From positions 1 to 43,710 of IMG/VR virus record IMGVR_UViG_3300030118_003960: DNA of 43,710 bases; one strand, 5' to 3'. This document shows positions 1-43,710 of this stretch, one piece after another. This stretch comes from a virus. Within the stretch, counting starts at the first letter, position 1; the number at the start of each line of letters is the position of its first letter. The translations under genes and the position numbers were made by a program. The notes beneath the pieces are model-generated. The model saw only the letters and a list, made by a program, of their open reading frames with translations, did not search any database and was not told the origin of the DNA.

Positions 1-3000
1 ATTTTTGTATAAATAATATTTCCATGTTCCTTTTTTAATTTCTTTTGGAAGTTCTGGCGCTTCAAGTAAAGATTTGTACATTTCATACAAAAACTCACGT
101 GCTAATTTTCCTTGCGATATTGCAGGAGCAGGTAAATATGGATTTGATAAAGGGTCTTGACCAACAACCCATCCTAACATCCAGGAATGAACACCTGCTG
201 CTTCAATAGCATTAAATCTTCTTAAATTCTTTTTAACCCATGTAGTATCTAATTCTCCAGGGTCAGCAGCACCAAGAATTTCATGCCTGTAATTTAAAAG
301 AGCATGACCTAAAATAGCTCCAAGAGCTAAAAATTGGAAATTCCTATGATAGTTACCATTTTTATTATTTTCTCTAAATCCATTGTATATATTATGTGAA
401 GCAGATATAGCTGTTTGTGCATACACAGCAAAAGGTTTTAAAAGTTTACCCATAATTTGCGGTTGATACAATGGGTCAACTGTTCCTTGTGTATTTTGAT
501 GTGAAGCTAACATAATTTTTAATTTAATTCTATCAAGTCTTTTCTGCAACAAAGCTCTATCTTTAACAGAAACATCATTGCCATCTACATCTTTAAATCT
601 TTTAGCAAAAACACCTTTTTCTTTTATTGAAAATTCTGGTTTACTCCAATCAATGTCATAATCAGAAAATCCATATTTTTTAAATAAATCAATTTCACTA
701 AAACCATCTTTTTCTTTAGTATCAGATAATTGATACCTTGTTTTTAATCTATTGATAGCTGCAGCATTTCCTTCTTTAGCTTGTGCCACTAAAAATGGAA
801 GTTCATCTAAAGCTAAAAATATACTTGAAGTTCTTGCAATACCTTCCGTTGTTGGAAATCTCATTGTAGTAAATACTTTTTCTAAAACTTCAGCAAGAAA
901 ATTATCTTCTGCTTCGTTAATAGATACATAACTAATTCCAAGCATACCAGTTTGTTGAGCTTCTAGTCTTTTTCTAAAATCCGTTGCTAAAGCTGTATAA
1001 TATAAAACTTTAGGCAAATCGTAAGCTAAAGAATTTGCTGTAACTCCAATAAGAGCATTTTTTAAAGGTGATGTTGCACCTGATAGATTTGCTCTAACTA
1101 AATATCTATTTGCTCTTCCTAAAGTATTCATTGCTGATTGAAGATATTCTAAGCTTGCATCTGTATTTCTATCTGGCCTTAGTCCTGTTCTTACCTGTAT
1201 TGCTGTTTGTATAAATTCACCAAATTTATTTTTATTCACATCTAATTTTGCTATAACAGATGGTAAGTTGGTTTTAAATTTTAAATTAGGTATGTTAACC
1301 AAATATGGAAAATATTGCAAATTTGCTATAAGTTTTGCTGTTGATGCAGCATAGTTTGGTATATAATTATCATACTTATGTTCATAAACGTCAATAAATT
1401 TTCCTGATTTAGTTTTAATTCTTTCACCTAAATATATTTTTCTTCTTAATAATGTTCTTGGATTTAATCTTGAACCACCAAATTGTTTTTCAAAAGTCCA
1501 ATCTTTATATGCTTCTACTATGCCATCTTCTTTAAATTCATCAATTTGTTCTTTTGTTAGTTTTTTTGTTTTATATTTTTCAGAAGCCATTTCAACAGCA
1601 TATATATTAGCTTGCTTATCAAGTCTGTTTTGTAAATTTAAATTTAATAAATCAACTTCCTTTTTAAATTCTGTAGTTAAAACTCTTGGAACATAAAATG
1701 ATTCTTCTATAAATTTTAAAATTTTTTTAGTTTCCATGCTTTGATATTGAGCATCGTTCATATTAGATTTTAATGCAAGCTTTATAGAGTTCATATTGCT
1801 TGTTGTGTACTCTTTCCAACTTTTACCTATTTTAGATTCAACAGTATCTATTCTATAAATTACTTTATTTGTGCCTTCCATGTTTTTAACATCATATACT
1901 TTATTAAAAAACTTTGTAGCATTTTTTAATCTAGTAGCACCAACTTTATCTTTAGGATTATTTTTAACAAATTCTTTTAATCCATTATAAGCTTGAACAT
2001 CAAGATATTTAATATTATCTTTTATTTCTTTATCAAATAGTATTTTCCCATATTGTACAGCTCTTTTTTTAGGTCTAATTAATGTAGTAGGTTGTGTTAC
2101 CATTCTTCTTAAAATAGGTCTATTTTCTCTTAATGCTTTATCATGTAGCATTATATAAGCTTCTTGTTCAAATTTCTTTAATCTAGCTCCTTCAGATACA
2201 TCCAAAACTTGATGATTCTCTAAATCAGATGCTAATTTTTTTAATTCTGGTTTTTTGATTTTATCTGCAATCATTCTAATTACAGTTGGTTGTTGACCAT
2301 ATAAGTTGGCTTGCATTGCAGTAGTTTTTAAAAATTTTTCTAATCCTTTACCAAAAAACTTATTACTCATTTCAGATAATTTATCTATGTCTAATGAATT
2401 TTTTGTTTTAAGAAAAGGTTCTACGTCTTTTTTTATAGCAGGATTATCATCTATAAATCTTATTAATTCTTTAGTTTGTTCAAATGTTAAATCTAATGGG
2501 TTAATATCTTCCAATGATTTATCAGATGAATAAAATAAATTTTTAATTAAAGTTTTATATTGTTTATCACCAATATTATTGTCTAACAATATGTCTTCTG
2601 CTGTTGTAATGTTTCTATATTTTTTTGCTAAATCTTTTTTATTTGATGCAGTTATATTTTTTAAATCAACTACCATAGATGCAAATTGAGCTAAATCAGC
2701 ACTTGTAACATTTTTATTTAATTTAAATTCACTTGGATTTTCAATACCAACACTATTAGCATAAAATTCCATAAGTCCTTTTGATTCAACTGACCCCATG
2801 TCTGATGTTAAATTATTCCATAAGTTTTTTACAGATTTTAATAGCTTGCCTTTAACTTCATCATTTAAAGTAATATCTTCTTTGCTTGCTTTATTAACAA
2901 AGTTTTTAACAACAGTTTTATCTGGCTTATTACTAATATCTTCTATTGATAATCCTAATTTTTTTGCTCCTTTAGATATTTTTTGTACAACCTGTGTAAC

Positions 3001-6000
3001 ACCTTTTTCTACAGGTGATTCTTGTAATAATTTTTGTTTTTCAACAGCTATTTTAGTTAATAGCTTTTCTTGTGCTTTATGTATATCTCCCCAATTTTCT
3101 CTTTGTGTATAATAATCATCTATAGCTTCTTTTGTTCCATGGCCAGCAATTAATAACATTTGTGATTTTTCAGGGCCAGTTAATTCTAAACTATTAATAA
3201 ATATTTTTTCTATTTCTTTAAATGCTTTTGATTTTACAAATCCATCAGGAAATACTTTTTTACTAGCAGTTGTTAATTTTTGAGCAAATTGTGGAAATAT
3301 TAATTCATTTGGTTTTGATAATTTTTGCAATTGCAATGCTTTATTTTTAGGCAATGTTATTATTCTTTTTCTACCTCTAGCTTTAGCAGCACCACCCTCT
3401 TTCCTTGGTTTTAATAAATCTATATAATATTTATTATTTTGTGAATCAAAAACTATATGTCTTCCTCTTAATGCAGATATTTCTTCAGCACGAATTGGTG
3501 CATAATTTGCTATTAAATCTAAACCTAAATTAAATGTTTTATCTTTTTTCATTAGTGATTTTATTTGAGGAACTTTACTGTAAAATTCTTTTGGTTCAGG
3601 TAGTATTTGTTGTAATTTTTGTGTTCTTAATGCTAAATTATAATCAGCAGTTAATTGTTTTATATATTTGCTTTTTAAAGGATTTTTATTGATATAATTA
3701 TTTTCAAGAAGACCTTTAAATATTTCATTAACATTTGTTGTTGTATTTGGTGATATTTGACCAGTTTTTACTTGTGGTTGTTTTTTTAACCATTCAAAAT
3801 AATTTTCAACATCTTTATTTGTTATTTTTGTTATACTTTTTCTACCACTATGTTTTAACATACGATTTACATCTAACAATCTTTTTCTTAAAACTTCAGG
3901 TGTAAATGTATCTTTCAATATTGCAATATCATATTTATCTTTAATATTACTAGTTACAGATTTTTTATTTACGTATTTATTTAAATCATCTTTTTTAACA
4001 TCTTTTATTAAATTATCATAAGATTGTTTGTTAACAGGTATATCATCACTATAGGGTAGTAATTCTTTCTGTCTTTGTTGCTCTGTTTTTATACCTTTAA
4101 TGTCAGTTTGTATGTCTTTTAATAAAGACACTACTTGTTCTGCAATACTATTATTAGGTTTTTCTACAATATCAATACCTTCGCTTTTAGCAACACTTGC
4201 AGATTTCAATTCACCTGCATCTATTCCTTGCTGTGCTGATTCTTTATCAATAGTAATAACCTCGTTATTCATAGGTTTTCCAGCTTCTAATATAATAACA
4301 TCTTCAGTTGGCCTATGTAATTCAGATTTAACATCTTGTTTTTCAACTTCATTTTTACCATAACCTTGTAATAATGATTGAGCCATATCTTGTTTTATCA
4401 TATCAAACTTGTCAATTGTTTTTTGTTGTGCAAGTAAAACAACTTCTCTTTGCTTTTCTGACAATTTTACATTATTTTCTTTTTCATATCTTTGTATATA
4501 TTCATCTCTACCGTTTTTAGTTTCAATTTGTTGACTTCTATATCCTTGATAACCATTATATCCTAATGGAGTAACGTATGTTAAATATGCAATATCATCA
4601 TCAGATAATTTATTCATTTCTATTTTTGTAAAATCACCATCTTTGTTTTTAACACCTGCTTTATCTAGTATTTTTATTGTGTTATTTAATATTGTACTTA
4701 CATCTTTTAATCCATCTATTGTTTCAATTAAACTTGTTTGTGTATTTATATCTTTATCAAAAAATTCAAAAGGTGTATTTATACCTAAATCTGCTTTAAC
4801 ATTAGCTATGCTTTTGTTCATTAGCTTAGTTTCTGTTGTGCCAAAATTCTTATCAATAAGTTTATTGTTTTGATATTTTATATCTTGAACAATACTTCTT
4901 CTCATATTGTTTAAAGCTTTTGGAAAATTAATATCTCTAGGTGCAGGTAAACCTTCTATTGTTGCATTTTTACTTTTATGCCAATTAGGGTCATTTCTAT
5001 ATTTATATTGAGTTTTAGGTATAAAAGCTTTGTTTATACCCCACATTAATGCCATACTTGGATATTTTGCCATAGTATCAACAGCAAATTTTTTGTAATC
5101 AAAATCACCCTTATCATCGTAATACATAGCTCTTATATCTTTATCTAAAGCCATAGGCATTGTTTGATAAATTAATCCTTGAACTCCAAGTTTAGCTGGC
5201 TCACTTGTTAATGCTCTAGATGTAAAAGTGGCTAAATTCTTTTGACCCATTCTCCATTTAGCATTTGCCCATATATGACCTACTCCCATAGCTTGACCTA
5301 TACCAGTTGTTAAAAGACCAGTTGCAGCCATATCTCTACCACTTTTCCACGAATCAATCAATGTATCCCATGTTTTAATTGAACCATCTCCATTTTGATA
5401 TTTTCCACGTTTCATTCTTTGGTCAGCGGCTGAATTTATTGCACCTAAAGCAAAACCAGTACCTGCAAATCCACCAGTACCAAATGCAAGCCTTTCTGCT
5501 CCTTCTCCTTGCAAATAATCAAAAAGTTTTTTTTGTAATCTTGAGTTTGATTTTGTTTTAGGTATTGTTTTTACAATGTGACCATATCTAGCTTTTGCAA
5601 TCCAATTAGGTATTTTACTTGATAAATTTTTTAAACCTCTAAAACCATAAGTTGTAAACCTACCTGCTAATCCATACCCTGTAAAAAAAGATAAAACCGA
5701 AGCAGGGTCAGAAAAAGAAGCTATAGAAGCAGCAACGTCTTCCATAAAAGTATCGTTATATTTTGAATCATCTACTTCATATAAAGATTTCCCTGTTTGT
5801 ATTTCATATTGTTTTGCAGGTAAAGTTTGATTTAATCCTTGTTTAATGCTTTCTCTTATACCATCATATTTTTTTAAACCAGGAAATAAATCGTATACAT
5901 AATTATTTGTATCTACTAAACCTTCTAAAAATGAACCTACTTTTTTTGTTTTAGATGCAGTTAATTCTCCAAGTGGGTCTCCTACACGACCTAATTCTAA

Positions 6001-6324
6001 TCTCGGTTCTTGATTTATTTCTGTTGAATTTTTATTTATAAGTTCTGTTTGTTGCAATGTAATATCGTCCATTACATCATATAAATGATTTACATTTTGA
6101 GCTGAAGTATCAATGCTTTCAGGGTTAGGATTGTAAGGTTCTAATGGTGGTGGAGCTATTTCTTCATAAGCAGGTAATTCAGGCTTAATATCCTTCATAT
6201 AGTTATAAAGTAATTTATTTTTTTCATATTCTGGTGTTCCATCAGGAATACTATCAGAATAATATTTATTACTTATATCTAGTATTTTTTGTAAATCAAA
6301 ATTTTCAGATAAATTTGCAGACAT
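1..6324 (-). CDS. Giant polyvalent virion protein with embedded tyrosine-recombinase-like domain (partial, C-terminus off window)
   Basis: The frame is open from ATG at 6324 to base 1, so at least 2,108 residues are encoded and the gene continues beyond the window. Residues about 195-360 hold several Gly/Ala-rich hydrophobic stretches (such as AFGTGGFAGTGFALGA). Residues about 805-925 look like a tyrosine-recombinase core-binding (SAM-like) domain. Residues about 926-1090 look like its catalytic domain: Arg I is R945 (APIRAEEISALRG), the beta-hairpin Lys is about K986, the late His is H1062 (IAGHG), and Y1071 lies nine residues after it. The HxxR box is K1036-x-x-E1039. The rest is mostly Lys/Asn-rich helix, with more hydrophobic segments near residues 1968-2015. 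The gene is last in the virion block, directly after internal-virion candidates, where podoviruses encode ejected proteins. The domain assignment is from motifs. The ejection role and the possible loss of catalysis are inference. Confidence 0.85.
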   Translation of the reverse strand, partial: MSANLSENFDLQKILDISNKYYSDSIPDGTPEYEKNKLLYNYMKDIKPELPAYEEIAPPPLEPYNPNPESIDTSAQNVNHLYDVMDDITLQQTELINKNSTEINQEPRLELGRVGDPLGELTASKTKKVGSFLEGLVDTNNYVYDLFPGLKKYDGIRESIKQGLNQTLPAKQYEIQTGKSLYEVDDSKYNDTFMEDVAASIASFSDPASVLSFFTGYGLAGRFTTYGFRGLKNLSSKIPNWIAKARYGHIVKTIPKTKSNSRLQKKLFDYLQGEGAERLAFGTGGFAGTGFALGAINSAADQRMKRGKYQNGDGSIKTWDTLIDSWKSGRDMAATGLLTTGIGQAMGVGHIWANAKWRMGQKNLATFTSRALTSEPAKLGVQGLIYQTMPMALDKDIRAMYYDDKGDFDYKKFAVDTMAKYPSMALMWGINKAFIPKTQYKYRNDPNWHKSKNATIEGLPAPRDINFPKALNNMRRSIVQDIKYQNNKLIDKNFGTTETKLMNKSIANVKADLGINTPFEFFDKDINTQTSLIETIDGLKDVSTILNNTIKILDKAGVKNKDGDFTKIEMNKLSDDDIAYLTYVTPLGYNGYQGYRSQQIETKNGRDEYIQRYEKENNVKLSEKQREVVLLAQQKTIDKFDMIKQDMAQSLLQGYGKNEVEKQDVKSELHRPTEDVIILEAGKPMNNEVITIDKESAQQGIDAGELKSASVAKSEGIDIVEKPNNSIAEQVVSLLKDIQTDIKGIKTEQQRQKELLPYSDDIPVNKQSYDNLIKDVKKDDLNKYVNKKSVTSNIKDKYDIAILKDTFTPEVLRKRLLDVNRMLKHSGRKSITKITNKDVENYFEWLKKQPQVKTGQISPNTTTNVNEIFKGLLENNYINKNPLKSKYIKQLTADYNLALRTQKLQQILPEPKEFYSKVPQIKSLMKKDKTFNLGLDLIANYAPIRAEEISALRGRHIVFDSQNNKYYIDLLKPRKEGGAAKARGRKRIITLPKNKALQLQKLSKPNELIFPQFAQKLTTASKKVFPDGFVKSKAFKEIEKIFINSLELTGPEKSQMLLIAGHGTKEAIDDYYTQRENWGDIHKAQEKLLTKIAVEKQKLLQESPVEKGVTQVVQKISKGAKKLGLSIEDISNKPDKTVVKNFVNKASKEDITLNDEVKGKLLKSVKNLWNNLTSDMGSVESKGLMEFYANSVGIENPSEFKLNKNVTSADLAQFASMVVDLKNITASNKKDLAKKYRNITTAEDILLDNNIGDKQYKTLIKNLFYSSDKSLEDINPLDLTFEQTKELIRFIDDNPAIKKDVEPFLKTKNSLDIDKLSEMSNKFFGKGLEKFLKTTAMQANLYGQQPTVIRMIADKIKKPELKKLASDLENHQVLDVSEGARLKKFEQEAYIMLHDKALRENRPILRRMVTQPTTLIRPKKRAVQYGKILFDKEIKDNIKYLDVQAYNGLKEFVKNNPKDKVGATRLKNATKFFNKVYDVKNMEGTNKVIYRIDTVESKIGKSWKEYTTSNMNSIKLALKSNMNDAQYQSMETKKILKFIEESFYVPRVLTTEFKKEVDLLNLNLQNRLDKQANIYAVEMASEKYKTKKLTKEQIDEFKEDGIVEAYKDWTFEKQFGGSRLNPRTLLRRKIYLGERIKTKSGKFIDVYEHKYDNYIPNYAASTAKLIANLQYFPYLVNIPNLKFKTNLPSVIAKLDVNKNKFGEFIQTAIQVRTGLRPDRNTDASLEYLQSAMNTLGRANRYLVRANLSGATSPLKNALIGVTANSLAYDLPKVLYYTALATDFRKRLEAQQTGMLGISYVSINEAEDNFLAEVLEKVFTTMRFPTTEGIARTSSIFLALDELPFLVAQAKEGNAAAINRLKTRYQLSDTKEKDGFSEIDLFKKYGFSDYDIDWSKPEFSIKEKGVFAKRFKDVDGNDVSVKDRALLQKRLDRIKLKIMLASHQNTQGTVDPLYQPQIMGKLLKPFAVYAQTAISASHNIYNGFRENNKNGNYHRNFQFLALGAILGHALLNYRHEILGAADPGELDTTWVKKNLRRFNAIEAAGVHSWMLGWVVGQDPLSNPYLPAPAISQGKLAREFLYEMYKSLLEAPELPKEIKKGTWKYYLYKN

Positions 6325-6325
6325 A

Positions 6326-7492
6326 TTATAGTTCTTCTAATTCTCTTCTAATTTTTTCTTTTTGTTTTTGTTTTTTTCTTTCATTATCTGAAAGAGCAAA
6401 ATAATTATTTCCTGTCCATCTATAATATTTAGCTTTTTCAAGTTCTATTAATCCTGCATAGCCTCTAGCTTCTTCATCATACATTGTAAATATTTCATCA
6501 TATGTCATCCCATCCATTGAACTTAAATCACTTGCTATTACTTCATTTATATCTTCTTTTGTTGTTCCGTAAATATCTGTCATATCAGCTATAAGAGCAT
6601 TGCTGGTCATAGCAACATCTAAATTAAATGTATCACTACCTTTTAATTGTTGTTTTGCTTGAGTTTGAGCTAATGTTTTTTTAAATTTTTCAATAGCATT
6701 TATCGAGCTATTATGATTTTTAATATTGCTTGTAACATTCTTTTTAACATCTTCAATTCTACTTTCTAATGCTTTTTTATCTCCTGTTAATACAAAAAAC
6801 ATTTCATCATCATTAATTGTTCCTTCAGACCTTATAGCTACTAAAGCTGTTTCTAAAACACTTTTGTAATTATCTATATCATTTTCAATTGCAAAATCTG
6901 CTTTTGGAGATAGACCTTCAGGTTGTGATACAAATTGTAATTTTCCATCTGGATTAAATATAGACTTTGCATCTTTAAAATTATTTATTTTTCTAAGCTC
7001 TTCTTGTATTTTGCTTAAGGTTAAGGTATCAGTAAATTTCTTTTTATTTTCATCGCTTGAAAATACTTCATTAAAATTTGGCAATATAGCATACCCATTA
7101 TCAATAGTTTTTTGATAATTTATAGTATTTCTTGTTTTTTCATTTAGTTCATTATCTTTAGCTATTTTGTTTAATTGTTGAACAGGATTGTCTTGTATAT
7201 TTTTATTTAAAAACGATTGCGTAGAAATTAAAGTAGTTAATTCATTCAATGAAGTTGCACTTTTAATAGCATCTCCATATCCAGTAATTAAATTTTCTTG
7301 ATTAGTCCTTTTATTCTTTAATTTGTTATTTTCTATCTTATTAAAATCAATTTGATTTTGAATCAAGTCTTGCTGTTTTTTATACTCCATTTGTTCTTGA
7401 GCTGCATTTCTTTGATTAATTTGATTTACTATTTGAAGTAATTGATTTAACCCAGCCATTGGGTCTTTTTTCTCAAATCCTTTTATTGCCAT
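6326..7492 (-). CDS. Putative internal virion protein, coiled-coil rich
   Basis: This is a 388-residue protein rich in Gln, Asn and Lys. Long heptad-like helices lie near its N-terminus (about residues 15-75) and again around 245-275. No catalytic motif or signal peptide is visible. Its stop is one base from the start of the giant virion protein, and it has an AAAGGAT ribosome site, so the two are co-translated. Position between tail genes and the giant protein, together with the helical composition, suggests a structural or internal-core protein. No family was recognised. Confidence 0.7.
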   Translation of the reverse strand: MAIKGFEKKDPMAGLNQLLQIVNQINQRNAAQEQMEYKKQQDLIQNQIDFNKIENNKLKNKRTNQENLITGYGDAIKSATSLNELTTLISTQSFLNKNIQDNPVQQLNKIAKDNELNEKTRNTINYQKTIDNGYAILPNFNEVFSSDENKKKFTDTLTLSKIQEELRKINNFKDAKSIFNPDGKLQFVSQPEGLSPKADFAIENDIDNYKSVLETALVAIRSEGTINDDEMFFVLTGDKKALESRIEDVKKNVTSNIKNHNSSINAIEKFKKTLAQTQAKQQLKGSDTFNLDVAMTSNALIADMTDIYGTTKEDINEVIASDLSSMDGMTYDEIFTMYDEEARGYAGLIELEKAKYYRWTGNNYFALSDNERKKQKQKEKIRRELEEL

Positions 7493-7495
7493 ATA

Positions 7496-7960
7496 TTAAT
7501 ATCCTTTAATACGTTGTGCTGTACTATGCCATTGATTAATTAAATCAGAAATCATTCCAATACCTTGTGATTGTTGACCTCTAACATTAGTTAATATATC
7601 AGTCATTGATTTACCATAAACATCTCTTGCACCTGCTTGTTGTTTTCCAAATGCAGAAGTTCCTGCAAAACCACCTGCTGCTTGTTGAGCTGCTTGCCCA
7701 CCAAGACTTTTATATAAACCAGGAAGCATTGATTGTCCTTGTGCTTGTATTTGTGGTGCATAAGTAGAAAAACTAGCTCCTCTTAACATTTCAGGTGATA
7801 TTCCCTGAAACATAACCGCAGGTATATCTTCTTCAGTTAACCCATATTCTTGTTGAAATGCAGATGCAATTTGTTCTGGTGTTAAATCTGATAATTGTCC
7901 AAAACCCATTTGTCCAAAACCCATAGCTTGCAATGAATCTAATATACTTTGTTGAAACAT
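7496..7960 (-). CDS. Small Gly/Ala/Gln-rich virion protein
   Basis: This is a 154-residue protein. Its N-terminus carries a short internal repeat (MGFGQMGFGQL) and its middle is rich in Gln, Ala and Gly (GGQAAQQAAGGFAGTSAFG). This composition recalls small internal virion proteins of podoviruses, but no named family is recognised. A good AGGAG site precedes ATG 7960, and the gene sits in the tight cluster of three virion candidates upstream of the giant gene. The role is inferred from position only. Confidence 0.65.
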   Translation of the reverse strand: MFQQSILDSLQAMGFGQMGFGQLSDLTPEQIASAFQQEYGLTEEDIPAVMFQGISPEMLRGASFSTYAPQIQAQGQSMLPGLYKSLGGQAAQQAAGGFAGTSAFGKQQAGARDVYGKSMTDILTNVRGQQSQGIGMISDLINQWHSTAQRIKGY

Positions 7961-7961
7961 T

Positions 7962-8756
7962 TTATTCTCCTAATAATTGTTGCAATAACATTGGTAACAT
8001 TATTGCGCTTTGTAAATTTTCCATTCCTGTTTTTAATCCTTCACCACCTGTAATTGATTCTAATATATTTGCAATTCCTGGAGTCGAAGATTCTAAAACT
8101 TTTAAAGGTGGAAGATTTTTTGCTTTTAATAAACTAGATAATTGTTCTGTTATTTTTTTATCGCTAAATTCAGTTAATCCTTGATTCATTAATTGGTCTT
8201 CAGCTTCAACTGTTAAATCTCCTAATTTTTTTGATGCTTGTATTCCTTCTTTGTATTTACCATAAACACTTGAATCTTTGTCTGCTCCCATTAATTTACT
8301 TAAAACCATACTTGATAAACCACTTCCAAATGCACCTCTAGCTATGTCACCACTTGATATTTGTGCATCTTCGGCCATTCTAGTAAAATCTTTCATTCCA
8401 CGTCTTAAAAAAGTATTACCATATCTTTCTTGCATATCTTTATTAAGAAGCATTTCAGCTCCTCTTTTTTGGTCATATAATTTTTTACCTGAAACAGCAG
8501 CACCTGTTAAAGCTGAAATTAATGGTGTTCCAAATATTGAACCAGCAATTTTTATTGCTTTTAAAATACCTTTGTTTCTGTCAGCTTTTTTTCTTGCATC
8601 AGATTGCAATTTTTCAAGTTCATCTTCAAATTTTTCTTGCATTTCACCCATTTGTTTTGATGTGGCTCTTTGCGATTGTTGTTGTTGAAGATTGCTTTTT
8701 TGCATTAAATCTGCAAGACTTGCCCTTACTCCTGCTATTTGATATGGTGAGGCCAT
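7962..8756 (-). CDS. Putative internal virion protein with coiled coil and hydrophobic segment
   Basis: This is a 264-residue protein. Residues about 20-65 form a charged Gln/Glu/Lys coiled coil. A Gly/Ala-rich hydrophobic stretch follows near residues 68-90 (IAGSIFGTPLISALTGAAV) and could insert into or sit against a membrane. The C-terminal half is helical and Met/Leu/Gly rich. The ribosome site is AAAGGA. Its place directly ahead of the other internal-virion candidates and its membrane-like segment fit a role in the inner core or in DNA ejection, which is inference. No family was recognised. Confidence 0.65.
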   Translation of the reverse strand: MASPYQIAGVRASLADLMQKSNLQQQQSQRATSKQMGEMQEKFEDELEKLQSDARKKADRNKGILKAIKIAGSIFGTPLISALTGAAVSGKKLYDQKRGAEMLLNKDMQERYGNTFLRRGMKDFTRMAEDAQISSGDIARGAFGSGLSSMVLSKLMGADKDSSVYGKYKEGIQASKKLGDLTVEAEDQLMNQGLTEFSDKKITEQLSSLLKAKNLPPLKVLESSTPGIANILESITGGEGLKTGMENLQSAIMLPMLLQQLLGE

Positions 8757-8758
8757 AG

Positions 8759-9046
8759 TTATTCCTTTTCTCTTAAAATTTTACTGTTAAATATATTACA
8801 TTTTTCCTTCATATACAAATTGTCCATTTCACCTTGTATTTTACTTAAAATATCATTTTTTGCATTTTCACAACAACTAACATATTTACTATCATCTGGA
8901 TAGCCATTAAAACCCCAACCTTCGTTCATTTCTATAGGATTATCTTTAGGTAATTTTTGAAGTTCATCATAATTATCAGTATAACCTACTCTTGATATAT
9001 CTTTATCTTTATACTTTTTTATAATATTTAATATTTTATTAATCAT
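8759..9046 (-). CDS. Hypothetical protein
   Basis: This is a 95-residue, Lys/Asp-rich protein with a helical N-terminus (MINKILNIIKKYKDKD), a Gly-Trp-Gly-Phe patch and three Cys residues (a CC pair and one more), which do not form an obvious metal site. Its ATG overlaps the stop of the 723-residue gene as TAATG, so it is probably translationally coupled to it. I recognise no family. Its position suggests a small virion or assembly protein. Confidence 0.6.
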   Translation of the reverse strand: MINKILNIIKKYKDKDISRVGYTDNYDELQKLPKDNPIEMNEGWGFNGYPDDSKYVSCCENAKNDILSKIQGEMDNLYMKEKCNIFNSKILREKE

Positions 9047-11217
9047 TAAAAGCTAGTTCCAAAAAATACTGAGTCATTAACAGGTGTAGAAACTGTTCCT
9101 GTTGAATATTCAAGATATGGAACCATAGAAGAAGTTGAAGAATCTGATTCTCCAAAATAAAATGCTCTTTCTAAGTTTTCATTTGGATTATTGCCAGACC
9201 CTGGTCTGTCTGTAAAACTATCAAAATTATCATAACTATTTTGATACAAAGCATCATAATCCATCATACATATTTTAAAAGTACTTAAACTTTGCAAATC
9301 AGATTCAGCATCTGAATTAAAATCAAAAGATTGAGCAAAAGGAACAGAACCTATATTAAGCATACTTGCATTGGCACTAATTATATTAAAACTAGCAACA
9401 CTACTTGAATCATCGTGAGAAGTATGAATATCAGTAACTACTTGTTCTGTAGAATATTCTTTAACAAAAAAATCACTACCACTCCAATTTGAACTATGAC
9501 CAGAAAATGCATTCCATTGTTGACTGTCAGCTCCTGCTGAACTATAATTTGATTTTAAAAATATAATGCTTATATCATTATGAGGAGCTGTTTCGCCAGT
9601 AGGATAGGCTATTCTTGCCATTCCTCTGCATTTAAATTTTAAGTCAGTAACAGTTCCAGTTATTGAAGATGAGTCAAATTCCATATGTGTTTGAGAATGT
9701 CCGTATCTTCCAGATGCGCTTGTAAATTGTGAGCCAAGGTTAAAAACAACAACTTCTCCACAACCTGGTCTTGCATTGTTATCTCCAAATGTTGATGAAT
9801 CATTTTGCGCTCCAAAAAATAATCCAGTTGCGCTATCAGCAAAATCATTACCTCTTATCAAATCAAAATTTGAACTTGTTCTTGGATTAATTGGAGAAGT
9901 AGTATCACTAACAAATCCATAAACTCTTGCTTCTTCTGAACTTACAAACAAATCTGCATCTAAATATTGTGCAGAATTAAAATCTAATGCTGTGTCTGGT
10001 TTTAATATTTTAGTGTATCTATAACTTCCATCATCATTTTGTTTTAATGTATGGGTAGTATAATAATTTAAATTGTTATAATCCTTATCAAATGCTACTG
10101 GTAATCCTATATTAAAACAATGATTAGATATTTTAAAGCTAAAATTATTATTATCATTTGGTTTATAATAATTAGTGTCAACTTCTATTTTTAAATCTAC
10201 ATTAAGTTTATTAGATATATCTGTACAAAAATCAGATAATTCTAAATTTAAAAACGAGGTGTCTTCAAAACTCTTTCTTTTAAATAATGTTTTAATTTTA
10301 TTAGGTATATCAGCAGTATTAATAAATGCAAAAAACACTTCATCTGTTGAACCATACCCACCAACTTTTTTATTATTTTTTGTAAAATATTTACCACTAC
10401 CTCCATCATCAAAAACCTCCAATCCGTATATATCGCATATATTATTAGCCATTATATTTTCTATATTATTTAGATTGTAAGCTTGAGCTGTAAATATAAT
10501 TGCATTTTTAAAATATATACTACTACCTGCTTGAAACATATTTAAAAAACTATAATTACTTAAATCATTATTTCCAAATTCTTCTTCGTCTGTGTATTGA
10601 CCTGTTGCTATAAACTCATCTGTAATTTTACCAGCAAAACAATCAAAATATGGAATATTTTTATTTAAACGATTATATGCATTATGCATACTAAGAGTTG
10701 TATTACCGTTATTTTCGCCTATATTAGTTAAATTAAAGCCAAAATCTCTTATTACAGTATTTTCTTCATACTTATTATTTTCTAATGTTAATCCCTTGGC
10801 ATATATATCAAATTCTATTTTGCAATCTTTAAATGATTTATTTATCTTAACAAGTTGTCTAACTTTTCTTCTTGTTAATAATACTTCTAAATCTGTTTCT
10901 ACATTAAAATCTTGAGATTCTTTATCTAGCTCAACATTTATTAAACTAAACTCTAATTGTTGTGTTCCTAAATGTTGATTTTTATCAGGTCTAATTCCTA
11001 CTACTTTATGTGGATTGTTTCCTTTTCTTTTACCTACACTCATTATACCTTTGTCCATTAAAGATATATCACCAATAGTAGATGTAGTATCGTTAAATGT
11101 TAAATCAATATCATCAAATGTTCCATCTGGTTTTTTATAAAACAATGGAGCGCTAATAGGATAAAGCCTAAAGGTTGTATCATCTACTTGACAATGTGTT
11201 CTACTTAATGCTTTCAT
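9046..11217 (-). CDS. Putative tail or virion structural protein
   Basis: This is a 723-residue protein with the Asn/Asp/Ser/Thr/Tyr-rich, low-Cys composition typical of beta-rich phage structural proteins. The first 180 residues (motifs such as VGIRPD and RRKVRQLVKI) recall a virion protein seen in many marine phages that lies next to the tail fibre. The C-terminal 250 residues are Ser/Asp rich and probably beta-structured. No enzymatic motif is visible. The gene follows the tail fibre and precedes the internal-virion cluster, so a tail or baseplate-like role is likely. Its ribosome site is weak, and translation may be coupled to the 34-residue reading frame at 11201-11305 that overlaps its start. 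Confidence 0.7.
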   Translation of the reverse strand: MKALSRTHCQVDDTTFRLYPISAPLFYKKPDGTFDDIDLTFNDTTSTIGDISLMDKGIMSVGKRKGNNPHKVVGIRPDKNQHLGTQQLEFSLINVELDKESQDFNVETDLEVLLTRRKVRQLVKINKSFKDCKIEFDIYAKGLTLENNKYEENTVIRDFGFNLTNIGENNGNTTLSMHNAYNRLNKNIPYFDCFAGKITDEFIATGQYTDEEEFGNNDLSNYSFLNMFQAGSSIYFKNAIIFTAQAYNLNNIENIMANNICDIYGLEVFDDGGSGKYFTKNNKKVGGYGSTDEVFFAFINTADIPNKIKTLFKRKSFEDTSFLNLELSDFCTDISNKLNVDLKIEVDTNYYKPNDNNNFSFKISNHCFNIGLPVAFDKDYNNLNYYTTHTLKQNDDGSYRYTKILKPDTALDFNSAQYLDADLFVSSEEARVYGFVSDTTSPINPRTSSNFDLIRGNDFADSATGLFFGAQNDSSTFGDNNARPGCGEVVVFNLGSQFTSASGRYGHSQTHMEFDSSSITGTVTDLKFKCRGMARIAYPTGETAPHNDISIIFLKSNYSSAGADSQQWNAFSGHSSNWSGSDFFVKEYSTEQVVTDIHTSHDDSSSVASFNIISANASMLNIGSVPFAQSFDFNSDAESDLQSLSTFKICMMDYDALYQNSYDNFDSFTDRPGSGNNPNENLERAFYFGESDSSTSSMVPYLEYSTGTVSTPVNDSVFFGTSF

Positions 11218-11305
11218 TCTTAAAGTATTTTTTATATTTTTTTACATCTTGTTGCCAAAACTTTAAAGATTCTTTTAATATTTTATTGTATTCTTTTTTA
11301 GTCAT
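11201..11305 (-). CDS. Micro-ORF between tail fibre and tail protein (possible coupling leader)
   Basis: This is a 34-residue, Lys-rich reading frame (MTKKEYNKILKESLKFW...). Its ATG overlaps the tail-fibre stop as TAATG, and its end overlaps the next gene's start by 17 bases. This spacing matches real neighbouring genes, and the sequence is amphipathic-helix-like. It may instead serve only to carry ribosomes to the next gene, whose own ribosome site is poor. No homologue is recognised. Confidence 0.4.
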   Translation of the reverse strand: MTKKEYNKILKESLKFWQQDVKKYKKYFKNESIK

Positions 11306-13563
11306 TAGAAATTTAAACTTGCTACTCCATATGCTATTTCATTATCAGCATCATAAAAAAATGATATAATATCTGTTTTGTTTGCAGCAGTTGTTAATGT
11401 AGGATTGCTACCACCTGCAAATAATACTGTAGCACTACCTGATGCAGCCGAACTATCTACTCTATCCCAAACTTTATAATTAGTTACTGTCCTACTACCT
11501 GTGCCATCTTGTTTTAATAATAAAGTAAAATTACCTGATGTTTTTGGAAATATTAAATTTAAATCTGTTATATTACCAGCTCCAAAAGTAACAAATTGTT
11601 TATTTCCTGTTAAAAAATCTACATTAGTATCAGAAGCATTATATGTAGGTGTTACTAAATCAAAACCAACACCACAACCATCAAACTCTACAGTTCCTAC
11701 TACATCAAAATTTACACTACCATCTACAGCCAATGTCAAATTTCCATTAGCAGCATCATCATCAACTGTAGTTATGGTTGTAGCTCCGTGATTTGCTACT
11801 GCTATTTCAAAATAATCTCCTGTGTCTGCTGAGTCTACAATTTTTAAAGATTGATTATTTAAGTTAAAGTCATAAATGCTTGTACCATTATAAGCTATAT
11901 ATACATTTTTTCCTCCTGCATCAAATGTAATATCTCCACTTGAATCAAATGTCAAATCTCCACTTATTATTTTATCTAAACTTGCAATAGTTAAATCACC
12001 ACTTGAATATGTTACATCAGATAAATCATTTAAAGCAGAAGCACCTCCACTTACAGTTTGCCAAGAACAAGTCCCATCACCATCTTCTCTAAGAAATTTA
12101 GTCCCTCCTGTCTCACCAGTAGATGCAAGTTCTGTTCCTTCTAAATTACAAGTAACAGTTAAATCATATGGGTCTGCATCACTACCATTAGAAGTGTCTG
12201 TCCAATTAATATCTATTCCTGTTCCTTCAACAAATTTCCACTCTTTGTCTTGACTTATAGTAACTTCTGTTCCATCTCCGTCTTCAACTACAAATGTTGT
12301 TAGTTGATTAGTATTAGTATCTGTGGTCATATCATCAACTACAAGGTCAATTGTACCATCTCCGTCTTGATAAGTAGCTGTAATTCTTGTTTCTGTATTT
12401 GAAGTGAACATTGCTCCTACAATGTCTTGAACTTGTTCATTTGTTAATGTAGAAGTTATAAATCCTGATGAACTATTGTCATAATTTGATAAATCATTAT
12501 CTACTACTAAATCTATAGTCCCATCTGCATCTTGATAAGTAGCAGTTATAAGAGTTTCTGTATTACTGCTAAACATAGCTCCTACTTTATCTTGCACTTG
12601 TTCGTCAGTTAAAGTAGCAGTTACAAAGCCTGAGTCATTATTAAATGCAGATAAGGGTATTTCAGATATTAACTTTCTTCTATCTGCTCCATTATCAAGT
12701 ATTATTAGTTCATCTTCAGAGCTATTAACACTTGCGGTCATATCTGTAAGCTCAGACATATCCAAGGTTAAAGTTACATCACCTGTTGTTCCACCACCAC
12801 TTAAACCTACTCCTGCAGCAACTGAAGTTATATCTCCTGTATTTGCAGTTGCACCATCGGCTACATTAATCATTGCTCTTAAATTAGCAGGAGTTATTTC
12901 TTCTATTACACCTGCTCCTGAAGAATCTCTCCCTAATACTCTATCTGTAGCACTAACATTTTGTATTTTAGCATATGTAATACCATCATCTTTAATTCTT
13001 AAAGCATCGCTGTTAGTTTCTATTGTAGAATCGTCTACATTAACAGTTAATGTTACATCTCCTGTTGTCCCTCCACCTGTTAGTCCATCACCTGCAACAA
13101 CAGATGTTATATCACCAACAAATGCTGCAGTTGTTCCTGATGTTAATTGTATATCATTACCTGCATCTGTAGTAAAATATAGTTCATTTGGTGTTGCAGT
13201 CTTAACCCATAATTGTCCATATGCTACTGTATCAGATATTGCATTAGATGCCTCTTTAATCTTTAAAGAAGAACTAAATTTAGCTTCATCTTTTGTAATT
13301 GTAGTAGTACCCCTACCTATAGCTAAATTGTCTAAAACTTGTAATTTATTTGTTGTTAAATCTTTTGTTGATGTGTTTTCAATTTTGCGCAATTCTTCCA
13401 TTTTAGAAGACACGTGCCATTTACCATTTACTTTAGAACAAAGATATACTCCTCTGCCTTGTATTTGAGATAATATAATATCACCATCATTGCCTACTGT
13501 GTTAGATGGCAGAGTTTTATATATTTTAACTCTTGAACCTTTTATGTTTAAAAGATTAGACAT
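11305..13563 (-). CDS. Tail fibre-like protein with internal repeats
   Basis: This is a 752-residue protein that is beta-rich and full of Gly/Thr/Ser/Asp. Two copies of a GDITSV-x-AG-x-GL-x-GGGTTGDVTLT module lie near residues 150 and 244. A second duplicated unit (EQVQD-x-VGAMF...SNTET-x-ITATYQD) lies near 321 and 373. A VADGATANTGDIT linker resembles those of long side-tail fibres. The last 100 residues resemble the C-terminal domain common in marine-phage fibres. It very likely binds the host surface. The gene lies directly after the 1735-residue tail protein, one base from its stop, and its ribosome site is weak (TAAGAT). Confidence 0.8.
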   Translation of the reverse strand: MSNLLNIKGSRVKIYKTLPSNTVGNDGDIILSQIQGRGVYLCSKVNGKWHVSSKMEELRKIENTSTKDLTTNKLQVLDNLAIGRGTTTITKDEAKFSSSLKIKEASNAISDTVAYGQLWVKTATPNELYFTTDAGNDIQLTSGTTAAFVGDITSVVAGDGLTGGGTTGDVTLTVNVDDSTIETNSDALRIKDDGITYAKIQNVSATDRVLGRDSSGAGVIEEITPANLRAMINVADGATANTGDITSVAAGVGLSGGGTTGDVTLTLDMSELTDMTASVNSSEDELIILDNGADRRKLISEIPLSAFNNDSGFVTATLTDEQVQDKVGAMFSSNTETLITATYQDADGTIDLVVDNDLSNYDNSSSGFITSTLTNEQVQDIVGAMFTSNTETRITATYQDGDGTIDLVVDDMTTDTNTNQLTTFVVEDGDGTEVTISQDKEWKFVEGTGIDINWTDTSNGSDADPYDLTVTCNLEGTELASTGETGGTKFLREDGDGTCSWQTVSGGASALNDLSDVTYSSGDLTIASLDKIISGDLTFDSSGDITFDAGGKNVYIAYNGTSIYDFNLNNQSLKIVDSADTGDYFEIAVANHGATTITTVDDDAANGNLTLAVDGSVNFDVVGTVEFDGCGVGFDLVTPTYNASDTNVDFLTGNKQFVTFGAGNITDLNLIFPKTSGNFTLLLKQDGTGSRTVTNYKVWDRVDSSAASGSATVLFAGGSNPTLTTAANKTDIISFFYDADNEIAYGVASLNF

Positions 13564-13564
13564 A

Positions 13565-16500
13565 TTATCTTATTGATTTATCTCTATATATTAATTCAAT
13601 ACTATGAATTTTAAATGTAGTATTATGAGTTAAAGCGTAACTAGTAAATAAAAAATAAACTGTATAAAAATTCTTTGCTTCTTTTACTGTTGGGTATAAT
13701 ATTGCTTGTTCTTTTTTTCTTTGTGAATTTGATTCTGCAAAACCTGTACTAGAAGAATAGTTAATATTTCTTGTATTATTAAAATTATCACCTCTTTCTA
13801 TAAAAGATTGAGTACCTAATATATCAGAAGTTGTTTTATATTCATCACATCCAAAAGTTGCATTTACTAATACATTATTAGCGTTTTCGTCTGAATTTTC
13901 ATAATTAATAACTACTTTATATAATCTTTTTTTAATATTTGGATTACCTAAATCATATTCTTTTGTTTGAAATCGAAATAGTTTATAGGAATCATTAGTT
14001 ATTCCATGTTGAGTTAAAAATCCTGTTGATTTATCTGTAGCTTCTGAATGATACCATTTATTTATTGCTCCCCACGATTGAGATTCAATATTCTTTTTTC
14101 CATATGCTATGCAATCACCATTAGCTGTAGTTACAAAATTACTTAATTGTGGAGGATAAGTATTAGCGCTATTAAATTGAAATGATTTGTATGTTAAATA
14201 CCAAGTTTTTGTTTTAAAACTATAAACAAAACCATCTGAAGTAAACGTAAAACTTAAACCTGCAGCAACACCATTATTGTGTCCTCTTTTAATAACTATT
14301 TCTTCAGTTTTTGCATTGTATCCTACAGAAACTGCAAAATCAATATTATTTTCAATATCATCTTTTACATTCCAATAATATATAGTTTCAGACATTGTTA
14401 CATCATTTGTTAATTTATTTTGTAGTAAATCTATTAATTGATTCCCATCATATAAATAACATCCTTTTGAATTTGCCCATACAATACCATAAGGTGTCTT
14501 AGTTACTTGCATTGGATGAGAAACGCCAATATTATCATATGTTTTTTCTAAAAACTCAAAGTCTCCTGATGTATTAATAATAAATAATTTTCTCTTTTTA
14601 AATTGTAATAGTTTACTTTCAAAATATTCAAGCGCTACTATTTCATCTCCATCGTTAATTGCAACATCAATAAAACTATCTTTTGGCAGTATATTGTATT
14701 TACCTATTGGAGATTTTAACATTCTGTCAGGAAAAAATTCACCATCTTGCCTTATATTACCAACATACAACCTATTATTTGCAACAACAGCTGTTTTATA
14801 ATCACATAATAATTCATTTTTAGTTAAATCTTGTGATACTAAAGTTTGAGATTCATAGCTATCAACTTCATTATAGTTTAATATTTTTTCTTTAGGTATA
14901 AAATAATGATAGTATTTATTAGTTGAATCATAATTACCTGTAGATTTAAAATTTGAAGTAGTTGAATAAATTGTATTTGTTTTTAAATTTACATAAAATT
15001 GCAAATAATATATATCTGAGTTTGTATCTTTCATATAATATTTTAATTCTTTTCTATATTCATCATTAAATGCATCTTCTCCAATATATACATCAACATC
15101 TGGACATTGACCTGCTGATATTGAAGATACTGACGTTTCAGATGTGCTAGATGCAGTAGTACCTATTAAAGTTTGACTTGATTCTATATTTGATTCTTCA
15201 TCAAAAATATTAACAGATGAAACACCTATTTGAAATATTCTTTCACCCCATCCAAATGCAGTTGCTCCACTTGGAGTATCAAAATTAAAATTTGTTTTTG
15301 TTGCATTAATATTGTTAATTGTAAAACCGTTTGATAATGCAGTCCAATTTGCAGTTCTAAAGTGTGTTTTAATATATGAAAATTTTACTTTTTCCCATCT
15401 TGGATAAAAATTAGACCCATTAGTAACATGAGAAAAACCAGTTAAAGAATCAATCATAGTAAAACCATCTTCATTTTCAGGATAATCAATATAAAATTTT
15501 AAAATAATATCATCAGCTAATTCAATATCTCCATCATCAAATGATATTTGACCATAAAATGTTTTAAAAGATTTTCTTCTATCTCCAGCATTCATTTCAT
15601 CAGTCCATTCATATAAATCTGAATTTTGCCAAGTTTTATTAGCATCTACTTCAGATTGAATATCATACACTTTACCACCTATTTCATCAACAAATATAGT
15701 AGCTTGTTTAACATTTTCCATTTCAACAAAATCTGTATCTCCTAATGATAAATCTCTTTGATTATTATCTGTTACTTCAGTTCCACTTCCAAATACATCT
15801 GTAGCATTAGTTGTTCTTTTACCTGCTGTTATTATAAATTTTGGAGGATAAACTGTATTAGGTATTTCTCTATTATCAGCTGTTCCTTTATGACCTTGAA
15901 ACTCATAAGTAAATTGAAATGTTATTCTTGAAACACTTCCTGTTGTTAATGTGCTAATTTGACTATTCATATCATCATTAGATATTCCTACATCTCCAGT
16001 ATTTGCATGTGTACCACACCAAGTAAAATACATTGGATTTGTTACTGTATCCTCTGCATCACTTTGTCTAATTATTGATTCATCAATGTTTCCAGTACTT
16101 GGGTCATCTAATGGAGGGTTAATATTCCAAGTTGATTGCACTCTTGTAAGTTCTGCTCCACTTTCATCTTGTAGTGGGTATTTTGTTGGATTTGTTATTT
16201 CACTTGAACCTGCATGATAATATCTTATTACTCTTCCAAGTCCATCTAAATCATCCAATGGCCAATTAGTGGTAGTCTTAGTATCCCCAACTAAATAATA
16301 TTGATGATTTTGTTCATATGTATAGGTATTAATATACTCTAAAGCATCAAATGTTTTATCAACTTCACCAGTATTTCCAGATGCACTAACCAATAGCATA
16401 GGTGGTGAAGATATTGGATTTGACCTGCATTCATATTTATTTTTATTATAATAAAATATTTTACTTGTATTACCTGATTCAAAATTTGCATCTGATATTT

Positions 16501-18772
16501 TTAAAACACCATTGATATAATTGTAAATAGGTTTCATATTTGGATTTGGCCAAGTTAATCCTGTATTTTCTACCCATTTATCTTCATTGGCAGAATATAT
16601 ATTTATTTTTGATTCTGTAGTTGTATTATCATTTAAAAATATTAAATCTCCTCCAATCTCATCTGATTCAATTTTTATATTATCAAAATATACTATTTGA
16701 TGAGTTTCTGAACCTGTTGCTCCAGCTTGATAATAGTAAGAACCTGCATTTAAATTAATAACCCAATCAGATGCATTATCATATTCTGGTGGAATTGTAA
16801 ATTGAAACTCATATTTATTCCAAGACAATATATCTTCTGAATATGGATTACCAGGTAAATCTTCTGTTAAATCATTAGATATAGACATTGAACTTAAATC
16901 AGGTAAAGATTTTTTAACAGATACTGAATCTAATCTACAATCTAATTGTTTTGCTAACGGTGCAAATGCAATTCTAATAACTCTTGGAGTTCCACTATTA
17001 TTAGGTACAAAAAATTTATATGGAATTTTTTTTGTTGCACTATTTTTTTCTCCTCCATAATGATATGTTGTAATTCCATTTGTACCGCTATTGTTAATTC
17101 CAGAACTCCAAGGCACTATATAGTTAGCAACATATAAAGTTGTATCATTTGGAATGTCAGCTGCTGTACCTGCTGCAAATCTAATTTCAGTTGTACTATT
17201 TACTGCGGTACATACTCCTAAGAATGTTGTAGAACCATCCTCATTTAATTTATATATTTCTCTATTTTTTACAAGTGCATCAGTTGCAGCAGTTCCACCA
17301 ACAGTTAATACTGCATTTCCATCGGTAGCAGATAACGTGCTTTCATTACTTACAATTCCTGTACTTGTTAAATCAAATGTATCAACAATTGAAAAAGCCA
17401 TAGCAGTTGTAGTTGCCGTAGAATATACAAATGATAAATCATACCATTGATTATCTTCTAAAGTTAAATCTTGATATAAATAACAATTAGGCATTATTCC
17501 AACAGAACTAAGATTCATAAATTTAAAACCACTTCCACCATTTAAATTTAATGTTCTTCCAGATGTTCCAGTTGAATCAGCGCCAAATGAATTAGCACCA
17601 CTTATAAAAGTGTACGTTATTGTATTGTTTGTATCATGAGAAAATCCATCGTAAGCCATCCAATCTGTAGGAGGGTCATAATCAGTTGCACCTCCATGTC
17701 CTCCATTTCCTCCATGAATAGTTCCTCCTTCATAATCACCATTTTTTACATATTCAGTTGTTAGATTATCAGCATAATCATATGTTGTTTCTGCGCCTGA
17801 TTGAAAAGAAGTTCCATTTCTGCTTTGAAATAAATATAATCCTGTATTTGTTCCATCTGTAACACTATCAGAATATATTTGCACAAAAGGAACTCTTTCT
17901 CTTCTTTGTGATGAATTATTTCCATCTGCTCCATATCCATAATATTTATATTTTGCTCTACAATAAAAAGACATTGTATAAGTAATTCCAGATTTTAATG
18001 TATTATTACCTATAGATGTATTTTCTGGCCCTAAAGCATCACCTGCTGCCCAATTATAACTTTTTGATGGGTTATGTGTTACAAAACCTAAATCTGCTGA
18101 TGTGCCATCTGTTAAAGTAGTAGACTTAGTTCTTAAAAAATAAGAGTTGTCATAACCTATATCAGGTGAGTCAATATCATCATAAGGAAAATCTGTTCCA
18201 CCTTTATCAATGTAGTCAAGTTCATCTTGATTACCAAATTTTGTATTATCTCCAGCCCAATTATATATTTTATATTTTGAAGAACTATTTACAGAACCAC
18301 TAAAAGCATCAGTAATAGTTGCCTGTTTGCTGCTTCCAACATAATCAGTAATTCTTCTAGATTCACCTATACCATTTCCTTCAACAATAACAACAGTCAT
18401 ATTATTATAAAAATCATTAGTTGCGTGATTTGTTGTTGATTGAAATGATGGAGTTGCAGCTAAAGTTAAAGTAGTGCCTGAATATGATTGAACAGTCCCT
18501 TCTTCAAAACCACTTTCAAATTCACCTCTTATAACTGTTGGACTTACATCAACAGATGTTGCAAATAAACCATAACCAACTTGAAAGTTAGTATTGGAGT
18601 GAGGCAAGTTATATAAATATAATCCTAACTCACCTCCAACACCAACAGTATTATTTTCATTTACTCTAGCATTAAGAGCAAGTGAAAGTTCATTATCTTG
18701 AATTTTTCTTTTATCTGTAGTTTGATTCAGACCTCCAGAAAAATTATTAATAAGGAAAGTTTTTTTAGACAC
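13565..18772 (-). CDS. Large tail protein (tail hub or stabilisation-like) with carbohydrate-binding-like insert
   Basis: This is a 1735-residue protein. The N-terminus (NNFSGGLNQTTDKRKI) matches the start seen in tail tubular or stabilisation-type proteins of short-tailed marine phages. Residues about 340-455 begin with VKNGDYEGG and end with a DLTLEDNQWYDLSF segment, the pattern of a jelly-roll carbohydrate-binding module. Further similar beta segments follow. Residues about 1330-1470 (RLYVGNIRQDG, then repeated short beta units) look like a propeller or tail-hub domain. Translation starts at GTG 18772, which overlaps the upstream gene's TAG stop (TAGTG). At this size it is probably a fusion of a conserved tail core with inserted adhesion domains. 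The function is inferred from context and motifs. Confidence 0.75.
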   Translation of the reverse strand: MSKKTFLINNFSGGLNQTTDKRKIQDNELSLALNARVNENNTVGVGGELGLYLYNLPHSNTNFQVGYGLFATSVDVSPTVIRGEFESGFEEGTVQSYSGTTLTLAATPSFQSTTNHATNDFYNNMTVVIVEGNGIGESRRITDYVGSSKQATITDAFSGSVNSSSKYKIYNWAGDNTKFGNQDELDYIDKGGTDFPYDDIDSPDIGYDNSYFLRTKSTTLTDGTSADLGFVTHNPSKSYNWAAGDALGPENTSIGNNTLKSGITYTMSFYCRAKYKYYGYGADGNNSSQRRERVPFVQIYSDSVTDGTNTGLYLFQSRNGTSFQSGAETTYDYADNLTTEYVKNGDYEGGTIHGGNGGHGGATDYDPPTDWMAYDGFSHDTNNTITYTFISGANSFGADSTGTSGRTLNLNGGSGFKFMNLSSVGIMPNCYLYQDLTLEDNQWYDLSFVYSTATTTAMAFSIVDTFDLTSTGIVSNESTLSATDGNAVLTVGGTAATDALVKNREIYKLNEDGSTTFLGVCTAVNSTTEIRFAAGTAADIPNDTTLYVANYIVPWSSGINNSGTNGITTYHYGGEKNSATKKIPYKFFVPNNSGTPRVIRIAFAPLAKQLDCRLDSVSVKKSLPDLSSMSISNDLTEDLPGNPYSEDILSWNKYEFQFTIPPEYDNASDWVINLNAGSYYYQAGATGSETHQIVYFDNIKIESDEIGGDLIFLNDNTTTESKINIYSANEDKWVENTGLTWPNPNMKPIYNYINGVLKISDANFESGNTSKIFYYNKNKYECRSNPISSPPMLLVSASGNTGEVDKTFDALEYINTYTYEQNHQYYLVGDTKTTTNWPLDDLDGLGRVIRYYHAGSSEITNPTKYPLQDESGAELTRVQSTWNINPPLDDPSTGNIDESIIRQSDAEDTVTNPMYFTWCGTHANTGDVGISNDDMNSQISTLTTGSVSRITFQFTYEFQGHKGTADNREIPNTVYPPKFIITAGKRTTNATDVFGSGTEVTDNNQRDLSLGDTDFVEMENVKQATIFVDEIGGKVYDIQSEVDANKTWQNSDLYEWTDEMNAGDRRKSFKTFYGQISFDDGDIELADDIILKFYIDYPENEDGFTMIDSLTGFSHVTNGSNFYPRWEKVKFSYIKTHFRTANWTALSNGFTINNINATKTNFNFDTPSGATAFGWGERIFQIGVSSVNIFDEESNIESSQTLIGTTASSTSETSVSSISAGQCPDVDVYIGEDAFNDEYRKELKYYMKDTNSDIYYLQFYVNLKTNTIYSTTSNFKSTGNYDSTNKYYHYFIPKEKILNYNEVDSYESQTLVSQDLTKNELLCDYKTAVVANNRLYVGNIRQDGEFFPDRMLKSPIGKYNILPKDSFIDVAINDGDEIVALEYFESKLLQFKKRKLFIINTSGDFEFLEKTYDNIGVSHPMQVTKTPYGIVWANSKGCYLYDGNQLIDLLQNKLTNDVTMSETIYYWNVKDDIENNIDFAVSVGYNAKTEEIVIKRGHNNGVAAGLSFTFTSDGFVYSFKTKTWYLTYKSFQFNSANTYPPQLSNFVTTANGDCIAYGKKNIESQSWGAINKWYHSEATDKSTGFLTQHGITNDSYKLFRFQTKEYDLGNPNIKKRLYKVVINYENSDENANNVLVNATFGCDEYKTTSDILGTQSFIERGDNFNNTRNINYSSSTGFAESNSQRKKEQAILYPTVKEAKNFYTVYFLFTSYALTHNTTFKIHSIELIYRDKSIR

Positions 18773-18921
18773 TACTTGCCTTTTATTTTGTCAACGATAG
18801 GTTTTAATACCATATCCCAAACTAAATCGTCTTTTTTAGACGGACTTAATTTGATTACTTTTTCTACTACATATAGGGCTAATAAAAAATATTCCCAATT
18901 TGCTGTAATAAGTGACATCAT
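18772..18921 (-). CDS. Small protein upstream of the tail protein (hydrophobic N-terminus)
   Basis: This is a 49-residue protein with a moderately hydrophobic segment (WEYFLLALYVVEKVIK) followed by a Lys/Asp tail. Its start (tandem ATGs at 18921) overlaps the preceding stop as TAATG behind a GGAG site, and its TAG overlaps the next GTG start. Similar short proteins occur beside tail genes in marine phages. The function is unknown, and weak membrane association is possible. Confidence 0.65.
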   Translation of the reverse strand: MMSLITANWEYFLLALYVVEKVIKLSPSKKDDLVWDMVLKPIVDKIKGK

Positions 18922-19121
18922 TATTTATCTCCTTTTTTTATTTTTCTTTTAGCTTGACAACCACATTCAACACAAACAAAATCAGCTTGTGGATGTGCAA
19001 GTTTTTCTAACTTACTAATTCTTTTGTCATGGTCACTAGCAATTCTTTTATCTGAAGCTTTTTCTATAGCTTTCATAACTTGACCAACAACTAATTTAAT
19101 TAACAATTTTTGTCCTATCAT
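18921..19121 (-). CDS. Small Cys-cluster protein
   Basis: This is a 66-residue protein with a helical N-terminal half, a charged middle (DKRISKLEKLAHP) and a C-terminal CVECGC cluster that looks like half of a metal knuckle, followed by a basic tail. With only three Cys it could bind metal as a dimer. Its ATG overlaps the stop of the 39-residue membrane protein (ATGA). The family is seen in marine phages but has no known function. Confidence 0.65.
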   Translation of the reverse strand: MIGQKLLIKLVVGQVMKAIEKASDKRIASDHDKRISKLEKLAHPQADFVCVECGCQAKRKIKKGDK

Positions 19122-19237
19122 TCTAACCAGCTTTCTTCATCTTCAAAATCAAACAAATTCCAATTATACAAATAATAAATACCTCCAAAAAATACAATTA
19201 AAAATCCTAAAATAAAAAACCCTAACTCAACTATCAA
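19118..19237 (-). CDS. Micro membrane protein, TTG start
   Basis: This is a 39-residue reading frame with a single strongly hydrophobic segment (ELGFFILGFLIVFFGGIYYL) and an acidic tail (DFEDEESW). The start is TTG 19237, overlapping the TGA of the upstream gene. The stop overlaps the next ATG (ATGA). The perfect fit between neighbours on both sides supports it being real despite the start codon. It may pair with the 58-residue protein as a holin/antiholin set, which is inference. Confidence 0.55.
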   Translation of the reverse strand: MIVELGFFILGFLIVFFGGIYYLYNWNLFDFEDEESWLE

Positions 19238-19410
19238 TTTTTTTTAATCTTTCCATAAATGGTCATTAAACCAATTATTATAGCAATTGATAAAGATGTA
19301 AATGTTAGTAATGGATTAAAATAATTAGTATAGCTTATTATTGTAGATAAACAAGTCCAGCTAACACCTATTTCTGGGTTGTTTGCTAAAACTCTTAACG
19401 TGTCTTTCAT
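19234..19410 (-). CDS. Small membrane protein, holin candidate
   Basis: This is a 58-residue protein. After about 14 N-terminal residues comes a long hydrophobic region (about residues 15-52) that could form one or two membrane helices, and it ends with a basic KIKKN tail. ATG 19410 overlaps the TGA of the MscS-like gene and has an AAGGAG site. Size, topology and position in the late block suggest a holin, but small hydrophobic phage proteins are easily over-called. The endolysin gene lies 11 kb upstream, not next to it. Confidence 0.6.
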   Translation of the reverse strand: MKDTLRVLANNPEIGVSWTCLSTIISYTNYFNPLLTFTSLSIAIIIGLMTIYGKIKKN

Positions 19411-19772
19411 TCATTCTCCTTGCAGTCGTCCCATTTTTTTAAGTCCAGCATTGGCAAAGGCTTTTCTATCATATGGTCTTTTAATTTATCATTTTGTATT
19501 GCAACTTTATTTCCACCTTTTATATAAGGTTTTCCATCTGTGCATCCTACTTCATATACAAAAAGTATTGTTTTCCAAAATCCTACTCTTACTACACGAG
19601 CAGGCCTATTATCAAATATTATTACATCATCAGTATTTAAATCATCTCCAGCAAAGACTTTTATTGCCTCTATTGTTGATTCAATTGTCTTTCTTCCAAT
19701 TAAGAACACAAAAGCTATAGCAGCCATCCAGCCATATTCGCCAATTAAATTTTCTATAACTTCTTGTTCCAT
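19407..19772 (-). CDS. MscS-like membrane protein (one TM helix plus beta domain)
   Basis: This is a 121-residue protein. Residues about 13-35 form a membrane helix (GWMAAIAFVFLIG). Residues about 45-100 closely follow the MscS beta-domain pattern: an acidic entry (DDVIIFD), a VVRVGFWKT strand like the 'V-x-IGLR-x-T' of MscS, and VAIQNDKL, matching the 'V-x-IPN-x-x-L' signature. Bacterial MscS is about 286 residues with three helices, so this is a minimal version. It lies between the phosphoesterase and two tiny membrane proteins. A role in osmotic control, membrane permeability or lysis timing is possible but is inference. Confidence 0.65.
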   Translation of the reverse strand: MEQEVIENLIGEYGWMAAIAFVFLIGRKTIESTIEAIKVFAGDDLNTDDVIIFDNRPARVVRVGFWKTILFVYEVGCTDGKPYIKGGNKVAIQNDKLKDHMIEKPLPMLDLKKWDDCKENE

Positions 19773-19785
19773 AAATCTCCATATA

Positions 19786-20565
19786 TTAACCCTCTATGAG
19801 ATTTCCCCATAAAGTTGTTTTTCCTTTTATAATTTCTACAACTTGTACATTAAAATTACCATTTTTAAAAAAATCTACTATAGCAAATGCATGATTCCAA
19901 TTTGTCAATCTACCGCCAAGCCAATCTTCATCAGCTTCTATATCTTTTAAACAACCTAAACTCCAAGCGCTAATTGTACCACCTCTATTAGTTTTAGTAT
20001 GCCTTTGCAAATCATGCGTATGTCCATACATAATACTTTCGCCATAAACATCCAAATGTTTAAATGAGTGATATTTTGATACAAATTTTCCATGTGTAAA
20101 ATTAAGTTTACCTATTTTTAAATTATCTTTTTTATTGTAAGGATGAAATTTATAACCTCTTTCTTTAAGTTTTAATGCTTGTTCTGTTTTATAGTGTTCT
20201 AAATAAGGATACCTAACTACAAATTTATCAAGCCAAACTTCATGATTACCTTGAACAAAATGTCTTTTTTTACATTTAACTTTATCTAAAGATTTGTCAA
20301 TTATATCCATTCCTTTATTAACCGCTTTTACATCTTTATTTAACAATGGTATTAAATCCTCCATTGGTTTAGCATTTCTACCTTTCCAATAATGAGTACT
20401 AAAATATTCCCATTCACCTGTATCTCCTAAATCAATATACATTGTAGGTTTTACAATTTCAATAGCTTGACATACTACATTAATTGCTTTTTTATCATGT
20501 ATAGGAAAATGTTTATCAGGAGTTACTATTGCTCTATCAACAATGTTGTTTTGCAATTTCGCCAT
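19786..20565 (-). CDS. Calcineurin-like metallophosphoesterase
   Basis: This is a 259-residue protein with the full metallophosphoesterase motif set: D17-x-H19 (PDKHFP), GD with D48 (YIDLGD), GNHE with N107/H108, H158 (FTHGK), and GHTH with H182/H184. These are the ligands for a two-metal phosphoesterase site. The substrate cannot be read from sequence; nucleic acid, nucleotide or protein phosphoesters are all possible. It is encoded among tail-adaptor and membrane genes of the late block and has an AAGAGG ribosome site. Similar enzymes occur in many marine phages. Confidence 0.85.
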   Translation of the reverse strand: MAKLQNNIVDRAIVTPDKHFPIHDKKAINVVCQAIEIVKPTMYIDLGDTGEWEYFSTHYWKGRNAKPMEDLIPLLNKDVKAVNKGMDIIDKSLDKVKCKKRHFVQGNHEVWLDKFVVRYPYLEHYKTEQALKLKERGYKFHPYNKKDNLKIGKLNFTHGKFVSKYHSFKHLDVYGESIMYGHTHDLQRHTKTNRGGTISAWSLGCLKDIEADEDWLGGRLTNWNHAFAIVDFFKNGNFNVQVVEIIKGKTTLWGNLIEG

Positions 20566-20590
20566 AATTACCTCTTTTTATTTCAAAAAA

Positions 20591-20770
20591 CTATTTTTTC
20601 TTAGCTAATTGTGCATCTGCTTTTTCATCATCTAAACCATCATACACCATGCTAAGTGCTTCTTCAAATGCTTTTAATTTACCAAGAGTTGTAAAATACA
20701 CTTGAAAAGCTTGCCTTTCTTGCTGTTTAAGTTCTTCAATCTTTTCTTCTAAAGATTTAGCATTACTCAT
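20591..20770 (-). CDS. Small coiled-coil protein
   Basis: This is a 59-residue, highly charged helix (SLEEKIEELKQQERQAFQ...), followed by an acidic stretch and a KKK end. It has a good AGAGGATAAT ribosome site before ATG 20770 and fits between the tail-adaptor and phosphoesterase genes. Similar small coiled-coil proteins accompany tail adaptors in marine phages. It might be a chaperone-like or virion-associated protein, but the function is unknown. Confidence 0.6.
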   Translation of the reverse strand: MSNAKSLEEKIEELKQQERQAFQVYFTTLGKLKAFEEALSMVYDGLDDEKADAQLAKKK

Positions 20771-20788
20771 ATTATCCTCTTTTTTTTA

Positions 20789-21421
20789 TTATAATCTAGG
20801 AACAGACAGTACTCTTACTGCTGACCTTCTACTTCTAAACTTTTTAACTTTTGCTTCATACATTTTTCTAAAATAATTTGCAAATTGAAAATCTTCATCA
20901 TTTTCATATAGTCTAGCTTTTACATAACAAACAACAGCATTATGTAATGCACTATCTAATCCTAAATCACTTTGTAAATTATTACCTGTTGCTGTAGCTT
21001 CTTCGTATTTAGAGTGATATGTTATTCTTATTCCATTATCAACAAACAATGATGAAAAAGTTCCTGTTTCATTTGTAGCTGAACTACTAGATGAACGTGT
21101 CATTGTAAAAGTATTTACATTTGTTACAGTAACAGATTGACTAGCTAAATTATCATCATTAAAATTTGTTGTACCAGATATACTTACTCTATCTCCTGTA
21201 ACAAGACCGTGGTCTGCGCTGCATGTAAATGTTATTGTAGTACCTGAACAATCTGCATCACTTATTGTACCGCTTAAATTACCAGCTCCTTGAAATGTAT
21301 CATACTTATCAGATGTGCTATTATCTGTTGATGTAGTATCTTGACATAATATTGCAAGCCTATTATCATCATTATAATAAACAAAATAATCATTAGGGTA
21401 TGTTCTTTTATTTGTTGCCAT
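20789..21421 (-). CDS. Putative head-tail connector or tail adaptor with inserted Ig-like domain
   Basis: This is a 210-residue protein. The N- and C-terminal parts (ending FRKMYEAKVKKFRSRRSAV) match the helical connector type found after the capsid genes of short-tailed marine phages. Residues about 50-120 (HGLVTGDRVSISGTTNFN) form a beta unit of the kind often inserted in virion proteins. Its position after another adaptor and before the tail proteins supports a head-tail joining role. No direct family match can be verified here. Confidence 0.6.
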   Translation of the reverse strand: MATNKRTYPNDYFVYYNDDNRLAILCQDTTSTDNSTSDKYDTFQGAGNLSGTISDADCSGTTITFTCSADHGLVTGDRVSISGTTNFNDDNLASQSVTVTNVNTFTMTRSSSSSATNETGTFSSLFVDNGIRITYHSKYEEATATGNNLQSDLGLDSALHNAVVCYVKARLYENDEDFQFANYFRKMYEAKVKKFRSRRSAVRVLSVPRL

Positions 21422-21430
21422 AATACATCC

Positions 21431-21784
21431 TTACGTTAATGAGTCATCTGCGCCACTAGAATCTGTAAATGTTTCAGCAGTTGAATTAGAATCTGTATCA
21501 GCTTTTAATATTTTATGTGGGTCAGCTAATTTAGGTATCATTACATATCTACCATTTGAATCTAATACTTCAACTCTAAGTATATCAATCATATCATCAG
21601 ATAATGTATACCATCTTTGTTTTGTTTTTAAATCAGTTGTGACTTCTTTTGTATAATGTTGTTTTTTTTCTGATATATCAAGTAATGCATCATTAATTAA
21701 TCTTAGCATATAAGAATCAGAACCTGCACCTACAGATTCATTTACATCATCAATAATATCTTGAACTGTTAAACTTTTTGCCAT
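21431..21784 (-). CDS. Putative head-tail adaptor
   Basis: This is a 117-residue protein: a helical N-terminus (TVQDIIDDVNESVGAGSD...) and then KQRWYTLSDDMIDILRVEVLD, the 'Y-x-LP-x-D-x-x-x-I' pattern typical of gp6-like adaptors that dock on the portal. The Ser/Thr/Asp-rich C-terminus looks disordered. It is encoded between a zinc ribbon and the second connector, as expected for head completion genes. Confidence 0.65.
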   Translation of the reverse strand: MAKSLTVQDIIDDVNESVGAGSDSYMLRLINDALLDISEKKQHYTKEVTTDLKTKQRWYTLSDDMIDILRVEVLDSNGRYVMIPKLADPHKILKADTDSNSTAETFTDSSGADDSLT

Positions 21785-21786
21785 AA

Positions 21787-21990
21787 TTATTTATTCCTGT
21801 CTGCAATATCTTGCTCTATTGTTGTTTGACTAAACTCTACTTTTGTTTGACCGCTCCAAGTATTTCTCATATTAATATAATCTGATATATTTCCAGATGT
21901 ACCAAATACATTACCACATACACATTCTTTTATGGTATCTTTAGGTACTTCGGTTCTTCTTGAACATTTATGGCAGTAGTATATTCTCAT
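21787..21990 (-). CDS. Small zinc-ribbon protein
   Basis: This is a 67-residue protein with an N-terminal four-Cys site: CHKC at residues 6-9 and CVCG near residue 23. This is a typical zinc ribbon. The remainder is polar and ends DIADRNK. ATG 21990 overlaps the previous TGA. The partner is unknown; its location suggests involvement in head completion or in regulation during virion assembly. Confidence 0.7.
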   Translation of the reverse strand: MRIYYCHKCSRRTEVPKDTIKECVCGNVFGTSGNISDYINMRNTWSGQTKVEFSQTTIEQDIADRNK

Positions 21991-22457
21991 TTTTTATTTT
22001 TACTATGTGTAAATCCTTTTTTCTTTAATTCTAAATGTTTAGCATATGTATTAGCTTTTACAACTTTTCCATCTTTATACATAGAATGAGGTTTAAATGT
22101 TTTACCACCTTCTTTCATATACCCCATTTTATTTCTAACATCTTGAGGTAGTTTAGATAATCCAGGATTTTTATTTGAATCTACAGGTTTTAATGCTTTG
22201 CCACCATCTTCATATTTTTTCATTTTACCACCATACATCATCATAGGTCTTTCCATTCCCATCATAGGTTTTTCCATTCCTATCATACTGTATCCAGTTT
22301 TACCACCACCTGCATATTCTTTAACGCTTCTTTTTGAACCGTCTTTTTCAGGATAAATCATTTTATTTTTAACTCTTGAATATTTACTGTTTTTATTTTT
22401 TTTACTTTCTTCATATCTTTTATTTCTATCAGCTTGTAGTTCTTTAGGTTTTCTCAT
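21987..22457 (-). CDS. Lys/Gly-rich basic virion-region protein with GGK repeats
   Basis: This is a 156-residue, very basic, Met-rich protein. Short GG-K units recur (AGGGKTGYS, YGGKMKKYEDGGKAL, EGGKTFKP), as does a ME(K/R)PMMG repeat. Such GGK proteins occur next to capsid genes in marine phages, and their function is unproven. Charge and location fit a DNA- or capsid-associated packaged protein. TAATG overlap with the upstream basic protein suggests coordinated expression. Confidence 0.65.
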   Translation of the reverse strand: MRKPKELQADRNKRYEESKKNKNSKYSRVKNKMIYPEKDGSKRSVKEYAGGGKTGYSMIGMEKPMMGMERPMMMYGGKMKKYEDGGKALKPVDSNKNPGLSKLPQDVRNKMGYMKEGGKTFKPHSMYKDGKVVKANTYAKHLELKKKGFTHSKNKK

Positions 22458-23104
22458 TATTTTTTGCTCCTATTTCTTGCATCAGTTATTGGATAATTGT
22501 AATTATTTTCATTCGGTAATTTACCATTTTCATTTATATATTCCAAAACTGGTTCTGTTTTTTTGTTTACTGATTTCTTTTTTATTATATATTCGCCACC
22601 TTCAACTTCAATTGGTATTCCACCTTTTTCATGTGATGGCCCTTTTAACTTGCCACCTATTTCATAAACACCTTTGCTTCTCATTGATTTTTTTAAAGAA
22701 TCAGAGTATTTTGCTTTTACATTTCCTGATTTAGTGGCTTGTCTTTTCTTTTTATTTTCAGCAGCTTTTTGTCCTGGTGACATTGCATCTCTTACTTTTT
22801 TAGGTAAATATCTATCACCTTTTTTCCCTGATACATTATCCCAATCTTCTCCTGTCCATTGGTCTAAAGAGCGTTGAGATTCTGCTTTGCCACCACTTTT
22901 ATACTTAGGCATAACTTTTCCACCTTCTTCTTTATAACCACCACCAGCAGATTTGTAAGCTTTTGCAAGCATTTGTGCTTTACGCGCACTCCAAACTCCA
23001 GGAGGCCCACCTTTTGAACCAGCTTTAATTCTTTGGAATATACGTTTACGCATTCCTGGTTTTGTATAATTACCTGCTTTATTTACTGTGCTTTTTTTAG
23101 ACAT
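22457..23104 (-). CDS. Basic protein with DUF5872-like domain and GGK repeats
   Basis: This is a 215-residue, strongly basic protein. Residues about 17-50 (RIKAGSKGGPPGVWSARKAQ) match the pattern I know as DUF5872, a small motif found in phage and large-virus proteins. The middle has GGK units. Residues about 155-180 contain HEKGGIPIEVEGGEYII, a 'GGI-EVEGGE' motif common in phage virion proteins. It may be packaged with DNA or help capsid maturation, which is inference. The ribosome site is weak. Confidence 0.65.
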   Translation of the reverse strand: MSKKSTVNKAGNYTKPGMRKRIFQRIKAGSKGGPPGVWSARKAQMLAKAYKSAGGGYKEEGGKVMPKYKSGGKAESQRSLDQWTGEDWDNVSGKKGDRYLPKKVRDAMSPGQKAAENKKKRQATKSGNVKAKYSDSLKKSMRSKGVYEIGGKLKGPSHEKGGIPIEVEGGEYIIKKKSVNKKTEPVLEYINENGKLPNENNYNYPITDARNRSKK

Positions 23105-23106
23105 TA

Positions 23107-23616
23107 TTATAAATACTCAATATGAAAAATTAACTCTAAATCATCTGCAACAAAAGTTGGTGTTCCTGCTTGTATTACTCCACTTACAAAGCAACTTGTA
23201 CTTCCTGGAGATGCTTGTAATAAAATAGGTGGTAATCCGTGTACAGTTCCATCTGATGTTGAATAATCTGTTACTCTAGCCATTTGGAAATTATCAAAAT
23301 TTTCTGTATCACCTGTAGATTCATCTAAAAATAAAAAACCTGTTGGCTTTGCAGCAATTATATCATCATCTGATATATTAGCAGTTGCATTTATAGTTCC
23401 TAAAGTTACCGCATTTTCTGTAAATAATATTTCATACTTACAAGCATTAGCTGTTTTGTTAAATGTATACATAGCAATTAATCTTGAACAACCACCCCTA
23501 TAGGCTACTGCATTTGGTATTTCTGTACCATTAAACAAAACATCGCCTGTTCCATAAGCATCAGTACTTAATTCTGGTGTAACTCTTATTATATTTCCTC
23601 CTGGGAATTTCCCCAT
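23107..23616 (-). CDS. Putative capsid decoration or minor virion protein
   Basis: This is a 169-residue, beta-rich, acidic protein with no enzymatic motif. It follows the capsid and another decoration-type gene, has an AAGGAG site, and is preceded by a structured 90-base gap. Composition and place fit a decoration or head-surface protein. The exact role is unknown. Confidence 0.6.
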   Translation of the reverse strand: MGKFPGGNIIRVTPELSTDAYGTGDVLFNGTEIPNAVAYRGGCSRLIAMYTFNKTANACKYEILFTENAVTLGTINATANISDDDIIAAKPTGFLFLDESTGDTENFDNFQMARVTDYSTSDGTVHGLPPILLQASPGSTSCFVSGVIQAGTPTFVADDLELIFHIEYL

Positions 23617-23657
23617 TTTTTTCTCCTTATTTTAAAAATTAAATTTGAAGTAGATTC

Positions 23658-23725
23658 GGAGGCCACCCTTTATACGATAACCTCCATAGTTCTACAAAAC
23701 TATTAATCCTTATTGATTCGGATTA
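23658..23725 (-). promoter_or_regulatory. Three successive hairpins between two virion genes
   Basis: Read on the minus strand, three stems follow each other: TAATCC/GGATTA (23703-23725, spanning the upstream stop), ATAGTT/AACTAT (23686-23703), and GGAGG/CCTCC with an 18-base loop (23658-23685). None ends in a U-run, so a simple intrinsic terminator is unlikely. They may stabilise or process the late mRNA, or mark a regulated junction. I checked for a tRNA and did not find one. Confidence 0.4.
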
Positions 23726-24163
23726 TGATGTTTGGATACCATTGTTAATACTACTAAACGCAGTAAACACATATTCGTCTCCATAATACATTATTTCAAC
23801 AACATCGCCTCTTTCAGCAGTTGTGTCAAGAATAATATTAGAAACTTGTGTTCCTGCTGTAGAATTAGCAGCATCACCACCAGCATCTTTATTAACACCA
23901 CTTAGTATAGCACTTCCTGCTGCAATTGTAATATCTGCTGTAGGAGTTTCTTCCCATACAATAAATTTACAATTCCAACCTACTTTATTTTCAGTTGCAG
24001 GAGGTAATGTTATTTCGTAAGCTCCACCTGATGACTCACACATAAACACTTTTCCACTATCAGAAAGATTTAATGTTTTTGCCGCAGATACAAGCTCTAC
24101 ATCTTTAACATCGTGTACTTTACCATAACTATTACTATTTGAGTTTAATACATCACTTCTCAT
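23723..24163 (-). CDS. Putative head decoration protein
   Basis: This is a 146-residue protein. An in-frame ATG at 24193 exists, but it lies inside the capsid gene. The start chosen is ATG 24163, with a GGAGGG site that falls at the end of the capsid gene. The sequence is beta-rich, with a C-terminal half (GGAYEITLPPA) like a surface domain common in marine-phage head proteins. Encoded directly after the capsid protein, it is a good candidate for a decoration protein. Confidence 0.6.
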   Translation of the reverse strand: MRSDVLNSNSNSYGKVHDVKDVELVSAAKTLNLSDSGKVFMCESSGGAYEITLPPATENKVGWNCKFIVWEETPTADITIAAGSAILSGVNKDAGGDAANSTAGTQVSNIILDTTAERGDVVEIMYYGDEYVFTAFSSINNGIQTS

Positions 24164-24164
24164 T

Positions 24165-25511
24165 TTACACGCCCTCCAAGTTAATAAGTGCATGAGTTTC
24201 AGGAAGACTTATTTCAAGACCTGCTTCTGTAAGAATCATATCTTTTCTTAAATCTTCATCAGCTTGTTGCACATTTGTTGTTATTGAAGTATCACGATTT
24301 ATTCCATTTCCAACAAGAGGTCTATAAGCAACGTGGTCAAGGTCAACCATCATCATAAATCCAGCAGAAAAACCTCTGAATAATGATTCAGCAACCAATG
24401 TTACATCACCATGGATTGTTTGAACTTTATTAACTAAATGTCCAAATGCACCCTGACTTGCTGGGAAGTTATAACGAGATTCACCTGCTAAACTACCATT
24501 AATAAAGTCACTAGCACCTAGTTTGTTGAAATGAGATATTACTGGTCTTGAAGCTAAAGCTAATTTAGCTCTTCCACCACCTCTAGCAGGGTCAAATATT
24601 ACTTCAAAATCAGAAAGCATATCATCATAAGTCCATTCTGATGCTTCATTTGATTTATAATATGGAAGACCTGAATTGTAAGATAGTTGAGAACCATTGT
24701 TTACGACTTGAGCATAACCATTTTTAATAGTTGAACCAACAATACCATCAGTATATTGAATACCACCTGAAGTACCTTTTTGACCAAATAACATTGCTCT
24801 TTCAATATCTACTTTATGCTCTCTTAATTTAAGATTCCAAATTCTTTGGAACTCATCAGCATAACCTCTGTAGATTGTTGCTCTTGCAGTATTAGTCATT
24901 TCACAAGCAGTTTTAAAGATTTGAGTATAACCTAAATCATGGTCAAGCTCTTGTGAAAATACATCTGGCGCACCTGAACCTTGTTCAAATGATGTACCAA
25001 TAACTGTACATTTTGAGTCATCAGCTAATGCTAATGTAGTTGAACCAACATGTGATATTGCAGTCACACTACAAGTAGTTTGACCACTTACTGAATTATC
25101 AACTGTATTAATTCTAACATTTGCAGTTGTTGGAACAGAATTACCGTCAACATCTCCAATTGCTACAACCATACCAGGTATTAACCAATCAACACTTGCA
25201 GCTCCTGCTGTATCAAAAACTACACTATCATTACTTCCTTCAGCAACTAAAGTTATACCACCTTTTAATAAAAAACTTCTATCGGTCATATGAATTTTAG
25301 TCCTGTCTTCCAAAAATCTGAATTGTGAATCAGATGTTGGAACTTTTGCCACTTTAGACAGATATACAAAAAATGGAGATTCCTCAGGACTTAAATCAGC
25401 GACTCTATCACTAAAATCATATAAACGTCTTGACGCATTTGATAATGATAATGCTGTTTGCGACCCAGGAGTTCCAAACTTAACCTGTCCAGAATTATAT
25501 TTCTCTGACAT
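24165..25511 (-). CDS. Major capsid protein (HK97 fold, SU10-like)
   Basis: This is a 448-residue protein. The N-terminal DLSPEESPFFVYLSKVAK segment and the later EFQRIWNLKLREHKVDIERA helix match the pattern of the SU10-like capsid family, which adopts the HK97 fold. It is rich in beta and Gly as expected, has an AAAGGAG site, and lies immediately after the scaffold gene. It would form the icosahedral shell. The family assignment is by motif and order. Confidence 0.85.
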   Translation of the reverse strand: MSEKYNSGQVKFGTPGSQTALSLSNASRRLYDFSDRVADLSPEESPFFVYLSKVAKVPTSDSQFRFLEDRTKIHMTDRSFLLKGGITLVAEGSNDSVVFDTAGAASVDWLIPGMVVAIGDVDGNSVPTTANVRINTVDNSVSGQTTCSVTAISHVGSTTLALADDSKCTVIGTSFEQGSGAPDVFSQELDHDLGYTQIFKTACEMTNTARATIYRGYADEFQRIWNLKLREHKVDIERAMLFGQKGTSGGIQYTDGIVGSTIKNGYAQVVNNGSQLSYNSGLPYYKSNEASEWTYDDMLSDFEVIFDPARGGGRAKLALASRPVISHFNKLGASDFINGSLAGESRYNFPASQGAFGHLVNKVQTIHGDVTLVAESLFRGFSAGFMMMVDLDHVAYRPLVGNGINRDTSITTNVQQADEDLRKDMILTEAGLEISLPETHALINLEGV

Positions 25512-25527
25512 TTTACTTCTCCTTTAA

Positions 25528-26250
25528 TTACAATACATTACTTCGACTACCAGCTTTCACAATACCTTCCCATACAGAATCTTTTTCATCTTTTTTAATC
25601 GGTTGCTCACCTGATAAAATACCAGCTTGTTGAGGAACTGATTGATTTTGACGAATAGCATCTAATGGGTTTTCGTTACTTGCTTCGGTCTTATCTTGCG
25701 TTACAGCTTGCCACATGTTGATAGCGCCATCAATGCCATATTCTGCAGGATTTTTACTAGCAAAATCCATAAATGAATTAATTTGCTCTTGATTTAATCC
25801 TCTGTTAGAAAGTTCAGTTTGAAGTTTAGACATACCAACTTCTTTTTTAACTTCACTTACTTGGCTTTGAACACGTTTTTCAACTTCAGCATCTTGTAAC
25901 TGTTGTCGATATTTAAACGACACAGACGATGGGTCATTAAAGGCTTCCCAAGGGTCAAACTCATCCTTAGATAATTCAATTTTTTCAGTTTGTGCAGTTG
26001 GTTGACCACCCTGAACCATACCAGTAATGGTATTTACTATATCAGGTCTTGATTCCAACATTTTACCAATCTGTTCATATTGTTTTAACTTTTGGTTTTC
26101 AGCATGTAGTTTATCTTTTTCTGATTGAAAATACTTAGCTTGAGATTCCCAATCATTATTAGATTCTTGCTGTTGAGTTGCTTCATCTTGCCCTACATTA
26201 TCAGTAACTTGACCTTCTTCAAGATTGTTATTTTCTAATGCGTTATCCAT
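25528..26250 (-). CDS. Scaffolding protein
   Basis: This is a 240-residue protein from ATG 26250. The longer frame from 26337 runs into the portal gene, while ATG 26250 has an AAGGAGAATAAA site and abuts the portal stop. The protein is Gln/Glu/Asn rich with a predicted coiled coil (about residues 30-65), an acidic unstructured N-terminus and a basic C-terminus. This is the usual makeup of internal scaffolds that direct capsid assembly and then leave. It sits between portal and capsid genes. Confidence 0.8.
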   Translation of the reverse strand: MDNALENNNLEEGQVTDNVGQDEATQQQESNNDWESQAKYFQSEKDKLHAENQKLKQYEQIGKMLESRPDIVNTITGMVQGGQPTAQTEKIELSKDEFDPWEAFNDPSSVSFKYRQQLQDAEVEKRVQSQVSEVKKEVGMSKLQTELSNRGLNQEQINSFMDFASKNPAEYGIDGAINMWQAVTQDKTEASNENPLDAIRQNQSVPQQAGILSGEQPIKKDEKDSVWEGIVKAGSRSNVL

Positions 26251-26251
26251 T

Positions 26252-28273
26252 TTATTCTCCTTTTTTCTGCAATCTCTCTTGCTTTTCTTGAGCTTGGCTA
26301 CGTACACGTAACTTCTCTGCTTCGAGTTTAACTGCATTTTCTAGTTTACCAACTGCTATAGTATTAGCAGATTTGGTTTTTGACTCTTGTGATTTCAACT
26401 CAGTTTTGAATTTCTCTACTTCACTACGTTTCCTTGCTGAGATTGACTCTCTGTGAGCTGTTTGTAAATCACCTTGTAAATTTTTAACTGCTTGTTGTGC
26501 TTGTTGTAATTGACCTTGCAATTGAGCCACAACATCCATTCTTTTAAGAACACCCTCTTTATCAAAAATATCTGTTTTCATTAAAGCTTCTGTTCTATCA
26601 ATAAGTCCAGCTTGATATGCTTCCATGTATATTGACCATTCACCCCATTTATTTGATGGCATTGTAGAATTACCAATAACATTAATATCATATTGACCAA
26701 TGCTTAAATCATTAATCATTTCATTTATGGCTTGTGATTTATCATTATAAACATTTACCATATATTCACTCATATCATTATTAGGTTGAACTACTCTAAA
26801 TACTTTTTTATACGTATAATGTTCCTTAGCTAAATTATATATTACTTGTCCAAGCCTTCTAAGTGAACCTTCAATATCTCTTAATTTAGATTTACTACGT
26901 CTTTGACCAAAATCTTCTAACATCATTGTAGCTGAAGATGTATTTGGTGCAACAGCACTATTACCTTGCATCATTTCAAATATACCCATATTTAAATCAA
27001 TATACTTCTCAATCAAAGAAGGTAATTGCATAACTGAGTTTGACAAAGGTTGTGGTGATGGAAAATGAGGAGCGCCAAAAGATGGGTCATATTCAATTGT
27101 TGCATTTGGATTAGCCCAACTTCTTTCTAATTCCTCAATATCATCAACACTTCCTTGTGGTATAAGTAATTTTAATCCAGATGATGCTTGCGCATGAGAT
27201 GTAATTAAAGACATTGTTTTATTTAAAAATCTTTGAAAATCTTTATTTTTTCTAACATCACTCATTGGATATGGTGTGTTAGTCCAAATGTTTGGTACAG
27301 GTACAATAGGATATTTATCAGTATTTAATATATATTCATATAAAACTATTTGACCTAATGTACATGTAAGTTTAATTCTTGTTTGCTGTACTTCTACAAC
27401 ATCAATTAATCCATTCTCTAAAGCTTTAGCAATTTTATCATCAGCTAAAAACTTTTCCATATTTTTTGTATCTAATATTCTTTCTTCTCCAGATTGAACA
27501 TCCATAATTCTATAGTAAGGAACTTTAACTTTAGAAAAATATTCTATTAATTGATATTTTTGTGAACCTTCACCTGTATCTTTATCTTTGACATAGTCAG
27601 GTGTAAATGTACCTACTGTTCTTTTATTAAGTGGTGATGGATAGGTGTCATCTTCATAATATGATTCAACAAGGTCAATTAAAAGTTTACCATCTTCTTG
27701 TTCTTCTGATAATTGTGGGTATAAATCTAATAATTGAAATTTTGTAAATATTGTAGATAACATCATTCCTGTAGAATCATCAAAATACTTACTTCGAGCA
27801 TTTGGGTCAACTACAACTCTAAATGGGTCAACATATGTAAATTTAACTTCACCTCTACCATAATCAGCTTCCCTGTCAACATATGCATAAAAATAACCAA
27901 GCCCTGTAACAGAATAATCATGTATAGTTTGTTTAAATACTTCATTACCATCTGATATATTCCATATATAATCCATAACAGTTCTCCAGACAGCTGCTAA
28001 ATCACTATCAGAATCTTCTCTTGGCATTGCAGAAAACTTTGGTGGTTTAGATGTTATAATAGCTTTAAACTGTTCAATAGCTGAATATATCCTATCTAAT
28101 GGTATATTTGATTGATTTCTTTCAGCAAGAGCATCAGCCTCATCTTCAGTAAAGTGATTGCCTAAATAAAAGTCAATATCTTCGCGAGCATGGTCTTCCC
28201 ACTCTTTACGAGCATCTGACCATCTATCCCAAAGTTCTTTAACGTAAGTTGCTTTTTTATCGGATTTAATCAT
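26252..28273 (-). CDS. Portal protein
   Basis: This is a 673-residue protein. The order (large terminase, portal, scaffold, capsid) and the sequence (for example IDFYLGNHF, KPPKFSAMPRE, FTYVDPFRVVVDPNARS) fit a P22-like portal, the dodecamer through which DNA is packaged and ejected. The C-terminal 100 residues are a long Gln/Lys coiled coil (LQGQLQQAQQAVKNLQGDL). The start lacks a recognisable ribosome site, unlike most neighbours. Confidence 0.88.
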   Translation of the reverse strand: MIKSDKKATYVKELWDRWSDARKEWEDHAREDIDFYLGNHFTEDEADALAERNQSNIPLDRIYSAIEQFKAIITSKPPKFSAMPREDSDSDLAAVWRTVMDYIWNISDGNEVFKQTIHDYSVTGLGYFYAYVDREADYGRGEVKFTYVDPFRVVVDPNARSKYFDDSTGMMLSTIFTKFQLLDLYPQLSEEQEDGKLLIDLVESYYEDDTYPSPLNKRTVGTFTPDYVKDKDTGEGSQKYQLIEYFSKVKVPYYRIMDVQSGEERILDTKNMEKFLADDKIAKALENGLIDVVEVQQTRIKLTCTLGQIVLYEYILNTDKYPIVPVPNIWTNTPYPMSDVRKNKDFQRFLNKTMSLITSHAQASSGLKLLIPQGSVDDIEELERSWANPNATIEYDPSFGAPHFPSPQPLSNSVMQLPSLIEKYIDLNMGIFEMMQGNSAVAPNTSSATMMLEDFGQRRSKSKLRDIEGSLRRLGQVIYNLAKEHYTYKKVFRVVQPNNDMSEYMVNVYNDKSQAINEMINDLSIGQYDINVIGNSTMPSNKWGEWSIYMEAYQAGLIDRTEALMKTDIFDKEGVLKRMDVVAQLQGQLQQAQQAVKNLQGDLQTAHRESISARKRSEVEKFKTELKSQESKTKSANTIAVGKLENAVKLEAEKLRVRSQAQEKQERLQKKGE

Positions 28274-28306
28274 GTTGCGTAATATATAACATATTTATTA
28301 TAATAA

Positions 28307-29875
28307 TCAACCCCTTGCCCCTGTAATCCAATTATAGGTTTTTTTAGGTTTTTCCCACTCTTCTTTATTATTTTTAACTTTTTTTACTTTACTAGCTGAT
28401 TTATTGCCTTTTGCATATTGTGTTGATAACCAAAAAGCATCAATAGTATCATCATGAGTTCCTTTTGGAAAATCTAATAATTCACCAATAAATTCATGCA
28501 TATCTTTTTTAAGATGAACAGCTCCTGCTTTAAACATTGGCTGTAAACCTTCAAACAGCCTGTCTTTCTTTTTTTGATTACCATAATTTTTTATACCTTG
28601 TTCTATACCAGGAAGAAACTTTCCTTCTTTTTTACTTCTTTTGTGTATATAATCTCTTAACATTTCCTGATATGATATAGTTTCAATATTTATTCTTTTG
28701 ATTGGCCTATATCGTTCAGCAATTTTAAATATTTCATCTGCACAGTCCATAGGTAATACTCTTTGTCTCCAATATTCAATAATATAGTAATCATACTCAG
28801 CAGTAACACCAATAACCATAATAACACTATAATCATTACGTCTACTAAGAGTTGAAGCAGGGTCAACACCTATATAAATATTTACATACTCAATTGTACC
28901 ATCTTCAAGTTTTATATACCAAGAATCTCTTTTATTATCAAATTTAATACTACCACTATATAAATTTTCAACTATATCGTTTTCACTAAAGATTTGGTCT
29001 TCAGGTGATTTAGCTTGGTTCATATATTCTTGATAAAATTTAGATGGTGTACCAGAATCTATATAAAATTGTTTTCTTTCTTCTAATTTTTTTAAAGGCC
29101 ATCTTGAAGGCCATAATGGACTACCATCATCAAGTATTGCTTTATATGTAATTAAATCCCAAGAGTATTCAGCACCATTGTTCATTGCTTCTTTATAATT
29201 TCTAACAAGTCCATTTAAAAATGAATCATAATGTACAATAGTTCCATTACACCATAAAAACCCACCTTTATCAAAATCAATAGCTGGATATACAGCAGCT
29301 GTTACCCAATTCTTTATTTGTTGTCTAGCTTCAGGAGTTTTTGTATTTAACTCAGATTCAAAGTCATCAAGTATAATTCCAGTATATCTTGTAGATAATT
29401 GCTTTTTACCACGCAGTCTTTGTGCTGCTCCCTTTGCAATCATCCTACAATTATTTGTTAATGTTATTTCGTTCTTAGTCCACTTATCACCTTGTAAGTC
29501 ACCGAAATAATAATGTATTGCAGGATTTGAGTATATGTGATTAGAAATCCAATTAAGGTTATCAATAGCCTGGTCTTGTGCCTCGCCAACCCAAGCGATA
29601 AATTCTGGGCTTTCTTTATTCGCAAATAAGAACCGATGTAAAACCGCAGTTGCAGCTAAGGTTGACTTTGCGTGGTCACGAGGCAATACAAGCGCCAATT
29701 GTTGATTATCTCTATCTAAAAGTTTTTTACCGACAGTATTGTGAAAATCAGGAGTTGCGGATGCTAAATAATCTTGTGGTGAAAAGAGTTTACCAAATAC
29801 AATAAGGTCATTGTAAGCCATTTCAAGAACTTTTTCATTGTTTGATACATTACCGTTAAGATTTAGATTTGCCAT
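28307..29875 (-). CDS. terL: Large terminase subunit
   Basis: This is a 522-residue packaging motor. The ATPase half carries a Walker A-like LPRDHAKST (residues 64-72) and a Walker B IILDDFE (167-173). The nuclease half has IGVDPAST near residue 340, INIETISYQEML, and a late THDDTIDAF acidic motif, consistent with an RNase H-fold nuclease. It cuts concatemers and drives DNA into the prohead through the portal encoded next. Length is typical. Confidence 0.95.
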   Translation of the reverse strand: MANLNLNGNVSNNEKVLEMAYNDLIVFGKLFSPQDYLASATPDFHNTVGKKLLDRDNQQLALVLPRDHAKSTLAATAVLHRFLFANKESPEFIAWVGEAQDQAIDNLNWISNHIYSNPAIHYYFGDLQGDKWTKNEITLTNNCRMIAKGAAQRLRGKKQLSTRYTGIILDDFESELNTKTPEARQQIKNWVTAAVYPAIDFDKGGFLWCNGTIVHYDSFLNGLVRNYKEAMNNGAEYSWDLITYKAILDDGSPLWPSRWPLKKLEERKQFYIDSGTPSKFYQEYMNQAKSPEDQIFSENDIVENLYSGSIKFDNKRDSWYIKLEDGTIEYVNIYIGVDPASTLSRRNDYSVIMVIGVTAEYDYYIIEYWRQRVLPMDCADEIFKIAERYRPIKRINIETISYQEMLRDYIHKRSKKEGKFLPGIEQGIKNYGNQKKKDRLFEGLQPMFKAGAVHLKKDMHEFIGELLDFPKGTHDDTIDAFWLSTQYAKGNKSASKVKKVKNNKEEWEKPKKTYNWITGARG

Positions 29876-29878
29876 ATA

Positions 29879-30217
29879 TTAGCAGTTCCACTTTTTTAAC
29901 GACAAAGACAATCTATCTTTACCAGTATTATTACTGGGCTTTTGTCTTTTTCTCATACCTTTCATTCTTGCACAAAATGATTTTCTTCTTTTTGCAGCTT
30001 TACTACCTTTTTTTAATTTTGAGGGTTTTGTTGTTACAGCGGTTTGTAATTTAGAGCCAGGGTTAGCTCTTCTATATGATTCAACGCCTTTTTTATTTAA
30101 ACCGCCACTTGGGTCTTTTCCTTCTTTACGTTGCCATGCAGGAGTTTTACCTCCTTCTTTAAACTTTGCTCTACTTCTTGCGTCCTTTACAGGTATCTCC
30201 GATGCCCATTTATCCAT
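29879..30217 (-). CDS. Small basic protein with DUF6321-like domain
   Basis: This is a 112-residue, highly basic protein. Residues about 33-95 (KDPSGGLNKKGVESYRR, KGSKAAKRRKSFCARMKGM) match a pattern I know as DUF6321, found in phages and large viruses. A GGK unit (FKEGGKTPAW) links it in composition to the two GGK proteins beside the capsid genes. It is encoded immediately before the large terminase. A DNA-binding or packaging-linked role is possible but unproven. Confidence 0.7.
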   Translation of the reverse strand: MDKWASEIPVKDARSRAKFKEGGKTPAWQRKEGKDPSGGLNKKGVESYRRANPGSKLQTAVTTKPSKLKKGSKAAKRRKSFCARMKGMRKRQKPSNNTGKDRLSLSLKKWNC

Positions 30218-30235
30218 AATTCATCTCTCTTTCAA

Positions 30236-30580
30236 CTATTTATCCATCATTAAACTTTTTAAATATCTCATAGGTTGACCAGATAGATTAAGTTCTTTCA
30301 TAATTGATTTTCTATTATCAACATTAACAGTATCAGAAAAACTAGGATTTGCTGCTAATGTACTTAATAATGCAATAAGCATATCTTGTTTTCTTTCTTT
30401 AGTTGCCATTCCAGGCATTGACCTGTATATTTGTCTTTTTTCACCACCTTTTGTTAATGCTTCATATAAAGAATTTGTAAATAAACCAAATGGTGAAATA
30501 CCAGACCTTACCTCAATAACACTTCCAGGGTCTATCTGATTTATAAGTTTATCTATATTGCTATGTGCATTTTCTTCCAT
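30236..30580 (-). CDS. Hypothetical protein near terminase
   Basis: This is a 114-residue, mostly helical protein with no recognised motif (NAHSNIDKLINQIDPGSV..., ending YLKSLMMDK). Its ATG overlaps the endolysin stop as TAATG with an AAAGGAAAA site. Position between the endolysin and packaging genes suggests a role in late expression or packaging, but nothing in the sequence shows one. Confidence 0.55.
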   Translation of the reverse strand: MEENAHSNIDKLINQIDPGSVIEVRSGISPFGLFTNSLYEALTKGGEKRQIYRSMPGMATKERKQDMLIALLSTLAANPSFSDTVNVDNRKSIMKELNLSGQPMRYLKSLMMDK

Positions 30581-30978
30581 TACTTTTCCTTTCTAAGTTC
30601 AAAATGAGGAAAATCATCAAATTTATTGTCATCTACCTCAAAGTTCATATTCCAATCACCACCCCAACGTAATTTTATTCCCATTGACTGAGCAATACCA
30701 ATCACGAAGCCTGCAAACAAATGAAAACGCTCCCTATCATCCCAATCAATAGGATAAGGCACAACATCCACAGCCCTGCTTGGATTAGAATTATGACGGC
30801 CATTTGGGAACTTAACCTTAGTTTTTCCTTCATCGAAAAGCTTATTTTGCCTTTCAGCGCTTCTATGGCCTTCCAAAACAGAACAATCGACATATTTGAT
30901 AACTTCGTTAAATATTTTTTGTAGTTTATCATCACAAGTGCTTAACCTTTCTTTACTTCTTTTTCCAAATCTAGGCAT
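30580..30978 (-). CDS. M15-family peptidase, endolysin
   Basis: This is a 132-residue protein from ATG 30978. An upstream in-frame ATG (31047) would add a hydrophobic stretch that overlaps another gene, so it is not preferred. GRH (H62), SRAVD (D71) and the late PHFEL (H125) provide the zinc ligands of an L-Ala-D-Glu/VanY-like M15 peptidase, the type used by many phage endolysins to cut peptide cross-links. No signal peptide is seen, so it would need a holin. The GGAG site gives a five-base spacing to this ATG. Confidence 0.85.
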   Translation of the reverse strand: MPRFGKRSKERLSTCDDKLQKIFNEVIKYVDCSVLEGHRSAERQNKLFDEGKTKVKFPNGRHNSNPSRAVDVVPYPIDWDDRERFHLFAGFVIGIAQSMGIKLRWGGDWNMNFEVDDNKFDDFPHFELRKEK

Positions 30979-31114
30979 CATTACTCCATAAATCAAAGTT
31001 TGAGTTATCAGCCACAAATGAAGAAGGGTATAGAGTGTGAGTAACATAACAAGAGGATAGAGAGGTCATACAACTTTCTTCACCTGTGGCCAAATCTTTA
31101 TAAATTATTTCCAT
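30971..31114 (-). CDS. Small hypothetical protein upstream of endolysin
   Basis: This is a 47-residue reading frame (MEIIYKDLATGEESCM...). Its ATG overlaps the upstream stop as TAATG, and its TAG overlaps the endolysin start region by eight bases. The sequence is Ser-rich with two Cys and no membrane segment. Tight packing supports it. Function unknown. Confidence 0.5.
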   Translation of the reverse strand: MEIIYKDLATGEESCMTSLSSCYVTHTLYPSSFVADNSNFDLWSNDA

Positions 31115-31362
31115 TAACTGTTTCCTTGTATCGAATTTTCGCCATAAATATACATAATATTATCATTATTATCAAACTCTGAGTTGCACTTAGGACACAT
31201 CCAGCCAATCACATCGTGATTTACACTATTTGTATCAAACAATCCAACTCTTTTAGAGTAATGTTCGTTATAATACAGTTCTTTGTCACAAATTGGACAA
31301 GGGTCTTTAATCTTCGTCTTTTTCTTTGTGTGCAATGAGCTTTGTGTTTGATGTTTTTCCAC
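31114..31362 (-). CDS. Small zinc-ribbon protein, GTG start
   Basis: This is an 82-residue protein with paired CPIC and CPKC knuckles about 30 residues apart, a clear zinc ribbon. It begins at GTG 31362 behind an excellent GGAGG site with six-base spacing, inside the end of the small-terminase gene (56-base overlap). Its position at the head of the late block suggests a regulator or packaging accessory, but the target is unknown. Confidence 0.65.
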   Translation of the reverse strand: MEKHQTQSSLHTKKKTKIKDPCPICDKELYYNEHYSKRVGLFDTNSVNHDVIGWMCPKCNSEFDNNDNIMYIYGENSIQGNS

Positions 31363-32077
31363 TTAAAGCCTCCATTTGTTCTGATGTAAATCCTTGAAAG
31401 ACAGTCAACTGCTCTTGTTTCTTCTCAGTTTCAAATAAACCTGCCATTTTTGACAATGCATCTAAAGAACGTAACTTATCTGTGTCTCTATCCGATAAAT
31501 CAGCAATCATTTTATATTTTGATATAATCCATTCTGCTGTTACACCCTCATCTGCAAGTTTTTTATTGATTTCTTCTTTAACCATTGTCCTTATTTCCTT
31601 TTTTTTTAATAAAACATTCGTTTTTTTCTTAATATAGTCCTCATCTTTGGCTTTTGGGTATGCTTTTTTGTAAGCTGATACCGCACCATCCCCTGCTGCA
31701 ACATATTGAGCAAATAAAAACTCACGATTGTTAAGTTTTCGCTCCTTAGCTCTTTCGTAGATGGCATCATAATTACCTGAAAACGAATAAATGTTTTGTG
31801 CAACTCCTTTTTCACCCAATATCTGATGTGTTTTTTGTTCAATGATATAAGAACCACATATAGTCAACACAACATTACGAGGAGTTTTATAACCAGGATG
31901 CTTTAAAGCACTACGTTTAAGAATTTGCAATACATATCCATCATCTGTATAAACCCAATCTCTTGTTGTACCCACTCTCCAATTACCAACAATGTCAATA
32001 TCAGGATTGAACGCGCGAAACTCCTCTGCATCGTCATATAAATAATTTTCAATACCTTTAATTACTTTAACATCCAT
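31307..32077 (-). CDS. terS: Small terminase subunit with extra N-terminal domain
   Basis: This is a 256-residue protein. The C-terminal two-thirds (from about residue 115: REFLFAQYVAAGDGAVSAY, then YPKAKDE and a Lys-rich helix) follows the small-terminase pattern of a helix-turn-helix DNA-recognition region. Residues 1-105 are a separate beta-containing unit (WRVGTTRDWVYTDDGYV, TICGSYIIEQKT) not found in classic small subunits. It would bind the packaging-start site and recruit the large subunit. No clear ribosome site is visible. The 56-base overlap with the next zinc-ribbon gene is unusual. Confidence 0.7.
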   Translation of the reverse strand: MDVKVIKGIENYLYDDAEEFRAFNPDIDIVGNWRVGTTRDWVYTDDGYVLQILKRSALKHPGYKTPRNVVLTICGSYIIEQKTHQILGEKGVAQNIYSFSGNYDAIYERAKERKLNNREFLFAQYVAAGDGAVSAYKKAYPKAKDEDYIKKKTNVLLKKKEIRTMVKEEINKKLADEGVTAEWIISKYKMIADLSDRDTDKLRSLDALSKMAGLFETEKKQEQLTVFQGFTSEQMEALSGKTSNTKLIAHKEKDED

Positions 32078-32439
32078 AGAATAATATAAAAAAACTTTAT
32101 CAAAAATAAAAACCTTGCATAATTCATTTATTTGATTATATTTATCTATATAATAGAGATATATACTAGAGATAATATCTATAGATAATATCCATCTTAT
32201 AAAAGAAATTAATAATAAAGAAAAGATTTAGTCAACTTTGAAATTTTTTTACAAAATATTTTTTACATTTGATAAGAGAAATGGAAAAGTCTGTTACAAA
32301 GTTTGAAAAATAGCGTTAGAATGTGTGTGAGTATTATTTTCACCGACACCCCCCCTGCCTTGCGCGAGGGTAGGGTTGCGATTTGGTTGATTTTTATAAA
32401 TATATTGGTTATTTTTACAATTCAGAAGAAATGGACTAC
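32078..32439. other. Non-coding gap between two leftward gene sets, AT-rich with repeats and a GC-rich island
   Basis: No supported gene lies here; an open frame at 32303-32497 on the plus strand looks accidental. The left part is extremely AT-rich and holds two direct copies of AGATAATATC (32170-32179 and 32183-32192). Bases about 32341-32380 form a sharply GC-rich patch with an imperfect stem (CCTGCCT/AGGGTAGG). This is the expected region for the late promoter and possibly a packaging or replication site. Confidence 0.4.
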
Positions 32440-32467
32440 AAACAAAAACGCCCCAACAAGTGGGGCG
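32440..32467 (-). terminator. Intrinsic terminator of the leftward early gene set
   Basis: On the minus strand a perfect seven-base stem (CGCCCCA/TGGGGCG) with a five-base loop is followed by TTTTTGTTT. It lies just past the stop of the last gene in the 34.0-32.5 kb set, so it should end that transcript before the late block. On the plus strand there is no U-run after the stem. Confidence 0.8.
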
Positions 32468-32493
32468 CTATTGCTACACAATCCGCGTATTTT

Positions 32494-32673
32494 TTAGAGG
32501 TCTTTATTACACGCCTCAATGAATTTACTAGTATTAAATAATTTATTATCTGTTTTAAACTCTGCACATAAATCATTTATAAAAGTATCTTTATTTATTG
32601 TTCTCTTATTATTAAAGAATGTATTATCTCTAATAATTTCCGCTATCATCTTATAATATTTTCTACTTAGCAT
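32494..32673 (-). CDS. Small hypothetical protein (conserved type in marine phages)
   Basis: This is a 59-residue protein beginning MLSRKYYKMIAEIIRDN and ending KFIEACNKDL. This pattern resembles a small protein common in marine phages, of unknown function, usually near replication genes. ATG 32673 overlaps the preceding stop (TAATG) and has a GGGGGAG site. It is the last gene before the terminator. Confidence 0.65.
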   Translation of the reverse strand: MLSRKYYKMIAEIIRDNTFFNNKRTINKDTFINDLCAEFKTDNKLFNTSKFIEACNKDL

Positions 32674-32963
32674 TATCTCCCCCTTTCATTACTTAAGTTA
32701 ATATCTTTTATTATTGTTTGTAACTGCTCCAATTGTGCAAGTACTTTATTAGTGCCGCCGCTTAATCCAAAGTAATTCTTGACATCTTTTAAGCGCCAAT
32801 GTCTACTTGGTTTTATTCCCTTGCTAAACATTTTAACTTGACCAACACACAACGCCAAATTATAAAGTGCAAACTTTGCGCCATCTATTTGGTTAGATTG
32901 TTTTTCAAGGTCTCTAATAAATTGGCAATCTTCATTCATATTTACTATTGTTTTATTTTGCAT
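32673..32963 (-). CDS. Hypothetical protein, possible DNA-binding
   Basis: This is a 96-residue protein from ATG 32963, chosen because AAGGAG lies nine bases upstream; a longer frame from 33038 overlaps the next gene. It is a helical protein with a segment (RHWRLKDVKNYFGLSGGT) that could be a helix-turn-helix, followed by a helix with many Gln and Leu. No family was identified. It is part of the six-gene leftward set. Confidence 0.6.
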   Translation of the reverse strand: MQNKTIVNMNEDCQFIRDLEKQSNQIDGAKFALYNLALCVGQVKMFSKGIKPSRHWRLKDVKNYFGLSGGTNKVLAQLEQLQTIIKDINLSNERGR

Positions 32964-32976
32964 TGTTTTATACTCC

Positions 32977-33150
32977 TTATATTTGATAGTTATTAAATAA
33001 ATACTTGGCTTTATCTTTCCCAAAGCGTTCCTCTGCAATACTGCATATGATACCTATCATATTATGACCAAATGTAGTACCAAGTACATCTTGACATTCT
33101 TTTTCTAACTCTTCAAATGTTGCCGTTTTTAGATTGATTTTATTTCTCAT
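32977..33150 (-). CDS. Small hypothetical protein
   Basis: This is a 57-residue protein from ATG 33150, which has an AAGGAG site. The longer frame from 33192 lies in the neighbour. The sequence is mostly helical (KTATFEELEKECQDVLG) and has no clear motif. The leader just before the ATG (AAAAACAATG) is shared with other genes of this set. Confidence 0.55.
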   Translation of the reverse strand: MRNKINLKTATFEELEKECQDVLGTTFGHNMIGIICSIAEERFGKDKAKYLFNNYQI

Positions 33151-33352
33151 TGTTTTTATCTCCTTGTTGGTTATTTTGTTTAACATTATCAATATATACT
33201 TTTAATTTATTAATATAAATTGTTATTGATTCGATTTCTTTTGTTAATGTTCCAATATCATTAGTTAATTTATTAATTAATTTTTGATGTAGCTTTAAAG
33301 TCGGCTCTAATGTTTTAGATACCAAATTATATAATAATTTATTATCATTCAT
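33140..33352 (-). CDS. Small coiled-coil protein
   Basis: This is a 70-residue protein made almost wholly of a heptad-like helix (KLINKLTNDIGTLTKEIES), with an Asn/Gln/Lys tail. Its ATG overlaps the preceding stop (TAATG) within one copy of the 31-base repeat found here. It is probably oligomeric. Function unknown. Confidence 0.55.
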   Translation of the reverse strand: MNDNKLLYNLVSKTLEPTLKLHQKLINKLTNDIGTLTKEIESITIYINKLKVYIDNVKQNNQQGDKNNEK

Positions 33353-33380
33353 TATTTTTTAACTCCTTCTATTGATTTAT
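33350..33380 (-). repeat. 31-base direct repeat, copy 1 (end of one gene plus start signal of the next)
   Basis: This copy is identical to 33748-33778 except for one base. Each copy encodes the last residues of a gene (KSIEGVKK then stop) and contains the AAGGAGT ribosome site and ATG of the next. The two copies are 398 bases apart. The repeat therefore duplicates a translational-coupling junction and not a protein domain. Confidence 0.85.
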
Positions 33381-33750
33381 ATTCATTTAACATATTATAC
33401 TTGACTGCTTTTACTGCGGGTTTTTTCTTAGATTTTACAGAACTTTTAATAGATTTAAATTTAAGTGTTCCGTGTTTGTCTAATGTCATTAAATCACCAA
33501 TATTATTAACACCTTGCGCCGTGTTATCCATTGGGTGAACTTTTATTTCTGTAAGGTCAGTATTTAAATCAATTTTATCTGTGTAACTATTAAATAATAA
33601 AATAGCATCTAAAAAGTTTATACTTAACCATTTAATACCAACCTTGCCGCCGCCTATGCCGTACCGATGTGCTATATCATAGCGCTTAACATTAGTGACA
33701 TTATTAAACGTGTCGCGTTCTTTTTTTAATACTGCAAAAATTGTACTCAT
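33352..33750 (-). CDS. Hypothetical protein
   Basis: This is a 132-residue protein. The first half is mixed alpha/beta with GIGGGKVGIKWL. The C-terminal 40 residues are very Lys-rich (KSSVKSKKKPAVKAVK), a possible nucleic-acid-binding tail. It ends in KSIEGVKK, as does the gene before it, because both stop codons lie in copies of the 31-base repeat. No family was recognised. Confidence 0.6.
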   Translation of the reverse strand: MSTIFAVLKKERDTFNNVTNVKRYDIAHRYGIGGGKVGIKWLSINFLDAILLFNSYTDKIDLNTDLTEIKVHPMDNTAQGVNNIGDLMTLDKHGTLKFKSIKSSVKSKKKPAVKAVKYNMLNEYKSIEGVKK

Positions 33751-33778
33751 TATTTTTTTACTCCTTCTATTGATTTAT
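33748..33778 (-). repeat. 31-base direct repeat, copy 2
   Basis: This is the second copy of the junction repeat described at 33350-33380, differing at one base (T for A inside the ribosome-site run). It holds the end of the 90-residue gene and the start signal of the 132-residue gene. Confidence 0.85.
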
Positions 33779-34022
33779 TATTATTTACTTTTATTTCACT
33801 ATCTAAACGAACAACATTATCAATTATTACGTGGCCTTCAAATTCTACCGCAAAAAAATTATCTAATGTTTTTTCTATGGTTGATATATTTTTTGTATAA
33901 CTTTCCATTTCTTGCGCTTCTTCAAAACCCCACGAACCGCACAAATACGCGTTTTGATTTGATTGACTCATTATATTTTGTAACTCTTTAATTAAATTAT
34001 TATAATCAATATTTTTTATCAT
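33750..34022 (-). CDS. Hypothetical protein, first gene of the leftward set
   Basis: This is a 90-residue, acidic, mostly helical protein with a Trp-Gly-Phe patch (CGSWGFEEAQEMESY) and the shared KSIEGVKK end. ATG 34022 has a CGAGG site. It faces the divergent region, so its promoter should lie in 34023-34191. Function unknown. Confidence 0.55.
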   Translation of the reverse strand: MIKNIDYNNLIKELQNIMSQSNQNAYLCGSWGFEEAQEMESYTKNISTIEKTLDNFFAVEFEGHVIIDNVVRLDSEIKVNNNKSIEGVKK

Positions 34023-34191
34023 TGTTTTTATACCTCGTTTTATTTTTTGTTTACTCCTATAATATACACATAATAAAACATATATTTTATATATTTATTA
34101 TTTTTATATCTTGCATTATTTTTATATATTTTTTTATATTTCAATTGTTCAAGCAGTTAAATAAATAAGAAAATAAGAGGAAAAAAAGAAA
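34023..34191. promoter_or_regulatory. Divergent intergenic region with likely promoters for both arms
   Basis: These 169 bases, nearly all A and T, separate the leftward and rightward gene sets. For the rightward set, TTGCAT (34111-34116) and TATATT (34135-34140) with an 18-base gap form a fair sigma70-like pair ending about 50 bases before ATG 34192, which has an AAGAGG site. A TATTATA-like box is visible on the other strand. The positions are suggestive only. Confidence 0.4.
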
Positions 34192-34491
34192 ATGAAAAAA
34201 GAAAATATCAAAATAAATATGGAAAGAAAAGAAGAACTAATTAAAATAGTTGATAAGTATTTATCGCATTGGAAATGGGAAGAAAATATACACAAACATT
34301 TAACGTGTTTTGACTATGTAGAAAAGTTTGGAATTGATGCAATAAAAGGATTTATCCAATTCTGTAAAGACCACAAAATGACCGACAAAATCACACCAAC
34401 AATTGCCCACGATATAAACGGAACATATCACAAATATTTCTCACCAAGAACAACAAGTTACGAAAAATATAAAACAGATAAAGGAGCCTAA
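34192..34491 (+). CDS. Hypothetical protein, first gene of the rightward set
   Basis: This is a 99-residue, basic, helical protein (ERKEELIKIVDKYL, then HWKWEENIHKHLTCF). It has no recognised domain. It has an AAGAGG site and begins the rightward operon. Early-gene position suggests host-takeover or regulation, which cannot be shown. Confidence 0.6.
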   Translation: MKKENIKINMERKEELIKIVDKYLSHWKWEENIHKHLTCFDYVEKFGIDAIKGFIQFCKDHKMTDKITPTIAHDINGTYHKYFSPRTTSYEKYKTDKGA

Positions 34492-34493
34492 TT

Positions 34494-34730
34494 ATGACTA
34501 AATGGTACCCACTAACAACCGCATATTGTATGGATTGCGAAGAATTTGCAGATAAAAACGGAGTCCATATCTGTAAAACATACAAACCAAAGAAAAAGAA
34601 AAACAATGAAATACAAAAAGAAATTGAAGAATTGGAAAAAAGAACATCAGATTTATTCAATCCTACAATGATGACAGACATTGATAGATTATATAAACTA
34701 AGAAAAAAAATAAAGAAAGGGAATAAATAA
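34494..34730 (+). CDS. Small hypothetical protein with Cys pair
   Basis: This is a 78-residue protein with CMDC near the N-terminus and a third Cys (HICKTY), then a Lys-rich helix (KPKKKKNNEIQKEIEEL). It could be a metal-binding knuckle with a coiled-coil tail. It follows the previous gene closely, and its stop overlaps the next ATG (TAATG). Confidence 0.55.
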   Translation: MTKWYPLTTAYCMDCEEFADKNGVHICKTYKPKKKKNNEIQKEIEELEKRTSDLFNPTMMTDIDRLYKLRKKIKKGNK

Positions 34731-35092
34731 TGGAACCAATCAAAGTAAAAGTCGATTTAACAAAAGAGAAAAAACCAACATATGATATTGATGATTTAAT
34801 TTCAGATGCGTGTGATGAACTTGATGAAGCGATAAGGCTCAATAAGATTGAAATTGATGAAGACGAAATATATGATACTGATGATATGATACACGAAATA
34901 GCAGATTCCGCAGTACCAATTTATTACTATGATATTGGCCAATTTGCCGCACATAATAGCCATTTAATGACAGAAAAAGCAGAACTAAACCCAGAAGGTA
35001 CCCCACACGACCAAATACAATCAAATATATATAGCGAAATAATAGATGGATTACACGCACATATAGCTAAAAAAGAAAGTGAGGAATTATAA
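34730..35092 (+). CDS. Acidic conserved phage protein
   Basis: This is a 120-residue, strongly acidic protein with DDMIHEIADSAVPIYYYDIG in the middle. This pattern resembles a family seen in several marine and cyanobacterial phages whose function is unknown. An acidic, DNA-mimic-like charge is noticeable but not proof of such a role. Its ATG overlaps the previous stop. Confidence 0.6.
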   Translation: MEPIKVKVDLTKEKKPTYDIDDLISDACDELDEAIRLNKIEIDEDEIYDTDDMIHEIADSAVPIYYYDIGQFAAHNSHLMTEKAELNPEGTPHDQIQSNIYSEIIDGLHAHIAKKESEEL

Positions 35093-35269
35093 ATGAAAAA
35101 TAAAAACAATTATGGTATTAATGATGATTTACATATATGCCCAATTTGCAAGGATAAAATTGGATATATAGATATGGAACTAGGAGTTTTTGATAGTAGG
35201 TATTTTAAGAATATGGAAAATCATACGTGTGATGATTGGTATCCATTGAATGAAAAGAAAAGGAGATAA
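35093..35269 (+). CDS. Small Cys-containing hypothetical protein
   Basis: This is a 58-residue protein beginning the base after the previous stop. CPIC at residues 16-19 and one later Cys suggest part of a metal site. The end of this gene carries the AAGGAG site for the next. Confidence 0.6.
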   Translation: MKNKNNYGINDDLHICPICKDKIGYIDMELGVFDSRYFKNMENHTCDDWYPLNEKKRR

Positions 35270-35270
35270 A

Positions 35271-35495
35271 ATGAAATATAACAACGAAATAGTTGGAGAA
35301 CAATACGAAATAAGAGAACTAGTAATTCTTAATTTTATTGAATGGTATGCATCAGAAGAAGAAGATAGAGAGCCATTAAGACAAGCAATGCAATTATATC
35401 TTCAACAAGAAATATGGATAGAACTTGAAGGAATGAAATTAATAAGTGATTATATAAACAAAGATTATTGGAAAGACATAAAAAGAGGAAAATGA
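35271..35495 (+). CDS. Small hypothetical protein
   Basis: This is a 74-residue protein from ATG 35271. An ATG 21 bases upstream lies in frame, but only 35271 has AAGGAG at the right spacing. It is an acidic helix-rich protein (LNFIEWYASEEEDREPL). No family was recognised. Confidence 0.55.
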   Translation: MKYNNEIVGEQYEIRELVILNFIEWYASEEEDREPLRQAMQLYLQQEIWIELEGMKLISDYINKDYWKDIKRGK

Positions 35496-35641
35496 TGACA
35501 ATTGAAACAACAAAAAACGGATATATAAAAATTAGCGATATTGTTGATAATCAGCTAATTACAAGGTTATATGCCTATTACACAAAAAACGAGGCAAAAA
35601 GGATATTTTTAAGCGAAATAAACACAAAAGGAGAAAAATAA
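35492..35641 (+). CDS. Small conserved marine-phage protein
   Basis: This is a 49-residue protein (MMTIETTKNGYIKISDIVD...) that resembles a short beta-rich protein widespread in marine phages, of unknown function, with the pattern 'TIE-x-NGYIKISDI'. The start overlaps the previous TGA (ATGA), and the stop overlaps the next ATG (TAATG). Confidence 0.65.
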   Translation: MMTIETTKNGYIKISDIVDNQLITRLYAYYTKNEAKRIFLSEINTKGEK

Positions 35642-35934
35642 TGAATAGTTACGATTTAGATAAAATAGTAAGATGGGCAATTGATAGCGATTTAAAGAAA
35701 TTTGCAGAAGATGCATATGGAATAACAGGAACCGCTTTTGATGAGATGAATGGTATGGACGATTACTTACGAGGTAAATTCAGACAGATGCAGACCAATT
35801 TTATATTTTGGTTGGGTGGATTAGATAGAAAAAACAGAAAAAGATTAGCAAGAAATATTACATTTGGTAGAATTATTGCATCTACCAAAACAGAAGAAGA
35901 GTTTGACCCAATAAACGAAAAAGGAGAAAAATAA
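35641..35934 (+). CDS. Hypothetical protein
   Basis: This is a 97-residue helical protein. The middle has FRQMQTNFIFWLGGLDRKNR, with a moderately hydrophobic patch too short for a membrane helix. It has an AAAGGAG site, and its stop is joined to the next start (TAATG). Function unknown. Confidence 0.55.
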   Translation: MNSYDLDKIVRWAIDSDLKKFAEDAYGITGTAFDEMNGMDDYLRGKFRQMQTNFIFWLGGLDRKNRKRLARNITFGRIIASTKTEEEFDPINEKGEK

Positions 35935-36428
35935 TGGGAATGGACGTACACGGATTAAATCCAAAAATGAACAAATCAATCGATAATTACAAAACATATG
36001 AAAAATGGAATAAGATTGATTGGAAAGATAGAGATGGAAAATACAAAAAAGAATGGGAAAAAGAAAAAGATACATTTTACTCAGAAATGGATAAACGTGA
36101 AAAAGACAATAGAGGTATCTATTTCCGCAATAGTTGTTGGTGGTGGAGGCCGCTATGGGATTATTGCAGACACGTTGCACCGCACCTAATTTCAGAAGAA
36201 TTATGGGAAAGTGGACATCACAATGATGGCAGAGGATTAAACGCCAAAGATGCAAAGGAGCTTGGTGAAATATTGATGGAAAATATTGCAAATGGTAGCG
36301 CCATACAATATGAAAAAGATTACAATGATATGTATGAGGGTGAAGAATATTTTTATCCATATGATGTTGAGAATGTTGAGAACTTTGCCCTATTTTGTAT
36401 TGAAAGCGGTGGATTTGAGATATGTTAA
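35934..36428 (+). CDS. Conserved phage protein with Trp-rich motif
   Basis: This is a 164-residue protein starting MGMDVHGLNP. It contains FRNSCWWWRPLWDYC and GHHNDGRGLNA, a combination found in a widespread phage family without known function. Conserved His, Asp, Cys and Trp residues hint at a binding or enzymatic site. It has an AAAGGAG site. This is the best-recognised member of the small-gene block. Confidence 0.65.
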   Translation: MGMDVHGLNPKMNKSIDNYKTYEKWNKIDWKDRDGKYKKEWEKEKDTFYSEMDKREKDNRGIYFRNSCWWWRPLWDYCRHVAPHLISEELWESGHHNDGRGLNAKDAKELGEILMENIANGSAIQYEKDYNDMYEGEEYFYPYDVENVENFALFCIESGGFEIC

Positions 36429-36586
36429 TGGAGGATTATTACACGGAAGATGAGATTGCCCATATGTGTTGGTACTATGGGCAGTACTCACACAATTTGT
36501 CATACAATCAAAGAGCAATCCTGGTGGAGAAATACGAAAATATGATTGATGATAAGATTAAACAAATAGAAAAGAAAAGGAGTTAA
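36422..36586 (+). CDS. Small hypothetical protein
   Basis: This is a 54-residue protein rich in Tyr, Glu and Asp (EDYYTEDEIAHMCWYYG). ATG 36422 overlaps the previous gene by seven bases; ATG 36428 is also possible. It ends in a Lys-rich helix carrying the next gene's ribosome site. Confidence 0.5.
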   Translation: MLMEDYYTEDEIAHMCWYYGQYSHNLSYNQRAILVEKYENMIDDKIKQIEKKRS

Positions 36587-36587
36587 A

Positions 36588-36737
36588 ATGAAAGAAATAA
36601 AAATGCCGATATGGTATTGTGAAATGGGAAAATTAGATTGGAAAGAAATGGCGAGAGAACTTGAAAATCGTATTAGTGAAGTTTTAGATAAAGAAGTATC
36701 AATAACAATAGAAGATGAAGGTTTTATTGAATTATAA
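36588..36737 (+). CDS. Small hypothetical protein
   Basis: This is a 49-residue protein that begins MKEIKMPIWYCEM and is otherwise an acidic helix. It has AAGGAG before ATG 36588, one base after the preceding stop. No family was recognised. Confidence 0.5.
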   Translation: MKEIKMPIWYCEMGKLDWKEMARELENRISEVLDKEVSITIEDEGFIEL

Positions 36738-36751
36738 ATAAAGGAGAAAAA

Positions 36752-36952
36752 ATGAATGAGATAGATTTATGGTCAGAAGCAGAAGATTGTGATAATGAAG
36801 ATATACAATATAATCTATTTAGGTTATTTGAGTGGAGCGACTATCCAACAAATGAAAATAACTTTGATGAGATATACAACAGAATATGGGACGGAGAAAC
36901 TTTAACCAACATACTAAAACAAAAGGAGAAAAATGATAAACAAAGTAAATAA
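36752..36952 (+). CDS. Small acidic hypothetical protein
   Basis: This is a 66-residue, highly acidic protein (IDLWSEAEDCDNEDIQY). It has AAAGGAGAAAAA before the ATG. Its last residues overlap the next gene by 20 bases. Function unknown. Confidence 0.5.
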   Translation: MNEIDLWSEAEDCDNEDIQYNLFRLFEWSDYPTNENNFDEIYNRIWDGETLTNILKQKEKNDKQSK

Positions 36953-37097
36953 AAAAGATGTAATGGAGGCAATGGAGTATTTTTTTGTTGAAGGTTTTAT
37001 TGATGAACTAACAACAGATAAAAAGTATTACACAAAAATATTATTAAACAATGCCGCAAATCAATACGGTATTAAATTAGAATGGGAGGAGGAATGA
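36933..37097 (+). CDS. Small hypothetical protein
   Basis: This is a 54-residue protein from ATG 36933, which has an AAAGGAG site. It is Glu/Lys/Asn rich with one aromatic patch (EYFFVEGF). Its TGA overlaps the next ATG (ATGA). Confidence 0.5.
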   Translation: MINKVNKKDVMEAMEYFFVEGFIDELTTDKKYYTKILLNNAANQYGIKLEWEEE

Positions 37098-37312
37098 TAA
37101 TATTAACAGAACAAATGAAAAAAGATATAGCAAAACTGAAAGGAAATAAAATGCATAAAATGAGTAAAGAATCCGCAAGTACATTAGTAAGTTTACAAAA
37201 GAGATTAGACAAAGCAGAGAAAATTAATAAGATATATGAGAAATTTCTTGATAAATTATTGCTTGATTGTGAAAAACTATGTGAAAAACTAGATAAAGAG
37301 GAGGGTAGATAA
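37094..37312 (+). CDS. Small coiled-coil protein
   Basis: This is a 72-residue protein from ATG 37094, with GGAGGAGG upstream; an in-frame ATG at 37082 is less well placed. It is almost all heptad-type helix (SLQKRLDKAEKINKIYEKF). Function unknown; probably oligomeric. Confidence 0.55.
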   Translation: MIILTEQMKKDIAKLKGNKMHKMSKESASTLVSLQKRLDKAEKINKIYEKFLDKLLLDCEKLCEKLDKEEGR

Positions 37313-37434
37313 TGCCAAATAGAAAAGCGAAAGAAAGAAAGATGGAACGTAAACGTAAGAACCTTGAAATAAAGAGATGGAAGCGAGAACAGAAAAAATT
37401 AAGAAAGGAGAAAAATGAAAGAAAAAAGAAATGA
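37312..37434 (+). CDS. Very basic micro-protein
   Basis: This is a 40-residue protein in which more than half the residues are Lys or Arg (MPNRKAKERKMERKRKN). It is probably a nucleic-acid-binding helix. It overlaps both neighbours' starts and stops in the compact style of this block. Similar short basic proteins occur in marine phages. Confidence 0.5.
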   Translation: MPNRKAKERKMERKRKNLEIKRWKREQKKLRKEKNERKKK

Positions 37435-37603
37435 AAAAGGATTTACAGAATTAGAAAAAAGATTAATTGATGTTATTGATAATTTTATCCTATGGAATAC
37501 AACGGAATCAGACAGAGGATTAGCAGAAGAATTTATTGAAGCAGATTTATCTTGTGGAGTTGATTATAATGAATGGTTTCAATTAAAAAAGGAGGGAGAA
37601 TGA
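37415..37603 (+). CDS. Small hypothetical protein
   Basis: This is a 62-residue protein starting inside the end of the basic micro-protein, with an AAAGGAG site. It is a mixed helical, acidic protein (EFIEADLSCGVDYNEW). Its TGA overlaps the next ATG (ATGA). Confidence 0.5.
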   Translation: MKEKRNEKGFTELEKRLIDVIDNFILWNTTESDRGLAEEFIEADLSCGVDYNEWFQLKKEGE

Positions 37604-37773
37604 GCAAGATGAAAGACCTGGTGCAATTTTTTCTGGAAGAATATGGATATGATTTAGGATACACAATTCATACTCTTCCTAAAATAGAGGATATGCAAGC
37701 GGTAGCAATGACAAAAACGCCAGTATGGACATATTTTGGAAAAACAGAAAAAGAATATTATGGAGGTAGATAA
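37600..37773 (+). CDS. Small hypothetical protein
   Basis: This is a 57-residue protein from ATG 37600, which overlaps the preceding TGA and follows GGAGGGAGA; the longer frame from 37573 lies in that neighbour. It is an aromatic-rich sequence (FFLEEYGYDLGYTIHTLP). No family was recognised. Confidence 0.5.
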   Translation: MSKMKDLVQFFLEEYGYDLGYTIHTLPKIEDMQAVAMTKTPVWTYFGKTEKEYYGGR

Positions 37774-37841
37774 TGATATACATAGTTTTAATTGTAATGA
37801 TATTATTAATAACCGAAACCATATTAGAAAGGAGAAAATGA
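37773..37841 (+). CDS. 22-residue membrane micro-protein
   Basis: This reading frame (MIYIVLIVMILLITETILER...) is one hydrophobic helix with a basic end. It has an ideal GGAGG site six bases before ATG 37773, its start touches the previous stop (TAATG), and its TGA overlaps the next start. The position and helix suggest a real membrane peptide, but the small size means it could be chance. Confidence 0.45.
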   Translation: MIYIVLIVMILLITETILERRK

Positions 37842-38011
37842 TGGAAGAAATAATAAGAATGTTAAGAGCAATGAATGATAATGAATCAAATAATGTTTTT
37901 GCGCGCGAAATTGCCCTTTTATGCGAAGAAAATGATAAATTAAGGGCAGAGTTAAGGGAAGTAAAAATGATAATAGAAAACAATAATAATAAAAAAATAA
38001 AAAATAACTAA
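37841..38011 (+). CDS. Small coiled-coil protein
   Basis: This is a 56-residue protein from ATG 37841, with AAAGGAG at good spacing; the adjacent ATG 37838 is too close to it. It has a charged helix (LCEENDKLRAELREVKMI) with a poly-Asn/Lys tail. It is the last gene before the regulated gap at 38012-38077. Confidence 0.5.
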   Translation: MEEIIRMLRAMNDNESNNVFAREIALLCEENDKLRAELREVKMIIENNNNKKIKNN

Positions 38012-38012
38012 C

Positions 38013-38056
38013 AACATAATGATATATGTTATTATATTAATAGCATATTAAATATG
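38013..38056. promoter_or_regulatory. Two inverted repeats, probable operator of the recombination operon
   Basis: AACATA-ATGATA-TATGTT (38013-38030) and the perfect 13-base dyad CATATTAAATATG (38044-38056) lie in the only gap of more than 30 bases in this arm before the recombination genes, just upstream of a ribbon-helix-helix gene. Such proteins usually repress their own promoter at short dyads. The site call is inference. Confidence 0.5.
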
Positions 38057-38077
38057 TATAACAAAGGGGATAAATAT

Positions 38078-38224
38078 ATGGAAGATAATACATCTTATTT
38101 AGTCAAAGGAATCGATAAAGACCTTTGGGTAAAATTCAAAGTTAAATGCATCAGAAGCGAACATAAGACAATAGCAGATTGCTTTAGATGGTTTATAAAA
38201 GAGTATTCAAGAGGAAATATTTAG
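38078..38224 (+). CDS. Ribbon-helix-helix (Arc/MetJ-like) regulator
   Basis: This is a 48-residue protein. A short strand (YLVKGID) is followed by two helices (LWVKFKVKCIRSEH and TIADCFRWFIKEY), the pattern of Arc/CopG-type dimeric DNA-binding proteins. It begins the recombination block, directly after two dyads. Its TAG overlaps the next GTG (TAGTG), tying its translation to the exonuclease. Autoregulation is likely but not shown. Confidence 0.6.
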   Translation: MEDNTSYLVKGIDKDLWVKFKVKCIRSEHKTIADCFRWFIKEYSRGNI

Positions 38225-39015
38225 TGATAAGTAAACAAAGTCCAACTGATATTGAAGGAATCTACGATTCATATCTTAATGAATTGCAAGATAAGAACAG
38301 AAGAGAAAGGTACGAGGGTATGGAATCTTGGTATCATGCTTCTGGCGCAGGCTCTTGTTCAAGAAAATTGTATTTTGAATCTGTTGAACAGATAAAACCT
38401 ACAAGTGTTTTTGATGAAAGAACAAAGAGGTTGCTTCAACTTGGTAATTTAATTCATGATGATGTTCAGAAGTCTCTTACGCACGCACGCGCACTTCATA
38501 GAGATATATCTATAGATAATACACAACTTAAAAAAGAAATTAAAAATAAAGAAAAAGATGTGGAATTTTTAGTGGAAGGTGAAGTAAAGATTGATGAGCT
38601 AAATGTTAGAGGTTTTTATGATATAGTTGCAAAACATACAGATGATGATAAACGTATTTATTTGTATGATATAAAAACTTGCGGCGCTTGGTCTTGGAAG
38701 ATGAAGTTTGGTAGGAAAAAAACTTTAAATCCAAGTATTCATTATGAATTGCAGTTAGGCACATATGGGTACGCACTTAAACAACAATTCGGACAATTAG
38801 ATGGTATGTTTCTTTATTATTACAATAAGGATGATTCTAAGATGAAGTGTGTAGAAGTACCACTCACTTATATATCAAGAGCATATCTTTTTTGGAAGAA
38901 TATAAACGATGAACATAAACAAGGGTTACCACAGTTCAGAACTGGAGTATCTCCAGTACAAAAATGGCAATGTAATTATTGTCAATTTAGAGAACATTGT
39001 AACCCACCAACGTAA
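38224..39015 (+). CDS. Cas4/RecB-like PD-(D/E)XK exonuclease
   Basis: This is a 263-residue protein from GTG 38224, chosen for the TAGTG overlap with the regulator gene; an upstream ATG (38188) lies inside that gene. C45 (GAGSCSRKLY) and C250, C253, C259 (CNYCQFREHC) form the four-Cys iron-sulphur pattern of Cas4 and AddB. H78, D133 (GFYD), and D149-x-K151 (YDIKT) form the nuclease core. It would resect DNA ends for the annealing protein encoded next. It stands beside no CRISPR array, so a phage recombination role is expected. Confidence 0.85.
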   Translation: MISKQSPTDIEGIYDSYLNELQDKNRRERYEGMESWYHASGAGSCSRKLYFESVEQIKPTSVFDERTKRLLQLGNLIHDDVQKSLTHARALHRDISIDNTQLKKEIKNKEKDVEFLVEGEVKIDELNVRGFYDIVAKHTDDDKRIYLYDIKTCGAWSWKMKFGRKKTLNPSIHYELQLGTYGYALKQQFGQLDGMFLYYYNKDDSKMKCVEVPLTYISRAYLFWKNINDEHKQGLPQFRTGVSPVQKWQCNYCQFREHCNPPT

Positions 39016-39025
39016 AGGAGTGAAT

Positions 39026-39589
39026 ATGAGTAATACAAAACAAAGCACATTCATGAAACTCTTCAAGACAGACGTAAGCGAATATACACAAAAGAAAGGT
39101 AGATTCAATTACTTGTCTTGGGCATATGCAGTACAAGAGCTTAAACGCGCTTGTCCAAATGCAAGATGGGGTGTAACGAAGGCAGAGGATGGTTCTCCAT
39201 TCTTTAAAACAGATTGCGGTTATTTTGTTGATGTATGGGTAGAAGTTGATGGTGTCTCACTATCGCAAATACATCCAGTATTAGATAATCGAAATCAACC
39301 AATAGAAAAACCAAATGCTTTTCAGATTAATACAAGTCTACAAAGAGCATTAGCAAAAGCAATAGCATTGCATGGATTAGGATTATATATCTTTGCAGGT
39401 GAAGATTTGCCAGAGCCAGATGCTTTATCAGATAAGGAAGCTAAGGATTTATATAAATTAGCAGAACCTCTTGGTAAAGACATTGTAGATAATCTAAAAG
39501 TTAAAGTAAATGAAATGTCGATTCATGCACATAACTACGAAGCATGTGTAGAAAAAGTACAAAACATGATAAAAGAGAAAGGAAAATAA
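39026..39589 (+). CDS. DUF1071/Sak3-like single-strand annealing protein
   Basis: This is a 187-residue protein from ATG 39026, which has an AAAGGAG site. LSWAYAVQELKRACPNARW and NTSLQRALAKAIALHGLGLY match the pattern of DUF1071, a family linked to Sak3-type phage annealing proteins. It would pair complementary single strands after the exonuclease acts. The order of exonuclease, annealing protein and SSB supports this. Confidence 0.8.
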   Translation: MSNTKQSTFMKLFKTDVSEYTQKKGRFNYLSWAYAVQELKRACPNARWGVTKAEDGSPFFKTDCGYFVDVWVEVDGVSLSQIHPVLDNRNQPIEKPNAFQINTSLQRALAKAIALHGLGLYIFAGEDLPEPDALSDKEAKDLYKLAEPLGKDIVDNLKVKVNEMSIHAHNYEACVEKVQNMIKEKGK

Positions 39590-39590
39590 C

Positions 39591-40217
39591 ATGGCAGACG
39601 TAAATGATATGTTTAATGAAGTGACTAAAGAACAGAGCTTTTATGTGAAAGGTGAAAAAAAGAAATTTACTCCTTTTACAAAAGGTGAGTACTATGGTCA
39701 TATAACTGAAGTTGATTCTAAAATACTTGATGTTAAAGGTGGTCAGTATAAGGCGAGATTATATACTTATACTGTGACTGTAGCACCAGAAAATAGAAAT
39801 GCAATGTTTCAGTATGAAGGTATAGATGGCAATATGATTAAAACAGATGGTAAACCATATGTAGGTAAAACATTTAAAGGTAAGCTTTGGAGATTCTTAG
39901 AACCTTCAAAAGATGATACTTTTGAATCTAATGTTAGCGGCAATAAAGGTTATCTTAGGTTTTGTCAAACAATAGGTGTTGAATGTCCAACAGAAACCAG
40001 GACAGTTGATGGTAATGATATTGAAGTACAAATCTTACCAACTTTATCTCCAGATAATATGCTTGGGCAACCAGTCATTGCATTTGTTGATAAAGGTAGA
40101 GAGTTTACTAACAAAAGAGGTGAAAGAACTTTTTTCTGGGATTGTAAATTCTGTAAAAAGTGGAACGATGGAAAGAAGATAGATATAAGTGACGGTAATT
40201 CGGATATACCGTTTTAA
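39591..40217 (+). CDS. SSB-like single-stranded DNA-binding protein
   Basis: This is a 208-residue protein, one base after the annealing-protein gene. The body is beta-rich, as in an OB-fold, and the end is DISDGNSDIPF, the acidic tip with DIPF used by SSB proteins to recruit partners. Primary sequence shows no full classical SSB signature, so the call rests on the tail, the length and the context beside recombination genes. It probably protects single strands and recruits replication proteins. Confidence 0.7.
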   Translation: MADVNDMFNEVTKEQSFYVKGEKKKFTPFTKGEYYGHITEVDSKILDVKGGQYKARLYTYTVTVAPENRNAMFQYEGIDGNMIKTDGKPYVGKTFKGKLWRFLEPSKDDTFESNVSGNKGYLRFCQTIGVECPTETRTVDGNDIEVQILPTLSPDNMLGQPVIAFVDKGREFTNKRGERTFFWDCKFCKKWNDGKKIDISDGNSDIPF

Positions 40218-40233
40218 CTTATAGAGGAAAAGA

Positions 40234-40291
40234 GTATGGGTGTACAAGTCTTAGTAATGTCAATAGCTTAGAAATTCTTGTATGCCCATAC
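40234..40291 (+). ncRNA. Strong RNA hairpin after the SSB gene (structured intergenic element)
   Basis: GTATGGGTGTACAAG (40234-40248) pairs along its whole length with CTTGTATGCCCATAC (40277-40291): 15 pairs, two of them G-U, with a 28-base loop. There is no U-run after it, so it is not a standard terminator. A ten-residue reading frame (ATG 40236) lies in the first arm and loop but is probably not important. A role in mRNA stability, processing or regulation of the next gene is inference. Confidence 0.5.
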
Positions 40292-40316
40292 GATTAAATT
40301 AAATAAAGGAGATATA

Positions 40317-40550
40317 ATGGGTAGAGCAATACAAATGTCAAATGATATTGAACTTTTAAAATCAAGAGTAGAAACACTTGAAAATCAATTAAGAGGGATG
40401 GTAGCAAAAATAGAATCATTAGATTCAAAAAAAACTAAACCAAAAAAAGAGGTAGTATATGAAGAAGAAGAAACCAACAATGAAAGAAATGACAAAGGTG
40501 GTGAACAATTTAATAGTAAATCTAGAAAATCTAGCAAAAAGACAGTATAA
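40317..40550 (+). CDS. Coiled-coil protein with basic tail
   Basis: This is a 77-residue protein from ATG 40317, which has an AAAGGAG site. Residues about 8-35 form a heptad helix (IELLKSRVETLENQLRGM) and the rest is Lys/Glu/Ser rich. Its last 92 bases overlap the next gene in another frame. Function unknown. Confidence 0.55.
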   Translation: MGRAIQMSNDIELLKSRVETLENQLRGMVAKIESLDSKKTKPKKEVVYEEEETNNERNDKGGEQFNSKSRKSSKKTV

Positions 40551-40677
40551 TATAGAGTTTGTTCAAGATAATTATTTAGAGTGGAAAAAGGAAAAAGATG
40601 AGTTTAAAAAATACATACAAGCAAAAGCTGAAGAACTTATTAAAAGCAGAGATAGCAAGGATGTATCTGACAAGTGA
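40459..40677 (+). CDS. Small hypothetical protein, overlapping genes on both sides
   Basis: This is a 72-residue, helical, Lys/Glu-rich protein (NLIVNLENLAKRQYNIEF). It has an AGAGG site inside the preceding gene and overlaps it by 92 bases; the next gene begins 80 bases before its stop. The codons and hydrophobic spacing look real, but the size of the overlaps lowers confidence. Confidence 0.5.
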   Translation: MKKKKPTMKEMTKVVNNLIVNLENLAKRQYNIEFVQDNYLEWKKEKDEFKKYIQAKAEELIKSRDSKDVSDK

Positions 40678-41047
40678 TGGTAAAAAATTCTTTGATGAAA
40701 ATGAAGCTATAATGCATGAAAGTACTTTGGATAAATTAAGGATAAAAGAGAGGAGATGGGATAAAATGAAAACAAAAATAGCAGAGATTGTATGCAATAT
40801 AATAAAAGAAAAACAATGGGGTATCTTCTTTAAAAATGAGCCAATGCAATATCTACCAGTTCAAGACAACACTCCGATGTATAAAATCAATGAAGTGAAG
40901 GATGATGAACTAATGGATGCTATTGAAACCGCAATAGAAGAAAGGGTAAATGAATGGCAAAATCATCAGGCCGAGCAAGAAGAAAATCAGATAGACAACG
41001 AATCATTGAGTGGTACAAAGCAGACCTTGAGAAATACAGAGGCATGA
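40598..41047 (+). CDS. Hypothetical protein
   Basis: This is a 149-residue protein. RMYLTSDGKKFFDENEA near residues 21-37 resembles a short motif found in small phage proteins beside replication genes. The C-terminus is Glu/Gln/Asn rich. It has an AAAGGAAAA site and overlaps neighbours by 80 and 94 bases. Function unknown. Confidence 0.55.
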   Translation: MSLKNTYKQKLKNLLKAEIARMYLTSDGKKFFDENEAIMHESTLDKLRIKERRWDKMKTKIAEIVCNIIKEKQWGIFFKNEPMQYLPVQDNTPMYKINEVKDDELMDAIETAIEERVNEWQNHQAEQEENQIDNESLSGTKQTLRNTEA

Positions 41048-41175
41048 TAGGCGAAACTACCGAGTTTAATGTTATTGTTACTGATAAGTTAATAAAACAA
41101 ACAGAAGATAGAATAAGTGAACTTGAAGAAAAAGAAGAAAGGTGGAAAAAAACTATAAGTAATTTATTCACATAA
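40954..41175 (+). CDS. Small basic coiled-coil protein
   Basis: This is a 73-residue protein with a basic N-terminus (AKSSGRARRKSDRQRIIEW) followed by a charged helix. It begins 94 bases before the end of the preceding gene, with a GAAAGGG site. Nucleic-acid binding is possible. No family was recognised. Confidence 0.5.
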   Translation: MAKSSGRARRKSDRQRIIEWYKADLEKYRGMIGETTEFNVIVTDKLIKQTEDRISELEEKEERWKKTISNLFT

Positions 41176-41188
41176 GAAAGGAGGTTTT

Positions 41189-41356
41189 ATGAATTGTTGG
41201 CATTGTAATAGCGAAGTCATATGGGGTGGAGACCATGACTATGAAGACTATGGACTGGAAGGTGAAGGAATTGTTAGTAATTTAAGTTGTTCCAAATGTG
41301 ATGCGGATTATTTAATTTACTTGCCAATACCAGAAGAAAATATAACTGAAAAATAG
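41189..41356 (+). CDS. Small zinc-ribbon protein
   Basis: This is a 55-residue protein with CWHC at residues 3-6 and CSKC near 34-37, a compact zinc ribbon with an acidic body. It is preceded by a full AAGGAGGT site, the strongest in this arm. Similar proteins are common beside helicase genes in marine phages and have no proven function. Confidence 0.7.
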   Translation: MNCWHCNSEVIWGGDHDYEDYGLEGEGIVSNLSCSKCDADYLIYLPIPEENITEK

Positions 41357-41358
41357 CG

Positions 41359-41374
41359 AGGACTTAATTGTCCT
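41359..41374 (+). promoter_or_regulatory. Small hairpin before the helicase gene
   Basis: AGGAC-TTAATT-GTCCT is a perfect five-base stem with a six-base loop, 15 bases before the helicase start and just before its AAAGGAGA ribosome site. It could tune ribosome access. It has no U-run. Confidence 0.3.
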
Positions 41375-41389
41375 ATAAAGGAGAGTAAT

Positions 41390-42730
41390 ATGGAGTTAAA
41401 TCTACCATACGATAGCGCTACTGAAAATTGTATCTTAGGCACTATCATAGAAAATCCAACAGAATATAATAATGTTGGTAAATATATAATAAATAATCAA
41501 GTGTTTTATCAAGACAGAGCTAGAAGGCTTTGGTATAAGATTGGACAAATGATAAAATCAAAAGAGCATATAGATATGATTTCTGTATGCAGTTCTTTAA
41601 ATGCAACTGACACGAAGATAGGACTTACATCATACTATGTAACTGAGTGTACAAGTAATTCCACAAGTCCTGGTTCTCTTACTTTTTATGCAAATCAAAT
41701 ATATGAAAAGTATTTGTTGAGAAAAGTCATTGTGCAAACCGAAAAAATAAAAGACAAAGCAAAAAATAATTACAACGATGTGTATGATTCAATAGAAAAA
41801 GCACATTCAATATTTGGTGAATTACTTGATATAAGGCCAAGTCAAATTCAAGATATTGAGGATGTTATTACTGACACCTTATCCAGTATTAAAGAGAAAA
41901 AGTCAAAACTTATAAAAACTGGCTATCCTTCTGTTGATAGGTTTTCTGGTGGATTAACAAGAGGCGAAATTACTATTATAGGTGGAAGACCAGGTCATGG
42001 TAAAACAACAGTAATGATAAATATGTTATCAAAAGCATTGCAACAAGGATATAAGGCTATGTTTTTTAGCAGAGAACTACCAAATTCAGAACTTATGAAA
42101 AAGATAATATGTCTTGAATCTGAACAACTATCATATGGAATGGTACGTAAGAATGTATTTAGTGATGATTCGCTAAAAATAGTAAACAATACTATATCAC
42201 ACATACGTAATAAATATTCTAGTGATAAATTCTTAATGTTTGATAATCTTAAAGACTTTTCTTCTTCGTCATCAGAATTAAAGAGGTTTAAGCCTGATAT
42301 AATATTTGATGATTACATACAACTTATATCTTGTAAGGGTAGTCAAGGCGAAAGAAGATTGCAAATTGAGGAACTTGTTAATAATTATAAGTGGCTTGCC
42401 AAAGAAAATAATTGTGTGGTTGTTTTAGCATCACAACTAAATAGATTCATAGAAAGAAATAATACAAGAGGTAAAGCATTAATGCCTCAGCTATCTGATT
42501 TAGCAGAAAGTGGTGCAATAGAGCAAGTAGCAGAGAATGTTTTCTTTTCATACTATGACTATAAAGTTCAAGGCGAAGCAGGTAAAGGTAAGAATATAAT
42601 AACTTTAATAGCATCAAAGGTAAGATACGGAGATTCTGGATATGCAGATTTAGGTTATGATGGAGATAAATGTAAAATATATAATTCAATAGGAGAGATG
42701 ATAAATGACGAATTACCGTTCAAAGATTAA
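41390..42730 (+). CDS. DnaB-like replicative helicase
   Basis: This is a 446-residue protein. The N-terminal domain (residues about 1-145) has the DnaB pattern (ENCILGTIIENPTEY). The RecA core has Walker A GGRPGHGKT (198-206) and Walker B IIFDDYIQL near residue 302, followed by SQLNRFIERNN and a late SKVRYG motif. It would form the hexamer that unwinds the fork. It overlaps the next gene by 26 bases. The loader and primase are not identified in the window. Confidence 0.92.
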   Translation: MELNLPYDSATENCILGTIIENPTEYNNVGKYIINNQVFYQDRARRLWYKIGQMIKSKEHIDMISVCSSLNATDTKIGLTSYYVTECTSNSTSPGSLTFYANQIYEKYLLRKVIVQTEKIKDKAKNNYNDVYDSIEKAHSIFGELLDIRPSQIQDIEDVITDTLSSIKEKKSKLIKTGYPSVDRFSGGLTRGEITIIGGRPGHGKTTVMINMLSKALQQGYKAMFFSRELPNSELMKKIICLESEQLSYGMVRKNVFSDDSLKIVNNTISHIRNKYSSDKFLMFDNLKDFSSSSSELKRFKPDIIFDDYIQLISCKGSQGERRLQIEELVNNYKWLAKENNCVVVLASQLNRFIERNNTRGKALMPQLSDLAESGAIEQVAENVFFSYYDYKVQGEAGKGKNIITLIASKVRYGDSGYADLGYDGDKCKIYNSIGEMINDELPFKD

Positions 42731-43199
42731 ATATAAATATATAGGTATAGACCCAGGTAAATCTGGAGGCATTGCTTGTATAGATGAGAATGAAAATATC
42801 ATAGCATATAAATGTCCAGATTCAAGTGAAGATATGGCGCTATTGTTTGAGGTTATTATAGGTGATACACCTCCAGATAATATAAGATTAGTCATGGAGA
42901 GAGTATGGGCCAGACCAACCAACGCAGTAAGAGCCGCATTTTCATATGGTACAAATTATGGACAATGGCTTGGTATCGCAGCATCTCATGAAGTTAAAAT
43001 GAATACTGCAATTCCATCAGATTGGATTAGATGGATTGGATGTCCAAAGTCTTTAAAAAGTGTTATAAGAAAAAGATGGTTAAAAGATAAAGCGAAAGAG
43101 TGTTATCCTAAATTAAAAAAAATAACACTTAAAACATCAGATGCAATATTAATAGCTAAATACGCAAAGGAGGAGTATTTCAATGAGTTACGAAAATAA
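42705..43199 (+). CDS. RuvC-like Holliday junction resolvase
   Basis: This is a 164-residue protein with an RNase H fold as in RuvC: D16 (YIGIDPGKSGG), E65 (LVMERVWARP) and D146 (KTSDAILIA) are the expected acidic ligands. It resolves branched DNA from recombination or replication before packaging. The start lies inside the helicase gene, with an AGGAGAG site, so the two are coupled. Length is usual for the phage form. Confidence 0.85.
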   Translation: MTNYRSKIKYKYIGIDPGKSGGIACIDENENIIAYKCPDSSEDMALLFEVIIGDTPPDNIRLVMERVWARPTNAVRAAFSYGTNYGQWLGIAASHEVKMNTAIPSDWIRWIGCPKSLKSVIRKRWLKDKAKECYPKLKKITLKTSDAILIAKYAKEEYFNELRK

Positions 43200-43347
43200 G
43201 AAAAAATGTACATTTGTACCAATGAGCAGTAAAGGTAGGGTAAAATACAAAAAGAAAAAGAAAACTAATATAATAGAAAATAAATCACAAATATTAAGAG
43301 AATGGAGAGAAAGCTGGTTTAGAAGTGAATATGAAACAGAAAATTAA
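43183..43347 (+). CDS. Small basic protein
   Basis: This is a 54-residue protein from ATG 43183, with AAAGGAGGAG upstream, overlapping the resolvase end. It has a run of Lys (KYKKKKK) and an acidic, Trp-containing helix at the end. Function unknown. Confidence 0.55.
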   Translation: MSYENKKKCTFVPMSSKGRVKYKKKKKTNIIENKSQILREWRESWFRSEYETEN

Positions 43348-43408
43348 AATGATTGACATATATAATTTAGCTGGCGGAGAGGCCATGATAATGAAAGGAG
43401 ATGAGTGG

Positions 43409-43710
43409 ATGCCATTAACAGAGGGATATTGCAAAGGATTTGACCTTGATTTAGAGTTTGGTAAAATGGGAGAAGAATTTGTAGAAGAGGTATTTGAGGG
43501 TAACAGTAAAGTAGAAGTAAAAACAGAAAGAGACATTTGGAAAACTACTGGTAATATTGCCATTGAAATTAGATGTAGTGGTAAGCCATCTGGATTATCT
43601 ACCACAGAATCAACCGCCTGGATACATTTATTAGCCTATAATGGGCAAATAGAGGGCGGATTTATATTCAAGGTAGACCAACTTAAGGCTAAGATAAAAA
43701 ACCTCCAAAA
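43409..43710 (+). CDS. PD-(D/E)XK-type nuclease (partial, right end off window)
   Basis: The frame is open to the window end. ATG 43409 is preferred because AAAGGAG lies eight bases upstream; the same frame also has ATGs at 43349 and 43385. FDLDLEFGKMGEEFVEEVF, then KVEVKTE and TTGNIAIEI, match a small endonuclease type seen beside replication genes in marine phages, with E23 and E36-x-K38 as candidate catalytic residues. It may act like a junction or repair nuclease. The C-terminus is missing. Confidence 0.65.
   Translation, partial: MPLTEGYCKGFDLDLEFGKMGEEFVEEVFEGNSKVEVKTERDIWKTTGNIAIEIRCSGKPSGLSTTESTAWIHLLAYNGQIEGGFIFKVDQLKAKIKNLQ

What the first reader, a model, noticed from the sequence alone, without database searches (positions are those of the whole stretch)
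3040..3930. A complete tyrosine-recombinase fold inside a >2,100-residue virion protein, with the HxxR box changed to KxxE
Seen directly: residues about 805-1090 of the giant protein show a core-binding domain and then catalytic-domain motifs R945, K986, H1062 (IAGHG) and Y1071. At the spacing where HxxR belongs (23 residues before H1062) the sequence is K1036-E-I-E1039. Tyrosine recombinases need Arg II of HxxR, so the domain is either inactive and kept for DNA or protein binding, or uses altered chemistry. An integrase-like domain fused into a probable ejected virion protein would be a new arrangement. It could hold or guide the incoming genome, or bind a host site.
Basis: partly seen in the sequence, partly recalled or inferred. 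Interest (0 to 1): 0.85.

Follow-up and report, generated by a model that had tools for sequence, protein, structure and literature searches.

The report
Recombinase-like domain inside giant phage protein
A family of uncultured marine phages carries a DNA-cutting-and-joining (tyrosine-recombinase) fold in the middle of a giant protein that is probably injected into the host with the genome; most of its active site is preserved by selection, so it may handle the incoming DNA rather than be a dead relic.

Summary
Residues ~797-1100 of the 2108+-residue protein (window 1-6324, minus; cut by the contig end) form a core-binding plus catalytic tyrosine-recombinase (TR) module: integrase profile E 6.7e-9, predicted structure whose best PDB matches are all TR/topoisomerase-IB. 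I recovered 27 distinct giant homologues plus one later; one matches NCBI's "tyrosine recombinase" model almost end to end (E 8e-10). So it is neither a chance match nor an assembly error.

Homologues correct the motifs: Lys is K981 (not K986), Tyr is Y1072 (not Y1071), and HxxR is K1033-x-x-K1036. "KxxE" is a register error; E1039 is unconserved. R945, E948, K981, K1033, H1062 and Y1072 are invariant at 26-47% identity; K1036 is Lys in four lineages and Arg in one; other giants keep Arg II. It is therefore not plainly dead.

The gene ends the late operon; most relatives carry an HExxH motif just downstream; cultured phages have a comparable giant in the same slot. Best reading: an ejected, polyvalent-type protein whose TR/topoisomerase-IB domain engages DNA during entry. 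Catalysis here is undecided; virion location and injection are inferred.

The parts
1..6324 (-). Giant gene, 2108 aa up to the contig end; the 45-47% identical homologue is 2364 aa, so roughly 250 C-terminal residues are probably missing
3700..3936 (-). Core-binding (SAM-like) domain, about residues 797-875
   Evidence: Pfam PF13495 E 5.7e-4 at 819-860; hhalign to integrases; AF2 helices
3085..3612 (-). TR/topoisomerase-IB-like catalytic domain, about residues 905-1080
   Evidence: AF2; VIA: P2 integrase catalytic domain Z 11.3, rmsd 3.2 over 135; HP1 integrase Z 10.2, rmsd 3.1 over 136
3490..3492 (-). R945, Arg I, invariant in class A; followed by invariant E948 (3481-3483)
3382..3384 (-). 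K981, hairpin Lys, invariant in class A (not K986)
3217..3228 (-). K1033-A-F-K1036, the HxxR-equivalent box
3139..3141 (-). H1062 (AGH), invariant in class A
3109..3111 (-). Y1072, putative nucleophile, invariant in class A (not Y1071)
1..2997 (-). C-terminal part, residues 1110-2108, all-helical; weak structural resemblance to T7-type core proteins
   Evidence: AF2 pLDDT 71; VIA rows 1, 2, 4, 13 are podophage core/ejectosome proteins, Z 3.8-5.4, 213-282 residues aligned; no sequence-profile match to gp16
6326..7492 (-). 388-aa protein immediately upstream of the giant; neighbour of unknown function
   Evidence: a gene of a few hundred to 950 aa lies in the same place in relatives

Best explanation
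The protein is a giant late-operon protein of an uncultured marine podovirus-like clade, most likely an ejection protein of the polyvalent kind (a multidomain protein injected with the genome). Between a conserved N-terminal part and a conserved helical C-terminal part it carries a variable module whose core is a tyrosine-recombinase/type-IB-topoisomerase-fold domain, usually followed by an HExxH (zincin-like) motif that the window's clade lacks. The domain would clamp duplex DNA through its core-binding and catalytic halves as the genome enters. Because R945, E948, K981, K1033, H1062 and Y1072 are invariant in the clade and other lineages also keep Arg II, it probably descends from a DNA-cleaving enzyme within this protein family and still places an active-site-like cluster on DNA: either slow topoisomerase-like nicking and resealing, or tight binding. 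Shown here: the fold by profile and prediction, residue conservation, gene position, HExxH motifs. Inferred: virion location, injection, DNA contact, catalysis.
For: Fold. L130's giant matches the NCBIfam 'tyrosine recombinase' model over profile 23-282 of 300 (E 8.1e-10, 38.4 bits; below that model's curated cut-off of 279 bits) and exceeds Pfam's cut-off for Phage_int_SAM_1 (25.1 vs 22.3; its relative L149 too). Active site: 6 of 7 canonical columns invariant where 32 of 330 are (hypergeometric P 3e-6; columns partly chosen on the same alignment, so indicative only). L095, L137 and L097 have KxxR at the HxxR position with a GH histidine and a Tyr downstream. Purifying selection on the TR region, dN/dS 0.23 and 0.28. 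Ejection/polyvalent reading: last gene of the late operon, with a convergent ORF of DnaB-like length behind it in relatives; HExxH in every class B, C and D giant that covers the region; CRP-810 gp35 (2016 aa), beside a gene annotated 'internal virion protein D', has two HExxH motifs and ART-PolyVal E 7e-5, below cut-off; C-terminal part ranks podophage core proteins at the top of VIA.
Against: No mass spectrometry or biochemistry. C-terminal Z of 3.8-5.4 is within the range of unrelated helical matches, and the gp16 profile comparison was negative. Arg II is Lys in the window, a change that usually cripples these enzymes (own knowledge). Class B has no recognisable Arg I and class C no GH histidine. 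L131 lacks the whole module, so it is not essential to every phage of the clade. The polyvalent survey PMC5512222 names no recombinase or integrase in its main text.
Confidence: 0.6

Rival explanations
1. Catalytically dead TR fold used only for DNA (or protein) binding, like the SPbeta repressor MrpR, here anchoring or shielding the genome in the head or at entry.
For: Arg II to Lys in the window; loss of Arg I (class B) or the GH His (class C) elsewhere. Precedent: MrpR keeps 3 of 7 residues, binds DNA and does not recombine (PMC10516654); SroF is among the structural matches.
Against: Unlike MrpR, six of seven positions are invariant here and an Arg II equivalent is retained in L095, L137, L097, L101 and L130. 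Such conservation is not expected for pure binding, although phosphate-contacting residues can be kept for affinity.
Confidence: 0.4
2. Active site-specific recombinase delivered with the DNA, circularising or resolving the genome or integrating it.
For: Core-binding plus catalytic architecture as in integrases. No separate PF00589 match in the window record, and in 26 relative records only one, which lies inside a giant.
Against: No lysogeny genes were recognised among the genes scanned and no att-like site was sought; a single-strand-annealing protein (Sak) and an exonuclease already provide recombination. Many records are partial.
Confidence: 0.15
3. The giant is not a virion protein but a late intracellular enzyme.
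For: No proteomics; the sequence link to T7 gp16 fails.
Against: Position at the end of the structural operon, a conserved upstream neighbour slot, polyvalent-type motifs, and a large protein in the same slot in three cultured phages.
Confidence: 0.12
4. The TR resemblance is a chance similarity of a mostly helical segment.
For: Single-protein Pfam scores are below cut-off for the window; Foldseek PDB E is only 1.9e-3.
Against: Agreement of profile, structure and several homologues, one significant almost end to end.
Confidence: 0.03

Closest known systems
Phage tyrosine integrases (P2, HP1, lambda Int, Cre) and Xer recombinases
   Same: Core-binding domain plus catalytic domain, R-E-K and GH..Y order, predicted fold
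   Different: Embedded in a protein of about 2100 to 2800 residues; HxxR is KxxK; no known att site
Type IB topoisomerases (poxvirus, Deinococcus, human TOP1)
   Same: Same superfamily; structural matches Z 8-9; a Lys where TRs have the first His of HxxR (own knowledge of vaccinia K220/R223)
   Different: Has an integrase-type core-binding domain; Arg II is Lys in the window clade; part of a giant protein
Polyvalent proteins of phages and conjugative elements (PMC5512222)
   Same: Very large multidomain late proteins predicted to be injected, often with a zincin-like metallopeptidase
   Different: No TR/integrase domain named in that paper's main text; the window clade itself lacks the HExxH motif
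MrpR/YopR of SPbeta and SroF of phi3T
   Same: TR fold in a phage protein that is not an integrase
   Different: Stand-alone repressors; MrpR lacks most catalytic residues, the window clade keeps six of seven positions invariant
T7 gp16 and N4 virion RNA polymerase
   Same: Giant internal virion proteins; N4 ejects a giant RNA polymerase (PMC12633501 abstract)
   Different: No sequence match to gp16; the extra domain is a TR fold

Membership tests
Tyrosine recombinase / topoisomerase IB superfamily (fold) | SAM-like core-binding domain followed by the mixed alpha/beta catalytic fold | tested here: met
Tyrosine recombinase / topoisomerase IB superfamily (fold) | Arg I, hairpin Lys, GH-type His, nucleophilic Tyr in order | tested here: met
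   R945, K981, H1062, Y1072 invariant in class A
Active tyrosine recombinase | Second Arg (HxxR) | tested here: not met
   K1036 in the window and three other class A lineages; Arg in L095 and several distant giants
Active tyrosine recombinase | DNA cleavage, strand exchange, recognition site | not testable with these tools
   needs purified protein
Active tyrosine recombinase | Catalytic residues cluster in one pocket | not testable with these tools
   model coordinates are not exposed
Polyvalent proteins | Several disparate domains in one very large protein | tested here: inconclusive
   TR domain plus, in classes B-D, an HExxH motif; HExxH is a motif only, no peptidase model matched in the marine giants, and class A lacks it
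Polyvalent proteins | Sequence match to a named polyvalent domain | tested here: inconclusive
   none in the marine giants scanned; ART-PolyVal E 7e-5, below cut-off, in the positional counterpart of CRP-810
Polyvalent proteins | Packaged and injected | not testable with these tools
   needs virion proteomics; gene position only
T7 gp16-like ejection protein | Sequence-profile similarity | tested here: not met
   hhalign Prob 0.3
T7 gp16-like ejection protein | Fold similarity of the C-terminal half | tested here: inconclusive
   core-protein rows at ranks 1, 2, 4, 13, Z 3.8-5.4

The most novel reading that the evidence does not exclude
An ejected phage protein with a working tyrosine-recombinase/topoisomerase-IB active site (KxxK or KxxR variant) that cleaves and reseals the phage genome as it enters the cell, an enzyme type not previously described as part of a DNA-ejection machine.
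Probability: 0.25. Interest if true: 0.82.

Novelty: new variant of a known kind. Interest (0 to 1): 0.62.

Why it matters
Known giant ejected proteins carry enzymes such as RNA polymerase, lytic transglycosylase or ADP-ribosyltransferase. A recombinase/topoisomerase fold there would be a new kind of cargo and suggests that DNA topology or genome ends are handled by the ejection apparatus. The family also offers natural variants (KxxR, KxxK, DxxR, YxxR, loss of Arg I, loss of His) for testing how a TR active site changes into a binding domain.

Tried and rejected
Frameshift or assembly artefact: rejected, since many independent contigs carry the module in one ORF. Direct searches with the giant or its TR domain in IMG/VR found nothing; relatives came through the portal protein and then alignments. 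No relative in GTDB genome contigs by pattern scan. tblastn of the giant in INPHARED gave only a weak match to an ordinary integrase (E 0.1). Sequence search of PDB with the TR profile gave mostly Cre but at E 0.6 or worse. A class B Arg I was looked for in the alignment and not seen. hhalign of single giants against integrases detected the TR only in class A. T7 gp16 and gp15 profiles: negative. Foldseek for the C-terminal half: no significant match. A late second Arg I-like box (TGPRLNEV) in class B was noticed; whether it marks another domain was not resolved.

Full report
What was checked. The window is a whole IMG/VR virus record of 43,710 bp. The finding lies in a minus-strand ORF covering 1-6324, 2108 residues, open at the window's first base.

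The fold. By itself the window protein gives only a sub-threshold Pfam match to an integrase core-binding domain (PF13495, E 5.7e-4). Homologues make the case. The portal protein found 241 relatives in IMG/VR, and long records among them, then alignment-based searches, yielded 27 distinct giant proteins or fragments, with L149 found later. A profile of seven class A TR regions against four integrases (lambda, CRP-810 gp14, two from MT839295) gives Prob 95.8 and E 6.7e-9, a capsid-protein control Prob 0.07. AlphaFold2 on that alignment: pLDDT 80.6, pTM 0.65. Its best PDB matches are Cre, Brujita integrase, the integron integrase and variola topoisomerase; VIA aligns P2 integrase's catalytic domain at 3.2 A over 135 residues, Z 11.3. 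The distant giant L130 matches the NCBIfam tyrosine recombinase model over residues 675-964, E 8.1e-10, and passes Pfam's cut-off for Phage_int_SAM_1. G004's giant has its own weak PF00589 match (E 8.4e-4).

The active site. Class A means the window's clade: window, L093, L114/L109, L095, L112/L110. In these five lineages (26-47% identical to the window) R945, E948, K981, G984, R987, K1033, H1062 and Y1072 are invariant. hhalign sets K981-A-R-G-R-K-R-I-I-T-L-P against the integrase K-T-G-A-G-R-R-I-I-K-L-P, the same length in both. Position 1036 is Lys in four lineages and Arg in L095; 1039 varies. The HxxR equivalent is therefore KxxK in the window and KxxR in L095, L137 and L097; L101 has YxxR and L130 DxxR. 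Type IB topoisomerases also have Lys at the first position (own knowledge). Class B keeps the Lys, a second Arg, mostly GH, and Tyr, but no clear Arg I; class C keeps Arg I, Lys and a Tyr but no GH. The assignments in classes B, C and D rest on alignment of very divergent sequences and are less certain than those in class A. TR-region dN/dS is 0.23 for L114/L109 and 0.28 for L130/L149.

The protein around it. Portal, SU10-type capsid protein, terminase and tail-adaptor matches place the giant at the end of the late operon; in relatives a convergent ORF, mostly 441-451 aa, follows, which is the length of the window's DnaB helicase (446 aa); its identity in the relatives was not tested. After the TR module, all class B, C and D giants that reach that region carry HExxH; class A, L097, L132 and L131 do not. 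L131 keeps the N- and C-terminal parts but replaces the module. Among cultured phages with related capsids, CRP-810 gp35 (2016 aa) lies next to 'internal virion protein D', has two HExxH motifs and a sub-threshold ART-PolyVal match; Mel-JY34 has an 1894-aa protein with HExxH. Homology of these to the marine giants by sequence is not established. The predicted C-terminal half is all-helical; the longest VIA alignments (213-282 residues) are to core proteins of podophages PhiM1, E1004 and T7, at Z of only 3.8-5.4, and the gp16 sequence profile does not match.

Interpretation. A TR-fold domain in a giant late-operon protein of this phage clade is firmly supported. That the protein is ejected is likely but indirect. 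Whether the window's copy cuts DNA is open: the conserved set argues against simple decay, the Arg II to Lys change argues for reduced or no catalysis. MrpR shows that a TR fold can serve as a DNA-binding protein in a phage (PMC10516654). The polyvalent survey (PMC5512222) does not mention recombinases or integrases in its main text, and no paper in the open library holds both 'tyrosine recombinase' and 'ejection protein'; subscription literature was not searched.

Limits. The clade is known here from metagenome contigs only. The gene is incomplete in the window. Invariant-column statistics use an alignment from which some motif columns were recognised. Model coordinates could not be measured.

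Noticed in passing
window 20789-21421 and 21431-21784: The SU10_adaptor Pfam match is split over two neighbouring ORFs (profile 114-192 and 2-76): a split gene, frameshift or two-gene adaptor.
   Followed up: no
window 38188-39589: A PD-(D/E)XK/Cas4-like exonuclease ORF overlaps a Sak single-strand-annealing protein ORF in another frame.
   Followed up: no
window 26252-28273 versus 1-6324: The portal is 77-100% identical among the 80 relatives kept, while the giant falls to about 20-25% in some of the same records: very unequal rates.
   Followed up: partly
L130/L149 giant, residues 660-970: dS in the TR region is 0.08 against 0.43 and 0.50 in the flanks, suggesting the module was recently exchanged by recombination.
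   Followed up: partly
L131:9001-13911: Complete 1637-aa giant in which the TR and HExxH module is replaced by unrelated residues between the conserved N- and C-terminal parts.
   Followed up: partly
L121 residue ~1034, L124 residue ~1027 and other class B giants: An Arg I-like box (TGPRLNEV/I) lies after the GH..Y motif; it might mark a second, partial TR-like domain.
   Followed up: no
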